Made by a program: the position numbers and the translations under genes
Notes under the pieces: model-generated
What the model was told of the DNA's origin: nothing
The model's input: the letters and a program-made list of their open reading frames with translations, nothing else
Databases searched by the model: none
Source of the DNA: Paenisporosarcina antarctica
GTDB taxonomy: Bacteria > Bacillota > Bacilli > Bacillales_A > Planococcaceae
Assembly: GCF_004367585.1 (NCBI RefSeq)
Contig: NZ_CP038015.1
Coordinates: 3,726,001 to 3,790,000, forward strand
Direction of reading: 5' to 3'
Length of the DNA: 64,000 nucleotides
In this document: in pieces, positions 1 through 64,000 of the stretch
Position numbering within the stretch: position 1 is the first letter of the stretch
Layout: the number at the start of each line of letters is the position of its first letter

Positions 1-1568
1 ACTTGTTGTCTGACGATATTTTTTTGACTAATCAAACGTGGACGAGTAATCATTTTCCAAAGTGGTAGTCGAATATATGTATCCTTTTGATCGGAAGCAT
101 TAAAAGGGGCTAAAGGGGACATATATGGAATACCGAACGACCGCAAACTACATAAGTGTAGAATAATCGCAAGTAAACCAACGATAATCCCAAATAAACC
201 AAAAGAAGCTGCGAGCGCAATAAGAAAAAAACGCAACATTCTTACAGCAATAGAAATATCGTATGAAGGAGTTACGTAAGTAGCTATGGCCGTTACTGAT
301 ACCACGATGACTGTTGCAGCTGTAATCGTTCCCGCTTCAACCGCTGCCGTCCCTAAGACAAACGCCCCTACGATTGACATGGTTGGCCCAATAGATCTTG
401 GCATTCTTACTCCCGCTTCCCTCAAAATTTCAAAGGTAACTTCTACGATCACAGTCTCAACAAAGGCAGGAAACGGTACACCTTCTCTTTGAGCGGCTAA
501 ATTCATTAAAAATGCTGTTGGTATCATTTCTTGATGATATGTAGTGAGTGCAATAAATAAGGCGGGAGTGAGCAAAGCAATTGCGTATGAAACAAAACGA
601 AGTAGTCTAATTAAACTAGCGATATATGGTCGTTGGTAATAATCTTCAGGTGATTGAAAAAATTGAACAAATAAGGTTGGCACTACTAAAACAAATGGTG
701 ACCCATCGATTAAGATAGCTATGCGTCCTTCTAAGAGTGATCCAGCAACGGCATCTGGTCGTTCAGTATTACTAACGGTTGGAAATGGGGAATTAGTTGA
801 ATCTTCAATCAATTCCTCAATATTGCCTCCTTCAAGTATTCCATCGATATCAATGCGATCTAAACGAATATGAACTTCCTTTACTATTTCTTCATTTACA
901 ATTCCATTTATATACATAATTGCAACATTCGTTTTTGTATATGTTCCAATTACTTTTGTTTCAAGCCAAAGATTTGGATCTTTGATTTTACGTCTGATTA
1001 AAGCCGTATTTGTACGTATATTTTCTGAAAAAGCTTCCCGAGACCCTCTAACTACCGTTTGAGCAGCAGGTTCAGTAACTCCTCTCTCTTCCCAATGCTT
1101 ATTATCAATGACAAGTCCCTTGGTATATCCATCCACTAAAAAAATAGTATCTCCAGATAAAAGTGAATTAAATAGCCCCTCAAAATCGGTTAGATCTTTA
1201 ATGTCAGCTACCGTCATGACTGAATTTTTAATTACTTCTATAAGATTAGGTTCAGGTACTAATTTTTGCGTTACGTTCGTACCTTGAATATCGAGCATCA
1301 TCGATTCCATAATAAAATTTTGCAAGGATGTTGTATCTGTTAAACCACTTGTGTAAATAATACCTGCTTTGACTGAATTGTTTTTACCTATTTGAATTTC
1401 TCTTATGACAATATCCGAACTTTCTCCAAGAATATTTATGATCTTTTCCAAATTATCTTTAAGGCTACTGTTTAATAAATCCCCTTTTTCTTCAACTTCT
1501 GAAGGTGCTTTTGTTGTTAGGTAATAGGAATTAGAGTCGATCTTATTTTTTCTATTAAAAAAACCCAT
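1..1568 (-). CDS. GerA-type spore germination receptor subunit A (C-terminus off the window)
   Basis: Subunit A of a GerA-family germinant receptor, an inner spore-membrane protein that helps trigger germination when nutrients bind. The reverse-strand frame is open from an ATG at 1568 to the window edge, about 522 residues, so close to the usual 480-520 of the family. The N-terminal half is soluble. A conserved stretch reading ERGVTEPAAQ...GSREAFSEN is typical of GerAA/GerKA. The C-terminal half has several hydrophobic segments. AGGTG lies about 8 bases before the ATG. It follows the B-type permease gene by 54 bases, so the order here is B then A, unlike the common A-B-C; a C subunit may lie beyond the edge. 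Confidence 0.93.
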   Translation of the reverse strand, partial: MGFFNRKNKIDSNSYYLTTKAPSEVEEKGDLLNSSLKDNLEKIINILGESSDIVIREIQIGKNNSVKAGIIYTSGLTDTTSLQNFIMESMMLDIQGTNVTQKLVPEPNLIEVIKNSVMTVADIKDLTDFEGLFNSLLSGDTIFLVDGYTKGLVIDNKHWEERGVTEPAAQTVVRGSREAFSENIRTNTALIRRKIKDPNLWLETKVIGTYTKTNVAIMYINGIVNEEIVKEVHIRLDRIDIDGILEGGNIEELIEDSTNSPFPTVSNTERPDAVAGSLLEGRIAILIDGSPFVLVVPTLFVQFFQSPEDYYQRPYIASLIRLLRFVSYAIALLTPALFIALTTYHQEMIPTAFLMNLAAQREGVPFPAFVETVIVEVTFEILREAGVRMPRSIGPTMSIVGAFVLGTAAVEAGTITAATVIVVSVTAIATYVTPSYDISIAVRMLRFFLIALAASFGLFGIIVGLLAIILHLCSLRSFGIPYMSPLAPFNASDQKDTYIRLPLWKMITRPRLISQKNIVRQQ

Positions 1569-1622
1569 AAAACACACCTACTTTTAGATTTATAAAAAAA
1601 ATTACTACGAATTAGGTTATGA

Positions 1623-2717
1623 TTATTTTGCTAGCCTTTTTTTAAAAATACTAATAATTAACAGTAACAAAGGCAGAAATAGACCAAACAGTAAGGCTAA
1701 AGGTGGCCATGTTGTACTAACAAAAGTAAGGTAATAAGCTGTATTTGGATAAGCTATAATAGAAAGAATAATCATAATCATAGCTAATGGAAGAATGACA
1801 ACTCGATAATCTTTTAAATTTAATGCTTGTGAAAGACATATAGCAGAAGCATAAAAACAAATGGTCAGTTTTATAAATATGGTGAGAAACCAAATAAATG
1901 CTGCAATTGCTTCTAGTCGTTGAAAAGTATCTGCTACATTTACTTTTTTAGCCACTTCATAAGATGGGAACATTTGTGTTGCCGTTATATCAGCACCCAG
2001 AACTAGGATGGCACTTATTGTGGTCATAAATAATGAAATTGCCCCCATTAAATATCCTGAAAAAAAACCCGTTTTCCACCCATGTATTTGATTGATTGAA
2101 GGAAATATCAATAAAAATACAACCAGTTCTAAAAAAGGACTACCAATTATTGTAATAGAGGCTCGTACTATTGGTTGTACACCACCTTCCATTATTGGTT
2201 GTAGATTTTTAAACTCAATTTGTGGGCTAAGAAAAAAGAAAAGCAATATTGAAAGAACCACTGCCCACGGAAAAAATAATTCTGAAGAACGAGCGAATAC
2301 TTCTAATCCTAGGTGTACGGCAAAAGTAACCAACAGTAAAAAAAGGATATGAGTGGCTATAATCGGTGTCTTTGTTAGTTGATATGTATTTAAAAAATCT
2401 CCTAAGTTTCGTAACACAAGTGCAGAAAGAAGAAAAAAAAAGGCGAAATAGAGCATCGAAACGGTCTTTCCTAGCCATTTTCCGAGGATGACTTCACTAT
2501 ATTCGGCTAAATTCATACTTCTATATCTCTTCCCTAATGCAATGTATAAAGCCACTAAAACGATTCCGACTACGACTCCGACTAACACCGCAATCCATGC
2601 GTCTTGTTTTGCATCTTTAGCTAATCCAGATGGAATAATTAAAATGGAACTCCCTATTGTAAACATCATAACTAGTAGAGAAAATTGAAGTCGTGATATT
2701 TTAACCTTTTCAACCAT
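1623..2717 (-). CDS. GerB-type germination permease (APC superfamily)
   Basis: Integral membrane subunit B of a GerA-family germination receptor, related to amino-acid/polyamine permeases and thought to form the germinant-binding pocket. At 364 residues it has the normal family length and about ten hydrophobic helices running the whole length, starting with a segment near residues 10-35. The N-terminus (KISRLQFSLLVMMFTIGSSIL) has the look of GerKB/YndE proteins. It is the first gene of a two-gene unit with the A subunit downstream, and probably forespore-expressed; I could not confidently place a sigma-G promoter. Confidence 0.92.
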   Translation of the reverse strand: MVEKVKISRLQFSLLVMMFTIGSSILIIPSGLAKDAKQDAWIAVLVGVVVGIVLVALYIALGKRYRSMNLAEYSEVILGKWLGKTVSMLYFAFFFLLSALVLRNLGDFLNTYQLTKTPIIATHILFLLLVTFAVHLGLEVFARSSELFFPWAVVLSILLFFFLSPQIEFKNLQPIMEGGVQPIVRASITIIGSPFLELVVFLLIFPSINQIHGWKTGFFSGYLMGAISLFMTTISAILVLGADITATQMFPSYEVAKKVNVADTFQRLEAIAAFIWFLTIFIKLTICFYASAICLSQALNLKDYRVVILPLAMIMIILSIIAYPNTAYYLTFVSTTWPPLALLFGLFLPLLLLIISIFKKRLAK

Positions 2718-2837
2718 ATTAAAATCCCCTTAAAAGGATATGTGATTTACTCATTATTGACATATTCATCACGAAATAACCCCATCTCGTCCAATTAATA
2801 GAACTACAAGTCTTTAAGTGAAAGCTTCACAAAACCA

Positions 2838-2877
2838 AAAAAGAGATAAAACCACATAAAGGTTTTAACTCTTTTTT
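2838..2877 (-). terminator. Intrinsic terminator after the SET-domain gene
   Basis: An inverted repeat (AAAGAG and TAAAACC paired with GGTTTTA and CTCTTT) around a short A-rich loop, ending in a T run on the minus strand. It lies just downstream of the SET-domain gene. Confidence 0.75.
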
Positions 2878-2933
2878 ATAGGCAAGTATGAACATTATGG
2901 ATCACAAAACCAAGGTCCAAAAGAACTTATATA

Positions 2934-3533
2934 TTACCTATGTTCTTGCCGATTATAATAAAGGCATTTTATTGAATCCAACAGAATATTCTCTGTGGCT
3001 GCCACTCGTACTTTCCCCATGAATTCTTGTCTAATAAGAGAAAGTAGTGGTTGTTCAACTTCATCTAGGTGTTTTAAAGCTACAATTACGTTTAGGTCCC
3101 ATTCTTTGTGAAATTGAAGGAGGTCATCTGGATAAACTAACTTACGTTCCGTACCTGCTTCTGGGAAACATTCAAAAGGCTCTTCAATATTTAATGTTCC
3201 ATAATCATCTGTTAACTGCTCCCCTGGATGAATGTCCCGAATAGCAACCTCAAATTCATAAGCTGTCCCCATACAATTGGCATGAAAACTGTGGTTCACA
3301 TACCTCCCTAAATCCCAACAAAGAATATATTTACCATGTTGGTTGCGATACGCATATTTCTTTATAATTTCACGCCTGTATTTATCCACCGTTTCAACAT
3401 ATTGTGGATCCAGAATTTGATCTAGATCATCGAGTACCCACGTCACTGTCCCCTTTGGGATAAATTGAGTCGCGAATACCCCAAAACCGATCTGATCATT
3501 CATAAAACGTAATTCTGTGTGCGGATGAATCAT
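2934..3533 (-). CDS. SET-domain protein (putative protein-lysine methyltransferase)
   Basis: A 199-residue bacterial SET protein, a family that uses S-adenosylmethionine to methylate lysines; the target is unknown. The SET hallmarks are visible in order: a G-x-G-type region GFGVFATQ at 16-23, RYVNHS at 77-82 (the NHS cofactor motif), and GEQLTDDYG at 104-112 (conserved tyrosine near the active site). The C-terminal 75 residues are helical and not part of the SET fold. It is transcribed alone, with its own terminator downstream and another unit's terminator upstream. Bacterial SET proteins are scattered in distribution, so transfer is possible. Substrate is not predictable from sequence. Confidence 0.85.
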   Translation of the reverse strand: MIHPHTELRFMNDQIGFGVFATQFIPKGTVTWVLDDLDQILDPQYVETVDKYRREIIKKYAYRNQHGKYILCWDLGRYVNHSFHANCMGTAYEFEVAIRDIHPGEQLTDDYGTLNIEEPFECFPEAGTERKLVYPDDLLQFHKEWDLNVIVALKHLDEVEQPLLSLIRQEFMGKVRVAATENILLDSIKCLYYNRQEHR

Positions 3534-3660
3534 ATCTGAGTATTCCCCTTTTCAAAGTTGGTTTTAACAACAGTCTATGCAGCTGGGGAACGACTTGTTG
3601 AAACCTAGTCAAATTCTTCCCTTCTTCTTTTTGCTGCAGGAATGGAGAAGAATTAGTTAA

Positions 3661-3704
3661 AAAACACACTTCCTGTGCTATTTACATCAGCAGGAGGTGT
3701 GTTT
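3661..3704 (-). terminator. Intrinsic terminator after the epimerase-like gene
   Basis: AAAACACAC and CCTG pair with CAGG and GTGTGTTTT, with A and T runs on the two flanks. It sits 40 bases after the stop of the SDR gene. Confidence 0.75.
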
Positions 3705-3743
3705 TATCAATACAACTATTTTAGTTTTTTCATCGAAAGAAAA

Positions 3744-4652
3744 TCAGTAACTTGGATTTTTCACAATTTGTTGTAGTGCATTGTCAATTTTATTAAATGT
3801 AAAAACAAATCCCTCTTTCTCTAATCTTTCAGGAAGAACCCAACGACTCTTGAAAATCAGTTCAGTTTCAGTTCGAATAAAAATCGCCCCTATTTCTAAC
3901 ATCCACTTTGGTGAAGGTAAGCCAATCTTGCGATTCATCGCCTTTCGCATATGCATCATTAATTCACGATTTGAAATCGGATAAGGAGATGAACAATTGA
4001 ATACACCACTCAAGTCTTTATTGTCTTGAAGAAATAAGATGATACGAAATACATCTTCTATATGAATCCAACTAAATATTTGGTTGCCTGAACCTTGGAC
4101 ACCACCAAGTCCAAACCGAACTAAATTTCGGAATGGAGTCATAACGCCACCATCTTCCCCTAAAACAATAGCCATTCTTAAAGCAATTTGCCTTGTAGAA
4201 GTCAGTTTAAAAGCAAATAGAGATTGTTCCCAAGCATTAGCTACATCCACCGAAAAACCTGTTCCGATATCCCCACTCGCTTCTGTCATTGGCCGGTCTT
4301 CCGCATACCTATATATTGTAGCTGTACTTGAATTAATCCATAATGGCGGTGGGTTTTCACAAGCTAATAGTGCATTTCCAATTACTTCAGTAGTCTCTGT
4401 TCTTGAAAGAATGATTTCTTTCTTGTTTGTTGAATTATAACGACAGTTTACAGACTTACCAGCAAGATTGATAACCATCTCTGCACGTTCTAAAGCATCC
4501 ACAATACCGGCTTGGTTCGACCACTGAATATGAGGAGATTGCCTTGAAATGATGACCACTTCATATCCTAAATCTTTAAGTTTCGCCTGTAAGTATTGAC
4601 CTATAAAACCGGTTCCTCCAGCAATGACAACTTTCTTTTTCATATCATCCAC
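3744..4652 (-). CDS. TIGR01777-family epimerase/SDR protein
   Basis: An extended short-chain dehydrogenase/reductase of the YfcH/YfhF type, 302 residues, the normal length. The N-terminal Rossmann motif GGTGFIG is at residues 12-18 and binds a nicotinamide cofactor. The C-terminal end has the DUF1731 tail usual in this group (WMLEIGA... RWVLPERLEKEGF). The physiological substrate is not known for the family. Two in-frame ATGs lie three codons apart; the second (4643) gives the canonical MKKKVVIAGG start and either could be used. It is a single-gene unit, divergent from the RNase J gene. Confidence 0.88.
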   Translation of the reverse strand: MDDMKKKVVIAGGTGFIGQYLQAKLKDLGYEVVIISRQSPHIQWSNQAGIVDALERAEMVINLAGKSVNCRYNSTNKKEIILSRTETTEVIGNALLACENPPPLWINSSTATIYRYAEDRPMTEASGDIGTGFSVDVANAWEQSLFAFKLTSTRQIALRMAIVLGEDGGVMTPFRNLVRFGLGGVQGSGNQIFSWIHIEDVFRIILFLQDNKDLSGVFNCSSPYPISNRELMMHMRKAMNRKIGLPSPKWMLEIGAIFIRTETELIFKSRWVLPERLEKEGFVFTFNKIDNALQQIVKNPSY

Positions 4653-4794
4653 TCATCTCTTATAAGTTCTTACTAAATATGACGCCGGATAACGGATCCA
4701 GGATGCGATTAAAATATATTTTTAATTACATATTCATAAATAGAAACGTATATGGGAATACTTTAAATAGTCATTTCATATAGGAGGATTTAAT

Positions 4795-6468
4795 TTGAAT
4801 ACAACAGAAAATACATTATCAATTTTCGCCTTAGGTGGCGTAAATGAAATCGGAAAAAATATGTATGTCCTACAAGTTGAAAATGACATATTGGTCATTG
4901 ACTGTGGTTCTAAGTTTCCAGATGAAAGTTTACTTGGAATTGATTTGATTATCCAGGATATCTCATACCTAAAGGAAAATAAGGACAAAATTAGAGCTCT
5001 AATTGTTACTCATGGGCATGAAGATCATATTGGTGGTATCCCTCACTTTTTAAAGCAATTGAATATACCTATTTATGCCACAAGATTCACATTAGGAATA
5101 ATTGAAATTAAATTAAAGGAACATGGACTTTTAAGGGCAACAGAAACTCATCTAATTGACTCACAGTCAATAATCGATTTTAATACGATAAAATGTACAT
5201 TTTTCAAAACCAATCACAGTATTCCTGATTGTTTGGGGATTGTCTTTCACACATCTGAAGGTGCAATCGTACATACTGGTGACTTCAAGTTCGATTTAAC
5301 GCCCGTTAATGATGAACATGCAGATATTCATGAAATGGCTGAGATTGGGAAAAAAGGAGTTCTTGTCTTATTATCAGAAAGTACCAATGCAGAACGTCCA
5401 GGTTTCACCGCATCTGAAAGCCTTGTAGGGGGACATATTGAAGATGCATTCCGCAAAGCCAGTCGCAAAGTATTCATCTCTACCTTTGCTTCAAACATCC
5501 ATCGAGTTCAGCAAGTAGTAGACGCTGCACAAAAGACAAATCGCAAGCTGGCATTACTCGGGAGAAGTATGGTGAATGTCGTGTCTGTCGCCATAAAACT
5601 AGGATATTTGAACGTACCAGAAGGCATGATAATTGAAGCCAATGAAATCAATCGGATGGATCCAGAGCGAGTGGCTATTTTATGCACAGGAAGCCAAGGT
5701 GAGCCGATGGCAGCTCTTTCCCGTTTATCCACCTCCAACTATAGACAAGCAACTATTCTGCCAGGTGATACTGTTATATTTGCTGCAACCCCCATTCCTG
5801 GTAATGAAGTTGGTGTTTCCCATATTATCGATAATTTATTTCTTTTAGGCGCAAAAGTGATTTACGGTTCAGGGCATGACACAGGTTTGCATGTTTCAGG
5901 ACATGCCTGCCAAGAAGAACTGAGACTCATGCTTACTTTAATGAAGCCTAAATACTTTATCCCTATCCATGGAGAGTATAGAATGCTTCATCAACACCGA
6001 ATAATAGCCGAATCTGTGGGAGTGGAAACAGAAAATATTTTTATTATTAAAAATGGTGATGTAGTCGATGTTAATAACTCAATTGCTCGTCAGACACGGA
6101 GTATAACTTCTGGGAACATTTACGTAGACGGTTTAGGTATCGGTGATGTTGGAAATATTGTGTTACGAGATCGTAAGTTACTTTCTGAAGATGGCATGTT
6201 GGTGACCGTCATTACACTTAGTAAAGCGGATGGTCAAATTATTACCGGTCCGGATACGATTTCGAGAGGCTTTGTCTATGCTCGTGATTCAGAAGAACTC
6301 TTGAATGAAGTCGATCGATTAGTCACTACGACCATTCAGACCGCACAAGGTGCAAATGGCAATCAACGCAATGTGCTTAAACAAAGTATTAAAGCTACAA
6401 TTGGCAAATTCTTATATGCCAAAACAAAGAGAAATCCAATGATCCTACCGATTATAATTGAAGTGTAA
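4795..6468 (+). CDS. Ribonuclease J family protein
   Basis: A metallo-beta-lactamase/beta-CASP ribonuclease with 5'-3' exonuclease and endonuclease activity, part of bacterial RNA decay. It is 557 residues, the RNase J length. The metal motif HGHEDH is complete at 73-78; the Bacillus J2 paralogue has a changed motif (HGHDEN), so this protein should be catalytically active. The conserved C-terminal ending KTKRNPMILPIIIEV is present. It starts at TTG; AGGAGG at 4782-4787 is 7 bases upstream and decides that start. The usual rnjA partner rpoY/ykzG is not adjacent and the gene is monocistronic, so this may be an extra paralogue rather than rnjA or rnjB. Confidence 0.93.
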   Translation: MNTTENTLSIFALGGVNEIGKNMYVLQVENDILVIDCGSKFPDESLLGIDLIIQDISYLKENKDKIRALIVTHGHEDHIGGIPHFLKQLNIPIYATRFTLGIIEIKLKEHGLLRATETHLIDSQSIIDFNTIKCTFFKTNHSIPDCLGIVFHTSEGAIVHTGDFKFDLTPVNDEHADIHEMAEIGKKGVLVLLSESTNAERPGFTASESLVGGHIEDAFRKASRKVFISTFASNIHRVQQVVDAAQKTNRKLALLGRSMVNVVSVAIKLGYLNVPEGMIIEANEINRMDPERVAILCTGSQGEPMAALSRLSTSNYRQATILPGDTVIFAATPIPGNEVGVSHIIDNLFLLGAKVIYGSGHDTGLHVSGHACQEELRLMLTLMKPKYFIPIHGEYRMLHQHRIIAESVGVETENIFIIKNGDVVDVNNSIARQTRSITSGNIYVDGLGIGDVGNIVLRDRKLLSEDGMLVTVITLSKADGQIITGPDTISRGFVYARDSEELLNEVDRLVTTTIQTAQGANGNQRNVLKQSIKATIGKFLYAKTKRNPMILPIIIEV

Positions 6469-6494
6469 ATAAGGCAAGAAGATAAAATGACCAA

Positions 6495-6534
6495 AAAAGA
6501 GTGAACTCTAGAATTTTTTAGAGTTCACTCTTTT
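6495..6534 (+). terminator. Intrinsic terminator of the RNase J gene
   Basis: A strong hairpin: AAAAGAGTGAACTCTA pairs with TAGAGTTCACTCTTTT around a short loop and ends in T residues, 27 bases after the stop codon. Confidence 0.88.
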
Positions 6535-6760
6535 AATTTATTGTTTTTATCCCTTTCCCTTTAAACTCTTGATTGAGAAGGAGGTGGTGTGTAAATAAGC
6601 GTTGCGCTATGATAAAATCTACTTGTGTACCATAGATAAATCCTCTGTATTGTTAATGTTTTTGTTCACTTAATCATACCCGGTTTTTCTGTGGTTTTTG
6701 TTATTTTATGTTATTGCATATATCTAGCTTAATTAAATAATAAATAGAGGAGGATTATTT

Positions 6761-7348
6761 ATGGGAACCAATAAATTTAACGGGTTGAACCAACTTTCTT
6801 ATGAGCAAGCAATAACAGAAATTAAGACCGGTGACATACTTTTTTGTAGTGGCCGCTATTTAGTTAGTACGCTAATAAAAAAAGCTTCAGGCTCTATATT
6901 TAGTCATGCCGGTGTATTATTCTATTGGAATGAGCAATTACTTGTTTTAGAAAGTGTTGAAGACGATGGTGTCAGGGCGGTTTCTCTTTCACATTACCTT
7001 CACAATTATGAAAATAGCAAGAATAAATATAATGGAGAACTGTATATAGGGCGACACAAATTAGTTAATGACCCTAATTTTAAACAAGAAAATTTAAGTA
7101 CCATGCTTGAAAAAGCTGTAAATTTACTTAATAGAAATTATGATAAAGACGAGATAGCCAAGATTATTGCACGCATTAGTTTAGGTATTGGAAGACATAA
7201 AGATGATGAGGAGTATACGTGTTCAGAATTCGTTGACGAATGTTTTAAGCAATTAAATATAGAATTCCCACGTGATTCAATGGGCTTTATTTATCCCGAA
7301 CATATTGCAGCAGATTCGAATATCAAGCCATTATTTGAACTGATTTAA
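6761..7348 (+). CDS. YiiX/YebB-like permuted NlpC/P60 cysteine hydrolase
   Basis: A 195-residue protein with the layout of the permuted papain-fold hydrolases (YaeF/YiiX/LRAT-like): His49 in FSHAG, an acidic residue Glu64 in VLES and the nucleophile Cys154 in YTCSEFVDECF. Members act on amide or ester bonds in cell-wall peptides or lipids; the substrate here is unknown. There is no signal peptide, so it is probably cytoplasmic. GAGGAGG precedes the ATG at the usual spacing. It lies upstream of a MerR regulator in the same direction with a 63-base gap, so it may share a transcript with it. Confidence 0.8.
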   Translation: MGTNKFNGLNQLSYEQAITEIKTGDILFCSGRYLVSTLIKKASGSIFSHAGVLFYWNEQLLVLESVEDDGVRAVSLSHYLHNYENSKNKYNGELYIGRHKLVNDPNFKQENLSTMLEKAVNLLNRNYDKDEIAKIIARISLGIGRHKDDEEYTCSEFVDECFKQLNIEFPRDSMGFIYPEHIAADSNIKPLFELI

Positions 7349-7411
7349 ACTGATTATGTTTGACTCTGTAGCGCACCCTACCGTTTAGGATATAAGCAGA
7401 GGAGGATTCGT

Positions 7412-7759
7412 GTGTATAAAATCAGGAAGTTTAGCGAACTGACTGGGTTGAGCAAAGAAACACTTCGATACTATGAGCAAGAAGAATTACTCGAACCTGC
7501 ATTCGTAGACCCTTCAAACAATTATCGGTACTACGATGACGGTTCGTATTTTTTGGCTATATTGTTGCAAAAATTGAGGAGTTTTGGTTGCTCAATCCAG
7601 GAAATGAAAGTTGTTATGCGTGATGAATCCTTTAAGAATTTGGAAGCGTTGTTACTACAAAAGAAAGACCAATTACAAAATGACATTATTCAAAAACAGC
7701 AAACGATTTTTGAAATTGAAGAATTTATTTTAACTGGCAAGGAGGAACCAATTAAATGA
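7412..7759 (+). CDS. MerR-family transcriptional regulator
   Basis: A short MerR-type DNA-binding protein, 115 residues. The winged helix-turn-helix is at the N-terminus (KIRKFSELTGLSKETLRYYEQEELLEP), and a C-terminal dimerization coiled coil follows (about 70-110). There is no cysteine cluster, so it is not a metal sensor of the MerR/CueR type. Start is GTG at 7412, set by AGAGGAGG a few bases upstream. The stop codon overlaps the start of the SRPBCC gene by 4 bases (ATGA), so the two are translationally coupled. Confidence 0.9.
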   Translation: MYKIRKFSELTGLSKETLRYYEQEELLEPAFVDPSNNYRYYDDGSYFLAILLQKLRSFGCSIQEMKVVMRDESFKNLEALLLQKKDQLQNDIIQKQQTIFEIEEFILTGKEEPIK

Positions 7760-8223
7760 AGTGGGAAAAAGAACGTGATTTAGATGCACCTATCAACATT
7801 GTCTGGGCTTTATTTGAGGAAGAACAAGCGATACGTATTATGCCTAAAGTAGTGGAAAATAAGTGGATTGAAAAAAAATCTGGAATTCTTGGTTCCACCT
7901 ACGAACAGACGTATCAAGAGGGAAAAAGACAAGAAACGTATGTGGTGGAAATCCTGGAATTTGAAGATACTGTAAATCGCAAACATAAGCATATCAAGTT
8001 TCAACTTGCTAACGCATTCGAAATGAATCTATCATTTACTCTGGAAAGAGTGAGTGATATACAGACCAAATTTATTTATTCAGGCTCGAATATTGGCATT
8101 AATTTTATTGGTCGAACAATGCTTAAACTAGGTAGTAGAATAAATGGTGATCAAGTAATTTATGATTTTCTGGATCGCGTAGAAAAAGAAGCGATTCTCG
8201 ATTATAAATCCTTCTCTGAGTGA
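7756..8223 (+). CDS. SRPBCC/START-fold ligand-binding protein
   Basis: A 155-residue protein of the polyketide-cyclase/START fold. It opens with the family pattern ERDLDAPINIVWALFEEEQAI and carries the long C-terminal helix. These proteins hold small hydrophobic ligands in a deep cavity; the ligand cannot be predicted. Its ATG overlaps the MerR stop, so it is very likely made together with the regulator, and may supply or remove the ligand that the regulator senses (inference). A terminator follows directly. Confidence 0.8.
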   Translation: MKWEKERDLDAPINIVWALFEEEQAIRIMPKVVENKWIEKKSGILGSTYEQTYQEGKRQETYVVEILEFEDTVNRKHKHIKFQLANAFEMNLSFTLERVSDIQTKFIYSGSNIGINFIGRTMLKLGSRINGDQVIYDFLDRVEKEAILDYKSFSE

Positions 8224-8248
8224 GAATATTTAACACTAAAAAACAGGA

Positions 8249-8277
8249 ATCCAGCAACTAAGAAAATTGCTGGATTT
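8249..8277 (+). terminator. Terminator of the MerR-SRPBCC unit
   Basis: AATCCAGCAA pairs with TTGCTGGATT around a 9-base loop and is followed by T residues, 25 bases after the SRPBCC stop. It may also serve the convergent coiled-coil gene. Confidence 0.85.
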
Positions 8278-8293
8278 TTCAATGAAATAATAT

Positions 8294-9049
8294 TTAATTT
8301 GAATCTTTATTATTTTCTTTTTGTTTTTTATTAAGCAAAAAATGTGTTAGTGATTGATCCCCAGTCATTAATTTTGAAAAATAGGAAGTCGTGTAGTTAT
8401 AACCCGTGTCTATTTTTTCTGCCAGATAACTGGTTCTTTCGAAAAGAATAGCACGAAAGTGATCGATTTGTCTTAAGATTTTCTCCGTTAATGCCTCTTG
8501 GTTATCCAGTCGACTTAATACTACATTTTGCGTATCTTCTTGCCTTGATATTTGTTGAGCTATTTGTTTTTGCAAATCGAGTTGCTCATTTACTTTTAAA
8601 TCAAGTATCTCGTTTGCCAATCCTACCTTATCCAACTCAGTTACAACCTCTAGATTTGAATGACTCAATGATTCCATTGTGTTCATCAACTCTTGTTTTA
8701 ATAACAAATCATTTTCCAAAGTCAATTGGAGTTTTGAATCTTTTGCATCTAATTCTTTTAACCACCCCAACACATGACTATCAACTTTCCTATGCTGAAA
8801 GTTCAATTTTTTCTGCTCACTAATTCCTTTTTGAATGTACTTCCAATGCGAGGTTTGTTTCGACTCCTGCTTTTCGAATAAATCTTTCAGTTCACTAAAT
8901 GACTGATTAAGTGTCTCATTCGTTCTTTGTTGTTCCATTAATAGTTCAGATAAGTGGTCCCTTTTAAAAAACGATTGATTCTGATCAACAATATGCCCAT
9001 TATTTTTCAAAATGTCTGGGTGCTTATCTGTATTAATAAATAATCCCAT
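8294..9049 (-). CDS. Coiled-coil protein of unknown function
   Basis: I do not recognise this 251-residue protein. It has no membrane segment or signal peptide. From about residue 30 to 215 it is almost wholly heptad-like, rich in Leu, Gln, Glu and Lys, so it should form long coiled coils. The N-terminus (MGLFINTDKHPDILKNNG) and the aromatic patch near 215-240 (TGYNYTTSYFSKLM) are not coiled coil and may be binding ends. Initiation is clear: a GGGGGTG element precedes the ATG at 9049. It is transcribed alone, convergent to the MerR-SRPBCC unit. Confidence 0.75.
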   Translation of the reverse strand: MGLFINTDKHPDILKNNGHIVDQNQSFFKRDHLSELLMEQQRTNETLNQSFSELKDLFEKQESKQTSHWKYIQKGISEQKKLNFQHRKVDSHVLGWLKELDAKDSKLQLTLENDLLLKQELMNTMESLSHSNLEVVTELDKVGLANEILDLKVNEQLDLQKQIAQQISRQEDTQNVVLSRLDNQEALTEKILRQIDHFRAILFERTSYLAEKIDTGYNYTTSYFSKLMTGDQSLTHFLLNKKQKENNKDSN

Positions 9050-9472
9050 CGTTATTTACACCCCCTTCTCTCACACCTTGTTTTATCATATGCAATTAAT
9101 TAATAAGTGGGCATTACCCAAAGCTATTGCTAAACAGTATTCAGTTAGCAAACTATACTAGGTTTTTTGAGGAGGTGATCACCGGTTATAACGACGTAAG
9201 GTCCAAATAGTGAGAATTTTGTATTACCACAAATACAATTCTACGAAAAACAATCGGATTTCACGTTTTCAATTGAAGACACACCCTACAGTGGAAAGCA
9301 CCAGGAACCGCAGCATATTATGGTGATGACAGGGCAACTTGTGACCACCATAACTTGGATCCTGGTGGAGCGAAACAATTAGTAGTTGGTACTTACAAAG
9401 CTGTAATAGATTAGAGTCATTACCTGTCATTAATACTACTGATACTTTAACTATTGCCTGACCTTCTCCCCC
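9050..9472. other. 423-base intergenic stretch with a possible dead gene
   Basis: No intact gene. At 9171-9180 GGAGGTGATC is a full complement to the 3' end of 16S rRNA on the plus strand, yet no start codon follows at normal spacing. Further on, about 9287-9412, a plus-strand frame reads WKAPGTAAYYGDDRATCDHH...GTYKAVID before a stop. It looks coding-like and is cut off from any start by a stop codon, so I read it as the tail of a decayed gene. Confidence 0.4.
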
Positions 9473-10483
9473 TCAAAAGTACTTCTTTGTAATCCTTGAC
9501 TTACGAAAACCTTCAATGATGTCAATTACGGTAAAGATTACAAAAGTAACAATGATGCTTTGGTATGCCCAATTTTTTACTTGTTCTGTGTATTGGGCTG
9601 TTTCATTAATGTAGGTTAGGAATGTGGCATTCCACAACTCGTTGTTGCTGATAATAACGATGAAAGCGACAAGTATAGTCGTTTGTAAAAGCGCATTTAC
9701 CACAGCGACTTTCTTCGTCCATTGTCTTGCAAAACCTTTGTAGATAGCAAAAGCTACTTCTAACACAATAACTAGCGTCACTAGAGGCCAATATGAAAAT
9801 AAAACTTCTTGATTGAAAGCAGATGAAATAAACTTAAAGCCATCTGATTGACTTTCGTAAATACCGAATAAGCTCGACGCATTGAAATAAACGGACGCCC
9901 AAATCGCTGTCCACAAAAAGCTGCCAAACACATGTATTTTCGTTATGGCCTTTTTCTTTGGAATGTACGAGATATTCTTTAAATCGTCCGGTGTCCATTT
10001 CTTAAAATTCATGGTCAATGGGATATTGTCTCTAACTTTGTCCGTTCGTTCGATAATGGCGAAGATTAGCGTAATCCAAAAAGCTGTTTGCATACCTGTG
10101 ATAAGAAGTTGCCAAATTCCTTTTGACACAATGCTAAAAATTATACTGTAAAGTGCCTCTTCTCCGGTAGAAGTGACAATAGTCTTTCCAATCAACGTTA
10201 TAAGCGAAATCGTTAATGTAATCGGAATAATAATTTTTAACAAACTTGTATATACATCAAAGTATTTCGGACCAATAAGATGCATTGGACGATCCAAGTA
10301 GCCATTTGCCAAGATAGCAGGATTTCCAAGTTGTGAAAGGATAACTTTCACATCTTCTTCTGATGGCTCTTCAGGTAACATATCCTCGATTGTTGAACGC
10401 AACTCCAGTGCAATATCTTCCCTCAATTCTTCGGGAAGCCTTCGCGTGACTTCCTGAATATACAAATCAATTAGTTTCATCAT
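9473..10483 (-). CDS. HAAS-domain membrane protein
   Basis: Membrane protein of 336 residues with an N-terminal HAAS domain (LIDLYIQEVTRRLPEELREDIALELRSTIEDML...VKVILSQLGNP, residues 4-56). About seven hydrophobic helices follow from residue 79 onward. HAAS proteins are habitually encoded beside PadR regulators, exactly as here: the padR gene is upstream and overlaps this start by 17 bases. Their role is thought to be regulatory or membrane-stress related, with the HAAS domain contacting a protein partner; the specific function is unknown. Confidence 0.85.
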   Translation of the reverse strand: MMKLIDLYIQEVTRRLPEELREDIALELRSTIEDMLPEEPSEEDVKVILSQLGNPAILANGYLDRPMHLIGPKYFDVYTSLLKIIIPITLTISLITLIGKTIVTSTGEEALYSIIFSIVSKGIWQLLITGMQTAFWITLIFAIIERTDKVRDNIPLTMNFKKWTPDDLKNISYIPKKKAITKIHVFGSFLWTAIWASVYFNASSLFGIYESQSDGFKFISSAFNQEVLFSYWPLVTLVIVLEVAFAIYKGFARQWTKKVAVVNALLQTTILVAFIVIISNNELWNATFLTYINETAQYTEQVKNWAYQSIIVTFVIFTVIDIIEGFRKSRITKKYF

Positions 10484-10814
10484 GATTCTCTCCTTTCAAC
10501 AATAAATATAACTCCTGTGATGTTTTTTCCCATTCGTTTTTCAGTTGTTCGAAAGTCTCTGTACCGTATTCATTTAGCACATAATACCTGCGCGGTCTGC
10601 TTTCAGTTTTATCCCATGTGCTCGTCACTAGTTCTTGTCTTTCTAGGCGGCGAAGCAATGGGTAGAGCGTACTTTGGTCAATCGTAATTCCGCAGCTCTC
10701 CAAGCGTTGGGCGAGAGAATAGCCATATTGGGGAGTTCGCAACTGGCTTAAAACAGCCAGCGTCAATGTTCCTCTACGTAATTCAGTGGTCAATGAATTT
10801 TGAAGATTGCTCAT
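10467..10814 (-). CDS. PadR-family transcriptional regulator
   Basis: A 115-residue PadR repressor with the winged helix (RRGTLTLAVLSQLRTPQYGYSLAQRLES...TIDQSTLYPLLRRLERQELVTSTW) and a short C-terminal dimerization helix. It heads a two-gene unit with the HAAS membrane protein, with overlapping reading frames, and probably controls its own operon. No operator was identified with confidence. Confidence 0.93.
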   Translation of the reverse strand: MSNLQNSLTTELRRGTLTLAVLSQLRTPQYGYSLAQRLESCGITIDQSTLYPLLRRLERQELVTSTWDKTESRPRRYYVLNEYGTETFEQLKNEWEKTSQELYLLLKGENHDETN

Positions 10815-10956
10815 ATATTCACCTCATTTTCGATACTGTGCGTTGTACACTATATATTATACAGCTTATATTAGATTATAATGATGCACTTGGCAAATAT
10901 ATATATAAGAAAATAAGAATCACTGTAGTCTTGATTGTAATAGCAGAGGGTGACGT

Positions 10957-11094
10957 TTGATTTGGCAATATGTAAGCATAATCAGCATTTTCCTAATGGC
11001 TATGTTCATTACTTTTTTTCGCCCATCTCCCCATAAACTACAAAAGAAAAAGGCCAAACGAAAAATACTCGTTTGGCCTACTTTTAAATTATAA
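10957..11094 (+). CDS. Possible small membrane protein (45 residues)
   Basis: A short plus-strand frame starting at TTG 10957 with AGAGGGTG just upstream. The product has one hydrophobic segment (residues 3-21) followed by a basic stretch (HKLQKKKAKRK), a common small-membrane-protein pattern. The 3' part overlaps the hairpin that ends the opposing TraB gene, which argues against it. Confidence 0.3.
   Translation: MIWQYVSIISIFLMAMFITFFRPSPHKLQKKKAKRKILVWPTFKL
11049..11085 (-). terminator. Terminator of the TraB-family gene
   Basis: AGGCCAAACG pairs with CGTTTGGCCT around a 9-base loop, with T residues following on the minus strand. Confidence 0.85.
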
Positions 11095-11106
11095 AACAGT
11101 GCTCTT

Positions 11107-12273
11107 CTAAAAACTTTTTAAGAAGACCCGTATGACCTCGGTTCCTCCAATAATAGTTCCTAAAGTGCTTCCTAAGTTGGTTAGGACGACCACAAGTAGG
11201 ATGCGCGTGACCTTATTGTCCCAAAACCCTTTTATAGTAAACACATCTTCTGAAAGCGTTTCAAAGTCCCCAACGTTCGGTCGACGGATATAGGCTTGAA
11301 CAATTCCCGAAACCCAACCAGCTGCTAGCAGTGGATATAGTGAGGTTATTGGCGCTGCAATAAAGGCTGACAATATGGCCAGTGGATGTCCAAAAGCAAC
11401 AGCAGCACCAATGGCTGCTAAGGTTCCATTCCACAAAATCCAGCTTAACGCCTGATCGAAACCAGCAGAAGGATTAGCAAAGAAAGTATAAGCAATAACT
11501 GAAATAATGAGCAGTGGAATTGCCCATCCAATAATTTTTGGAACGATGGATTTAGGTGGTTTTTGAGACAAGACTTCTAAATCATGTTCCTTATAAATTT
11601 CTACTTTAATTCCAGGAATATGTGCTGCACCCAGAACCGCTACTACTTTATCTCCAGGTGCATCCTTAATTTTCTGAGCTAAATATTGATCTCGTTCATC
11701 AATTAACGGTGTTTTTAACTTTGGAAATGATTTCGTGAATTCAGCAAGAATCGTGTTTAGCGTATCTTGAGATTTCATTTTTTCAAGGTCTTCTTCTGAA
11801 ATCGTATCTTTGCTGAAAATGCTTAAAAAAATCGCAGAAAGAAGTTGAGCCTTACCAGACAGCCCGATATTATGCCAAATTCGGGAAAAAGTAATTTGTA
11901 TATTTCGATCAGCTAACACAAGATTTGCACCTGACTCTTTAGCTGATTCAATCCCTTGAATCATTTCCTGACCAGGTTTAATATCAAATTGTTTTGCTAA
12001 ACGATTTTGAAATGAAGAAATCGCTAAATTCATCAAAAGTAATGTCGCTTTCTTCTCTTTAATGACCTTAAAAATATCCATTTCTCTCCATTTATTACTA
12101 TCCATAACAGACTGATATCGTTGTTCATCCAACTCTATACAAACTGAATCAGGTCTCTCTCTTTCGATCACTTCTTTAACTTGCTCTGCACTTTGCTTCG
12201 ATACATGAGCCGTTCCGATTAGGATCAACTCTTTGCCATTTAAATTAATACGAGTAATGTTTTCTTCCGTCAT
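11107..12273 (-). CDS. TraB/PrgY-family membrane protein
   Basis: A 388-residue TraB-domain protein. The N-terminal domain has the family's signature GTAHVS at 20-25, an acidic ELDEQRY motif, and a second conserved histidine in AHIPGIK near 218. These residues place it in the Tiki/TraB metalloprotease-like superfamily. The C-terminal third has four or so membrane helices. Enterococcal PrgY lowers peptide-pheromone activity, and chromosomal homologues in Bacillales have unknown targets. It is monocistronic with a terminator downstream. Confidence 0.9.
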   Translation of the reverse strand: MTEENITRINLNGKELILIGTAHVSKQSAEQVKEVIERERPDSVCIELDEQRYQSVMDSNKWREMDIFKVIKEKKATLLLMNLAISSFQNRLAKQFDIKPGQEMIQGIESAKESGANLVLADRNIQITFSRIWHNIGLSGKAQLLSAIFLSIFSKDTISEEDLEKMKSQDTLNTILAEFTKSFPKLKTPLIDERDQYLAQKIKDAPGDKVVAVLGAAHIPGIKVEIYKEHDLEVLSQKPPKSIVPKIIGWAIPLLIISVIAYTFFANPSAGFDQALSWILWNGTLAAIGAAVAFGHPLAILSAFIAAPITSLYPLLAAGWVSGIVQAYIRRPNVGDFETLSEDVFTIKGFWDNKVTRILLVVVLTNLGSTLGTIIGGTEVIRVFLKSF

Positions 12274-12718
12274 AAACGACTTCCTTAATAGAATTTATTT
12301 CTTCTTCGCAATCTGGTATCCAGGATTACTTAAAGACTGTCTATTGTTAATAATGAATTAGATTAGGAAAAATTTCAATTAAGTTTCATTTATTAATTGG
12401 TGAAAGTATTCCGGGAAATTTTTCTTTACGGTTTATTTAAGCGTTTTTCCCAATAGAATTTTTCTAACTTAATAAAATTCCTACTAATATATCCGTAACA
12501 ACTACAAATTACTTCACGGCTTTAAAGCTAGAAATACCCGCGTAATATTCTTTAACTACTGTAACTTGATTAGTTGCAGCAATGTTTTAAATTTATTTGC
12601 ACTTGAATGCTTAGCGCCATCGATTGACTAGTTTAATGTAAGATACCCTCACAAGTAAAAATCTACTCATGAGGGCATATTTTGCAATTACTACATGGGT
12701 TATTTTCTACCCATTCTT
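12274..12718. other. Intergenic stretch, no gene seen
   Basis: AT-rich spacer of 445 bases between the divergent-side end of ilvE and the TraB gene. Apart from the ilvE terminator at 12645-12676 I see no frame, repeat or RNA structure that I can support. Confidence 0.5.
12645..12676 (-). terminator. Probable ilvE terminator
   Basis: CCCTCACAAGTA pairs with TACTCATGAGGG with two mismatches, around a short A-rich loop, 43 bases after the ilvE stop. Confidence 0.6.
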
Positions 12719-13792
12719 TTATTTAATTTCTACGGTCCAATCGTGTAGATCTTCTATCTTGCCAGTTTGAATACCTGTAATCGTATCGTATAATTTTTTA
12801 GATACTTCGCCTATTTCATTATTGTTAATAATCATTTTTCTACCTAACCAATTCAACTCTCCAACAGGAGAAATGACCGCTGCTGTACCTGTACCAAAGG
12901 CTTCTTCTAGATGGCCTTCCGTATATGCTTGAGACAACTCTTCTATAGATATTTTTCTTTCGACAACTGGGATGCCCCATTCTTTTAGCAATTCAATAAT
13001 TGACATTCTTGTAATCCCTTTTAGAATGGATCCATTCAATTCAGGAGTTACGATCTCACCATTAATTTTAAAGAAGATGTTCATGCTACCAACTTCTTCA
13101 ATATATCTTTTTTCCACGCCATCTAACCATAAGACGTCAGCATTACCTTCTTTGCTTGCTTTGGCTTGTGCTTGGAAACCAGACGAATAGTTTCCTGCAG
13201 TCTTCGCCATACCAGTCCCACCTTTTACAGCTCTAGTGAACTGGTCTTCTACACTGATTCTGACCGGTTTAATGCCCCCACTAAAGTAAGATCCAACAGG
13301 TGCAAGGATAATCATTAGTTTATATGTTTGGGAAGGTGCTACCGCAAGACCTGGCTCCGTTGAAATGATATACGGACGTATGTAAAGAGACGTTCCTTCT
13401 TTAGATGGCACCCAATCTTGTTCAAGGCTAATCAATTGTGTAAGGTAATCCATCACACGTTCTACATCAATAGGAGGTATACATAAACGTTCGCTAGATA
13501 GATTTAATCTTTGGAAATTCTTATCAGGTCTGAACAATAAAATGCGATTATCTTCTCCTCGATAGGCTTTCATTCCTTCAAAGACAGTCTGTCCATAATG
13601 AAAAATCATAGCGGCAGGGTCTAATGTGATCGGTGCATAAGGAACAATTCTCGGATCATACCAACCTTTACCTGTTTCATAATCCATGATAAACATGTGA
13701 TCCGTAAAAGTTTTACCAAATGGAACTTGATCCTTTTGAATTTTGTCTTTCATATTCATACTTTTTACGATTTCAAGTTCATATTTACACAT
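12719..13792 (-). CDS. ilvE: Branched-chain amino acid aminotransferase
   Basis: PLP enzyme (fold type IV) that interconverts Leu, Ile and Val with their 2-oxo acids, using 2-oxoglutarate. At 357 residues it matches the IlvE/IlvK type II length. Visible signatures are FHYGQTVFEGMKAYR near 64-78, the probable PLP lysine Lys197 in KTAGNYSSG, and the C-terminal EEAFGTGTAAVISPVG motif that contacts the cofactor phosphate. The start at 13792 has a GGGG element upstream. An internal ATG at codon 14 is possible. The gene is alone, with no ilv/leu neighbours. Confidence 0.95.
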   Translation of the reverse strand: MCKYELEIVKSMNMKDKIQKDQVPFGKTFTDHMFIMDYETGKGWYDPRIVPYAPITLDPAAMIFHYGQTVFEGMKAYRGEDNRILLFRPDKNFQRLNLSSERLCIPPIDVERVMDYLTQLISLEQDWVPSKEGTSLYIRPYIISTEPGLAVAPSQTYKLMIILAPVGSYFSGGIKPVRISVEDQFTRAVKGGTGMAKTAGNYSSGFQAQAKASKEGNADVLWLDGVEKRYIEEVGSMNIFFKINGEIVTPELNGSILKGITRMSIIELLKEWGIPVVERKISIEELSQAYTEGHLEEAFGTGTAAVISPVGELNWLGRKMIINNNEIGEVSKKLYDTITGIQTGKIEDLHDWTVEIK

Positions 13793-13957
13793 TGTCAGGA
13801 CCCCTTTTGTCTATGTCGATTGATTTTATTGTACACCCAACTAATGTAATTTTAAAGTCTCTCATTTCATTTATAGAGTACCTTTCCCCTTACAGCTACC
13901 AAAAAAACATTTGGATATCTGAAATATCAATCATTTATTGCCAGTTAAAGTACATCT

Positions 13958-13990
13958 AAGCCCTCTGTGATTTCGTCACTGAAGGCTTTC
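13958..13990 (-). terminator. Probable terminator of the proline iminopeptidase gene
   Basis: AGCC and GTGA pair with TCAC and GGCT, giving a hairpin with an internal bulge, 30-60 bases after the stop. Confidence 0.55.
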
Positions 13991-14022
13991 AGTATTATTT
14001 ACCTACTAATTTAAAATTCATT

Positions 14023-14895
14023 TTACGAGATTAGACTGTTCAAAAAATTTCGAACTTTATTCACATATGCATAAGGTTCTTCTACTCCAGGCATATGTGA
14101 ACTGTTCTCGAATACATGAAACTCAGATCCTGGAATTAAATCTGCATAGTATTTCGTTGTTTTAGGCGTTGCTTCATCAAAATGACCGCATGTAAAAAGA
14201 CTTGGAATATCGATTTCGTTCAATCTGTCGGTCACATCAAAATCTTGTAATGTGCCGGTTACGGTAAACTCGGAGGCTCCCCACATGAATCCATAAATGG
14301 TATGGTTCGATTTTTTCATATTGTCCAGAAATTCTTGTGGCCAAGGAAGTGCTCGGCACACGTGACGTTCATAAAACTGAATCATAGCCTGTTGGTATTC
14401 ATCTGAGTCAGTTGTGTGATCTCGTTCACTACGTTCAATGATATCCTGTGACTCTTGTGGTAAATCCATCAAATAGTCTTTTTGGTCACGCTCCCACATA
14501 CGTGCGTTCAAGCACGGACTAGAAAAAATCACACTTTTTACGCCTGTTGGTTGTTGAAGCAGGTATGCCGCTGCGAGCATCGTCCCCCAAGAATGACCAA
14601 GAATATGAACTTCCTCCAATCCTAGGGCCTCTCTCACTTGGGACAATTCTTTAACGTAACGTTCTACAGTCCATAATGACAAATCCTCAGGACGATCAGA
14701 ATTCCCACAGCCAAGCTGGTCATAGTGAATCACCGGTCGATGGTTACCTAAAAGTCTTAGCGGATCCGATTCTCTGCTCATTCCACCGGGGCCACCATGC
14801 AATACCAGTAGAGGGACACCAGGGCCATCTCCGGTCTTTCTATAATAAACATTTCCACCTGTAACCGGAATATATCCTTCTTCTGAATGATTCAT
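14023..14895 (-). CDS. pip: Proline iminopeptidase (alpha/beta hydrolase, S33)
   Basis: Releases N-terminal proline from peptides. It is 290 residues, the size of the short bacterial enzymes. The S33 hallmarks are present: oxyanion motif HGGPGG at 33-38, DQLGCGNSDRP, nucleophile Ser102 in GHSWGT, acid in HFDEATP, and histidine in SSHMPGVEEP. It is cytoplasmic with no signal peptide. It has its own terminator and lies downstream of ycgL on the same strand with about a 100-base gap. Confidence 0.9.
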   Translation of the reverse strand: MNHSEEGYIPVTGGNVYYRKTGDGPGVPLLVLHGGPGGMSRESDPLRLLGNHRPVIHYDQLGCGNSDRPEDLSLWTVERYVKELSQVREALGLEEVHILGHSWGTMLAAAYLLQQPTGVKSVIFSSPCLNARMWERDQKDYLMDLPQESQDIIERSERDHTTDSDEYQQAMIQFYERHVCRALPWPQEFLDNMKKSNHTIYGFMWGASEFTVTGTLQDFDVTDRLNEIDIPSLFTCGHFDEATPKTTKYYADLIPGSEFHVFENSSHMPGVEEPYAYVNKVRNFLNSLIS

Positions 14896-15001
14896 CTAAT
14901 CGTCGCCTTTCAGTTTAGATTGTTAATAGTCAGTACTATTTTTTCGGAAATTTTAAAACTATTTGCAATGTCTTGTCCAACATTAGATTCTTTTAATGTC
15001 C

Positions 15002-15787
15002 TTATCCCCAAACTTCATTCAAGGTACTTCTAAATAACACATTTAACTTTGCCGTAGGATCTTCAATCTCTTCTGAAATTGTTTTGACGTAAGCTTCCAA
15101 ACGGTCCATTTCATTTCCCAGGAAATAATTAATCAGTTGAATTCTTGGTTCCAAATCTAATTCATCACCAGCAATTTTACGTTTTAAGAGAAGTTCAATC
15201 TCACTTTTCAGCTCGCCGACAGGCACTAGCTCATTTACTAGTTCTTGAAAACTAATGGGTGGCACTGTTCGATTCTCTTCAATCCACTTACAAGCCAATA
15301 CAGGTCTAAGCACATAGAAATACTTTTTACTTTTCACTTCTGAGCCTTGTAAGTATTCACGATAATTGTTTTTCGCCATATTTAAATAATGATAGATCGT
15401 CGCATTGGAGTAGAATACTTGAGGTTCCAACTCCCGCATTTGATCAATAAATGAATACGCTTGGTAATAAACAATATCACTTCTCATCCATTCAAGGAGA
15501 GCTGGATTACTTTTACGAAAAAGCCGTAATGCTTTTGTGATTTCCCATCCACTTATATCCAGCAAATCGTTGATAGGTACTTCTATTACATCTCGCTTCT
15601 TACCCACTCCCTGTGGATCAATGGACAGATACCAGTCTGGTTGATGAACATAAATGAACCTTACATCATAATCACTGTCTTTCGAAGGAAATCCCCATGC
15701 TCGACTACCCGATTCCACAGCGTATAACACTTTCACCTGATAGTTTTCTTCAATTTCTATAAGTTTCCGTCGAATTAATTCTTTCAT
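15002..15787 (-). CDS. ycgL: YcgL-type nucleotidyltransferase (RlaP family)
   Basis: A 261-residue predicted nucleotidyltransferase similar to Bacillus YcgL. The polymerase-beta active-site motif is clear: GSRAWGFPS followed by DSDYDVR (residues 27-43), with Asp39 and Asp41 as metal ligands. The rest is helical (KALRLFRKSNPALLEW, LRPVLACKWIEE). Family members have been linked to RNA repair by gene context, but no such neighbours are found here, so the substrate remains open. Confidence 0.85.
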   Translation of the reverse strand: MKELIRRKLIEIEENYQVKVLYAVESGSRAWGFPSKDSDYDVRFIYVHQPDWYLSIDPQGVGKKRDVIEVPINDLLDISGWEITKALRLFRKSNPALLEWMRSDIVYYQAYSFIDQMRELEPQVFYSNATIYHYLNMAKNNYREYLQGSEVKSKKYFYVLRPVLACKWIEENRTVPPISFQELVNELVPVGELKSEIELLLKRKIAGDELDLEPRIQLINYFLGNEMDRLEAYVKTISEEIEDPTAKLNVLFRSTLNEVWG

Positions 15788-15912
15788 TTACTTAAACCCC
15801 TTTTAACTACATCGTTTGAATAAGTCCCATAACTACATTCATGAACGATATTCCCGTAACCGAATCAAGATTATGAATATCCTACATTTTCGATTCCCTA
15901 TTTTTGAATTAT

Positions 15913-16629
15913 TCACTTCCAACCCTCGATTAACATATAAATGCCTGTAAATAGCAGGATTATATATGTAAATATCCGGAAGAAATTTTGGTTAATCGAT
16001 TTAAACAAAATCTGACCCAAAAATAAACCTATAAATACGATAGGTAAGGCATACATACTTGAAATCCAGATCGTTTTATTTGTTCCTGTAAAAATAACTT
16101 GAATGATTAAACTCATCAAATAGATAAATAAATAAAATGCTAAAGTAGTACCTCGCAATTTTGATTTATCAGTATCTGTTCCAGAAAAATAAAGCAATAG
16201 GGGCGGTCCGGGCATGCCAATACTGCTTGTCAACATTCCCGACAGACCACCTACAACTATGTCTTTTTTTCTTGTTTGAGTGATACGGAACTTTAGTATT
16301 AGCAATAGAGTTAAACCTAAAATGATAAGGCTTATTCCCAACATCAAATTCTTTAAATCCAATACTAAAAAGATCATAATACCTATTGGTAATCCACTAG
16401 TACTACCTATAATAAATCGTTTCAAAATCCCATAGTCTATATCTTTTTTTATTTTAATGATTAAGGCAAAAGATATGACAAGCGATAAGATTAAATTGAT
16501 TTGAATCGCTTCCATTGGTTTAAATAATAAAAGAAGAAATGGTGTAGCTAAAATTGAAAAACCAAACCCTGTACTTGTTTGTAATATGGAGGCAACCAAA
16601 ATGATGAAAATAAAAATAAATATATCCAA
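15913..16629 (-). CDS. TauE/SafE-family membrane exporter
   Basis: A 238-residue membrane protein with about eight hydrophobic helices and the family's two repeats; the start (ASILQTSTGFGFSILATPFLLLL) and GMLTSSIGMPGPPLLLYFSG match TauE/SafE. Family members export sulfite, sulfoacetate or related organic anions; the substrate here is not predictable. It is a single gene, and no sulfur-metabolism neighbours are seen. Confidence 0.87.
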   Translation of the reverse strand: MDIFIFIFIILVASILQTSTGFGFSILATPFLLLLFKPMEAIQINLILSLVISFALIIKIKKDIDYGILKRFIIGSTSGLPIGIMIFLVLDLKNLMLGISLIILGLTLLLILKFRITQTRKKDIVVGGLSGMLTSSIGMPGPPLLLYFSGTDTDKSKLRGTTLAFYLFIYLMSLIIQVIFTGTNKTIWISSMYALPIVFIGLFLGQILFKSINQNFFRIFTYIILLFTGIYMLIEGWK

Positions 16630-16819
16630 TTAAACACCTGCTTTTTCATATAAAATTGGGTCTATTATTGATTCTATTCTTATTACTTGGGATAGTGTTT
16701 ATCGCAGTTAATAAGGTTTCTAATACCCAATGTCTAACAAGGTAATTTTATTAATTGACTCATTTGTCAGACGTTTGAGAACATTGAGGCTAGAAAGTAG
16801 TTTCATTCTGCTCACGTAT

Positions 16820-17269
16820 TTAATCTTCTTTTCGCTCAATAAACGCTTTTAGTCTTTCAAGATGATCTCCATCTTCCTTTTTAATTATTGCTGTAATAAT
16901 CGGTTTCAACAGGGCATTCTTGAATCCTTTTGTCCGAATAAAACCTTCAAAATTAACAACTGTTCCGCTATCCTGTGGATGAAAAGAATAGTGATATTCA
17001 ATTAAAATACCATTAATTTCACTTTTCACTGAGTATCTTTGGTTAGTTACGAATTCTGTAAAAATTAATATCGACTCTATCGTTCTTCCTCTAACTTCTC
17101 TTATTTCTTTTATTTTCGTTCCCTTTTGAACCGGTCCTTCCGTTAATACTTCAATTCCTACTACGTTATCCATGATGAATACAGAATTGTTGAAATCTGA
17201 TGCAGCCTTAAATACAATTTCCACAGGTGCGTTGATATGAACTTCTTTAATAAAAGCCAATATATTCAC
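16820..17269 (-). CDS. SRPBCC-family protein
   Basis: A 149-residue polyketide-cyclase/START-like protein: the typical opening FIKEVHINAPVEIVFKAASDFNN, a central beta sheet, and a long C-terminal helix ending KKEDGDHLERLKAFIERKED. It is cytoplasmic, with an unknown hydrophobic ligand. It is not obviously co-transcribed with neighbours. Confidence 0.75.
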   Translation of the reverse strand: MNILAFIKEVHINAPVEIVFKAASDFNNSVFIMDNVVGIEVLTEGPVQKGTKIKEIREVRGRTIESILIFTEFVTNQRYSVKSEINGILIEYHYSFHPQDSGTVVNFEGFIRTKGFKNALLKPIITAIIKKEDGDHLERLKAFIERKED

Positions 17270-17496
17270 TCCCCTTTATTCTTTAATTGGTATATAGCCA
17301 TCTGTTTGATTTACGTTATATTCCGGATTAATTGTATAGTCCAATAAACTTCGATCAAAGGCAGTCCGATAATTCTTACATTTTTAATTTATTTCGTTAT
17401 ACTTTTGCATTTTATTAGACATTCTAACGCCACCATAAGAGTTATAAATAACATATCATAGTGATTGATTAAATTCTTGACAATTCTAGCTATTAT

Positions 17497-17857
17497 AAAA
17501 ACCGGGCAAAGTACACGTCCGGTCCTTTAAGAAGGGTAACCATAGAAACCCGTTTGTTTCCACTACGGTGGACGCTTTTCGCGGGCTTGGCTTCAGTCTC
17601 CTCGGGCCAATAGATGTTGGTCACGAAGACGTTGCCACACGACGTGGCGTTCTTAGTCTTCGTTCCATGTGCTCCTGCGGTTACTCGTCGCAAAGATATT
17701 GGACGAATGACAGTTCGTCCAATATCTTTCCTACGGGATTAGCGGGACAGGTGAGACCCCGCAGTGGAGCGAAAATCAGCGGTATCATACTAGAACCTAC
17801 TCCTTAAAACACCGGGAACACCGGAATCATGGCACCCCAAATTTATATACTTTCTTA
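17497..17857. repeat. Modular palindromic repeat, copy 1
   Basis: A GC-rich block in AT-rich surroundings, present again at 48155-48581. Both copies begin AAAACCGG.CAAAGTAC, share CCTTTAAGAAGGGTAACCAT and a segment containing CTTTTCGCGGGCTTGGCTTC. Both have the same perfect hairpin AAAGATATTGGACGAA / TTCGTCCAATATCTTT (here 17692-17707 and 17714-17729), and both end AAATTTATATACTTTCTTA. Copy 1 carries a 70-base module at 17598-17667 that copy 2 has in the opposite orientation. Short frames inside are products of the repeat, not genes. It resembles a class of dispersed palindromic repeats of Bacillales that I know only from memory. Confidence 0.9.
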
Positions 17858-17905
17858 TCTTTTAATAAAAACAATGAGAAACTCCTCACTGATTTCGCTA
17901 AAAAT

Positions 17906-19294
17906 TTATTGAGTTGTAGTTTTTTTCTCTGAACTTTCAGGAGGAACGAGGGCATATTTTTCCCAAGCTCTACTTTTCCAACGAAAATACATAATTATAG
18001 CTCGTGTCCATTCATCTACTGCAATGGCTAACCATATGCCTGGGAGGCCCATATTTAAATGAAAAACTAAAAAGTACCCTAATGGTAAGCTCATCAAAAC
18101 CATTGAGAATACACCTATTAGAACAGGGAATTTGGCATCCCCAGTTGCACGTAAGGAATTAATGATCACGATATTCATCGTACGACCAGTTTCTAAAAAT
18201 ATACCTAGCAAAAGAACGGATGCCGCTATATTAATGACCTCAGGATTATCCGTAAACAAGCTGATGAGCTGATAGCGGAAAATCATCACGAGAATAACCA
18301 TACTTACTGTAAAGATAAGAGCATATTTCAAGCTTTTCCATAATCGCATATAGGCTTCTTCTTTTTCATTCGCCCCCACTAACCTGCCAATAATGATGGC
18401 CGTACCCATACCTATAGCAATGGCAAATAAAAATGTGAACATGGAGATATTCATTGCATATTGTCTGGCAGCTAATGATTCTGCTCCCAAATACGTTGCA
18501 TAATATAAAAAGACCAGTTGACACGCTTGATACATCACTTGCTCAAACGCTGCCGGAATCCCTATATTCAATATTCTACCAATATATTCTTTTGATAGTG
18601 TAATGTAATAGTGAAACTTTATACGATATTCGACTACTTGATAGAGTAACCAAAAGAAGAAAATCAGTGCAATAAAACGGCTTATGACGGATGAAATAGC
18701 TGCACCTTGAACACCCAATTCTGGAAATCCAAAGTGACCAAAAATCAGCAAATAGTTGCCAACAACATGAATAATGTTCATACCTAATGAAACGAACATG
18801 GTTTGTTTTGTATAGCCATGTACGCGAATAATGGCAGCTAATGAATTAATGATGGCCTGAAGAAAAATTGCCCCTCCGACAATAGACAAATATTGTTCAG
18901 CATGCGCCAATACCTCTCCTTGTAGATTCATGGCTGTCATCATACTTTTTGAAAACAACAGATAACCAGCACTGATCAGGAGACCAATACCTAAATTTAA
19001 TGTAACAGCAAGCGCAGATATTTTGGACGCTTCTTTCAATCGCTTTGAACCAAGGTATTGAGATACAACAATTGCCGCACCAGTTCCGACTACTTCTAGT
19101 ACTAAAATGGCTATATGTATATACTGATTGGCTGCGCCAACGCCAGACACTGCATCGTCTGATAGTGCACTGAGCATGAACGTATCAACGATTCCCATTA
19201 ACATAAAAAGAAACACTTCTAAAAAAATAGGCCAAGTTAAGTTAAATAAATTCAGCTTATTTCCATGTCTATTTTCAGCTTTAATCGTTGACAT
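17906..19294 (-). CDS. MATE-family multidrug/cation antiporter
   Basis: A 462-residue inner-membrane exporter with 12 hydrophobic helices in two related halves. The N-terminus (NLTWPIFLEVFLFMLMGIVDTFMLS) and GVGAANQYIHI are characteristic of the NorM/DinF-like MATE families, which export drugs and organic cations using Na+ or H+ gradients. It is a single gene with no adjacent regulator, and the substrate is unknown. Confidence 0.92.
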   Translation of the reverse strand: MSTIKAENRHGNKLNLFNLTWPIFLEVFLFMLMGIVDTFMLSALSDDAVSGVGAANQYIHIAILVLEVVGTGAAIVVSQYLGSKRLKEASKISALAVTLNLGIGLLISAGYLLFSKSMMTAMNLQGEVLAHAEQYLSIVGGAIFLQAIINSLAAIIRVHGYTKQTMFVSLGMNIIHVVGNYLLIFGHFGFPELGVQGAAISSVISRFIALIFFFWLLYQVVEYRIKFHYYITLSKEYIGRILNIGIPAAFEQVMYQACQLVFLYYATYLGAESLAARQYAMNISMFTFLFAIAIGMGTAIIIGRLVGANEKEEAYMRLWKSLKYALIFTVSMVILVMIFRYQLISLFTDNPEVINIAASVLLLGIFLETGRTMNIVIINSLRATGDAKFPVLIGVFSMVLMSLPLGYFLVFHLNMGLPGIWLAIAVDEWTRAIIMYFRWKSRAWEKYALVPPESSEKKTTTQ

Positions 19295-19346
19295 TTTCCC
19301 ACCTACTTCATTAAGATCTTTTCACAACATTAATATTTGCTATAAG

Positions 19347-19382
19347 AATGCCCTTGTTACGATTAACCGTAACAAGGGCATT
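19347..19382 (-). terminator. Perfect hairpin after the parM-parR pair
   Basis: AATGCCCTTGTTACG pairs perfectly with CGTAACAAGGGCATT around a 6-base loop. It lies between the parR-like stop and the MATE start. The downstream T run is weak, so it may also act in another way. Confidence 0.6.
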
Positions 19383-19492
19383 TAATTTGAATAATTCTAA
19401 TCAACTGCGTTTAAAATCAACATTAATCTTGATTTGTTATAGACAATTGGTGAGATTAATTGATTTTTATGGCTTTTATTAAATAGCCATAG

Positions 19493-20113
19493 TTATTTAT
19501 TCATTTTAGATAGGAAACCACCAAGTAAATCTTCTGCATCCTCTTCTTCAACATGTTCCTCTGAATCTACCTCTGAAGCAGCATGCTCTTGTTTAGCCTT
19601 TTCCCAATCAAAGTTCATCAAATCATCTTCCAAGTCTTCATTAACAAATACTTCTTGATTTTCCTCTAATTTAGTCGAGTTGTTCGACTTAAAACCGGCT
19701 GATGTTAATTCTTCATCTATCTTTTTAGTCTGACTGTCTTGTAAATACAGCGCTTGGTCAATATCCAAAGCATTGCTATTAAGGGATGCCAGCACTGACA
19801 TCGCGCGAGCTGGATCAGCTAACAATTGATAGACAATACTCCCTAACAATGCTTCTGAATGTGAATGTTTAAGCCAGCTACGCTGTTCCTTACTTAATTG
19901 TTTTGGAAGAGGAATCGTTACTGTTTCTCGTTCAATGGACAAGGAGTGACTTACCCCTTCTAAAATAAACTCTGCCATTTTGCTAGAAAAGTTTCTTCTC
20001 TCAGTATCCTTTAACTTTTGCATTTGCTTTATGATGTGTTCAGGAGTGTCAGCAGGAAGACGAAATGTAATCGCCTGCCCCCTCTGAATGCCAGTCATTC
20101 CTGACTTTTCCAT
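19493..20113 (-). CDS. ParR-like centromere-binding adaptor
   Basis: A 206-residue protein in second position after the ParM-like gene, 17 bases downstream of it. The N-terminal part (GQAITFRLPADTPEHIIKQMQKLKDTERRNFSSKMAEFILEG, about 11-53) has the strand-helix-helix layout of ribbon-helix-helix DNA-binding proteins. The middle is helical. The C-terminal 50 residues are very acidic and end in a hydrophobic tail DLLGGFLSKMNK, like the C-terminal peptide by which ParR docks on ParM filaments. Family assignment rests on layout and context, not on strong sequence recognition. Confidence 0.7.
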   Translation of the reverse strand: MEKSGMTGIQRGQAITFRLPADTPEHIIKQMQKLKDTERRNFSSKMAEFILEGVSHSLSIERETVTIPLPKQLSKEQRSWLKHSHSEALLGSIVYQLLADPARAMSVLASLNSNALDIDQALYLQDSQTKKIDEELTSAGFKSNNSTKLEENQEVFVNEDLEDDLMNFDWEKAKQEHAASEVDSEEHVEEEDAEDLLGGFLSKMNK

Positions 20114-20130
20114 GAAATCACCCTATTTTT

Positions 20131-21321
20131 CTACTTTTTGTTTACTAACTCTTTATTTTTTACTTCTTTATTATTTACTTCTTTATTATTCTTTCTAACA
20201 AAATCAGAGATTAATTTATAATAAGCATTTGCCATCATCCAAATACTTTCCTTTTCGTCTTCAAAGAATTCAATATTGTAGCCATTTAAATTATTATTAA
20301 TTGTTTTGATATATTCTTTTAAAACGATGGCTCCCCCGCCTACAAAATAACAGATTTCTGTTTGAGAATTTTTTTGCCAAACATTACGTAAATGGCGATA
20401 TTCTTTCTTAGCTAACTCTAAAAGAATTCGATCTGTAATATCATGGACGCTTGTGCGGCTTCCTTTTACCATAATATGATTTCGATCATTTTTTCTAGTG
20501 ATGATATCTACAACATCTCTGCGACTATCTAATTCAACACCATGTTTTAATCTAATTTCTTCTCTTATTGCTTCTAAAGCTTCAGATACACCAAGATTGA
20601 ATCCCTGTGCTTTATCATCGTCTACGTTACGATTTTTAATGACAGCCACATCAGTTGATAGGCCTCCAATATCCTGAATCAAGATACTCTTGTCAATTAA
20701 GTCTCTGTTAATAATATTTAAATCTTTGTCCATTACCAAGTTAATATAGGCAGCGAACCCCTCAGGGTAAATCTTTACTTGGTCAAATTTAATATTAACC
20801 TTTAATCCCTGGTATTTAGGAGTTACTAAAAATTCAACTTGATGAACCGATCCTAATAGCTGTGAGCGATAACCTACATCTTTTCCTTCTTTTACTTCAC
20901 GAAGTGGTAATCCCGTACCTAGCGTATAATTTGCATCAATTACATTATTATTCTTTTTGAAAATACCAGAATTTTCTTCCCTAACTGCATCTAATGCCAA
21001 AGAAGCAAAGAGCATAACCAAAGTTTGATCTTCCTCTGATTTGCTGCTACCTGGGTCTAGTTCACTTGCATTGTCGCTTTTTGTCGCTAAGCTACCAACA
21101 CGATAAACTACATTATTCTCTCTTAGGGCGGGGGAGTGAACTTTAATATGAATTCCCTCAATCGGATCCTTTTCATTTAAGTCTTCGATTCCAATAACTG
21201 GTCTGTCTTCAGTAGCCCTCGCAATTACATTAGGTATGTAAAGTTCATAATCCGACTTTCCAAATAAAGCTTTAACCGAGTCGTTTCCTACATCAATTGC
21301 ACAAATTCTAGAAGTATTCAT
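20131..21321 (-). CDS. ParM/Alp-family actin-like ATPase
   Basis: A 396-residue bacterial actin homologue that should polymerise with ATP to push or pull DNA. The actin-fold motifs are in order: phosphate-1 DVGNDSVKALFG at 11-22, phosphate-2 DIGGLSTDVAV at 218-228, and adenosine motif FVGGGA at 327-332. The C-terminus is a low-complexity tail of NNKEV-type repeats, matched by a tandem DNA repeat. Start is taken as ATG at 21321, with AGAGGA at suitable spacing; a TTG one codon earlier is possible. It forms an operon with the ParR-like gene. Upstream sequence carries the likely centromere. Confidence 0.87.
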   Translation of the reverse strand: MNTSRICAIDVGNDSVKALFGKSDYELYIPNVIARATEDRPVIGIEDLNEKDPIEGIHIKVHSPALRENNVVYRVGSLATKSDNASELDPGSSKSEEDQTLVMLFASLALDAVREENSGIFKKNNNVIDANYTLGTGLPLREVKEGKDVGYRSQLLGSVHQVEFLVTPKYQGLKVNIKFDQVKIYPEGFAAYINLVMDKDLNIINRDLIDKSILIQDIGGLSTDVAVIKNRNVDDDKAQGFNLGVSEALEAIREEIRLKHGVELDSRRDVVDIITRKNDRNHIMVKGSRTSVHDITDRILLELAKKEYRHLRNVWQKNSQTEICYFVGGGAIVLKEYIKTINNNLNGYNIEFFEDEKESIWMMANAYYKLISDFVRKNNKEVNNKEVKNKELVNKK

Positions 21322-21409
21322 CAAATCATTCCTCTCATTTATATGTTTCTATTTCGAACTTAAATTAAAGATTATACCAGGTTGATAGCTGAGTCAATCC
21401 ATCTATAGT

Positions 21410-21570
21410 TGTACTCTTAAAGTATACAAATAGTTGTTTTTTGTACACTTGTAAACAATGTTGTATACATCCTTATTTAACAACATGTGTACAACTTCGT
21501 GTACATGTTTACACTTTTGTATACCTATTGTTTTCAAAATGTATACGTGTATACATTTTGAAAACAATAG
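21410..21570. promoter_or_regulatory. Candidate parC centromere/operator with TGTATACA iterons and a 46-bp palindrome
   Basis: Upstream of the ParM-like gene, about nine copies of a TGTAYACA-like motif are packed into 150 bases (for example at 21422, 21442, 21462, 21487, 21500 and 21518). The cluster ends in a perfect inverted repeat with 22-base arms, 21525-21546 and 21549-21570, separated by GT; its core is GTATACGTGTATAC. This matches the layout of type II plasmid centromeres, where ParR binds repeated sites and also represses its own promoter. Confidence 0.7.
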
Positions 21571-21896
21571 AAAATTTTAGTGTAATCACTTTCAATAGAG
21601 GAATAATAATCCACTAAATTAGTGAGTAACGTAAAAATTTGTACGTAAAGTAGAGAATGGTAGAGTAAAATAAGTATATTTTAAATCTTTTAACTACCAA
21701 AAATAGCAATTTAATGATGATATTCCTTACAAACTTCATCTTTTTGAAGCAAAACTACACGTGTTTTTTAGTTATTTGCATTAAAACTTGTCATAAGATA
21801 GCTTAGATTATGTCTTTATCTAATAAAAAGCAGCTATTTAACCTACCATAGACCGTAAAAGCGACAATTAAAATCCTATATTGAAGCATAATGTAA
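21571..21896. other. AT-rich spacer
   Basis: About 325 bases between the iteron region and the small membrane gene. I see no frame or structure that I can support. Confidence 0.4.
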
Positions 21897-22064
21897 CTAA
21901 TTTACCTTTTGATTAGAATAAATTATACTATCAATTACCACTCCCGCTCCACATCCGAAAATTAATCCAAATGCAAGATTGCTACTAATAATTCCATATA
22001 GTAAGCCAATTCCTGAACCTAATGCAGTATAAACCCCCGAAATTTCTTTTCTATTTTTTTTCAA
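21897..22064 (-). CDS. Small two-helix glycine-rich membrane protein (55 residues)
   Basis: A TTG-started frame preceded by AAAGGAG at 9-base spacing. The product begins MKKNRKEISGVYTALGSGIG and consists of two hydrophobic segments rich in glycine (LGSGIGLLYGIISS and LAFGLIFGCGAGVVIDSII), a glycine-zipper-like pattern that packs tightly in membranes. Similar short proteins are common and uncharacterised in Bacillus. Its direction is the same as the parM-parR pair and it lies upstream of the centromere-like region, so it might belong to the same cassette, but this is only position. Confidence 0.6.
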   Translation of the reverse strand: MKKNRKEISGVYTALGSGIGLLYGIISSNLAFGLIFGCGAGVVIDSIIYSNQKVN

Positions 22065-22099
22065 CTATTATCACTCCTTTTTGATTAAATTCAAATACA

Positions 22100-22393
22100 A
22101 ACGATATGAGCTTTTCTACTGAATAGCTTGCCGAGATCATTTGGCGCAACCCCGCACCCGCAATAGGCTGATGAGTGAACTCAGCAATCGCATTTCAATT
22201 GGAAATTACTTAAAAGGATACCTTCCGCATTTTTTGAGATTGTTAATTTCGCTTCTCTCTAAACTGACCCCTAAGAATTATCTAAAAGTGGTACTTTTAA
22301 CTAGACCAAGACTTTGCTACTATTAGCAGGAATATAGAACGACTTAAAGAGTTTACAGCAACTTCTGAAGACGCTCATAAATTGAATAGATAA
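22100..22393 (+). pseudogene. Probable decayed gene ahead of the ECF transporter gene
   Basis: A 300-base stretch with coding-like pieces but no intact frame. One piece (from 22141) reads AQPRTRNRLMSELSNRI...LKGYLPHFLR; another, ending at a TAA at 22391, reads NIERLKEFTATSEDAHKLNR. They are separated by stops. The parent family was not recognised. I searched it for TPP, preQ1 and folate riboswitch cores and saw none. Confidence 0.35.
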
Positions 22394-22408
22394 AGGAAGG
22401 TACAAGCT

Positions 22409-22957
22409 ATGCAAAAAACTATAACAACAACTTATTCAAACAAACGAACATTCGATTTGATCCTGACCTCGATGGCCATTGCCCTTGTCTTTGTTGCCAC
22501 ATTATTATTGAATATTAAATTGCCAATTACAGCGAATGGCGGTTTGGTCCACTTGGGAACAGCAATGCTCTTCATCATCTCCATGGTATTTGGTCCTAAA
22601 AAAGGCCTGATCGCCGGAGCTATCGGAATGGGATTATTCGATTTGGTATCTGGATGGACATTATGGGCTCCGATAACCATATTGGCACGTGGATTTCAAG
22701 GATATATCGTAGGAAAGATTGCCTGGTCAAACGGCCTCAACGGCGGCAGCAAAACTTTCAATATCATCGCCGCTGTCGTCTCTATTCCCGTTATGCTCGT
22801 TGTATATTACATCGGTGAAGCCATCATCTTTAGTAGCTGGATTATCCCCGCAGCCTCGATTCCGGGCAATATCGTCCAAAACGTGGTCGGACTCCTTGTA
22901 GCGATTCCAGCAGTGATTGCGCTGAAAAAAGTTCCATTTTTTAAAAAAGGGTTATGA
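22409..22957 (+). CDS. ECF-type vitamin transporter substrate-binding (S) component
   Basis: A 182-residue membrane protein with six hydrophobic helices. The region NGGLVHLGTAMLFIISMVFGPKKGLIAGAIGMGLFDLVSG is typical of ECF transporter S components, which capture a vitamin or precursor and share the common EcfAA'T energy module. The exact vitamin (riboflavin-, pyridoxine- or HMP-type) cannot be fixed. AAAGGAAGG precedes the ATG. It is a single gene with a strong terminator shared with mqo. Confidence 0.85.
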   Translation: MQKTITTTYSNKRTFDLILTSMAIALVFVATLLLNIKLPITANGGLVHLGTAMLFIISMVFGPKKGLIAGAIGMGLFDLVSGWTLWAPITILARGFQGYIVGKIAWSNGLNGGSKTFNIIAAVVSIPVMLVVYYIGEAIIFSSWIIPAASIPGNIVQNVVGLLVAIPAVIALKKVPFFKKGL

Positions 22958-22981
22958 AATATTAGATAATATTAGATAATC

Positions 22982-23019
22982 AAAAAGAGAAAGCTTCAGC
23001 AATGAAGCTTTCTCTTTTT
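22982..23019. terminator. Bidirectional terminator between the ECF S gene and mqo
   Basis: AAAAAGAGAAAGCTTCA pairs with TGAAGCTTTCTCTTTTT around GCAA. A and T runs allow termination in both directions. Confidence 0.9.
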
Positions 23020-23075
23020 TAATTTATTCTAGACGCCCCATTAAAATCCCTTTGATTAAAAATCGGTTACTAAGC

Positions 23076-24614
23076 TTATTCATTTACCAGTGTTACTTCC
23101 ACGTCAGAAGAGGCAGATGCAGAAATATTCATTTCGTTCAGACCAAGCGCATTTGCTGTTGAAGTGTGAATTTCTTCAAATAGTTGTGGATTGTCAGCCA
23201 GCGAAACTCCGTAAGAAGGAATCATTTCTTTTATCTTAGGTTCCCACTCTTCCTGATGCTGCGGGAAGCATTTTTTAAATATCTCAAGCATGGCGTGAAC
23301 GGCAGTAGAAGCACCTGGAGAAGCACCCAGCAATGCAGCTATCGATCCATCAGCAGCGGTGACAATTTCCGTACCAAATTGAAGCGTCCCTTTACCACCG
23401 GCCTCTGTATCTTTAATGACTTGCACACGTTGGCCTGCTACCACGACATCCCAATCCGCGAGTTTAGCGGTTGGAATAAATTCCTGCAATTCTTCAATGC
23501 GCTTTTCATTCGATAACAAGACTTGCTGGATCAGGTATTTTGTCAATGGCATCTCTTTTGCCCCTGCAGCCAGCATAGTGAAGACATTATTCGGTTTTAC
23601 GGAACCGATCAAATCAAGATTGGAGCCTGTTTTTAGGAACTTTGGCGAGAAGCCTGCAAATGGTCCAAACAGCAACGATTTTTTATTATCAATAAATCTT
23701 GTATCTAGATGCGGAACCGACATCGGAGGAGCTCCGACCTTAGCTTTGCCGTATACTTTTGCATGATGCTGCTCAACAATTTCCGGATTCTTGCAGACCA
23801 GGAACATCCCACTTACCGGGAATCCTCCAATATGTTTTGATTCGGGAATACCGGTTTTTTGTAGCAAAGGCAAACTTCCGCCCCCGCCTCCGATAAAGAG
23901 AAATTTTGCAGTATGGTATTCAATTAGATCGTTAGCTAAATTTTGAACTTTCACTTCCCACAAACCGTCACTGGTACGTTTAATATCCTTAACGCTATGT
24001 TTGTAGTTGATCTCCACGTTTTTATTCTTTAAGTGGTCAAACATCATTTCCGTTAATGCGCCGAAATTGACATCCGTTCCAGAGTCAATTTTTGTTGCCG
24101 CAATCGGTTCATCAGATGTACGGCCATCCATTATTAAAGGAAACCATTCTTTCAGTTTTTCAGGGTCATCAGAATATTCCATGCCTTTAAAAAGAGGATT
24201 CATTGACAGCGCTTCAAAGCGTTTTTCCAAAAACCTTACATTGTTTACTCCCTGTACCATACTTATATGAGGTATTGGCATAATAAAATCCTGCGGGTTA
24301 CTGATTCGCTTATTGTTTACAAGATAAGACCAAAACTGTCTAGAAAGCTGAAACTGTTCATTAATTGCTATCGCTTTGCTAATTTCTACAGATCCGTCAG
24401 ATTTCTCGGGTGTATAGTTAAGCTCGCACAGCGCAGCATGCCCCGTACCCGCATTATTCCACTCGTTGGAGCTTTCCGCTCCCGCTTTTTCGAGCTTCTC
24501 AAACACTTTGATTTCCCATTCCGGTGCCAACTCTTTGAGCATCGCTCCCAGAGTCGCGCTCATGACTCCAGCACCAATTAAGATAACATCTGTTTTTTCA
24601 TGTCGGTTGCTCAT
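23076..24614 (-). CDS. mqo: Malate:quinone oxidoreductase
   Basis: Membrane-associated FAD enzyme that oxidises L-malate to oxaloacetate and passes electrons to quinone, an alternative to soluble malate dehydrogenase. The FAD-binding motif [12 protein letters not shown] is at the N-terminus, followed by [20 protein letters not shown] and [18 protein letters not shown], all conserved in Mqo. I chose the ATG at 24614 (512 residues) because GGAAGGG lies a few bases upstream and the product then opens directly on the FAD motif; the frame stays open to 24677, but that extension is poor. It is monocistronic. Confidence 0.94.
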
Positions 24615-25402
24615 TATACCCTTCCTTATCCCGTATATTTTCAAAAAAAGAGGAAGACGCCCCTGACTAGGTTTCACAAAAAGTCAGGCTCAATCAAGGA
24701 ACACACCTTTTCTGCCTTATTTATTACCATATCACAATCTATATTCTACTTTTAAATTAAATATCTGCTATCAACTGATAATTATAAACTATTTATAGTC
24801 GGTTATAAAGTGGGAAGCTTTACCACTGCTCCTCAGAATTACATAAAATGAGAGGTTTTAAGTCATTGACAGTGCTACTGCTCACTCTGATTTTACATTT
24901 ATTTATGATGCTGTTCTCTACCATACTCATACTAGCGGTTTTTCAACCATTAAATTTAGGTGCAAATAAAGTGTTGGATTGAAGTAAATATATTACCCCA
25001 ATAAAATAATTCTAATTAAAATAGGAGCAAAATAGTCAAAATGTTAGTAGGCTCCTTGAATTAGCTATTTTCTTTTATACTTCGGGTACTTCTAAACCAC
25101 GCATGATTACTTCTCCTTCAACAACGATGTTTAGTATAAGCTTTTCAAGCCATTGTACTTATGATACGGTTGTCCGTAATATAGTTAAGTGCCGTATTAT
25201 GAAACTGATTTAGTCAACGATTTTGAATTCGATAGTAAATTTAGTTAAAAATAACTACACCTCCCATCGTTTAGATTGTACCTAAAAATGTGGTACAGTC
25301 CATTCATGAATTCCCCGTATTTTAGAGATGTATTTCAACTATTATATTAAATTTTTAATTTCAAAAAGAGACCGACAGTATTTTACATTGGATTACTTTA
25401 TT
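24615..25402. other. Long intergenic region with a gene remnant and an rlmH-end-like site
   Basis: Nearly 800 bases without an intact gene. It contains a reverse-strand C-terminal fragment at 25075-25161 (reading VQWLEKLILNIVVEGEVIMRGLEVPEV before a stop). The fragment abuts, at 25157-25171, the sequence ACTTATGATACGGTT. A 44-codon hydrophobic plus-strand frame at 24848 has no ribosome-binding site and was not called. Confidence 0.5.
25157..25171 (-). repeat. rlmH-3'-end-like site 1 (weak)
   Basis: On the minus strand AACCGTATCATAAGT, matching the last codons of rlmH (PYHK). A broken gene fragment starts right at this point. Confidence 0.4.
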
Positions 25403-25900
25403 TTACGTCACTGCTGCTGAGGAAGCAGCTGCTTGATCAGCCTTCACACAATCAATTGCGACAACGAGTGCAATAATGATAGACTCCATCTCTTCATTCA
25501 ATATTTGAACCTTGTAACTATCACCCCAAGTGAACCATTCCTTGCTCACTTTACCGACAACTTCGCCGTACTGTAACACCTGAAAATCCATTTCCCACCA
25601 GTTTCCATGTACATCAATACCTGCCGCGTCAATCGAATAGCGTGCTTTAATGAAGGAAAACTCCTTCTTAATTGTTAACACCTCTTGACCATTCACTTCA
25701 ACAAAAAACTTTGGTAAAAAACTGAACACCTTTTTCGTAATGAGAGCGACTTCTTCTCTGGCTGTATTCATAATGGAGAAAGTCTTTGGAATTTTCATGA
25801 AACTACCTTCCACATAATAAACATCCTTTTCCTGTTGATCTTTTACCGTAAATTTGCCACTTAGACTTAACACTTTTTGCTTTATGTAAAGTTGCTTCAT
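25403..25900 (-). CDS. LURP-one-related (YxjI/tubby-like) protein
   Basis: A 165-residue protein of the LURP-one-related family, which has a tubby-like beta barrel around a central helix. Typical pieces are visible: KQKVLSLSGKFTVKDQQEKDVYYVEG, IKKEFSFIKARYSI and the C-terminal helix IIIALVVAIDCV. Function is unknown; a membrane-associated role is guessed for the fold. AAAGGAGG precedes the ATG. The remains of an IS200/IS605 element start just upstream. Confidence 0.85.
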   Translation of the reverse strand: MKQLYIKQKVLSLSGKFTVKDQQEKDVYYVEGSFMKIPKTFSIMNTAREEVALITKKVFSFLPKFFVEVNGQEVLTIKKEFSFIKARYSIDAAGIDVHGNWWEMDFQVLQYGEVVGKVSKEWFTWGDSYKVQILNEEMESIIIALVVAIDCVKADQAAASSAAVT

Positions 25901-25942
25901 ACTATGCCTCCTTTATTGAGAAGATTAGTTGTGTTGAACTAA

Positions 25943-25960
25943 TCGTGATTGAAATCACGA
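25943..25960. repeat. Hairpin at the right end of the dead IS200/IS605 element
   Basis: TCGTGATT pairs with AATCACGA around two bases, the kind of subterminal hairpin that TnpA recognises at IS200/IS605 ends. It directly follows the truncated tnpB. Confidence 0.5.
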
Positions 25961-26484
25961 GATTCCTAAGTTATCCAACCTAATGGTTGGTGATACGAAG
26001 TATTTTCCACTAGTTTTACGTGAAATCGTAGCACTAATGATTCTGCCGTTGATCTCTTGACTCTTGGGAAACTTCACAAGTCCTAGTCGGGAGCTTCACT
26101 TGATTCCCGGCAATAGCGATATTCCCGTTCGTCTGCTTTGTGGTGTACGATTGGGCGGGATTCTTCTTTGACTTGAAGCGTGGTGACTTGTTCTGTTTCT
26201 TGAAGAAGCACTTGAATGAATCGTCCAAGTTATTCAACGCAGATTGAAGCGAGATACTGTCCACTTCTTTGAGCCAGTCGATTTCTTTTTTTAGTGGTTA
26301 ATTGGGATGAACACGAATTGTAGGTCAATCCTTTACCTGTTTCTTTGAAGGCTGTATTCCATTTATTCAAAAAGTGGTTGAAGACAAATCGACTGCAACC
26401 GATAGTTTTCGCAATCAGTATTTCTTGTTCTTGATTTGGATACATACGATACTTATACGCTTTGTGTCGAATCAATGTCTTCAC
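25955..26484 (-). pseudogene. tnpB: Truncated, frameshifted tnpB (IS200/IS605)
   Basis: The start reads MKTLIRHKAYKYRMYPNQEQEILIAKTIGCSRFVFNHFLN, the conserved N-terminus of TnpB, the RNA-guided nuclease ancestral to Cas12. A frameshift occurs near 26290, another near 26100, and the frame then ends soon after SGKYFVS. The RuvC-type nuclease domain (conserved D, E, D) and zinc finger are missing altogether, so the product cannot be active. The GTG start overlaps the tnpA stop (GTGA), the usual arrangement. Confidence 0.88.
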
Positions 26485-26880
26485 CTCACTTTCTGATTTT
26501 GGATATAGTGTCGTATTTGTTCTTCTGTTTGTTGGCTGACTGTTGCTACAAAATAGGAAGGATTCCAAAGATGACCGCCCGACAATTGCTTTTTGAGTTG
26601 TGGAAATTCTTTGAAGATTAGTCTTGCTGAAACACCCTTCAACGCATTGATAATGCTCGGAATGGGTTGTGGTGTGCAATCGACTAAGAGATGTATGTGG
26701 TTTTCTCATCACTCTCAATTTCAGCTAAAGTGAAATCGTTGTCTGTGGCAATTTGTTGTAGAATCTCTTTTAGACGATTTCTACATCGCCACTCAACAAT
26801 TTATGACGATATTTAACGTACTAAACTATGTGATATTGGATGGCATAGACATCCCCTCTGCCGTGCTTTACTTCTGACAT
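26481..26880 (-). pseudogene. tnpA: Broken tnpA (Y1 HUH transposase, IS200/IS605)
   Basis: Begins MSEVKHGRGDVYAIQYHIV and then hits TAG where a tryptophan is usual. Further frameshifts follow, but pieces such as KYRHKLLSGDVE, HSEHYQCVEG (frameshifted) and ESFLFCSNSQ (frameshifted) track the family. The tyrosine transposase should be about 130 residues. It is clearly inactive. Upstream, 26955-27003 contains GCCG...CGGC sequence resembling an element end. Confidence 0.85.
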
Positions 26881-27124
26881 GCACTATCCACTATCACCCT
26901 CTAATTAACATTAACATATGTCGGACAATTGAAGTGTCCAAGACACACCTTGACCGAAGCCGATTCATCTCACCACTAAAGTCACGAGTGTTCCCGGCTG
27001 AAGGCATAAAAGTAGAATTCAATATAAAATTTGAGCATAACAAAAAAAGTGCGCAAAACAATGACACATCCCTTTATATATCCAATTTAGAAATATGCGG
27101 GGATGTCTAGAAGACTATTTCGCG

Positions 27125-27166
27125 AAAAAAATCCTAGTCAGCTTATGCTTCTGACCAGGATTTTTT
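27125..27166 (-). terminator. katG terminator
   Basis: AAATCCT and GTCAG pair with CTGAC and AGGATTT, followed by T residues on the minus strand, just after the katG stop. Confidence 0.88.
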
Positions 27167-27170
27167 CTAA

Positions 27171-29405
<2,235 letters not shown>

Positions 29406-29489
29406 CTAAACCCTCCTAGTGATAATGAAAATAGTAATCTTCTATCTATATATTACCGGTGTTTCTAATGACGGATAGTCATTCTTACA

Positions 29490-29504
29490 TTAGAATTATA
29501 CTAA
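29490..29504. promoter_or_regulatory. Candidate PerR box upstream of katG
   Basis: TTAGAATTATACTAA fits the 7-1-7 inverted repeat consensus TTATAATNATTATAA at 11 of 14 positions. Its position ahead of a peroxide-detoxifying gene suits PerR repression. Confidence 0.45.
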
Positions 29505-29882
29505 AGTGGAGATAGATTGAAAAGTAATAAGCATGTAAATGTGAGCACTGAATGACTATATTATTAAAATTTAAAGAAACACCTAGTTCTAGTTTAACTT
29601 GGGTACTCCAAGAAATACATCGATAAGTGTTAAATTTTATGAATTTTCGGTAAATTTAGCGTGTATGATGTTCTCTCTTTCATACAGATGAAAAATACTG
29701 ATTCAAATGATAACGTCACCAACTATAGATTTTGACAATAACTGCGTAAATACAATAAATAGATTATTAATGTACCAGATAGGGTTTATGAAGCAGTAAA
29801 TATTTAAGGACTTTCTTAGAATGGGAAGTCAACTCATTTTTCACTTCCCATTTTGAGGAATATTCTTAGTAAGCTATTTTAC

Positions 29883-30071
29883 TTATCGGTATTTTCTTAA
29901 CAGAAAATATCCTGTTGCAGGGAGTGTCGCAAACGCAAGTCCAATTGCCATAACTAATGAAAAATTTTTAATTTTAAATAAAGTTACGACTCTCTCAGAA
30001 AGAATAAGTACTATTACTATGATACCAATAAGTAAATAGTAGTTTATCTTTAAACTTATTAAATATACATA
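29883..30071 (-). other. Start-less frame for a two-helix membrane peptide
   Basis: The minus-strand frame reads KINYYLLIGIIVIVLIL...MAIGLAFATLPATGYFLLRKYR before a TAA. The composition (two hydrophobic helices and a basic end) looks like a real small membrane protein, but no ATG, GTG or TTG lies between it and the upstream in-frame stop. It may be a 5'-truncated remnant. Confidence 0.3.
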
Positions 30072-30142
30072 CTATCTATTCACTAAGATATAAAATATTC
30101 GTCTATTTTATACAATTAGTAACATTAACGAGAGAACCGCAC

Positions 30143-30160
30143 TTACTTATGATAAGGTTC
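30143..30160 (-). repeat. rlmH-3'-end-like site 2
   Basis: The minus strand reads GAACCTTATCATAAGTAA, translating in the rlmH frame as EPYHK-stop with one synonymous change from the true rlmH end. It lies in intergenic DNA with no rlmH around it. Confidence 0.65.
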
Positions 30161-30240
30161 CCCGTGGTAGGTCTAAATGAGCAGGTTTTTATCCTATTTC
30201 ACTTTAGATAGCTGGCTAAATGATTGCCCAAATCTCTCTC

Positions 30241-31434
30241 CTACTCCAACAACTCTTCAGGAAGCAGCTTAAATCCTTCAATCATCGTGTCTTCTTCCAC
30301 CTCAATCAATAGACAGCGTTTGCCATTGTAATTGACCTGTCTTACATATCTCAAGTCTTGTGGGCTGATCGTAATATTCGCTACTTTCGTGCTGATCTTG
30401 ATTGACTTGGACGCGTAACTTGGAACTATATGGCTTGCTTTCATTTCATACGTTTTGTCTTCGATTACCCGCTGAAAGGCACTTTCCACTTTTTCTGTAT
30501 TCACATCTTTTACGCCGCTCGCCTTCAGAACACGTTCAACCTCTTTACTATCCAAAGTAGGACTACTCCCATCTTCGTCCTCATTCTCTTCTTCCATCAC
30601 CAACATATTATTAATTTCATCATATACACTTGCGAGGGTTTTCGAATTCACTTCATCACCAATTACTGCTTTTACAATTTCTTCAAACACCGCTTTATCT
30701 TCCTCGGCAGTCATGATTTCCTTGCCGTTCAACACATTCTCAATAAATTGTACATCCGGTTTATTCGCTTTGCCCGCAGCATAAAGGATGTGATTGACGT
30801 CTGCGGCGTTGTTTGTGAAGCAAGGGAACAGAAATCCACCAATTGGAGAGGGCAGTTTAATGACGGGATCTGCCAAGAGACTCGACTTAAACTCCCTCTC
30901 GACAAAATTAAACACAAGTGAACGTTTCGGCAGTTCTGTCTGATTCATGCTACAGAGGATAAAAGGAGTGATATACACTTCATTCCGAATGTCTATTTCA
31001 GTTTCATCAGGATTGCGTTTCGTCGTTTTATTATAATTTCCACGAATAAATGTGACGACCATATCCTTGTCATATTGGATTTCCTGTACCATCTTCAAGG
31101 CGATACGTTGCATATTCTCTTTCCATTCGACTACATCATCTGTATGAAGCGCTTGATATAAAAGTCGTTGCGCATGGTCCGTTTGTCCCTCTTCTTGACG
31201 TTGAAACTTCACCTCAAATAGTTTCACATCCAGTTTCCCGCCTAATACCTTTTTAAAGTTATCAAGGAACAGTTCTTGCTGCTCCCGGTCCAACAAGGAA
31301 AATGACTGGCTCTCCTCATAATAGATATCACTGCTTTCCTGCTTGATGTAAACGTTATAAATATCATCAACTTTCAGTAAATCAGTATCCACCTTAAATT
31401 GTTTGCGAATCGCTGCTATGTCATTCTTATTCAT
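30241..31434 (-). CDS. DUF4317 family protein
   Basis: A 397-residue cytoplasmic protein that I recognise as DUF4317, a Firmicutes family without known function. It is rich in charged residues, with no membrane segment. Conserved-looking blocks are the N-terminus MNKNDIAAIRKQFK and the middle FILCSMNQTELPKRSLVFNF. I took the ATG at 31434 because the frame's first codon (TTG 31446) touches the GGGAG element directly. The gene is alone, between two rlmH-end-like sites, so it may be island cargo. Confidence 0.75.
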   Translation of the reverse strand: MNKNDIAAIRKQFKVDTDLLKVDDIYNVYIKQESSDIYYEESQSFSLLDREQQELFLDNFKKVLGGKLDVKLFEVKFQRQEEGQTDHAQRLLYQALHTDDVVEWKENMQRIALKMVQEIQYDKDMVVTFIRGNYNKTTKRNPDETEIDIRNEVYITPFILCSMNQTELPKRSLVFNFVEREFKSSLLADPVIKLPSPIGGFLFPCFTNNAADVNHILYAAGKANKPDVQFIENVLNGKEIMTAEEDKAVFEEIVKAVIGDEVNSKTLASVYDEINNMLVMEEENEDEDGSSPTLDSKEVERVLKASGVKDVNTEKVESAFQRVIEDKTYEMKASHIVPSYASKSIKISTKVANITISPQDLRYVRQVNYNGKRCLLIEVEEDTMIEGFKLLPEELLE

Positions 31435-31556
31435 CTCTAATTCCAACTCCCTGGCTAGTAAGATCCGTGTTATTGAATCAAAATCCGTGTCATGTACAAA
31501 AAAAGAGCATCCAAAGCTACAGTTTAGCTTTTGACACTTTTTTATTATAACAATAT

Positions 31557-31700
31557 TTAAGATGAAGAACGGAAAACAGTTCCAATATAGTTAATTGTCT
31601 GCACTTTGCCATCCACGTCATATTTAGCTAGTTTCTTGCGAATGGATCTGCTGTGTCCCTTAAAATTGTCCTTTCTAAAATGTAGGTTTAGTACTTTCAT
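31557..31700 (-). CDS. Possible 47-residue protein or C-terminal remnant
   Basis: ATG-started frame whose product ends RKKLAKYDVDGKVQTINYIGTVFRSSS. The basic helix followed by a beta-like stretch resembles the end of a winged-helix regulator, but no ribosome-binding site is seen and I do not recognise the family. It could equally be the tail of a lost gene. Confidence 0.3.
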   Translation of the reverse strand: MKVLNLHFRKDNFKGHSRSIRKKLAKYDVDGKVQTINYIGTVFRSSS

Positions 31701-31792
31701 TTTACAAAATAGGACGATTTATTGTATTTATTGTTGGAAATTCCAGTTAAAGTTTAGAATTTATTTCTAATAAACTCTTCTAAAACAATAAT

Positions 31793-31829
31793 AAAAATGC
31801 CGAAATCTAAACAGTGTTTCGGCATTTTT
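31793..31829. terminator. Orphan bidirectional terminator
   Basis: AAAAATGCCGAAA pairs with TTTCGGCATTTTT around 11 bases. No intact gene adjoins it, which fits a deletion or insertion history here. Confidence 0.75.
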
Positions 31830-31885
31830 ATTTTATTTCTTACTAATATATTAGTTTTGAAAAATTTTTTTCTGAAAAACCTCAT

Positions 31886-31901
31886 TTACTTGGTACGGTT
31901 C
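31886..31901 (-). repeat. rlmH-3'-end-like site 3
   Basis: The minus strand reads GAACCGTACCAAGTAA, which is site 4 with two bases deleted. With flanks, AAAACCTCATTTACTT...GGTACGGTTC is shared by sites 3 and 4, making a direct repeat around the DUF378-splB segment. Confidence 0.6.
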
Positions 31902-32109
31902 CCCTTTTAATCCCAAAGTGAGGGACATTTTTATTCAGGTGGTACTGAGGAAATACTATTAATGGCATTCGGGGTCATTTCGTTTCTAAGTGGTTTTACC
32001 CCAATTTACCAAAGCGTAATAGTTTAACAAGTTGCACTCGAAAACTTGTCAAAAACCGTACAATACTTGTAACAGCCACCTGAGACAAGCGTCTGTTTCA
32101 TTGTTGCAA

Positions 32110-32445
32110 TTAATCTACAGAATCCTTACCACGGTTCATCTTTTTCAATTTAACGTCCTGTTCTTTCGTAAGATCCGGTTCCTCGCCGAATTCTGTTCTT
32201 AAATTAGAATTAGCGAAACTTGCAGGTCGGTCGGTAACCTTGTCGACCTCTTCATTTGGCTTAAATAGTAGACCGAGACATACCAGACCACCAATCCCTA
32301 CAAGACCATAGACCACCCTAGACAAGAATGCATCTTGACCACCAAATAACGTTGCAACTAAATCAAATTGAAATAATCCAATCAAACCCCAGTTAAGTGC
32401 ACCGATAATAACTAGAGATAGTGCAATCCGTGAGAACATACTCAT
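32110..32445 (-). CDS. DUF378 family membrane protein
   Basis: A 111-residue protein with the DUF378 core: two hydrophobic helices with the signature IGALNWGLIGLFQFDLVATLFG (residues 14-36) and RVVYGLVGIGGL. A soluble, charged tail of about 45 residues follows, longer than in minimal members. Function unknown. It stands alone 330 bases downstream of splB on the same strand, separated by the splB terminator. Confidence 0.85.
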   Translation of the reverse strand: MSMFSRIALSLVIIGALNWGLIGLFQFDLVATLFGGQDAFLSRVVYGLVGIGGLVCLGLLFKPNEEVDKVTDRPASFANSNLRTEFGEEPDLTKEQDVKLKKMNRGKDSVD

Positions 32446-32728
32446 ACTTAAACTCCTCCTTCGATTAAAATATAATTGAATCCGTAATTACCGTAAGTAG
32501 TTTTGAACCGCTACTTTACATCAGTTGTTACAATCACTGAATAAATACGACGCATATTGATTCGTACTTATCTTTTGCCAAAACCGCTATTTAATACATA
32601 TTTATCAATGAAGACAGGTCACAAACAATCATAGTTAATTTTACAAACGTTTTTTTATTATTATTCGCATTTCTTTAGTGCCTGTCTCCCACAATTTAAA
32701 GGAGATGATAGAAAGGATTTACAGCAAC

Positions 32729-32774
32729 AAAAAGCGTAAAGCCCCAGTTTCCACTGGATCCTTACGCTTTTTTT
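32729..32774 (-). terminator. splB terminator
   Basis: AAAAAGCGTAA pairs with TTACGCTTTTT, with an inner CCAGT/ACTGG stem, a few bases after the splB stop. Confidence 0.85.
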
Positions 32775-32780
32775 GATTAC

Positions 32781-33809
32781 TCAAGTAAAATACTCCAACT
32801 TCGCATTCGGAAAGTACTTTGTCATATATCCGTATAGATTTGACTTTATTTCATCCTCTTCATCCTTTTGGTAAATATACTTACCAATTCCATACCTGCC
32901 CCATTTGTAACGTCTTTTTTCTTCATCTAACTCCAATTTCGTTTTTGGATAATTCTTTTCAATCACTTTTTTCGCGGGCTTCGTAAAGCGGTGTTGAATA
33001 AATTCAAATGTAATATCGTCTCTTGCATCTTGTGGCAATTCTTCATCAAGTCGCTCAAACATGCGGCGATATCCTTCCTCCCAGCCTTCATGAAGGTATA
33101 TGGGAGCAACGATAAAACCTAGTGGGTAGCCAGCTCTCGCCACTTTCCCTGCTGCCTCGATTCTTTTATTCAGAGGAGAAGTACCGGGCTCAAAACTCTT
33201 AATGACATAATCAGCGTTTATGCTAAATCGGAATCGTGTATTGCCATTATGCTTGGCATCCAGTAAATGGTCGACAAAATGAAATTTGGTCACAAAACGT
33301 AGCCTACCTAATTCTGTTTGACCAATATGTTCAATTGCTTTTTTTAATGAATGCGTCAAATGGTCAATTCCTACTATATCTGATGTACAGGCAGCTTCGA
33401 ACCGGGTAATCTCAGGTGCACGTTCTTCGATGTAGCGATCAGCCGCTTCAAAAATCTCTTCCACGTTTACGTAAGTTCGAATATACGGTTTGCTGCCCAT
33501 CGTCGTTTGCAAATAACAGTAATGACAATGCGCCATACAACCTGTCGCAAGGGGGATTGCATATTCTGCTGAAGGCTTTGACGTATCAAATTTTAGCGTT
33601 TTTCGAATACCAACGACTAAGGTGGATTTTGCGATACGATATTTTTGAGCGTCCGTATCACCCGGCAAATCCCGAATTTGATTATGCGATGTCGTAAAGC
33701 GCGTTTCAATCCCCATTTCCTCAAACTTTTTCTTCAGTTCTTTTCCAAGAGGATAATCAAGTGCATGGGGCTCAAAATAGACAAGTTGTGGGATAAAGGG
33801 TTTATTCAT
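32781..33809 (-). CDS. splB: Spore photoproduct lyase
   Basis: Radical SAM enzyme that reverses the UV lesion 5-thyminyl-5,6-dihydrothymine during spore germination. It is 342 residues, the family length. The [4Fe-4S] ligands are Cys91, Cys95 and Cys98 (CMAHCHYC), and the hydrogen-donating cysteine is Cys141 in EAACTSD, at the same position as in Bacillus. The usual partner splA (a TRAP-like regulator) is not adjacent. The gene is bracketed with DUF378 by a direct repeat, so it may have moved as a unit. Confidence 0.96.
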   Translation of the reverse strand: MNKPFIPQLVYFEPHALDYPLGKELKKKFEEMGIETRFTTSHNQIRDLPGDTDAQKYRIAKSTLVVGIRKTLKFDTSKPSAEYAIPLATGCMAHCHYCYLQTTMGSKPYIRTYVNVEEIFEAADRYIEERAPEITRFEAACTSDIVGIDHLTHSLKKAIEHIGQTELGRLRFVTKFHFVDHLLDAKHNGNTRFRFSINADYVIKSFEPGTSPLNKRIEAAGKVARAGYPLGFIVAPIYLHEGWEEGYRRMFERLDEELPQDARDDITFEFIQHRFTKPAKKVIEKNYPKTKLELDEEKRRYKWGRYGIGKYIYQKDEEDEIKSNLYGYMTKYFPNAKLEYFT

Positions 33810-33836
33810 ACTGAGAACTACCTAATTCAAAATTAG

Positions 33837-34099
33837 TATCCATTTGATCACCTTTCTCTTTTTTTATAGCTTGTCTTAAAAATGAGAAGTTATGAAAATG
33901 AACATAATTTTGGGTACTTGATCACAACCTTATTCAGTTAAAATAATACAAGTGCATAAACAATTAGGAACCTCAGTCACATTCACTTGGGATTAGTAAT
34001 TATTCGAATATTTATAGACCTTGGTGAGTTGATATATTCTTACCTTGCATAGGTCAGTCAAACAATGATAAAAAACACCAAAATAGTAAAAAACCTCAT
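33837..34099. other. Spacer upstream of splB
   Basis: AT-rich DNA without a supportable gene; it should contain the splB promoter (sigma G in Bacillus), which I could not place. Confidence 0.4.
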
Positions 34100-34117
34100 T
34101 TACTTGTGGTACGGTTC
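34100..34117 (-). repeat. rlmH-3'-end-like site 4
   Basis: The minus strand reads GAACCGTACCACAAGTAA, translating as EPYHK-stop with only synonymous changes from the real rlmH end. It lies 64 bases from the decayed rlmH copy at 34164-34486, so two such ends stand side by side. Confidence 0.7.
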
Positions 34118-34163
34118 TCCGTCACGCGCTTAGATGCGAAATTTTAGTGAAATTTTTCGCACC

Positions 34164-34486
34164 AATTTATGATACGGCTGGTTATGAATAATACAAAATG
34201 CTCGATACACCTGCTCAATCAATACTAACTTCATCAACTGATGAGGGAAAATCATTTTACAGAATGATAATTGTTCATTTGATCTCTTCAATATTTCATC
34301 ACTTAGTCCGAGTTATCCACTGATGACGAAGGTGATTTTGCTTTTGCCGTACGTCATGAGTTGGTTGAAGTCGTCGGCTAGTTGTTCGGAGGATTTCATT
34401 TTTCCGTTAATGGCAAGGGCAATGACGTGAGCATCGGGTACGATTTTTGCCAAGATGCGTTCGCCTTCTTTTCGTTTCACGAGCAA
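34164..34486 (-). pseudogene. rlmH: Decayed second copy of the rlmH 3' half
   Basis: From about 34486 the minus strand encodes [12 protein letters not shown]...[26 protein letters not shown]-like sequence, closely matching residues 56-105 of the intact RlmH at 37306-37785. A TAA replaces the serine codon after FVISG at 34313. Past it the same frame continues to match to the very end ([18 protein letters not shown]...NQPYHK). It covers about two thirds of the gene; the 5' third is absent. It is joined in frame to an EcsC-family gene. Confidence 0.9.
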
Positions 34487-35341
34487 CATGTCGAGTTTTT
34501 CCTTCATTATTTCCTCAAACTCCAAATCAATGATTTCTGGATTGTTTTTCCTCAATTCCTCAAAACTTTGTCTGATTTGCTTTGGGGTAAGATCGATGTT
34601 TTCTTCCAGTGCTTTGGCCAGTCGTTTCCCTATCTTGGTCATGGATGCATATGTTAACCCACCAGATATAATCCCTCCTGCCAACGGAATCGCTTTGGAA
34701 ACGCCTTTGGCAAATGAATTTTTAGTAACCTTTAAGCCAATGAACTCTAATGTCTTTTTAAAGATCGGATAGTAGACAGTCTTCATTAAAACTTTGTTCG
34801 GGATCTTCTTTAACGCTTGTTTTGCCAACTGTGATGATAAAGCTTTGATTGTGGCTGTTGCTCCGCCAACGCCAAACATAACACCTAAAAACAAGATTAA
34901 ATCGCCGCTCACATTTTCCGCATTCATTTCTTCGCCATCCCAAAAATCATCATAGCCATAAATTTAGCCGAGCTCTTGAGAAAGTCGTAAAGCCATGGCA
35001 AAAAACTGCACAGTATCTGCTGGAATCGTCGCAGCCATCGCTAAACCACCTGGGATGCCCGTAGCAAACGAAAGACTTGAACTTTGCATCGTCCGATCAG
35101 AAATCACTTTTTTAGCAATTTTGTTTAAAATCTGTTTATCAATATTGGCCTGTCCAGAACCTTTTTCAATCAGCTCGGCAAGTTCATCAGGAGATAAATG
35201 TTTCGAAAAACTCTTCGCTAAAAACTCTCTTCGATCCACTTTCACACCTGGTAACTTTACAACATTTGAAAGTACGACTTCGAGTACGGTAGATTCGTTT
35301 GCCAACATTAACACCTCATTTAACAATATTTTTCTTATCAT
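34313..35341 (-). pseudogene. EcsC-family gene split by a stop and fused to an rlmH remnant
   Basis: Residues 1-125 (from 35341) match the start of EcsC-family proteins (RREFLAKSFSKHLSPDELAELIEKG, SFATGIPGGLAMAATIPADTVQFFAMALRLSQEL). TAA at 34964-34966 interrupts the frame. Reading through it in the same frame gives [12 protein letters not shown] and then the rest of an EcsC protein ([42 protein letters not shown]). So one nonsense codon split a full-length gene. After about 34490 the frame passes without a shift into RlmH sequence and stops at 34313. EcsC proteins are thought to associate with membranes; function poorly known. A separate shorter protein starting at ATG 34927 could still be made. 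Confidence 0.85.
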
Positions 35342-35473
35342 ACTATTATTATTTCAAATTTTATCCATTAATATCTTTTCAAATGTATTCTTTATGCTAT
35401 GATTTAATCAATTCCTGAATTGATAGAAGCTTACATATTTCGATTTAAACTATGTAATAGAAAAGGTGAGATA

Positions 35474-36241
35474 ATGGATAAAAATGAAGATCTTTTAAAA
35501 ACCAAAGATGATCGAATTGCTCACTTGGAGAAACTTATTGTTGAATTAACGGAAGCTAAACAACAAAATGCTGCAACGCTTGCGGAAAGCTATCGTTCAA
35601 AGCCTTATGAAACATTTGAAAGTGGTTTTAAATTGTCTTCCTTATTCTTATGGTTTAAAAATATTCTAATCATCATTCTTATACTATTAGTACTCGGTCT
35701 TGGTGCTTTTTGGTTGCTGAATGGTAATGTCTTTAAGAAAAGTTCTGTAACATTTGTAGAAACTGTTCAGGAGTTATCCACTTTAGCAACAGCGGAAGCT
35801 CAAACGAAAACGGTGCTAAATATAGTAGACAATAAAATTTTCGGCAAAAAAATTCCTTTGCCTATACCTGGCACTAAACGTGAAATATTGCTCATTGTTC
35901 CCGCAACGGTGCTCGCAGGTGTTGATTTGAATAAGGTTACGGAAGACGATATGAAGATTAGCGAAGATACGAAAGAGATTGATATTACTCTACCTCACGC
36001 AAAACTTATTCAAGAACCTTCACTTCAAATGGACAAAATTACAACATACGTTGATGGTGGGATTTTCAATGATAAAGTTGATTGGAATGAAGGTTATGAA
36101 CTAGCGGCCTCTGCACAAGAAAAAGTTAAAAAAGAAGTTATTTCTGCCGGTTTATTAACAACTGCTGAAAAAAATGCAGACAAGGCACTAACTCAATTTT
36201 TCAAGAATATGGGTTACAAAGTAAATATAACTTATAAATAA
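35474..36241 (+). CDS. DUF4230 family membrane-anchored protein
   Basis: A 255-residue protein of the DUF4230 family. The N-terminal coiled-coil-like segment (KTKDDRIAHLEKLIVELTEAKQQ) is followed by one membrane helix (NILIIILILLVLGLGAFWLL) and the conserved soluble domain (VETVQELSTLATAEAQTKTVL... ITLPHAKLIQEPSLQMDKITTY). Function unknown. Start is taken at ATG 35474, with AAAGGTGAG upstream; the frame extends 18 codons further without a better site. It is the only plus-strand gene in the rlmH-proximal island, with its own terminator. Confidence 0.85.
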   Translation: MDKNEDLLKTKDDRIAHLEKLIVELTEAKQQNAATLAESYRSKPYETFESGFKLSSLFLWFKNILIIILILLVLGLGAFWLLNGNVFKKSSVTFVETVQELSTLATAEAQTKTVLNIVDNKIFGKKIPLPIPGTKREILLIVPATVLAGVDLNKVTEDDMKISEDTKEIDITLPHAKLIQEPSLQMDKITTYVDGGIFNDKVDWNEGYELAASAQEKVKKEVISAGLLTTAEKNADKALTQFFKNMGYKVNITYK

Positions 36242-36271
36242 CCAAATCATTATTATTAAAATCTCTTCATC

Positions 36272-36312
36272 AAAACAGCACCCACCTAAAGTACTGGTTG
36301 GGTGCTGTTTTG
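36272..36312 (+). terminator. Terminator of the DUF4230 gene
   Basis: AAAACAGCACCCA pairs with TGGGTGCTGTTTT, with an extended imperfect stem, 31 bases after the stop. Confidence 0.88.
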
Positions 36313-36330
36313 CATTATAAAATCATTATC

Positions 36331-36347
36331 TACTTATGATAATGGTT
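36331..36347 (-). repeat. rlmH-3'-end-like site 5 (weak)
   Basis: TACTTATGATAATGGTT on the plus strand resembles the rlmH end with a one-base insertion. It lies between the DUF4230 terminator and the immunity-gene remnant, and could be chance. Confidence 0.35.
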
Positions 36348-36421
36348 GATTTTTAGTATCTTTCAATGGATATCACATTTATAATTTTTCTCAAATTACG
36401 AAGGGTTATTTTTCTCTTTCA

Positions 36422-36869
36422 TTAATCTTTAATAGGAAATTCTTTCAATATTTTTTTCAAACCGCATAAAAATATCTCGACATACGTTAGATCCGTTTCG
36501 ATTTCAAATTTCAACTCACTTCCATGGCCAACAGGATATTGAACATAGCCGCTGACATTTATTTTTTTCTGAATGTATCTATGGTAAAAGTTAGAGCAAA
36601 GGTTCAGTTGGCAAAACTACCTATTCTTTTTTTAGATCTAAAAATTTTCCAAATTCACGTATGAAATACTCTATTAATCTTCCCTCGAGCATCACATCGT
36701 TAATTTCTGCTTTAAACGCTGGAATAGTTAAATAAAGATAGGTAATATGCCAATCAGCATCGTGTTCATCTTCTGCCTCAGGATACGTATAATTATAGAA
36801 GCAAATTTTAAAATGAAATAACCTATCTTGTGAAGTTAATTTGGCATATGGATAGTCTTTAAGGCAGTT
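36422..36869 (-). pseudogene. Decayed WapI-like immunity gene
   Basis: Two pieces of one protein are visible in different frames. The first reads NYTYPEAEDEHDADWHITYLYLTIPAFKAEI...IEYFIREFGKFLDLKKE. The second reads KKINVSGYVQYPVGHGSELKFEIETDLTYVEIFLCGLKKILKEFPIKD. Their order and pattern (DADW near the start, a tDxTYVE..L..LKKIL..FP ending) fit the WapI-type immunity proteins that neutralise contact-dependent toxins. A stop precedes the first piece, and stops and a frameshift lie between them. Family assignment is from memory of the pattern. Confidence 0.55.
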
Positions 36870-36879
36870 CTAGTAAAAG

Positions 36880-37215
36880 TTACTTTTCCGTGGTGATTCT
36901 TTTATATTGCTCTTCCGTGAAATGCTTAACAATTTTTAACTTCTCTTCTTTCCTCATTAACTCTAAAGGAATATACACCTCATGGTTTTTCAGTTTGAAA
37001 TTTCTCATCTCACTAATCTCAAATCCTACTATTTTTTGGATTTCTTTCTGAAGTTCTTTACCTTTTGTAGACTCAGGATTAAAAGGCTCAACATGCAATA
37101 TTAAACATTGATATCGTTTATCTCCATAAAGTGTCGCAAATTTGCTAGTATTTCCCCAGAAGGTAAAAGGTTTATAACCTATAGATAAACTCTTTGGTGC
37201 AATAGTGCATTTCAT
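36880..37215 (-). CDS. Hypothetical protein next to rlmH
   Basis: A 111-residue frame that I do not recognise (YQCLILHVEPFNPES..KELQKEIQKIVGFEISEMRNFKLKNHEVYIPLELM). It has mixed alpha/beta composition and no membrane segment. No good ribosome-binding site precedes the ATG, so it may be the 3' part of a larger lost gene. It lies directly downstream of rlmH, the position where SCC-type islands begin, and beside an immunity-gene remnant. Confidence 0.5.
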   Translation of the reverse strand: MKCTIAPKSLSIGYKPFTFWGNTSKFATLYGDKRYQCLILHVEPFNPESTKGKELQKEIQKIVGFEISEMRNFKLKNHEVYIPLELMRKEEKLKIVKHFTEEQYKRITTEK

Positions 37216-37305
37216 GGGTCCAAGAGAATTTTAGAATTTGTGCAACTCACTGAATACTAGTAACTCATTCATTTCTTATACCACCTATAATTGATTGCCA
37301 ATCAT

Positions 37306-37323
37306 TTACTTATGATACGGTTC
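37306..37323 (-). repeat. rlmH 3' end: candidate attachment site
   Basis: The last codons of the intact rlmH read GAACCGTATCATAAGTAA (EPYHK-stop). In staphylococci the equivalent end (EAYHK-stop) is the attB core used by Ccr recombinases of SCC elements. Variants of this sequence recur to the left in the window. Confidence 0.65.
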
Positions 37324-37785
37324 ATTCTTAATTATTCGAAATGCCCGATACACTTGCTCAACTAACACTAATTTCATAAGCTGATGTGGGAGCGTCATCT
37401 TCGAAAATGATAACTTTTCATCAGATCGCTTCATAACGTCTTCATGCAACCCTAACGATCCACCGATAACGAAAGCCACTTTGCTACGACCGTATGTCAT
37501 AAGAGACTGCAAATCTTCTGCTAACTGTTCTGACGATTTCATTTTTCCTTCAATAGCTAGAGCAATAACATATGTATCTGCACCAATTTTTGCTAAAATA
37601 CGTTCGCCTTCTTTTTTCTTAACAATTTCCATATCAGCATCACTTAAGTTTTCAGGAGCTTTTTCGTCTGCTACTTCGATTAAATCTATTTTCGCATAAC
37701 TTCCTAATCGTTTTGTATATTCCTCAATGCCCAATTTTAAATATTTTTCTTTTAATTTCCCAACCGAAACAATAGAGATATTCAC
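37306..37785 (-). CDS. rlmH: 23S rRNA pseudouridine-1915 N3-methyltransferase
   Basis: SPOUT-class methyltransferase that methylates pseudouridine 1915 of 23S rRNA on assembled ribosomes. It is 159 residues, the exact family size, opening [16 protein letters not shown] and carrying the SAM-knot motif FVIGGSLGL followed by [28 protein letters not shown]. It is the Bacillus yydA homologue, downstream of yyzF and the DnaA-box cluster as in that genus. Its 3' end is the likely att site of the region to the left. Confidence 0.97.
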
Positions 37786-37875
37786 AGGTTATCCACCTTC
37801 ACATTTTGTTTACAAACACGTTATCCACAGAACTTATCCACATATCCACAAGGCGAAACTACATATAGTATGCAA

Positions 37876-38040
37876 TCATACGTTCGCCACTAAATATATT
37901 GCTGCGACTTCACAGTAATCGCATTTTGTGGATATCTTTTCATTATCTAAGAGTTCTGTTAAAATCGGAAAGGTATTTTGCTCAGCTACAAACATATCAA
38001 GTGCATGATCTATATGGGTTTGACAGCATTTAATTTTCAT
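37876..38040 (-). CDS. yyzF: CxxH/CxxC small protein (YyzF family)
   Basis: A 54-residue protein. It starts MKIKCCQTHIDHALDMFV and ends TKCDYCEVAAIYLVANV; the CxxH near the N-terminus and CxxC near the C-terminus form a likely zinc site. Such proteins sit between htrA/yycJ and rlmH across Bacillales, as here. AAAGGATG precedes the ATG. Function unknown. Confidence 0.88.
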   Translation of the reverse strand: MKIKCCQTHIDHALDMFVAEQNTFPILTELLDNEKISTKCDYCEVAAIYLVANV

Positions 38041-38125
38041 TTTTTATCATCCTTTCGATTTTCAAATAATTCAATAAGTTATGCACAATTCGGTAATCTT
38101 ATCCACAATCTAGTTTAACAAAGTA

Positions 38126-38168
38126 AAAGCGAGTAGGAAAGGTGCAGTTTAGCACTTCTTACTCGCTT
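38126..38168 (-). terminator. htrA terminator
   Basis: AAAGCGAGTA and GGTGC pair with GCAC and TACTCGCTTT, between the htrA stop and yyzF. Transcription from htrA should end here. Confidence 0.85.
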
Positions 38169-38238
38169 TGTAAATGTTTCGTAAATTGAAATTTGTTATC
38201 CACATTTATTATTCATCCACAAGGATTTATTAAAACAT

Positions 38239-39462
38239 TTATAAAGTTGAATTGTCTTTCAATAATAATGTGACTTCCAACAATTGACCTTCTCGATATA
38301 CTTTCAATGTCAAGTTGTCTCCAACTTCTTTTTCATTGTATAAGTGTTTGCGCAACTCAATCATATTCTCTATTTTTTTGCCATCCATTTCAACGATGAC
38401 ATCATATTGTTTTAATCCCGCTTCACCAGCTGGTGATTTTGTTACTACTTCATCAATAACAACACCAGTGGTGATTTCTTCCGGTAAACGCAGTGTATCA
38501 CGTTGATGGACCGCTGAAACATTCGTTACATCTAAGAGTGTAACTCCCATAGTTGGGCGTTTCATCGCTCCAAATTGTTCTAAGTCTTCAATGACTGGAA
38601 TAACAGAATTAATTGGAATGGCTAACCCAATTCCTTCTACAGTAGCTTGAGAAATTTTCATTGAATTAATACCAATTAATTGTCCTACTATATTCACTAG
38701 TGCGCCACCACTATTACCAGGATTGATGGCTGCATCAGTTTGCAATACTTCAGCCTGCCAGTCGACTTGGTTATCTCCATCTAAATCAATTGGAATGGTA
38801 CGGTCTTTACCAGATACAACACCCGTTGTCACAGATCCTGAAAAATTTAAGCCTAAAGGATTACCAATTGCAATAACCGTTTCTCCCTGCTTTAATGCAT
38901 CTGAATCTCCGAATTCAGCAACTGTCGTTACCTTTGAAGCATCCATTTCAAGAACGGCTAAGTCTGTCCAAATATCCGTACCAAGTAATTTTGCTTCTAC
39001 TTTTGCACCGTCTGCTAATGTAACTTCAATTTGGTTTGCACCTTCAATCACATGGTTGTTAGTAATGACATATGCTTTATCACCTGATTTTTTGTAAATG
39101 ACTCCTGAACCGCTGCTACCCGCTTCTTGTCCTTCATCACCGGAAGGACTTAAAAAGTCTGATGAAGATTGAATATTTGTGACGCCAACGACTGAGTTCG
39201 CCACCTTTTCCACAGCGGATGTAACTTCCGTTGTAATATCAGCTGAAAATTGTTTGGTAGTGTTTGAAGACTCTAGAGATGAATCATTGCCGCTAGATGT
39301 ATCTCCTCCAGGCATTATACCAACAAACGAAGGTATCATTAGCCAAACAATTAATGCACCAACTAAAACGCCGATAAACGCACTAAAGAAGTAACCTCCT
39401 TTACTTCCTTTTTTGTCAATTTGCTTTTGAGGTTCTGGTGGTTGTTGATTATAGTATCCCAT
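38239..39462 (-). CDS. htrA: HtrA-type membrane serine protease
   Basis: Quality-control serine protease facing the cell surface. It is 407 residues: a membrane anchor at about 23-47, a Ser/Thr-rich linker, a trypsin-like domain with triad His137 (TNNHVIEG), Asp167 (TDLAVLE) and Ser251 (GNSGGAL), and one PDZ domain (about 300-400). This is the position of Bacillus yycK (htrC). It lies 192 bases after yycJ across a terminator-like hairpin, so it may be partly separated from the wal operon. Confidence 0.95.
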   Translation of the reverse strand: MGYYNQQPPEPQKQIDKKGSKGGYFFSAFIGVLVGALIVWLMIPSFVGIMPGGDTSSGNDSSLESSNTTKQFSADITTEVTSAVEKVANSVVGVTNIQSSSDFLSPSGDEGQEAGSSGSGVIYKKSGDKAYVITNNHVIEGANQIEVTLADGAKVEAKLLGTDIWTDLAVLEMDASKVTTVAEFGDSDALKQGETVIAIGNPLGLNFSGSVTTGVVSGKDRTIPIDLDGDNQVDWQAEVLQTDAAINPGNSGGALVNIVGQLIGINSMKISQATVEGIGLAIPINSVIPVIEDLEQFGAMKRPTMGVTLLDVTNVSAVHQRDTLRLPEEITTGVVIDEVVTKSPAGEAGLKQYDVIVEMDGKKIENMIELRKHLYNEKEVGDNLTLKVYREGQLLEVTLLLKDNSTL

Positions 39463-39633
39463 AGAAAATCTCCCTTTCTGTTATTCCTTACTCAATATTT
39501 TACCAGGTCAACATTAAAATCAGATGAAAACTACTTTAAAACTTGCTCACAAAGAATCCTTAAGAATAAAAGAAGACTCCTTTCGTATTATTTCCAACTA
39601 ATGAGCATATTTTTCAAACTAAACTCAAAAAGA

Positions 39634-39657
39634 AAAACCTCACAAATGTGAGGTTTA
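39634..39657 (-). terminator. Hairpin at the end of walJ
   Basis: AAACCTCACA pairs with TGTGAGGTTT around two bases, followed by a T-rich run on the minus strand. It overlaps the walJ stop. Confidence 0.75.
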
Positions 39658-40443
39658 GACAGTTACTAGTTGAGTCGATTTATTTGCATCAGTATCATAC
39701 AAATTTATAAATTCTCCGGTGACAATCCCACACGATTCAAGAGTTTGGGTAACACTCATTCTTGCCAAGTCTTTCATATTATTATCTTTACTTAAATGTG
39801 AAAGATATATGCGTGTCGGTTTCTGCTCTACCACTTCGCTCATAGCAACTGCTGCATCTTCATTTGAAACATGGCCAACATCGCTTAAAATACGGCGTTT
39901 GATAGACCATGGGTAACGGCACATTTGCAGCATGCCAACATCGTGGTTGCTTTCAAAGACATATGAGTCTCCACCTTTGATATAACCTTTCATACGGTCA
40001 CTGACATACCCTGTATCTGTGATTAAAACGAGTTTACGACCGTTCTCATGAAAGACGTAAAACATCGGGTCTGCTGCATCATGTGATACAGCAAATGATT
40101 GAATATCGAGTGATCCAAATGTCTTCACAGACTCCATATCGAAGTGATATTTTTGGTCTATTGAAATTTTACCGATTAGATGTTCCATTGCCATCCATGT
40201 CTTGGCATTAGCGTAGATAGGAACATTATATTTACGAGCCAGAACTCCAAGCCCTTTTATGTGGTCACTATGTTCATGTGTAACTAAAATCCCACTTAAC
40301 TTTTTCATACTGCGGTCAATCGAAACTAATAATTCTTCCATTTTACGTCCACTCAGACCAGCATCGACTAAAAAGGCGTGTTCATCAGTTTCAACGTAAA
40401 CAGCATTTCCACTACTTCCACTTGCTAAAACACTAAAACGCAT
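39655..40443 (-). CDS. walJ: WalJ (YycJ) metallo-beta-lactamase fold protein
   Basis: A 262-residue metal-dependent hydrolase of the MBL fold, with THEHSDH giving the metal site and GSSGN near the N-terminus. In Bacillales it follows the wal genes and has been linked to DNA repair/replication coordination and cell-wall control; exact substrate uncertain (a 5' exonuclease activity is reported for homologues). It starts 12 bases after yycI, so it is part of the operon. Confidence 0.93.
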
Positions 40444-40455
40444 GACGAAAACTCC

Positions 40456-41277
40456 TTAATCTTCTTCTATTTCCTCGGACTCTTTGTTAAATTCAATAAT
40501 TTTACCTTCAACCGCATTAACAAAATAGTCTTCCTTCAAACCATTTTGTAATTCTACACGAACCCGCCAAGTTGGTGCAAACACTTGCGTTTCTGTTAAT
40601 TGCACGAGAGTTGAGTAGCCTAAGCTAGTCATAGTAATTGTAGAATTAGGTTTTAATAAGTTTCTTTGATATAACACTTCAACTGCTCGCTCATCAGATA
40701 GTAAGTTTTCAGTTTGCTCAAAACTTTCAAGCTCTTCAAAAGATGTTTGCTCATATTTATAAGCTTCATTATCCTCATTCCAATATAATGTGAGCATCGC
40801 ATTTTGATTAAAGAAGATTTGACGATTATTAACTACTTGGAAAAATACCGCTTTTTTAGCATCTACATCTATATCAAACAATTCATACGATGTGCCATTA
40901 TATACATGCCTATTTACAAATTCCTTTAGAACACCAGAAACTTCTAGATTACCGATAAGAACCGGATCATTAAAAGTTGATAGTAATTTTGTAATACCTG
41001 ATATGTCATATGTTTGATTATCCATTAGTTTCATATCCTTAGACGAATACATTCGAATGTTTCCGGATATATAGGATTCTTTAAGGGTGTTTTCAGGAGT
41101 ACTTTCATAGCGAATATTATCAGCTTGTAATCTCTCCTCAATAGATGTTTCACCTAGTACTTGTAATTCTTGTACTTCATTGTATCGATTAAAATACAAG
41201 ATATATAAGAAGGAATTTAAAATCAAGAACACGATAATAAAGATCGTTTTGGTTTTATTCCAATCCAATCTTGCCAC
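40456..41277 (-). CDS. walI: WalI (YycI) regulator of WalK
   Basis: A 273-residue membrane-anchored extracytoplasmic protein: one N-terminal helix (KTIFIIVFLILNSFLYILYF) and a YycI/YycH-like domain outside. With WalH it binds the WalK membrane segments and tunes kinase activity. Its start overlaps the end of walH by 23 bases, so the two are translationally coupled. Confidence 0.93.
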   Translation of the reverse strand: MARLDWNKTKTIFIIVFLILNSFLYILYFNRYNEVQELQVLGETSIEERLQADNIRYESTPENTLKESYISGNIRMYSSKDMKLMDNQTYDISGITKLLSTFNDPVLIGNLEVSGVLKEFVNRHVYNGTSYELFDIDVDAKKAVFFQVVNNRQIFFNQNAMLTLYWNEDNEAYKYEQTSFEELESFEQTENLLSDERAVEVLYQRNLLKPNSTITMTSLGYSTLVQLTETQVFAPTWRVRVELQNGLKEDYFVNAVEGKIIEFNKESEEIEED

Positions 41278-42586
41278 CTCCTAAATCCTCAGGTGATAGA
41301 CGAGTCCATTGATCGTTTGATAAGTAAAACCAGGATGGTTCTAAAGTCAGTAATCTTGTTTCATTATCACGTGTTAAGTAATAACCACTTATAATTTCTT
41401 CTACATTGTTAAAATCAATTTCCTTCATCACTTTCATTACACCAGACGCCTTCTCTCCTGATGGTAAAGTTGAAATCACAGTATCAAACGGCAAGGAAAG
41501 GTCAAGTGTGTAATAAGGTCGCAAATACCTATAGATACCGGGATCTCCCCAATTTACAGTGATTTTAGTAGAAGTATCACTACTGAATACTGGATTTCCC
41601 AATAAGTATAATTGGTAATCAATTTGTTGATTGGTTGGATTTATTCCAGAAAATCGAAATTCGTCAGTCCATCCCCCATGCTCATTTATATAATCCAAGC
41701 TATCAAATACTAATTTTGAAGGAATAGAAGGATTACTTGTTTCAGCCGATGGATTAACAAAACTTAACGTACGTTCAAGTAAATTGACATTCAACAGAGA
41801 GGTTGCATCTGAATATGCATCATTTGTTGCTCCGACTGGACTTTGCCGCACTACATTTGGATCATTAAATAATGCATCTCGAAAACGACTTGGTTCAATT
41901 TCTTTTAAGTAATACGTGTATCGAATGCTTTCTACATCTTTTGCAGAAACAAAAAGCGATAGTTTTCCTTGACGTTCAATTTCTGTAAACTTTGCAAAAT
42001 CATTTGTAGGTGTTACTATTTTTTGCTCTACTAATTCCATATCAACATTTCCTGCCAATGCTGAATATAATGTATTGTTTTTGGAACTAGCAAAATAAAT
42101 TTTTAGTTGACCATTCTTAAAAGAATTCCAATCAACTATTAAACGATCAAATCCACTTTCAGGGATGTTTAAGCTGGCATTCTTCAAGATATTATCGTAA
42201 ACAGGAAAAGGTACGTCAGCAGGGAAGAATAATGTAAAGCGATTGGATGCTCCAATCATTTCATTTAATTTTATATCACTTGAGTTGTTACTCTCAAACA
42301 TTAAATCTCTTATTTCCCAACTTTTCATAGCATTAACAACACTGTCTAAATCAAACGATGCCATCGTACCTTTCATGTCGCCTTCTAAGCTCACAACCAT
42401 TTTGTAAGGTTTGATTACATCATCTACTCGCTTTGTGTCAGCAATTGATATATTTACAATTGGCGTTGTTTTAATGGTTTGATATTTCGGTGTATAGGTC
42501 CATATAGCGAACGTTAACAAGACACTTGAAACAACTAGAATAGCTAAGAGAATAGATTTTATTTGCTCTACATATTTCAATCCCAT
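41255..42586 (-). CDS. walH: WalH (YycH) regulator of WalK
   Basis: A 443-residue protein with one N-terminal membrane helix (SILLAILVVSSVLLTFAIW) and a large extracellular YycH region. It pairs with WalI to control WalK. It overlaps walK by 10 bases and walI by 23, a tight coupled operon. Sequence of the extracellular part is poorly conserved between genera, so the call rests on position, topology and length. Confidence 0.93.
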   Translation of the reverse strand: MGLKYVEQIKSILLAILVVSSVLLTFAIWTYTPKYQTIKTTPIVNISIADTKRVDDVIKPYKMVVSLEGDMKGTMASFDLDSVVNAMKSWEIRDLMFESNNSSDIKLNEMIGASNRFTLFFPADVPFPVYDNILKNASLNIPESGFDRLIVDWNSFKNGQLKIYFASSKNNTLYSALAGNVDMELVEQKIVTPTNDFAKFTEIERQGKLSLFVSAKDVESIRYTYYLKEIEPSRFRDALFNDPNVVRQSPVGATNDAYSDATSLLNVNLLERTLSFVNPSAETSNPSIPSKLVFDSLDYINEHGGWTDEFRFSGINPTNQQIDYQLYLLGNPVFSSDTSTKITVNWGDPGIYRYLRPYYTLDLSLPFDTVISTLPSGEKASGVMKVMKEIDFNNVEEIISGYYLTRDNETRLLTLEPSWFYLSNDQWTRLSPEDLGGGKIGLE

Positions 42587-44400
42587 TCACCTGCCTCATC
42601 TAATTCAAATGGCAAAGTGAAGAAAATCGTCGTTCCATGTCCCTCTTCACTTTCGGCCCAAATGGCACCACCGTGTGCTTCAATCATTTCCCGGGCAATA
42701 GCTAGACCAAGCCCTGACCCACCCATTGATCTTGCACGTGCTCGATCAACACGGTAGAAGCGATCAAAAATTCGTTCTACATTATCTTTTGGAATTCCCA
42801 TACCATCATCAGATATCATTGCTTTTATAAATCCATCTTGCACAATGATACCAAATCGAATATTTCCACCATCTGGCGAATATTTTAAAGCATTCGATAT
42901 AATATTATCTATGACTTGTGTTAATTTATCTGTATCAATTTCCACAAAGAATTGTGATTCTGGCAACAACCGTTGGAACTGAACTTGTTGTGATTTAGAC
43001 ATTTCAAAGCGGTCAATGATTCGATTAAAGAATTTATTAAAATCAACAAACTCTTTATTTAAATCATAATCACTGCTATCCAATTTCGATAACTGCAACA
43101 AGTCATTTACTAACCGAATCATTCGTTCTGTTTCTGTTTGCGTTACGTTCAGGAACGCTGGCGCGAGTTCTTGATCTTGCCAAGCACCATCAACAAGTGC
43201 CTCTAAATAGCTACGCATTGTGGTTAAAGGTGTTCGTAGTTCATGGGACACGTTTGCTACGAATTCACGTCGCTCCATATCAATTTTTTCTTGTTCGGTA
43301 TTGTCATGAAGAACTGTAATTAAGCCATTCACGAAACCTGTTTCTTTTTGAATAACAGAGAAGTTTGCAAGTAAAATATAAGGACGTTCGGGTGAACTAA
43401 AATCTAAATTAATTGACTCTTTCATATGAATTAGATCTTCAAACGTATACTGTGTTTCAATTCCAAGAACAGAAGAAATTGGACGATGCAACACCATGTC
43501 TCTCGGCACTCTCAAGAGTCTTAGAGCGGGATCATTAATTAAGATAATGCGCCCTTTCCTGTCTGTCGCAATAACACCCTCAGTCATATTCGAAAGAACT
43601 GAAGCTAATTTACGACGTTCACCTTCTGTTGTTGACTGAGCTTCTTGCAGTCGGTTGGTTAAATGGTTAAAGGCTATCGCCAATTGACCAATTTCATCGT
43701 TCCCATATACACGTACTTTACGAGAAAAGTTCCCTTTTGCCATGGCTTGTGCTTGTCTACGCATATCTGAAATAGGACGAGTGATTGTTTGGGAAATTAA
43801 TATGCCTAAAATTAATGTAATAACAAGTGCTGTTGCTGTACCACCTGCAAGAATACGATTGATTTGATTCATCTGCCGATATACCGTTTCTATGTTCGAT
43901 TCTAAATAAATTGTACCTAGCACTTCACCTTGATAAATGATTGGAGATGCGAGTACCCAAATACGATCCCTTCTTTGAAGATCTAATTTAATGTTATCGA
44001 AAGGTGTTTCAGAAGCAATAGATTGACGAACCAAACTATCCGTTGAACGTTGCCCAACAATCGATTGATTAGTAGTTTCAGAAGTCGCTAAAATACGGAA
44101 ATTTTTATCAATTACGCGAATTTGATTAATATCATCTGATCCAATACTATAAAGTACGGTACGCAAACTTTGCTCAATAGTGGGGTCTTCTTCTCCCCTT
44201 TTCTTGATGATTTCTTCACGCACACTAAACTCCACCAAATCCACACGTTCTCCAATGGAATTGGTGAAGCTATCTTTAAGTGTATCTTCTAATTCACGCG
44301 CAAAATATAATCCAATGATTTGCATGGCAATTAAAATCAGCAAAATATAAATAAGAACTATTTTGACATGAATTGATTTAAAAAAACCTACCTTTTGCAT
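42577..44400 (-). CDS. walK: WalK (YycG) cell-wall sensor histidine kinase
   Basis: Essential sensor kinase of cell-wall metabolism, 607 residues. Visible order: TM1 (12-34), extracellular Cache-like sensor (35-183), TM2 (184-204), HAMP (TRPISDMRRQAQAMAKGNFSRKV), PAS (about 262-370), HisKA with phospho-accepting His386 in NVSHELRTPLTT, and HATPase with the N box NIISNALKYSPDG and GGSGLGLAIAREM. It lies 5 bases after walR. A Noc-box-like sequence (ATTTCCCGGGCAAT) lies within its 3' part. Confidence 0.97.
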   Translation of the reverse strand: MQKVGFFKSIHVKIVLIYILLILIAMQIIGLYFARELEDTLKDSFTNSIGERVDLVEFSVREEIIKKRGEEDPTIEQSLRTVLYSIGSDDINQIRVIDKNFRILATSETTNQSIVGQRSTDSLVRQSIASETPFDNIKLDLQRRDRIWVLASPIIYQGEVLGTIYLESNIETVYRQMNQINRILAGGTATALVITLILGILISQTITRPISDMRRQAQAMAKGNFSRKVRVYGNDEIGQLAIAFNHLTNRLQEAQSTTEGERRKLASVLSNMTEGVIATDRKGRIILINDPALRLLRVPRDMVLHRPISSVLGIETQYTFEDLIHMKESINLDFSSPERPYILLANFSVIQKETGFVNGLITVLHDNTEQEKIDMERREFVANVSHELRTPLTTMRSYLEALVDGAWQDQELAPAFLNVTQTETERMIRLVNDLLQLSKLDSSDYDLNKEFVDFNKFFNRIIDRFEMSKSQQVQFQRLLPESQFFVEIDTDKLTQVIDNIISNALKYSPDGGNIRFGIIVQDGFIKAMISDDGMGIPKDNVERIFDRFYRVDRARARSMGGSGLGLAIAREMIEAHGGAIWAESEEGHGTTIFFTLPFELDEAGEWD

Positions 44401-44405
44401 ACTAT

Positions 44406-45113
44406 TTACTCCTGTTCAGGATTACGCATGTAATAGCCTACGCCACGACGTGTTACAATCCATGTCGGGTGGCTTGGATTATCCTCAATTTTTTCACGAA
44501 GGCGACGTATGGTTACGTCTACAGTTCGAACATCACCAAAATAATCATAACCCCATACCGTTTGCAATAAATGCTCACGTGTCATCACCTGACCAATATG
44601 TTTAGCTAAGTAATGCACCAATTCAAATTCACGATGGGTTAATTCAATCGACTTGTCTCGTTTTAATACTAAATAGGCATCTGGTTGAATAATTAATGAC
44701 CCTATAGCAATATCGTTTGATGCTGCCTCTGAATCTTCCGACAATAATGTTTGGTGGCGACGCATATTCGCTTTCACACGAGCAATCAATTCGCGTGTGC
44801 TAAAAGGTTTGGTTACATAATCATCCGCACCTAACTCTAAACCTAGGACTTTATCAATTTCTGAGTCTTTCGCAGTTAACATAATAATTGGAAAGTCATA
44901 TTTTTTCCGGATTTCACGACAAACTTCCATTCCATCTCTGTTAGGTAACATAATATCTAGTAACATTAAGTCTGGTTTAATTTCTTCTGCTTTCTTTAAA
45001 GCTTCATCTCCGTCATATGCACAAACGACGTTATAGCCTTCTTTTTTTAAGTTGAATTTTAAAATGTCAGCAATCGGTTTCTCGTCATCTACTACTAATA
45101 TTGTTTTACTCAT
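44406..45113 (-). CDS. walR: WalR (YycF) response regulator
   Basis: OmpR/PhoB-type regulator that controls autolysin and cell-wall genes. It is 235 residues: receiver domain with Asp53 as phosphorylation site (LLDIMLP) and Asp9/Asp10, and a winged helix at about 130-232 ([27 protein letters not shown]... [15 protein letters not shown]). It is the first gene of the walRKHIJ operon. Confidence 0.97.
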
Positions 45114-45244
45114 ATTTCGTCATCCTCTCTCTTGCCGACTATCTATATGAATTTTAACTAAATATGAATTAACTCTTATAGTACTTACTCTATCACGCTT
45201 TACCCTGTTTCGCATCTATGGGGCAGATGATTGAAAATAACGGA

Positions 45245-45260
45245 TATTTCCCGGGCAATA
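45245..45260. promoter_or_regulatory. Candidate Noc-binding site upstream of walR
   Basis: TATTTCCCGGGCAATA differs from the Noc consensus TATTTCCCGGGAAATA at one base. Noc itself is encoded in the window. A second near-match lies inside walK at about 42685. Confidence 0.45.
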
Positions 45261-45282
45261 TTCCGACAAATTACTACATAAA

Positions 45283-45314
45283 AAGACGGCCAATTTCGCT
45301 AAAATGACCGTCTT
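45283..45314 (-). terminator. Terminator of the M23 peptidase gene
   Basis: AAGACGG and CA pair with TG and CCGTCTT, with A/T-rich flanks, 9 bases after the stop. Confidence 0.75.
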
Positions 45315-45322
45315 GAACTTAT

Positions 45323-46801
45323 TTATTTTTGTAAATAGCTAAGTGGGTTAACATTCTTACCATTTTTAATCACTTCAAAGTGCAAGTGGGTTCCTGTTGA
45401 TCTTCCTGTAGAACCCATAACACCTAATTTTGCACCGACAGGTACAATTTGTCCAACACGTACATTTATAGATGCTAAGTGAGCATAAAGCGTTTGATAC
45501 CCATTTTTGTGATCGACTAGTACTTTGTTGCCGTATGTACCATCTTTACCTGCCGATATCACAACGCCGTTATCTGCTGCTTTAATCGTAAAGCCGCTAG
45601 GTCGTGCAATATCAATTCCACGGTGCTTAGAACCCCAACGCTGGCCCATTTCACTAGAAATGTAACCACCCTGTGCTGGCCAAGAAAACTTCCCTGAACC
45701 ACGAGATGGAATTACTTTTGTACCTTTTAAAATAATGTTAGTTGTCACTTCTTTTACAATTTTTTCTTCTTGTATGGATTGGCTAACCTGTACTCCATTT
45801 TTCTCAACAGTCTTGTACGTCATTTCTTTTGCGCCTTTGTTCCCTTTTTGAACAACTTTTGAATCGCCTTTTAACATAGCACTTGATTGTTTCACTTGGT
45901 TTTTAAACTCAATTGTTTTTGTTTCTTTTTTCTCACGTACTACTTCTATGTTCGTCAAAGGCTTGAACGCTGTTACTTTTAATTCTTGTCCAATTTGAAG
46001 AGCACTGTTGTCGTCAATAGTATCGTTTAATTTCGTTAACTCTTCATTAGTTAATTTGTGGTCAGCAGCAATTTTGCTAATTACGTCACCAGCTCGAACC
46101 GTGTATGTTTTTTCTTCTAATTCACCTTTTTGAAGATGTTTTACTGCTTGATCAACTGTCATGACAGAATCTGGTTGGGTACTTTGATTCACTCCAGAAA
46201 TTGATTCTTTTATTAAAACATCTACAATTCTTGTTTCATTAGTCTTTAATGGTGGTAAAGAGTCTATAGAGTCTTTTCGAGCTTCCAATTCACTAAGTTC
46301 CTTTTCAGAAACTGACTGAAGTTTAAGTTTACGAACAACTTCATGATATGCTTCGATATCTTTGACGTAGACGGCAATCTCGTCATTGACAGATAACTCA
46401 ATTGCATCTGCTGCTACTGTTACTAGGTCGTTCACCTTGTCTAATGTTTCCGTATCATTCGTTTGTACATTGAAGACTTGTTCAGATATAACAGATATAT
46501 TTGATTCATCATTTAATTTAAGTCCTTCGTACTGTGAACTAGTCTCTTCTATTTTAGCATCAATAAGTTCTTTTACAGCCTGTTCATCTGATACAGCTCC
46601 TACATATTCTTCACTAGCATATATATGAAAAACTTTTTGCAATAAACTACTTTCATTGTCTTTTGCAAAACCTATATTAAATGTAATAGTTGAAGCAAAC
46701 ATTGTTAATATGGCTGCCCTTTTAATTGCTTTTGTTGTGTGATTTGGTTTGTGGTCGAATGAAATCTTCTTCCTATCACCAGTGTTCCCTTTCAAGTTCA
46801 T
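45323..46801 (-). CDS. LysM-G5-M23 peptidoglycan metallopeptidase
   Basis: A 492-residue secreted or membrane-anchored cell-wall endopeptidase. An N-terminal hydrophobic segment (about 27-46) can be a signal/anchor. A LysM domain (TYTVRAGDVISKIAADHKLT...LKV) binds glycan; a G5-like region follows; and the C-terminal M23 domain has its zinc motifs HRGIDIA and HLHFE. It cleaves peptide cross-links. It lies directly upstream of walR on the same strand, separated by a terminator, and a WalR-regulated role is plausible, but I found no clear WalR box. Confidence 0.93.
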   Translation of the reverse strand: MNLKGNTGDRKKISFDHKPNHTTKAIKRAAILTMFASTITFNIGFAKDNESSLLQKVFHIYASEEYVGAVSDEQAVKELIDAKIEETSSQYEGLKLNDESNISVISEQVFNVQTNDTETLDKVNDLVTVAADAIELSVNDEIAVYVKDIEAYHEVVRKLKLQSVSEKELSELEARKDSIDSLPPLKTNETRIVDVLIKESISGVNQSTQPDSVMTVDQAVKHLQKGELEEKTYTVRAGDVISKIAADHKLTNEELTKLNDTIDDNSALQIGQELKVTAFKPLTNIEVVREKKETKTIEFKNQVKQSSAMLKGDSKVVQKGNKGAKEMTYKTVEKNGVQVSQSIQEEKIVKEVTTNIILKGTKVIPSRGSGKFSWPAQGGYISSEMGQRWGSKHRGIDIARPSGFTIKAADNGVVISAGKDGTYGNKVLVDHKNGYQTLYAHLASINVRVGQIVPVGAKLGVMGSTGRSTGTHLHFEVIKNGKNVNPLSYLQK

Positions 46802-47156
46802 GATAAAGCCCCTCTCAAAATTTCATCCGATAAAACGAATGGTTCTTTTTACGCAGAAAATTTCACGCCCCTCTAATCTAACACACCTTTTTTCTTCAAT
46901 GGTACAGAAGTTTCATATTGTAAAGAAAATGACTCATTCAAGCCATCTATTGACTTTAATTTCTTTATTTTGGAATCATAGAGTACCAATATTACCTAAT
47001 TAATAAGAAATTTAACATATTTAATCTATCTTTTTTCCTATATTTTCTTATTAATCATGTTTTTGGTCATTTTATTATTCTCAAGACTTTCTTCCTATCG
47101 AATCTATGAGAAATACGTTAAAATTAGTATATTCACAGTGAAAAGAGGTCTTCCAT
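46802..47156. other. Divergent promoter region
   Basis: 355 bases between the M23 gene and yitT that must hold both promoters. No repeat or frame is evident. I looked for the WalR direct repeat TGTWAH-N5-TGTWAH and did not find a convincing one. Confidence 0.4.
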
Positions 47157-48065
47157 TTGACAGATGAACAACAACGGCACGAAGTAGTTCAACAACAACG
47201 GCACTCTTCTCACCGTAAAGCATCAAAAGCCGTCATCGCGAAGCGTATTTTCATGATTATTACAGGTGCTATTTTTATGGCAATGGGTATAGAGTTGTTC
47301 CTTGTACCAAATCAATTATTAGATGGTGGCATCGTGGGTATATCCATAATATTGGCCCACTTAACAGGGGTTCAATTAGGACTATTTATTTTTCTATTAA
47401 ATATACCGTTCTTTTTTATCGGATATAAACAAATTGGTAAAACTTTTGCTTTATCGACTGTATTAGGAATTACAGTCCTTTCAATTAGTACATATTTATT
47501 ACATCCTGTGGCACGTTTCACAGATGATTTACTACTTGCTACCGTGTTTGGTGGCATAGTACTAGGTATAGGTGTTGGCCTTGTCATTCGGTATGGTGGC
47601 TCCTTAGATGGCACTGAAATCTTAGCCATTCTTTTTAGTACCAAATCGGCTTTCTCTGTAGGAGAAATCATCATGTTCTTCAACATAATGATTTTTACAG
47701 TCGCAGGTTTTGTATTTACATGGGAACAAGCGATGTATTCAGGTCTAACTTACTTTATTGCCTATAAAACGATTGATATAGTTATTCAAGGCTTAGACGA
47801 GTCCAAATCAGTTTATATTATTAGTGACTTTGCTGATGAGGTCGGTAATGCAATTATGGATCGTCTCGGACGCGGTGTTACATACTTACATGGTGAAGGA
47901 GCTTACACTGGCGATGATAAAAAAATTATTTTCACCGTCATTACTCGATTAGAAGAAGCTAAATTGAAAACAATTGTTGAAGATATCGACCTTCAAGCAT
48001 TTGTTGCAATTGGTAATATCGCAGAAGTACGCGGTGGTCGGTTCAAGAAAAGAAACATTCATTAA
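47157..48065 (+). CDS. YitT-family membrane protein
   Basis: A 302-residue membrane protein with five or so helices (the YitT_membrane/DUF161 region) and a C-terminal cytoplasmic DUF2179 domain (SKSVYIISDFADEVGNAIMDRLGRGVTYLHGEGAYTGDDKKII). Role unknown; some members are linked to stress resistance. It starts at TTG 47157 with AGAGG a few bases upstream. Confidence 0.9.
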   Translation: MTDEQQRHEVVQQQRHSSHRKASKAVIAKRIFMIITGAIFMAMGIELFLVPNQLLDGGIVGISIILAHLTGVQLGLFIFLLNIPFFFIGYKQIGKTFALSTVLGITVLSISTYLLHPVARFTDDLLLATVFGGIVLGIGVGLVIRYGGSLDGTEILAILFSTKSAFSVGEIIMFFNIMIFTVAGFVFTWEQAMYSGLTYFIAYKTIDIVIQGLDESKSVYIISDFADEVGNAIMDRLGRGVTYLHGEGAYTGDDKKIIFTVITRLEEAKLKTIVEDIDLQAFVAIGNIAEVRGGRFKKRNIH

Positions 48066-48066
48066 A

Positions 48067-48100
48067 AAAAGGTTCTATCCACTATGGGATAGGACCTTTT
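48067..48100 (+). terminator. yitT-family gene terminator
   Basis: AAAAGGT and CTATCC pair with GGATAG and ACCTTTT, immediately after the stop codon. Confidence 0.88.
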
Positions 48101-48154
48101 ATTATTAATGATTCAATGTAAGTAACAGTACCTGTAACGACAAATACCATAAGA

Positions 48155-48581
48155 AAAACCGGACAAAGTACGCCCGGTCCTTTAAGAAGGGTAACCATAG
48201 AAACCCGTTTATTTCCACTACGGTGGATGCTTTTCGCGGGCTTGGCTTCAGTCTCCTCGTCACTGCGAAAAAATGTGCTCCTGCGGTTACTCGTCGCAAA
48301 GATATTGGACGAATGACAGTTCGTCCAATATCTTTCCTACGGGATTAGCAGGACAGGTGAGACACCCCGCAGTGGAGAGCTAAGTGGAACAAAGGCTAAA
48401 GAACGTCACATCATGTGACAACGCCTTTGTGACCAACATCGTTTTGGCCTGAGGAGGCTCTCCGCCCGCCCCGTGGAAAGCGTTCGCCTGAAGTGCAAAT
48501 CAGCGGTATCACTATAGAACCTACTCCTTAAAATACCCGAAATACTGGATTCATGGCTCACTAAATTTATATACTTTCTTA
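48155..48581. repeat. Modular palindromic repeat, copy 2
   Basis: Second copy of the repeat at 17497-17857. The outer segments and the perfect 16-bp hairpin (48298-48313 with 48320-48335) are shared. A 72-base module at 48385-48456 is the reverse complement of the module at 17598-17667 in copy 1. Copy 2 also has an extra GC-rich stretch (CCGCCCGCCCCGTGG, near 48461-48475) that itself pairs loosely with the left part of the repeat. It is flanked by the terminators of yitT and purA, a safe insertion place. Confidence 0.9.
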
Positions 48582-48596
48582 TTTTGTAAAAGAAAA

Positions 48597-48627
48597 AAAG
48601 CGAAGAAAGTTTCCTTTCTTCGCTTTT
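48597..48627 (-). terminator. purA terminator
   Basis: AAAGCGAAGAAAG pairs with CTTTCTTCGCTTT around TTTC, with A and T runs, just after the purA stop. Confidence 0.9.
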
Positions 48628-48638
48628 CTATATTTATT

Positions 48639-49925
48639 TTAGCGCCAAACGCTTGTAATAATATTTGTTTGATTACGATCTGGTCCTACTGAGAAAATAG
48701 AAATTGGAACACCTGATAATTGTGAAATGCGTTCTAAATAGTGACGCGCATTTTCAGGAAGCTCATCAAGAGATTTACAAGATGTTACGTCTTCGCTCCA
48801 ACCTGGTAATTCTTCATATAACGGAACGCAGTCAGCAAGCATACGTAAGTTCGCTGGGTATTCTGTAATTATTTCGCCTTTATAACTGTATGCTGTACAA
48901 ATCTTCACAGTCTCTAAACCACTTAACACGTCAATTGAGTTAACTGTAAGATCTGTTAATCCACTTACACGACGTGCATGACGAATAACAACACTGTCAA
49001 ACCAACCGATACGTCGTGGACGACCTGTTGTTGTACCGTATTCTTTACCAACTTCACGAATTCGATTACCGACTTCGTCGAATAGTTCAGTTGGAAACGG
49101 ACCATCACCAACACGTGACGTATATGCTTTACATACACCTACAACATGGTTAATCTTCGTTGGTCCTACACCAGCCCCAATTGTTACTCCACCAGCTACT
49201 GGGTTAGAAGATGTTACAAATGGATAAGTACCTTGGTCGATATCTAACATAACGCCTTGTGCCCCTTCAAATAAGACACGACGCCCTTCATCTAATGCGT
49301 CATTCAACACTTTAGATGTATCGGTTACATATTTCGCAATTTCTTGACCATAACCATAATATTCTTCTAAAATTTCTTCCATTGTAAAGCCATCTGTTTC
49401 ATAAAATTTTTCAAATAAACGATTTTTCTCTTCTATATTATATTGAAGTTTTTCTTCAAACACTTCTTTATCAAGTAAATCTGCCATACGAATGCCTACA
49501 CGTGCGGCTTTATCCATGTATGCAGGTCCGATGCCTTTACCTGTTGTTCCAATTTTGTTTGCACCACGACGAGCTTCTTCTACTTCATCTTGCTTCAAGT
49601 GGTAAGGTAAAATGACGTGTGCACGATTTGAAATACGTAGGTTTTCAGTCGTTACCCCACGGTCATGTAATCCTTTTAATTCTTTTACTAATGCTTTTGG
49701 ATCAACAACCATGCCGTTACCGATTACTGAAACTTTGTCTTTATAAAAAATACCTGATGGGATTAAATGAAGCTTGTATGTTTCTCCACCAAAAATAATG
49801 GTGTGTCCTGCGTTATTACCACCTTGGTAACGCGCAATCACTTCGGAATTCTCAGATAGAAAGTCGGTAATTTTCCCTTTACCTTCGTCTCCCCATTGTG
49901 TTCCTACTACTACAACCGATGTCAT
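48639..49925 (-). CDS. purA: Adenylosuccinate synthetase
   Basis: Catalyses IMP + aspartate + GTP to adenylosuccinate, the first committed step to AMP. It is 428 residues from the ATG at 49925, chosen because GGAGGT lies 7 bases upstream and the product begins [18 protein letters not shown]; a GTG three codons earlier overlaps the ribosome-binding site. The signatures [18 protein letters not shown] and GTTTGRPRR are all present. It lies downstream of dnaB, as in Bacillus. Confidence 0.97.
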
Positions 49926-50018
49926 AATCAGCACCTCCGTCAGACGCTTTCACGCGTCCTGAATCAAACAGTGTAATTGTACCAACGCAAACGCATCTAG
50001 TCAACCAAAAACAAGAAA

Positions 50019-50063
50019 AAACACGAACGCAAAAATGTTTTCACATGTTTATTGTTCGTGTTT
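50019..50063 (-). terminator. Hairpin after dnaB
   Basis: AAACACGAAC pairs with GTTCGTGTTT around a 25-base loop, just after the dnaB stop codon. Confidence 0.65.
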
Positions 50064-50066
50064 GAT

Positions 50067-51425
50067 TTAAGCTGGTGGCGCTTGCTGATGTTGACTCCAA
50101 TCAATATTTACAAACTTATTAAACTCTTTAACGAAAGCAAGAGTAACCGTTCCCGTAGGACCGTTACGTTGTTTTGCAATGATAATTTCAATCATATTCT
50201 GATTTTCAGTTTCTTTGTCATAATAATCTTCGCGGTATAGGAAAGATACGATATCAGCATCTTGCTCAATACTTCCTGACTCACGTAGATCGGACATCAT
50301 CGGACGTTTATCCTGACGTTGCTCAACACCACGGGAAAGCTGTGACAAGGCAACCACGGGCACTTCTAGTTCACGTGCAAGTGCTTTTAATGATCGTGAA
50401 ATTTCTGATACTTCTTGTTGACGATTTTCTTTCGAGTTGCCACTACCTGCTATTAATTGCATATAATCAATCATTATCATACCTAGACCATACTCTTGTT
50501 TCAAACGACGGCATTTTGAACGGATTTCGTTAACTCGAATACCTGGCGTATCATCGATAAAAATTCCAGCGTTCGATAGACTGCCCATCGCCATCGTTAG
50601 CTTGCGCCAATCTTCTGAAGATAATGCACCTGTTCGTAGTATTTGCGCATCTATATTGCCTTCAGCACATAACATACGCATTACAAGCTGTTCTGCAGCC
50701 ATCTCCAGACTAAAGATCGCTACGTTTTCTTCAGTCTTGGTCGCAACGTTTTGTGCAACATTAAGAGCGAACGCTGTTTTACCTACTGAAGGTCGTGCTG
50801 CAACAATGATTAAATCATTGCGTTGAAATCCTGCGGTAATGAGGTCTAAATCACGGAAGCCTGTAGGTACCCCTGTAATATCACCTTTACGAGAGTGTAG
50901 AAGTTCAATATTGTCATATGTTTGCACAAGAACATCTTTAATATGTCTGAAATCCCCGGCATTTTTACGATTGGACACTTCCATCATTTTCTTTTCAGCT
51001 TCAGATAACAAAGCTTCTACTTCATCTTCACGCGTAAAACCATCTTCTACGATATTGGTCGCAACCCGAATTAAACGACGTAGTAAAGCCTTTTCTTCCA
51101 CAATACGAGCGTAATATGCAATATTTGCTGCAGTAGGAACTGAATTTGCAATTTCTGTTAAATATGAAAGTCCACCGACATCCTCAAGTTCCCTCTTTGA
51201 CGATAATTCTTCTGTCACAGTCACGACATCAATCGGTTTTCCTTGATCGCTTAGACTATTCATCGTTTGGAATATCTTTTGATGTGCTACTCGATAAAAA
51301 TCTTCGAATTGTAATATTTCTGCAGCCGTAATGAGCCCTTGAGGTTCTAAAAAGATAGCTCCAATAACGGACTGTTCAGCTTCATGGTTGTGAGGGGGAA
51401 TCCGGTCGAACATAGGCTCGCTCAT
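50067..51425 (-). CDS. dnaB: Replicative DNA helicase
   Basis: Hexameric helicase that unwinds DNA at the replication fork (called DnaC in Bacillus subtilis). It is 452 residues: the N-terminal helical domain that contacts primase, then the RecA-like domain with Walker A ARPSVGKTAFALN and Walker B in MIMIDYMQL, and the C-terminal KQRNGPTGTV motif. No intein. It lies 12 bases after rplI. Confidence 0.97.
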   Translation of the reverse strand: MSEPMFDRIPPHNHEAEQSVIGAIFLEPQGLITAAEILQFEDFYRVAHQKIFQTMNSLSDQGKPIDVVTVTEELSSKRELEDVGGLSYLTEIANSVPTAANIAYYARIVEEKALLRRLIRVATNIVEDGFTREDEVEALLSEAEKKMMEVSNRKNAGDFRHIKDVLVQTYDNIELLHSRKGDITGVPTGFRDLDLITAGFQRNDLIIVAARPSVGKTAFALNVAQNVATKTEENVAIFSLEMAAEQLVMRMLCAEGNIDAQILRTGALSSEDWRKLTMAMGSLSNAGIFIDDTPGIRVNEIRSKCRRLKQEYGLGMIMIDYMQLIAGSGNSKENRQQEVSEISRSLKALARELEVPVVALSQLSRGVEQRQDKRPMMSDLRESGSIEQDADIVSFLYREDYYDKETENQNMIEIIIAKQRNGPTGTVTLAFVKEFNKFVNIDWSQHQQAPPA

Positions 51426-51437
51426 TGACGTCTCTCC

Positions 51438-51887
51438 TTACGTTTCTTCAGTTACATGTACTTTCAATGTTGCTGTTACATCTTGATGTAATTTAACTGG
51501 AATATTTGTGAATCCTAATCCGCGAATGGCATCTTCTAATTCCATTTTACGTTTATCGAGTTTAATACCCGTTGTTTTGTGAAGTTGTTCCGCTACTTGC
51601 TTCGTTGAAATGGAACCAAATAACCGTCCTTTTTCACCTGATTTAGCTGATATTTCAACTGTTAATTGTTCTAAATCTTCTTTTAGCTTTTTCGCATCTT
51701 CTAAGACTTGTTCTACATGTTGATCTTCTTTGCGTTTTTGACCATCTAATGCGCTGATGGTTGCTTGGTTTGCCTCAATCGCAAAGTTGTTTTTTATTAA
51801 AAAGTTATGTGCATAACCGTCTGCTACATTTTTAATTTCGCCTTTTTTCCCTTTGCCTTTAACATCTTTCAAGAAAATTACTTTCAT
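51438..51887 (-). CDS. rplI: Ribosomal protein bL9
   Basis: Binds 23S rRNA; 149 residues with the N-terminal globular domain ([31 protein letters not shown]), a long connecting helix and the C-terminal domain. It overlaps the end of gdpP by 4 bases, indicating translational coupling. Confidence 0.97.
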
Positions 51888-53860
51888 GTTGGTTGGCCTC
51901 CTTCGACAATTTCAATGATTGCTAATTTTAGTTGTTTAATCGCGCTATCAATCATACCTTCTTTAATCTGACAGGCAGCATTGGTTAAATGACCACCACC
52001 ACCAAGTTTTTCCATAATCAATTGAACATTAATATCACCCAAAGAACGTGCGCTAATGCCCACATCCCCGTTATCTTTTCTAGCGACAACAAACGATGCT
52101 GAAACACCCTTCATTGTCAGTAAAATATCGGCAGTTTGTGCAATTAGAACTTGTGAATAGGGATTCGTTTCTTCTCCATGTCCAATCGCAATGCCTTCAC
52201 GGAAAAATTCAACCGTTTGAACAATTTTTGAGCGTTCGATATAAGTTTCAATGTCTTCTTTTAATAAGCGTTGAACTAACACCGTGTCTGCTCCATTTGT
52301 TCTTAAATATGAAGCCGCTTCAAACGTTCTGGAGCCTGTTCGAAGTGAAAAGCTCTTCGTATCTACAATAATTCCAGCAAGCATTGCCGTTGCTTCAAGC
52401 ATTGAAATTTTATCATGTTTCGGTTGGTATTCAAGTAATTCAGTTACTAGCTCAGCTGTTGACGACGCATAAGGTTCCATATAAACGAGCATCGTATTCG
52501 AAATAAACTCTTCTCCACGACGATGATGATCAATCACCACCACTTTTTCAGCTCGATTTAACAGCTTTTCATCAATAACCATACTTGGTTTATGCGTATC
52601 TACAACCACAAGCAATGTTCGGTCAGTTAATTTTGATAATGCTTCTTCTGGTGAAATAAAGCGTTCAAATAATTGTGGCTTGCTCTTAACTTCTTCCATC
52701 AAACGGGTTACGCTTTGGTCGAGTTCATCAAAATTAATGATGACATAGCCATCTATTTGGTTCATCTCGGCCATCTTTCGAACACCGACAGATGCACCGA
52801 TTGCGTCCATGTCAGGCAATTTATGCCCCATAACAAACACTTGGTCACTATCTTGAATCAAATCCCTTAGCGCATGTGAGATAACTCTTGCTCTAACCCG
52901 ATTACGCTTTTCAGCCGGGTTCGTTTTTCCACCAAAGAATTTCACTTTACCACTAGGTTGTTTAATGGCCACTTGATCGCCACCACGTCCTAATGCTAAA
53001 TCCAAACTTGATTGCGCAAGTTGGCCAAGTTCGACTAATGAAGATGAGCCGGCACCGACACCAATACTAAGTGTTAGAGCCAAATTCAGTTTAGAAGTGG
53101 CTTCTCTTATATCATCTAAAATCGCAAATTTTGTTTTTTCAAGCTCGAGTAAAATGGATTCATTCAATACTGCAATAAAACGATCTGATGAGATTCGTTT
53201 TATATAAATTCCATATCCCTCTCCCCAATTATTGACGAGAGATGTCACCAAACTATTTAGCTGACTACGCGTTTGGTCGTCCATTCCTTGAGCTAGCTCA
53301 TCATAATTATCAATAAACAAAACACCAATGACGCTACGATCCGAATTATACAATGTTTCAATTTCTGTTTGCTCTGTAATATCAAAGAAATAGAGTAGTT
53401 TTTCTTGGTGTTTGTAAAATACTTTAAATTTCTTTCCTGACAAACTAATAATTTGATCTTTATTATCTTCTTGCTTCACAAGTAAATGAAATTCATCAGA
53501 CAACTTAAACAAGTCTTCTCCAATAAGCGAATCACATTCTAGCTCTCTAGACATGTATGGGTTTGCCCAATCAATTTTCCACTGTTTATCTACTATTAAT
53601 ATTCCGATTGGCAATTCGAGAAACGCTTCTTCCCCTACATGTTTCATCCGGAAAGACAAAGTCTCAATATGTTTCTCAGTCTCTTCATATATCCGCTTCT
53701 CCATTTGCCAACCTATAATCAAGACTATGGCAAAAAGAAGAGCTACAATTACCCCTATCCAAATATGCCAGAACAAGAGTAAAAGAGCGCTTATTAGGCC
53801 TAGAAATGATAGAAAAAATAATGGAATACGAATTTGTCTTTTTCTAAAAAATTCTGCCAT
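51884..53860 (-). CDS. gdpP: Cyclic-di-AMP phosphodiesterase GdpP
   Basis: Membrane enzyme that hydrolyses c-di-AMP to pApA, controlling potassium homeostasis and cell-wall stress. It is 658 residues: two N-terminal membrane helices (12-54), a degenerate PAS domain, a degenerate GGDEF domain lacking the usual active-site motif, then DHH ([13 protein letters not shown] and [11 protein letters not shown]) and DHHA1 ([11 protein letters not shown]). Position after yybS and before rplI matches Bacillus yybT. Confidence 0.96.
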
Positions 53861-53872
53861 TTCCTCAGCTCC

Positions 53873-54814
53873 TTATTTTCTATTCTTGTCTTTGACATAC
53901 GAACGAATATTGAATCCTAAATCGAAAATCCCAATAATTAAGGTAATCGATTGTAGGGGAATTGCAAGTATAACTGCGACAATAAGAGTCCATTTCGGCC
54001 ACCCTTTTTCAAGAATGAAAAATTGAACGAAAGAAATACCTTGTAAGACGAGCAAAACACGTAGTATTAAGGCTGCATTTGCAAATACCATAAAGGCAAA
54101 CGTTCCTTGTTCTAATTCCACAAATAAAGTAACGACCAACACAACCATGTAATACCACAAAACTGATTTTGGAAATCTTAGTTGTGAAAATGGGGGGAAC
54201 TTTGGTACATCTAATCCTAGTCTTTTCAAAATTGGTAATAGGATATTAACGAGTATAAAGACGAATCCGAACAGCGAAATGATAAATAGGGATGGCATGA
54301 CCGTTTCAAACATATATAAGGTATCCGCTACTGTTTGATCATAGTCTTTTGGCAATGCATTAAAACGTTCTAAAAACGCACCCACTTGATCATATTGAAC
54401 TGTCGCAATTGTCAAAAGTTCCTTCACTGGATTAATTCCAAACGTTAGTACAACGATTACATATTGCATTACAATGTTTACAAGCAATACACCGGCTGTC
54501 GAAAGTAACATAAATAACTTGCTTTTCTTCGTCCGAATTGCGTCACCTATTGTAAAGCCCATTAGTGCATGGATCATAGCAAAAGGAACGGCAAGCAATC
54601 CTCCAATAAAAAATGACATGACGATACTAACTACTGTAACGAGAATTGACGCTTTCCTATTAAACTTTGCACTATACCAAGCAATAGGTACAGCGATAAA
54701 AAGTGACGTTATCATGTTTAGAATCGGCACATAAAAAGAAACAGCTAACAATATAGAAAACAGTGCGATCATCATTGCACCGAACGTTAATTGTTTGGTT
54801 TGTTCATTCGGCAT
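53873..54814 (-). CDS. yybS: YybS-family membrane protein (DUF2232)
   Basis: A 313-residue membrane protein with eight or so helices of the DUF2232 family, which resembles ECF S components. Role unknown. The gene is always next to gdpP in Bacillales, here 12 bases upstream of it, and is the first of the yybS-gdpP-rplI-dnaB run. Confidence 0.9.
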   Translation of the reverse strand: MPNEQTKQLTFGAMMIALFSILLAVSFYVPILNMITSLFIAVPIAWYSAKFNRKASILVTVVSIVMSFFIGGLLAVPFAMIHALMGFTIGDAIRTKKSKLFMLLSTAGVLLVNIVMQYVIVVLTFGINPVKELLTIATVQYDQVGAFLERFNALPKDYDQTVADTLYMFETVMPSLFIISLFGFVFILVNILLPILKRLGLDVPKFPPFSQLRFPKSVLWYYMVVLVVTLFVELEQGTFAFMVFANAALILRVLLVLQGISFVQFFILEKGWPKWTLIVAVILAIPLQSITLIIGIFDLGFNIRSYVKDKNRK

Positions 54815-55031
54815 TCAAAATCCTTCCTAACTTAAAAAACATTTAATCTGGCATAAGTCGACGGCATTGTCATTACTATAAGCGAAAATTAACATCAACT
54901 ATTAGCTCGAATGGGAAAGACTAAAATTTTGGGTATACATCTTCCACAGAAATCGTAACTTTATCTTCTATTGTAACATGTAGAACAAGATGGAACAAAA
55001 GTTCAAAATAAGTTAGATTTAGACATCAAAA

Positions 55032-55053
55032 AAAGACCGGTTTCCCGGTCTTT
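55032..55053 (-). terminator. Terminator of the rpsF-ssb-rpsR operon
   Basis: AAAGACCGG pairs with CCGGTCTTT around a 4-base loop, 21 bases after the rpsR stop. Confidence 0.88.
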
Positions 55054-55073
55054 AAATTGTACATGTTCATTTC

Positions 55074-55310
55074 TTATCTCTCTTCAGTAGAGAAAGGAAG
55101 TAATGCCATGATACGTGATAATTTGATTGCTGAAGTTAATTTACGTTGATATTTTGCGCTTGTTCCAGTAACTCGACGTGGAAGAATTTTTCCGCGTTCT
55201 GATACGAATTTTTTAAGCAAATCAACATCTTTATAATCAATATGCGTAATATTGTTAGAGTTAAAATAACAAACCTTTTTACGTCTTTTGCCTCCGCGAC
55301 GTGGTGCCAT
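55074..55310 (-). CDS. rpsR: Ribosomal protein bS18
   Basis: Small-subunit protein that pairs with S6 on 16S rRNA. It is 78 residues, with the conserved core [28 protein letters not shown] single cysteine remains (KVCYF), so this is the zinc-free form. It is last in the rpsF-ssb-rpsR operon. Confidence 0.97.
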
Positions 55311-55383
55311 ATCGTTTCGCCTCCTTAGTGTTTGGTTTTATTTGGGTGTGTATTTAAAGTCATTCTGCTTTACGCTTTTCTAC

Positions 55384-55896
55384 TTAAAATGGTAAATCGT
55401 CGTCTGAAACTTCGATTGGGCCACTCCCACTAGCGAATGGATCTTCATCTACACGTGTATAGTTTTGCTGATTTGGTGATTGATTCTGTTGATTAGATGG
55501 ATATTGATTGTTTTGGTTTGAACCGCCACTACCATAAGGTTGCCCTTGTGGTTTTTCACGATCTCCACCAGAACTATTACGTGGTTCAAGGAATTGAACA
55601 CTATCGGCTACAACTTCAGTCGTGTAAACACGCTTTCCATCTTGCCCTTCATAGCTCCCAGTTTGAATGCGCCCTTCAACACCTGTCAAACTACCTTTTT
55701 TCAAGAAGTTTGCTGTGTTTTCAGCTGGCTTTCTCCAAACAGTACAGTTAATAAAATCCGCTTCCTTCTCACCTTGCTGGTTAGAGAATGAACGATTTAC
55801 AGCTAGTGTAAAACGCGCAACCGCTACTCCACTTGGGGTATAGCGAAGCTCCGGATCTTTTGTCAGTCTTCCGACTAATACGACTCGGTTAATCAT
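55384..55896 (-). CDS. ssb: Single-stranded DNA-binding protein
   Basis: SsbA, coats single-stranded DNA in replication and repair. It is 170 residues: OB fold (1-105, opening [23 protein letters not shown]), a Gly/Asn/Gln-rich linker, and the acidic tip DDDLPF that recruits partner proteins. It lies between rpsF and rpsR, the usual place. Confidence 0.97.
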
Positions 55897-55953
55897 CAGA
55901 ATACAACCTCCTTCGTCTGCAAGTTGTTTCGAGTATACTCGACGTTATAATTA

Positions 55954-56244
55954 TTATTTTCTTTCTGCGTTGACAGCTACGAAACGAATAATATCTTCGT
56001 TAATTCTAGCAAGACGGATATACTCATCGATTGCTCTTGAATCAGCGTTTGCTTTCACGATTTGGTAGAAACCTTCGCGGAAGTCATTGATTTCATAAGC
56101 TAAGCGGCGTTTTCCCCACTCTTTTGATTCAGTGATTTCTGCACCATTCGAAGTCAAGATTTCGTCGAAACGAGCTACTAAAGCTTTTTTCGCATCATCT
56201 TCAATTGTTGGACGAATAATGTACATTAATTCATATTTTTTCAT
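55954..56244 (-). CDS. rpsF: Ribosomal protein bS6
   Basis: Small-subunit protein, 96 residues from ATG 56244. AAGGAGGTGC sits at correct spacing before it, and the product starts [16 protein letters not shown], so the longer frame to 56310 is not used. The 5' leader can fold a GATTAC/GTAATC stem (about 56274-56301), a possible site for S6-S18 autoregulation (inference). It is first of the operon. Confidence 0.96.
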
Positions 56245-56415
56245 CTTTTGCACCTCCTTATGGACTTGGGCCTGACTGATTACAGTAGGCAAGGAGCAAG
56301 TAATCTTCATTACTCACATCAGCTGATTGTATCACAAAACCATTATTATTGCAACCATCTATTAGATGTATCTACTAGGGTTTTTAGCTATACTATCTAT
56401 TAAGAGGTGAAAAAC

Positions 56416-56964
56416 ATGCAGGAATGGAATCATCCGACTAAGATTATAGAGTTAGACATTCAACAAATTGGTAAGATAAGCTTATTTTTGACCATTATCT
56501 TAAGCGTACTGCTGGTGTTTCTAAATAGCGTTGTGCATCAAGATTTCTCCTATAATGTCTCATGGTTTGGTTTACTGTTTTTCTTGGTTGGATACATAAT
56601 ATTAATTGTCTTACACGAAGCAACTCACTTAATAGGGTTCGGAGTGTTTGGCAAAGTTCCATGGCGTTCTCTTGACTACGGGTTTAATTTAAAACTCGGA
56701 GTGGCTTACGCTACAACAAATGAAGCCGTTCAAACCAAAGCAATGAGAAAAGTTCTGATTCTTCCTTTTTGGGCAACTGGCGTTTTACCCGCCGTCATTG
56801 CTATAGCTATTAATAGCCCGCTTCTAGCATTGCTAGCCGCTTGGTTAATAGCCGGGGCTGCTGGAGATTTCGCGATGATAAAAGAACTTCGCTCAGTTGA
56901 TGATGATGCTTGGATAAAAGATGATCCAGAACTACCAAAACTATATGTTTATGAAGAGAAATAA
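56416..56964 (+). CDS. DUF3267-family putative membrane metalloprotease
   Basis: A 182-residue membrane protein with four hydrophobic helices. HEATH in the second helix fits the HExxH zinc-protease motif typical of DUF3267, and GDFAMIK near the C-terminus is the conserved second element. Substrate unknown. ATG at 56416 is preferred, with AAGAGGTG upstream; the GTG at 56407 lies inside that element. Confidence 0.85.
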   Translation: MQEWNHPTKIIELDIQQIGKISLFLTIILSVLLVFLNSVVHQDFSYNVSWFGLLFFLVGYIILIVLHEATHLIGFGVFGKVPWRSLDYGFNLKLGVAYATTNEAVQTKAMRKVLILPFWATGVLPAVIAIAINSPLLALLAAWLIAGAAGDFAMIKELRSVDDDAWIKDDPELPKLYVYEEK

Positions 56965-57044
56965 AGCTACTACCCATCAAGTTGAGAGTAGCCTTTATTT
57001 ATTTCTATAATCGTTTGTGAATCTAGGAATTCTTTCAAATAAAA

Positions 57045-57078
57045 AAGTGGATTAGTCAATGTATCGACTAATCCACTT
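57045..57078. terminator. Terminator of ychF
   Basis: AAGTGGATTAGTC pairs with GACTAATCCACTT around 8 bases, next to the ychF stop; A/T runs allow action in both directions. Confidence 0.88.
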
Positions 57079-57085
57079 GTGTTTT

Positions 57086-58186
57086 CTATACGTTAAAACG
57101 GAACAACATTACATCTCCGTCTTGAACGATATATTCTTTACCTTCTAATCGTACTTTACCAGCCTCTTTTGCTGCAGCCATTGAACCAGTTGCCACTAAG
57201 TCATCGTACGATACAGTCTCTGCACGAATAAAGCCACGCTCGAAATCTGTATGGATGACACCAGCACATTGAGGAGCCTTCATGCCTTTACGGAATGTCC
57301 AAGCACGTACTTCTTGGACACCTGCTGTAAAGTAAGTTGCAAATCCTAGTAATTTATATGATGCTTTTACTAATTGATCTAAGCCTGCTTCTTTAATGCC
57401 TAACTCTTCAATGAACATTGCTTTCTCTTCATCATCAAGTTCAGCCATTTCTTCTTCTATCTTCGCGCAGATCACAATCACTTGTGCATTGTCTATCTTA
57501 GCAAACTCACGTACTTTTTGAACGTATTCATTTTCATCAGCATTTGCAATTTCATCTTCTGCAACGTTTGCTACATATAGCATTGGTTTAGTTGTTAATA
57601 AATTTAGACCTTTAACTACGCGCAATTCTTCTTCTGTAAACTCAACAGATCGACCTGGTTTTTCTTGTTCAAATGCTTCAAGAAGTTTGACTAATACCGG
57701 TTCTTCGGCCATTGCTTCTTTGTCTTTTTGTTTCACCATTTTACCCACACGGAGTAAACGTTTTTCAACACTCTCTAAGTCAGCCAAAATTAATTCCAAA
57801 TTAATTACTTCAATATCAGAGATTGGATCTACTTTTCCTGTAACATGCGTTACATTTTCATCAACAAAACAACGTACTACTTGGCAAATTGCGTCTACTT
57901 CACGAATATGTGCCAAAAACTTATTTCCAAGTCCTTCGCCTTTACTAGCACCCTTTACAATTCCAGCAATATCCGTAAACTCAAAAGCTGTAGGTACAGT
58001 TTTCTTTGGAACAACAAGTTCTGTTAATTTATTAAGACGCTCATCCGGAACTTCAACAATTCCTACGTTTGGATCAATCGTACAGAATGGGTAGTTTGCA
58101 GCCTCTGCTCCTGCTTTTGTAATTGCATTAAATAAAGTGGATTTACCCACGTTTGGTAACCCTACAATTCCTGCTGTTAATGCCAT
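57086..58186 (-). CDS. ychF: Ribosome-binding ATPase YchF
   Basis: Obg-family P-loop protein that prefers ATP and regulates translation/oxidative stress response. It is 366 residues from ATG 58186, beginning MALTAGIVGLPNVGKSTLFNAITKAG with the Walker A motif; the frame extends to 58294, but the canonical protein starts here. A TGS-like C-terminal domain is present (LGFATYFTAG...AWTFRKGMKAPQCAGVIH). It is the Bacillus yyaF homologue and in the usual position near ssb. Confidence 0.97.
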   Translation of the reverse strand: MALTAGIVGLPNVGKSTLFNAITKAGAEAANYPFCTIDPNVGIVEVPDERLNKLTELVVPKKTVPTAFEFTDIAGIVKGASKGEGLGNKFLAHIREVDAICQVVRCFVDENVTHVTGKVDPISDIEVINLELILADLESVEKRLLRVGKMVKQKDKEAMAEEPVLVKLLEAFEQEKPGRSVEFTEEELRVVKGLNLLTTKPMLYVANVAEDEIANADENEYVQKVREFAKIDNAQVIVICAKIEEEMAELDDEEKAMFIEELGIKEAGLDQLVKASYKLLGFATYFTAGVQEVRAWTFRKGMKAPQCAGVIHTDFERGFIRAETVSYDDLVATGSMAAAKEAGKVRLEGKEYIVQDGDVMLFRFNV

Positions 58187-58370
58187 ATCGTTTCCCAACC
58201 TTCCATAAATACTAGTTATTCTATATATTAACACTAGCTTTTCACTTTTCTTACTGTTCAATACCAAAAGTAAGACCGCTCTAAGTAAAAACAACTTCGC
58301 TTTCGATCTTGCTTGTCGTGCTCCGATTTTCGTACAACCTATTTATTATAGATTCTTGTTGCAGTGTTGT

Positions 58371-58580
58371 CTATTCTTCTGAAGTAAGTTCTGCTTTCTT
58401 CAACACTTTTTTCATTTTCTTTTCAAATTCTCTACGCGGGATCATCACACTATGCTGACATCCTTCACACTTAATCCGTACATCAGCACCCATTCGAATG
58501 ATCTTCCACTCATTTGTCCCACAAGGATGTTGCTTTTTCATTTCAACCACATCACCAAGCTCAAAAGTTTGTCCGTTCAT
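58371..58580 (-). CDS. yyzM: DUF951 small protein (YyzM)
   Basis: A 69-residue basic protein with a probable zinc site (HPCG and CEGC) and the family pattern EMKKQHPCGTNEWKI..MGADVRIKC..C.H.VM. Function unknown, conserved next to ychF. Its ATG shares one base with the stop of the MscS gene (TAATG), so translation is coupled. Confidence 0.92.
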   Translation of the reverse strand: MNGQTFELGDVVEMKKQHPCGTNEWKIIRMGADVRIKCEGCQHSVMIPRREFEKKMKKVLKKAELTSEE

Positions 58581-59494
58581 TAGATCTCCCCCTCAGCTTT
58601 GTGCTTCACAGGATCACCAGTACCCGAATCGACGGAGCCTGTTTGCTTCTGATACATGACCATTTTCGGATACGGAATTTCGATACCATTTTGGTCCATG
58701 AATAGTTTTAAATCTCTTCTAATGATTCGAGAAATAGCGAAATGTTGCATTGGTTTTGTTTCAGCCATAATTCGCAACACTACTTCCGATGCTGCTAAAT
58801 TTTGAACGCCTAATAACTCCGGAATTTTTACTAACTGTTCATATTTATCTGGAAGTTCCGATAAAAATTGATTAATAAGTTCTTCTGCTTTAGGAATATC
58901 TACCTCATAAGCAACACTCACATCAACAATCGCAACGGAGTTATTGAGGGAGTAGTTAACGACTTCAATTATCGTTCCGTTTGGAAAAATGTGGATCTCT
59001 CCATTTAATCCTTGGAGCTTAGTCGTGCGTAAACCAATTTCTTGAACGACACCTTCAGATACTCCAATTCTCACATAATCGCCTACTGAAAATTGATCCT
59101 CAAAAATAATAAAGAATCCAGTTAGGACATCACGTACTAAGTTTTGAGCCCCAAAACCGATGGCTAAACCAAGGACTCCTGCCCCAGCTAATAATCCAGC
59201 CACTTCAATTCCTAATGTAGATAGTACAGCTAAAATCGCTGCGAAATATACAACATACGCTAGCACGTTTTCAAGTAATTTTAGCAATGTATTTTGCCTA
59301 CGTTCTGAGTATCGTAAGGGTGCTTTCATACGTACTTCAAAACCTTTACGAATCAAAAGTTTGCATACTTTTACGACAATCCCTGAAACAAACATAATTG
59401 CGATTACTTTTAATATCACAATACCTGTTTTAATCCATAAACCTTCATCTAACAGGAGATCTTTAACATATTCCATCATTGATTCAATAGTCAC
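58580..59494 (-). CDS. MscS-family mechanosensitive channel
   Basis: A 304-residue small-conductance mechanosensitive channel: N-terminal helices, the pore helix GVLGLAIGFGAQNLVRD, the beta domain (SVGDYVRIGVSEGVVQEIGLRTTKLQGLNGEIHIFPNGTI) and the C-terminal cage. It releases ions when membrane tension rises. It is encoded upstream of yyzM in one unit. Confidence 0.94.
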   Translation of the reverse strand: MTIESMMEYVKDLLLDEGLWIKTGIVILKVIAIMFVSGIVVKVCKLLIRKGFEVRMKAPLRYSERRQNTLLKLLENVLAYVVYFAAILAVLSTLGIEVAGLLAGAGVLGLAIGFGAQNLVRDVLTGFFIIFEDQFSVGDYVRIGVSEGVVQEIGLRTTKLQGLNGEIHIFPNGTIIEVVNYSLNNSVAIVDVSVAYEVDIPKAEELINQFLSELPDKYEQLVKIPELLGVQNLAASEVVLRIMAETKPMQHFAISRIIRRDLKLFMDQNGIEIPYPKMVMYQKQTGSVDSGTGDPVKHKAEGEI

Positions 59495-59567
59495 TTAATC
59501 TACCACCTTTTTGAATAAATTCCGTTTCTAAAACGTATACTACGAAAAAAGAAAGTGAGATTATTAC

Positions 59568-60176
59568 ATGTTTGTACATTCGACTCGTTTACAATCAGAA
59601 GACTTTTCCTATCAGGATTTAGGCGTTACCTGGCGCTTGAGCTCCCTTTTTGTACAACTTATTCCGTTCGAAAAAACGCATCTCACTTTTTGTTGCATTG
59701 GAACGGATAGATCCACAGGGGACGCTTTAGGTCCGCTGATCGGCACTTGGCTTAGAGAACACCCTGAATTCCCTTATGAAGTTATCGGTACATTACAACA
59801 ACCTCTACACGCTTTGAATTTACATCAAACTATAGAGTCACTTCAAGCGAGAACATTAAAACCTTATGTAGTTGCAATAGATGCTTGCTTAGGAAGAGTT
59901 GAGAAAATTGGTCATATTGTTATTGAAAAAGGTCCTCTTTTTCCAGGCAAAGCGGTTAAAAAAGAATTGCCACCTGTTGGTGATCTTTCAATTAAAGGCA
60001 TTGTAAATGTTGGTGGTTTTCAAGAATATAGCGTTTTACAAAACACCCGACTACAATTGCCTTATGATATGGGGAAAGTTCTATCTCGCGCACTTTTACT
60101 AGCTTGGCAACGACACCAACTGAAATTGGTAAACAATCGTCACGACGATAGCTACAACCATAATGCCTGGCAATAA
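59568..60176 (+). CDS. yyaC: YyaC (GPR-fold spore protein)
   Basis: A 202-residue homologue of Bacillus YyaC, related in fold to the germination protease GPR. Recognisable are FCCIGTDRSTGDALGPLIGTWL, VVAIDACLGR and the PVGDLSIKGIVNVGGFQEY block. Expected to be made in the forespore. Its last 78 bases overlap the end of the convergent DUF554 gene. Confidence 0.93.
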   Translation: MFVHSTRLQSEDFSYQDLGVTWRLSSLFVQLIPFEKTHLTFCCIGTDRSTGDALGPLIGTWLREHPEFPYEVIGTLQQPLHALNLHQTIESLQARTLKPYVVAIDACLGRVEKIGHIVIEKGPLFPGKAVKKELPPVGDLSIKGIVNVGGFQEYSVLQNTRLQLPYDMGKVLSRALLLAWQRHQLKLVNNRHDDSYNHNAWQ

Positions 60177-60830
60177 GTTAGCTACTCTTATTTTAGTCAA
60201 ACCAATCATATTTAAACCAATGGCAACAATCATGATACCACCAGTTGCTGTCATTTCTTGAATAAATAATTCAAGTGCTTGATCAGGAATGAATCGACTA
60301 ATTTGAGTAGCAAAAAGGGCAATTGTCCCTTGATACAAAACGACTGGAACTGCAGATAAAAGAACACCAATACCAAGCGTTGTCGCTAAAATAATTGATG
60401 TGAATCCATCGATTAAACCTTTTACAATTAATAAATCATGGTCATTACGTAACCCACTATCGAGTGATCCAATAACAGCCATGGACCCAATGACAAAAAT
60501 TAATGTAGCAGATACGAACCCCTGTGCAATACTAATATTTTCACCTTTTTTATTCTTTCCAACTTTTGATTCTAACCAGTGACCGAATCTATTAAGTTTG
60601 CCATCTAAATCAATCCACTCACCAATCACTGCGCCAAACACTAAACTGATAATGACGATTAAAAAATAACCACTTTCAAATCCCATTTGAAGCCCAATTA
60701 CAGTTACAGCAAGTCCAATAGCATACATCACTGTTTGCTTCATATTTTCAGGAATATTTTTTAACAATCTTCCTATGATTGTCCCAACAATTATGAGAAG
60801 CGCATTAATCAATGTCCCCAATAACACCAT
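60099..60830 (-). CDS. DUF554 membrane protein (YdfK/YqgA-like)
   Basis: A 243-residue membrane protein with six or more helices of the DUF554 family; function unknown (a transport role is guessed). GTLINALLIIVGTIIGRLLKNIPE at the start and GGIMIVAIGLNMIG near the end fit the family. It overlaps yyaC tail-to-tail. Confidence 0.9.
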   Translation of the reverse strand: MVLLGTLINALLIIVGTIIGRLLKNIPENMKQTVMYAIGLAVTVIGLQMGFESGYFLIVIISLVFGAVIGEWIDLDGKLNRFGHWLESKVGKNKKGENISIAQGFVSATLIFVIGSMAVIGSLDSGLRNDHDLLIVKGLIDGFTSIILATTLGIGVLLSAVPVVLYQGTIALFATQISRFIPDQALELFIQEMTATGGIMIVAIGLNMIGLTKIRVANLLPGIMVVAIVVTIVYQFQLVSLPS

Positions 60831-60860
60831 AAGTGATTCCTCATTTCATCCAAAATAGAA

Positions 60861-60897
60861 TTTATCCCCTCAAAGAATAATCCTTTAAGGGGATAAA
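60861..60897 (-). terminator. Hairpin after spo0J
   Basis: TTTATCCCCTCAAAG pairs with CTTTAAGGGGATAAA, one mismatch, right after the spo0J stop. The T run is weak. Confidence 0.65.
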
Positions 60898-60901
60898 TAA
60901 T

Positions 60902-61741
60902 TTAATCTTCTAATAATTCTAAAATTCGTTCTAAATCCTCTTCAGAAAAAAACTCAATCTCTATTTTCCCTTTATTCTTTGATTTCTTAATGGATACAGT
61001 CGTTCCAAAGTATTCGCGTAGTTGAGATTCTTTTTCTTCTATAAAAATATCTTTATTCGGCAATTTAGATGTTTCACGTGAAACATCTAAATTCAATCGC
61101 TGAACGAGAGACTCAAGTTGACGAACATTTAAGTTCTCTTTTATTACTTTTTCAGAAATAGAAGGAATCAGTTTCTTACGCTTTAATCCAAGCAATGCAC
61201 GACCGTGTCCCATTGAAATTTTATTTGAAGAAATCTGCTCTCTAACCTCTTCTGGTAAAGATAATAAACGAATATGATTGGAGATGTGAGGACGACTTTT
61301 CCCTAAACGAAACGCCAGTTGTTCTTGTGTGAAATTTAGTTTTTCTATAAGATTCTGATATGCATCCGCTTCTTCAATTGGTGTTAAATCTTCCCGTTGC
61401 AGGTTTTCTAGTATAGCAATTTCCATCATTTGTTGATCGGAAAATCCTCGAATAACAGCAGGTATTTCACTTAATCCTGCCAACTTAGAAGCTCTAAAAC
61501 GACGTTCACCTACAACGATTTCATATAATTTCCCTTTTTTTCTTACTATGATTGGCTGAAGGACACCATGTTCTTTAATAGATTGAGATAGTTCTGCAAG
61601 AGCAGCTTCATCGAAAATTTTCCGAGGTTGAAAAGGGTTTACTTTAATTTCTTTTACAGAAATTTTTTCAACAGTTTCCATTTGATTAATTGATTCCCCA
61701 GGAAATAATGCGTTAATACCTTTCCCCAAACCTTTAGACAT
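60902..61741 (-). CDS. spo0J: Chromosome-partitioning protein ParB (Spo0J)
   Basis: CTP-dependent DNA clamp that loads at parS sites, organises the origin and recruits SMC. It is 279 residues: CTPase motif GERRFRAS, the ENLQREDLTPIEEA motif, the helix-turn-helix (EQLAFRLGKSRPHISNHIRLL) and a C-terminal dimer domain. It overlaps soj by 8 bases. A perfect parS lies inside its own coding sequence. Confidence 0.97.
   Translation of the reverse strand: MSKGLGKGINALFPGESINQMETVEKISVKEIKVNPFQPRKIFDEAALAELSQSIKEHGVLQPIIVRKKGKLYEIVVGERRFRASKLAGLSEIPAVIRGFSDQQMMEIAILENLQREDLTPIEEADAYQNLIEKLNFTQEQLAFRLGKSRPHISNHIRLLSLPEEVREQISSNKISMGHGRALLGLKRKKLIPSISEKVIKENLNVRQLESLVQRLNLDVSRETSKLPNKDIFIEEKESQLREYFGTTVSIKKSKNKGKIEIEFFSEEDLERILELLED
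61070..61085. promoter_or_regulatory. parS site inside spo0J
   Basis: TGTTTCACGTGAAACA, a perfect 16-bp palindrome identical to the Bacillus parS consensus. Confidence 0.97.
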
Positions 61742-62495
61742 TTCGTATCACTTCCCTCGCCAAATCTAGATATACTTCTGCACCCCGAGATTTTGGATCG
61801 TAAATAATAATTGGTTCTCCATGACTTGGTGCCTCGCTTAATCTTACATTGCGAGGAATAATTGCTTTATACACTTTATCCTGGAAGTATTTTTTTACTT
61901 CTTGAATTACTTGAACACCTAAGTTTGTTCGAGCATCAAACATTGTTAATAACACTCCATCAATTTGAAGTTGGTTATTTAAGTGTTTTTGAACTAAACG
62001 AATTGTACTTAATAATTGGCTTAATCCTTCTAATGCATAATACTCACATTGAACAGGAATTATTATGGCATCAGAAGCAGTTAATGCATTAATTGTTAAC
62101 AATCCAAGTGATGGAGGACAATCAATAATAATATAATCATATTCTTCTTTCACTTCTTGAAGGGCGCGTTTTAATCGAACTTCTCGTGAAATGGTTGTAA
62201 CCAGTTCAATTTCAGCACCCGCTAAAGAAATAGTAGCAGGAACTAAATATAAATTTTCAACTTTAGTTTCTAAAATAACTTTTTTTATATCTATATCATC
62301 TATTAATACGTCATAAATACATTGGTGTACATCACCTTTATTTACGCCAGCACCACTTGTTGCATTACCTTGGGGATCTATATCCATAAGCAATACTTTC
62401 TTGCCTAAATACGCAAGGCATGCGCTTAAACTTACAGATGTTGTCGTTTTACCTACGCCGCCTTTTTGGTTGGCGATCGCAATGATTCTACCCAA
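61734..62495 (-). CDS. soj: Chromosome-partitioning ATPase ParA (Soj)
   Basis: Deviant-Walker ATPase that works with Spo0J and also regulates DnaA. The motif KGGVGKTTTS is near the start, DIDPQGNATSG and DCPPSLGLL follow. I take TTG at 62495 as the start: AGGTG is 5 bases upstream and the protein then begins exactly like Bacillus Soj (MGRIIAIANQKGG). The ATG at 62513 has no ribosome-binding site. Confidence 0.96.
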   Translation of the reverse strand: MGRIIAIANQKGGVGKTTTSVSLSACLAYLGKKVLLMDIDPQGNATSGAGVNKGDVHQCIYDVLIDDIDIKKVILETKVENLYLVPATISLAGAEIELVTTISREVRLKRALQEVKEEYDYIIIDCPPSLGLLTINALTASDAIIIPVQCEYYALEGLSQLLSTIRLVQKHLNNQLQIDGVLLTMFDARTNLGVQVIQEVKKYFQDKVYKAIIPRNVRLSEAPSHGEPIIIYDPKSRGAEVYLDLAREVIRNV

Positions 62496-62692
62496 GCTTG
62501 CACCTACTCTCATCTAATCAAATCTAGTTTAGAAGGAATGTTCGAACCTTCTTTTCACAATATGATTTAAAAACGGTTTATCTTCTCAAATATAACAACA
62601 ATTAGTCGGTTTCGAGTAGAATTTTTCGCTTATCTTTTCATTCTAACAAAATTTTAAATAAAAAAGCATTATATTCTGATTACATAATAAAA

Positions 62693-62720
62693 AACTCTTG
62701 CCAATTTCACAGCAAGAGTT
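62693..62720 (-). terminator. noc terminator
   Basis: AACTCTTGC pairs with GCAAGAGTT, with a T run on the minus strand, 6 bases after the noc stop. Confidence 0.85.
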
Positions 62721-62725
62721 AAATA

Positions 62726-63589
62726 TCATGATTTCTTTTTAGGAATTTTTAAAGTAATTTGATAGTAATCTTCTAATTCTTCTTCTTCAGTTTCCATCTT
62801 AATCCCCGTTTTTGCTACCATTGCAAATGACTGTCTAAGTGTATTTAGTGCAATTCTCACATCAAGACTAACCGTTTTTCTCTTTGGTTTTTCTTTTTTG
62901 GCTTCGGCTTCAGGTGGATTTAAAAATTCATCGACTTTCTTTTCAAGCTGCTTAACATTGTAATGTTGCGCTATAGTTTCATTAAATAGGGCGATTTGTT
63001 TTTCTTCATCTTTAATAGGCATCAACGCTCGGGCATGTCGTTCAGAGATTTCACGTTTTAAAATACCATTTTGAATTGTTTGTGGTAGTTTTAGAAGCCT
63101 TATTTTATTGGCAACGGTTGATTGTCCCTTCCCTAAACGTTGCGCTAATGCTTCTTGCGTAAGTTCATGTAGTTCTAATAATTTTTGATAAGCTAATGCC
63201 TCTTCAATTGCCGTTAACTCTTCACGTTGTAAATTTTCAATTAAAGCAACTGATGCTGTTTCTTTATCACTCAAATTACGAACAATAGCCGGAACTAGTT
63301 CCCATTCAAGTTTTGTCATTGCACGGAAACGACGTTCTCCAGCAATAATTTCATAAAGACCATCTTCAATTTTACGTACGACAATAGGTTGAATGACACC
63401 ATGAGTATGAATTGTACGGGCTAATTCATCAAGTTTAGACTCATCAAAAACAGTCCGAGGTTGAAAACGATTCGGAACAATTGACTTTAAAGGAATTTGT
63501 AACACTTCTTCATATTGATCGGCTGTTTGCTTTGTAGCAGCTGTCTCTTTTTCGCTGCTTCCAAAAAAACGAGAAAAAGGACTTTTCAT
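62726..63589 (-). CDS. noc: Nucleoid occlusion protein Noc
   Basis: ParB-family protein that blocks division over the nucleoid. It is 287 residues. The N-terminus [11 protein letters not shown] is the amphipathic membrane-targeting helix. It keeps the CTPase motif GERRFRA and the helix-turn-helix [21 protein letters not shown], which in Noc prefers TATTTCCCGGGAAATA over parS. Position between rsmG and soj-spo0J is standard. Confidence 0.96.
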
Positions 63590-63660
63590 CCCCTAGGCAC
63601 CACCTTTAAGAACTCACTACTTGTACTTATTCGATACAAATGTTTTCAAACCTTTATTCA

Positions 63661-63676
63661 TGTTTCACGTGAAACA
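63661..63676. promoter_or_regulatory. parS site between rsmG and noc
   Basis: TGTTTCACGTGAAACA, perfect consensus, in the promoter region of noc just after the rsmG stop. Confidence 0.97.
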
Positions 63677-63682
63677 CAATAT

Positions 63683-64000
63683 TTACAATGGAGTTTTATT
63701 TGGAACACCAGGTTTTCTTGGATATTTTTTAGGGGTGCTTTTCACTTTATTAAAAACAAATAATGATCTTTCACTATTTTCAACAGGGAGTGTGAAAGAA
63801 TATTCTTGAGTTTTTTCTGCACCCAAGATAGTTAACGCTTTTTGTGCATCGCTAAGTTCATCTTGTGCAGCTGCAGCTTTCATTGCTACAAAAAGACCAC
63901 CTTTTTTTACTAATGGAATACATAGTTCCGATAGTACTGTTAGCCTTGCCACTGCGCGCGCTGTCACAATATCATATTGTTCCCGATAAATCGGGTTTTG
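63683..64000 (-). CDS. rsmG: 16S rRNA m7G527 methyltransferase RsmG (5' part off the window)
   Basis: C-terminal 105 residues of RsmG (GidB), a Rossmann methyltransferase that modifies G527 of 16S rRNA. The motif [27 protein letters not shown] is typical. The frame is open to the window edge; the N-terminus and mnmG should follow beyond. Confidence 0.94.

Follow-up and report, generated by a model that had tools for sequence, protein, structure and literature searches.

How one reading frame came to unite two unrelated genes downstream of rlmH is the question raised by this locus of Paenisporosarcina antarctica. The window, i.e. the whole stretch of 64,000 nt that was analysed, contained a single minus-strand read-through frame at 34164-35341, with TAA codons at 34966-34964 and 34315-34313 and the C-terminal end PYHK. 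The sequence-only reading had described a frame passing without a shift from EcsC sequence into RlmH sequence, stopped at 34964 and 34313, with homology going on past the latter stop to the last codon of rlmH; all of this was borne out, the rlmH homology extending through the final codon at 34166. The RlmH part had been taken to start at residue 56, while codon alignment put its first codon (34492-34490) at residue 51. The locus was confirmed as a real recombination scar, in which genes unrelated to each other are united at an att hotspot of rlmH. The in-frame joining was probably chance; for a random join, an in-frame outcome is expected one time in three. The features are collected in Table 1.

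Table 1. Features of the rlmH-DUF4317 region, in window coordinates
Feature	Position	Strand	Evidence
Intact resident rlmH, 159 aa	37306..37785	-	NCBIfam NF000985 equivalog, 6.1e-78
att-like site at rlmH 3' end	37300..37323	-	2 mismatches to motif; repeat D3
Degenerate att-core-like sequence at edge of DUF4230/PDC-S30 block (weak)	36334..36344	-	1 mismatch to a short, chance-level pattern
DUF4230 gene, cargo neighbour	35420..36241	+	PF14014, 1.4e-33
Broken EcsC-like/PDC-S30-like gene with TAA 34964-34966, lacking the final codon and the stop; start uncertain	34496..35341	-	DNA shared with G005 (92.2%) as far as 34496
Junction of PDC-S30 homology and rlmH homology	34493..34496	-	about 2 bases in neither match
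rlmH relic, residues 51-159, with TAA 34313-34315; mosaic, breakpoint near 34322	34166..34492	-	PF02590 search, codon alignment
Inverted repeat right after relic end	34133..34163	-	sequence and fold
Second att-like site	34094..34117	-	1 mismatch to motif
Spore photoproduct lyase (SPL) gene, cassette cargo	32781..33809	-	PF20903, 1.1e-196
DUF378 gene, same cassette as SPL	32110..32445	-	PF04070, 4.1e-24
att-like site with 3-nt gap, other edge of SPL/DUF378 cassette	31880..31901	-	sequence
DUF4317 gene, next hotspot unit	30241..31446	-	PF14199, 2.4e-102
att-like site after DUF4317	30137..30160	-	3 mismatches

The first partner could be followed in Paenisporosarcina quisquiliarum SK 55 (genome G005), which carried the same pair of DUF4230 and EcsC-like genes with 92.2% DNA identity over window positions 34496-36326. 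An intact first gene, which was to be looked for in relatives, was found there, with 278 aa, no internal stop and the C-terminus ...EEIMKEKV before the stop codon. The window gene matched this homologue to the penultimate codon and continued as rlmH sequence, and the G005 gene ended one codon past the junction. On this alignment the join is end to end at the last codon of the first gene, not a cut within it. Short tails unlike RlmH were also seen in two more homologues that are intact, L055 and L057. The counter-possibility raised at the outset, an EcsC protein with this C-terminus by nature, was ruled out, since three intact homologues (of at least six related genes matched) ended without an RlmH tail.

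The name EcsC family, given at first reading, was marginal. Pfam EcsC (PF12787) scored the intact G005 homologue at 20.1 bits, under the cut-off of 30.4, and matched two of the three homologues at E up to 0.01 (best 8.4e-6); for the broken gene of the window, the Pfam search returned no EcsC match in either of its open pieces. The PADLOC profile PDC-S30 fitted all three homologues (best 7.7e-106), with residues 12-262 of the G005 protein on profile positions 10-260 of 268 (2.1e-105), and the assignment of the broken gene rests on these matches of intact homologues. PDC-S30 is a candidate label for phage defence, given just as a predicted candidate in the part of PMC11758030 drawn on here. Breakage of the window gene would be recent, because dN/dS to the G005 homologue was 0.2 at a dS of 0.10. 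The dS to G005 was uneven, being 0.10 for the EcsC-like gene, 0.33 for DUF4230 and 0.55 for DUF4317.

For the second partner, the PF02590 matches in the genome were the resident rlmH (1.1e-57) and the relic (3.6e-41, with one TAA inside). The relic had 71% DNA similarity to the resident gene over 300 nt (62-75% in 60-nt windows), which together with its E-value means that the RlmH part is no chance match. Starting at residue 51 and carrying the TAA, it did not form a complete, uninterrupted RlmH domain, and it reads as a fragment of the RlmH family, not an enzyme. In a tree of 139 distinct rlmH sequences (the relic, the resident gene and 137 others), the relic was placed with the rlmH of G001, a divergent congener, at a support of 0.999, and this gene was also the nearest to the whole relic (82.9%; next 75.5%). 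The resident rlmH clustered with those of G003, G004, G005, G007 and G008 (support 0.698), and the wider placement of the relic and G001 pair was poorly supported, at 0.659 and below except for one node at 0.934. Over the first 59 codons the relic had 90.4% DNA identity to G001 rlmH, the runner-up among the 138 other distinct sequences having 76.8%. By these affinities a duplication of the resident rlmH was ruled out, and the fragment turned out to be an allele related to G001. What stood of the earlier idea of recombination between an EcsC gene and an rlmH copy was the scar of unrelated genes; the copy of the resident gene and the cut inside the first gene did not stand.

The relic was split at its TAA and the 5' and 3' parts were compared. 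The last 49 codons had no close relative, with 74.8% to G001 and 75.5% as the best found, and the synonymous distance between relic and G001 rose from 0.42 in the 5' part to 2.6 in the 3' part. A breakpoint near 34322 was supported, its score being reached in 11 of 2000 shuffles of the codons. A 5' identity of at least 85% was shared by 150 pairs among the 138 other sequences, and the largest drop from 5' to 3' identity in them equalled that of the relic (15.6 points); none of the 78 pairs with 5' identity of 87-93% had a 3' identity of 78% or less. Decay was not favoured as the source of the divergent 3' end, because the jump in synonymous distance points to mosaic ancestry, and the relic itself is a mosaic. 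Since its 3' part was no nearer to G001 than to others, the gene of the donor, that of G001 or the relic was recombined at another time, so a single donor could be maintained only if the rlmH of the donor or of G001 had already recombined.

The surroundings of the relic have the character of a ccr-less, SCC-like cassette hotspot, judged by motif scans and gene content. A motif like GAACCGTATCATAAGTAAATGAGG matched the 3' end of rlmH and recurred in rlmH orientation in this genome, G002 and G005-G008, and the same pattern scan detected no such site in the loci fetched from G001, G003 and G004. With up to 3 mismatches it had four sites in the 3.97-Mb genome, three of them within 7.2 kb here, and the reversed pattern had none; the rlmH end of the relic thus lies beside att-like sites, as had been noticed from the letters. 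The clustering was shown by this longer motif only, the short att pattern being not above chance in the window (8 sites vs 6.07 expected; 21 of 100 shuffles reached 8). Direct rlmH 3'-end repeats, as used to define SCC and ECC, bordered the cassettes at 37300, 34094 and 30137 and, with a gap, at 31880, and an 18-nt exact repeat (D13) was present at 31875-31892 and 34089-34106. The ccr large serine recombinase belonging to the same definition was absent, PF07508 having no match in the genome, so the cassettes would be at most cassette-chromosome remnants. PF07508 matches were observed in four of nine genus genomes, from 1.0e-9 (with a stop) to 8.7e-4.

Similarity to G005 began at 36326, near the att-core-like sequence that borders the DUF4230/PDC-S30 block. 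DUF4317 also lay on the downstream side of rlmH in G002, G005, G006 (where it is in two pieces), G007 and G008. The interval from rlmH to DUF4317 was 3.2 kb in G002 and 2.5 kb in G008, with an open frame common to both. In G007 and G006, where it contains other genes, it measured 5.2 kb and 10.4 kb, respectively, and it was about 13 kb long in G005 and 5.9 kb in this genome. The hotspot DUF4317 gene of G006 (Paenisporosarcina indica; L038, 3450-4102) was without its middle part. A sequence of about 70 bp at window 31662-31735, of which both this genome and G007 have many similar copies, is perhaps the end of a mobile element.

Beside the relic, the order was inverted repeat, second att-like site, SPL, DUF378 and gapped att-like site. 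SPL had no match in the eight other Paenisporosarcina genomes, G001 included, and a protein with 96% aa identity was present in two g5 genomes, one of which is Psychrobacillus insolitus. In G248 (g3, Sporosarcina) SPL and DUF378 came immediately after rlmH, arranged as they are here, and in G028 and G278 the pair was present with 3.2-3.7 kb between rlmH and SPL. The order rlmH-SPL-DUF378 is therefore intact elsewhere, and here it is kept behind a truncated rlmH of another allele. Altogether, SPL with DUF378 was seen near rlmH in three g3 (Sporosarcina) genomes (L216 7366-8391, L215 5244-6269 and L048 9756-10781) besides this one, and immediately after rlmH in one of the three.

The PDC-S30 gene and DUF4317 were 237 bp apart in G005; similarity resumed about 130 nt after the PDC-S30 gene, at window position 31573, and no att-like site was detected in between by pattern scan. 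In place of these roughly 130 nt, this genome had about 2.9 kb made up of rlmH tail, att, cassette and att. The best explanation, with a probability of roughly 0.6, would be a one-sided import, in which a foreign rlmH tail with its cassette was joined att-independently to the PDC-S30-like gene. DNA of a relative with the 3' part of the donor rlmH, one or more att sites and the adjoining SPL/DUF378 cassette would have entered the chromosome, for example by natural transformation. Illegitimate recombination would have joined the incoming rlmH fragment to the last codon of the resident PDC-S30-like gene, and homology on the DUF4317/cassette side would probably have served as anchor for the other end, in the manner of homology-facilitated illegitimate recombination (HFIR). 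The fused frame would probably make nothing useful, the enzyme being supplied by the resident rlmH. What the sequence itself shows is a fragment that differs from the resident allele, a junction away from every att-like site, the order of the cassette and the hotspot; from this arrangement we infer a single event together with its anchor, donor and route.

Site-specific recombination at rlmH acts on the last rlmH codons, so recombination at att sites alone could not make a join at codon 51. The junction was about 315 nt away from the att core and no att-like site was detected at its position by motif pattern scan, either in the window genome or in G005; a site-specific insertion there was not favoured. 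A homologous event on one side with an illegitimate other end fits the join at codon 51, which brought non-homologous sequences together as HFIR does. The DUF4317 region, on the side of the putative anchor, was common to five genus genomes. Several observations count against the import. Comparison of the junction sequences showed no microhomology, though it is usual in HFIR, the block before the junction was itself uneven in dS to G005, and the 3' part of the relic was no nearer to G001 than to other sequences. A competence-family gene (PF03772) was present in the genome, but it says little about competence because 10 of 14 control genomes also had a match. A donor with both a G001-like rlmH and SPL was not found, G001 being without SPL match and SPL being closest in g5, not g1.

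The junction could also have come from a later deletion. In this two-step origin, an array of cassettes with a complete second rlmH was gained, and the PDC-S30 gene was then fused at its end, by a deletion, to codon 51 of that rlmH; it is unlikely, though it deserves serious weighing, because the final order would be identical and relatives have partial copies of rlmH at a distance from the gene. When the C-terminal 59 residues of the resident RlmH were the query, at least two matches at E up to 0.1 were found in 18 of 261 family genomes, this one included. Six of the other 17 had a partial second match below 1e-7 (G166, G260, G255, G189, G195 and G194), that of G260 at a contig start; G167 was one gene read in two pieces, and nine were weak. 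A second match over the whole query was found in G106 (rated 8% contaminated), and this was the only such match in a long frame among the 17 checked, which speaks against two steps, as does the extra event required. With the first 62 residues of the relic as query, two matches were obtained only in G000 and G106 among the 261 genomes, so long relics are rare and shorter ones recurrent. Outside the family, G077 had a broken rlmH copy on the downstream side of rlmH, about 5 kb away. Such 3' copies of rlmH, broken or partial, are those at L208, L209, L211, L212 (contig start) and L213, in family genomes and G077.

It is improbable that the polarity was reversed, with the relic as the original rlmH and its first third replaced by an incoming new rlmH with the DUF4230/PDC-S30 cassette, even if this would simply account for the missing first third and the native-looking downstream order. 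The comparison of upstream DNA argues against it. Over 13 genes with a G001 match (rlmH plus 12 others, reaching about 17 kb upstream), the genome was nearer to G002, G004-G006 and G008 than to G001; G007 was lower than G001 in walR only, and G003, compared over the first part of the upstream region only, gave a mixed result. Upstream DNA identity over aligned parts was 73.0% for G001, 74.6% for G003 and 78.8-81.3% for the six others. The 12 upstream genes showed no switch towards G001, the least similar genome except in walR, and the anchor of a reversed event would need a position farther upstream. Because about 17 kb upstream had no affinity to G001, the relic is probably a foreign rlmH fragment.

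An assembly artefact is very improbable, the assembly consisting of 2 contigs rated 100% complete. Exact repeats of the 200 nt that surround the junction reached at most 15 nt elsewhere in the window, as did those between relic and resident rlmH. Hardly credible is a selected fusion, in which the ATG-started open frame of 204 aa at 34313-34927 yields a functional hybrid protein: the PDC-S30-like protein loses its first part to the TAA at 34964, and RlmH its C-terminus to that at 34313. A search of 101 genomes, this one included with 100 relatives, found no further open frame across the junction, which two weak matches in G023 and G028 passed only through 4-5 stops.

Whichever its history, the scar is a new instance of known processes and no new kind of system. 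In the parts of the papers drawn on here, the ccr-less mosaics of the staphylococcal cassette chromosome downstream of rlmH/orfX, in S. stepanovicii (PMC4723332) and S. haemolyticus (PMC3637587), share with this locus the rlmH 3'-end repeats between units, the mosaic origins and the lack of ccr. The repeats of S. stepanovicii have a TATCATAA core, as in the motif here, but its terminal repeats are short, 15 bp encoding 5 residues (PMC4723332), whereas this locus has 109 codons from a different rlmH allele. The Enterococcus cassette chromosome, an example outside Staphylococcus, is described as inserted at the 3' region of rlmH, with remnants close to that gene and two rlmH alleles below 75% DNA identity, all shared here, and it carries ccrAB (PMC6222049), unlike this genome without PF07508 match. 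HFIR, as set out in PMC3240628, has in common one non-homologous junction, an insertion coupled with a deletion and the 3' end of a gene left behind. It differs in the microhomology of 3-10 bp in most cases, where here none is shown and we infer the anchor, and in insertions and deletions of similar size, the deletion here being small (about 130 nt vs G005). For T6SS immunity arrays, an HFIR-like process was put forward to account for displaced gene ends and called quite rare in the part of PMC5361080 used, and transfer of staphylococcal cassettes by mixed-biofilm transformation is stated to depend largely on attB and Ccr (PMC12570499). Among the matches listed, titles and abstract openings mentioned no truncated foreign rlmH beside a cassette.

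That rlmH cassettes often move independently of ccr, as pieces of chromosome dragging part of the donor rlmH, is a doubtful generalization. If true, broken rlmH 3' ends across the family would be a readable record of such transfers, with this locus as one clear, polarised case. The spread of rlmH cassettes without a recombinase gene is relevant to staphylococci and enterococci too. The foreign rlmH tail linked to the cassette suggests that cassettes can be delivered when a piece of chromosome is transferred and joined independently of att sites, and the footprint of such transfer could be looked for in the form of rlmH fragments. The single case here is a pseudogene scar, with no function of its own likely.

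Ends like the RlmH C-terminus (...YRAYRI....PYHK stop) were also observed on unrelated upstream sequence, at L207 7259-7372, L041 3323-3433, L214 6672-6785 and L210 6164-6439, one of them in an open frame of 130 aa. These divergent ends are possibly att mimics or old rlmH tails.
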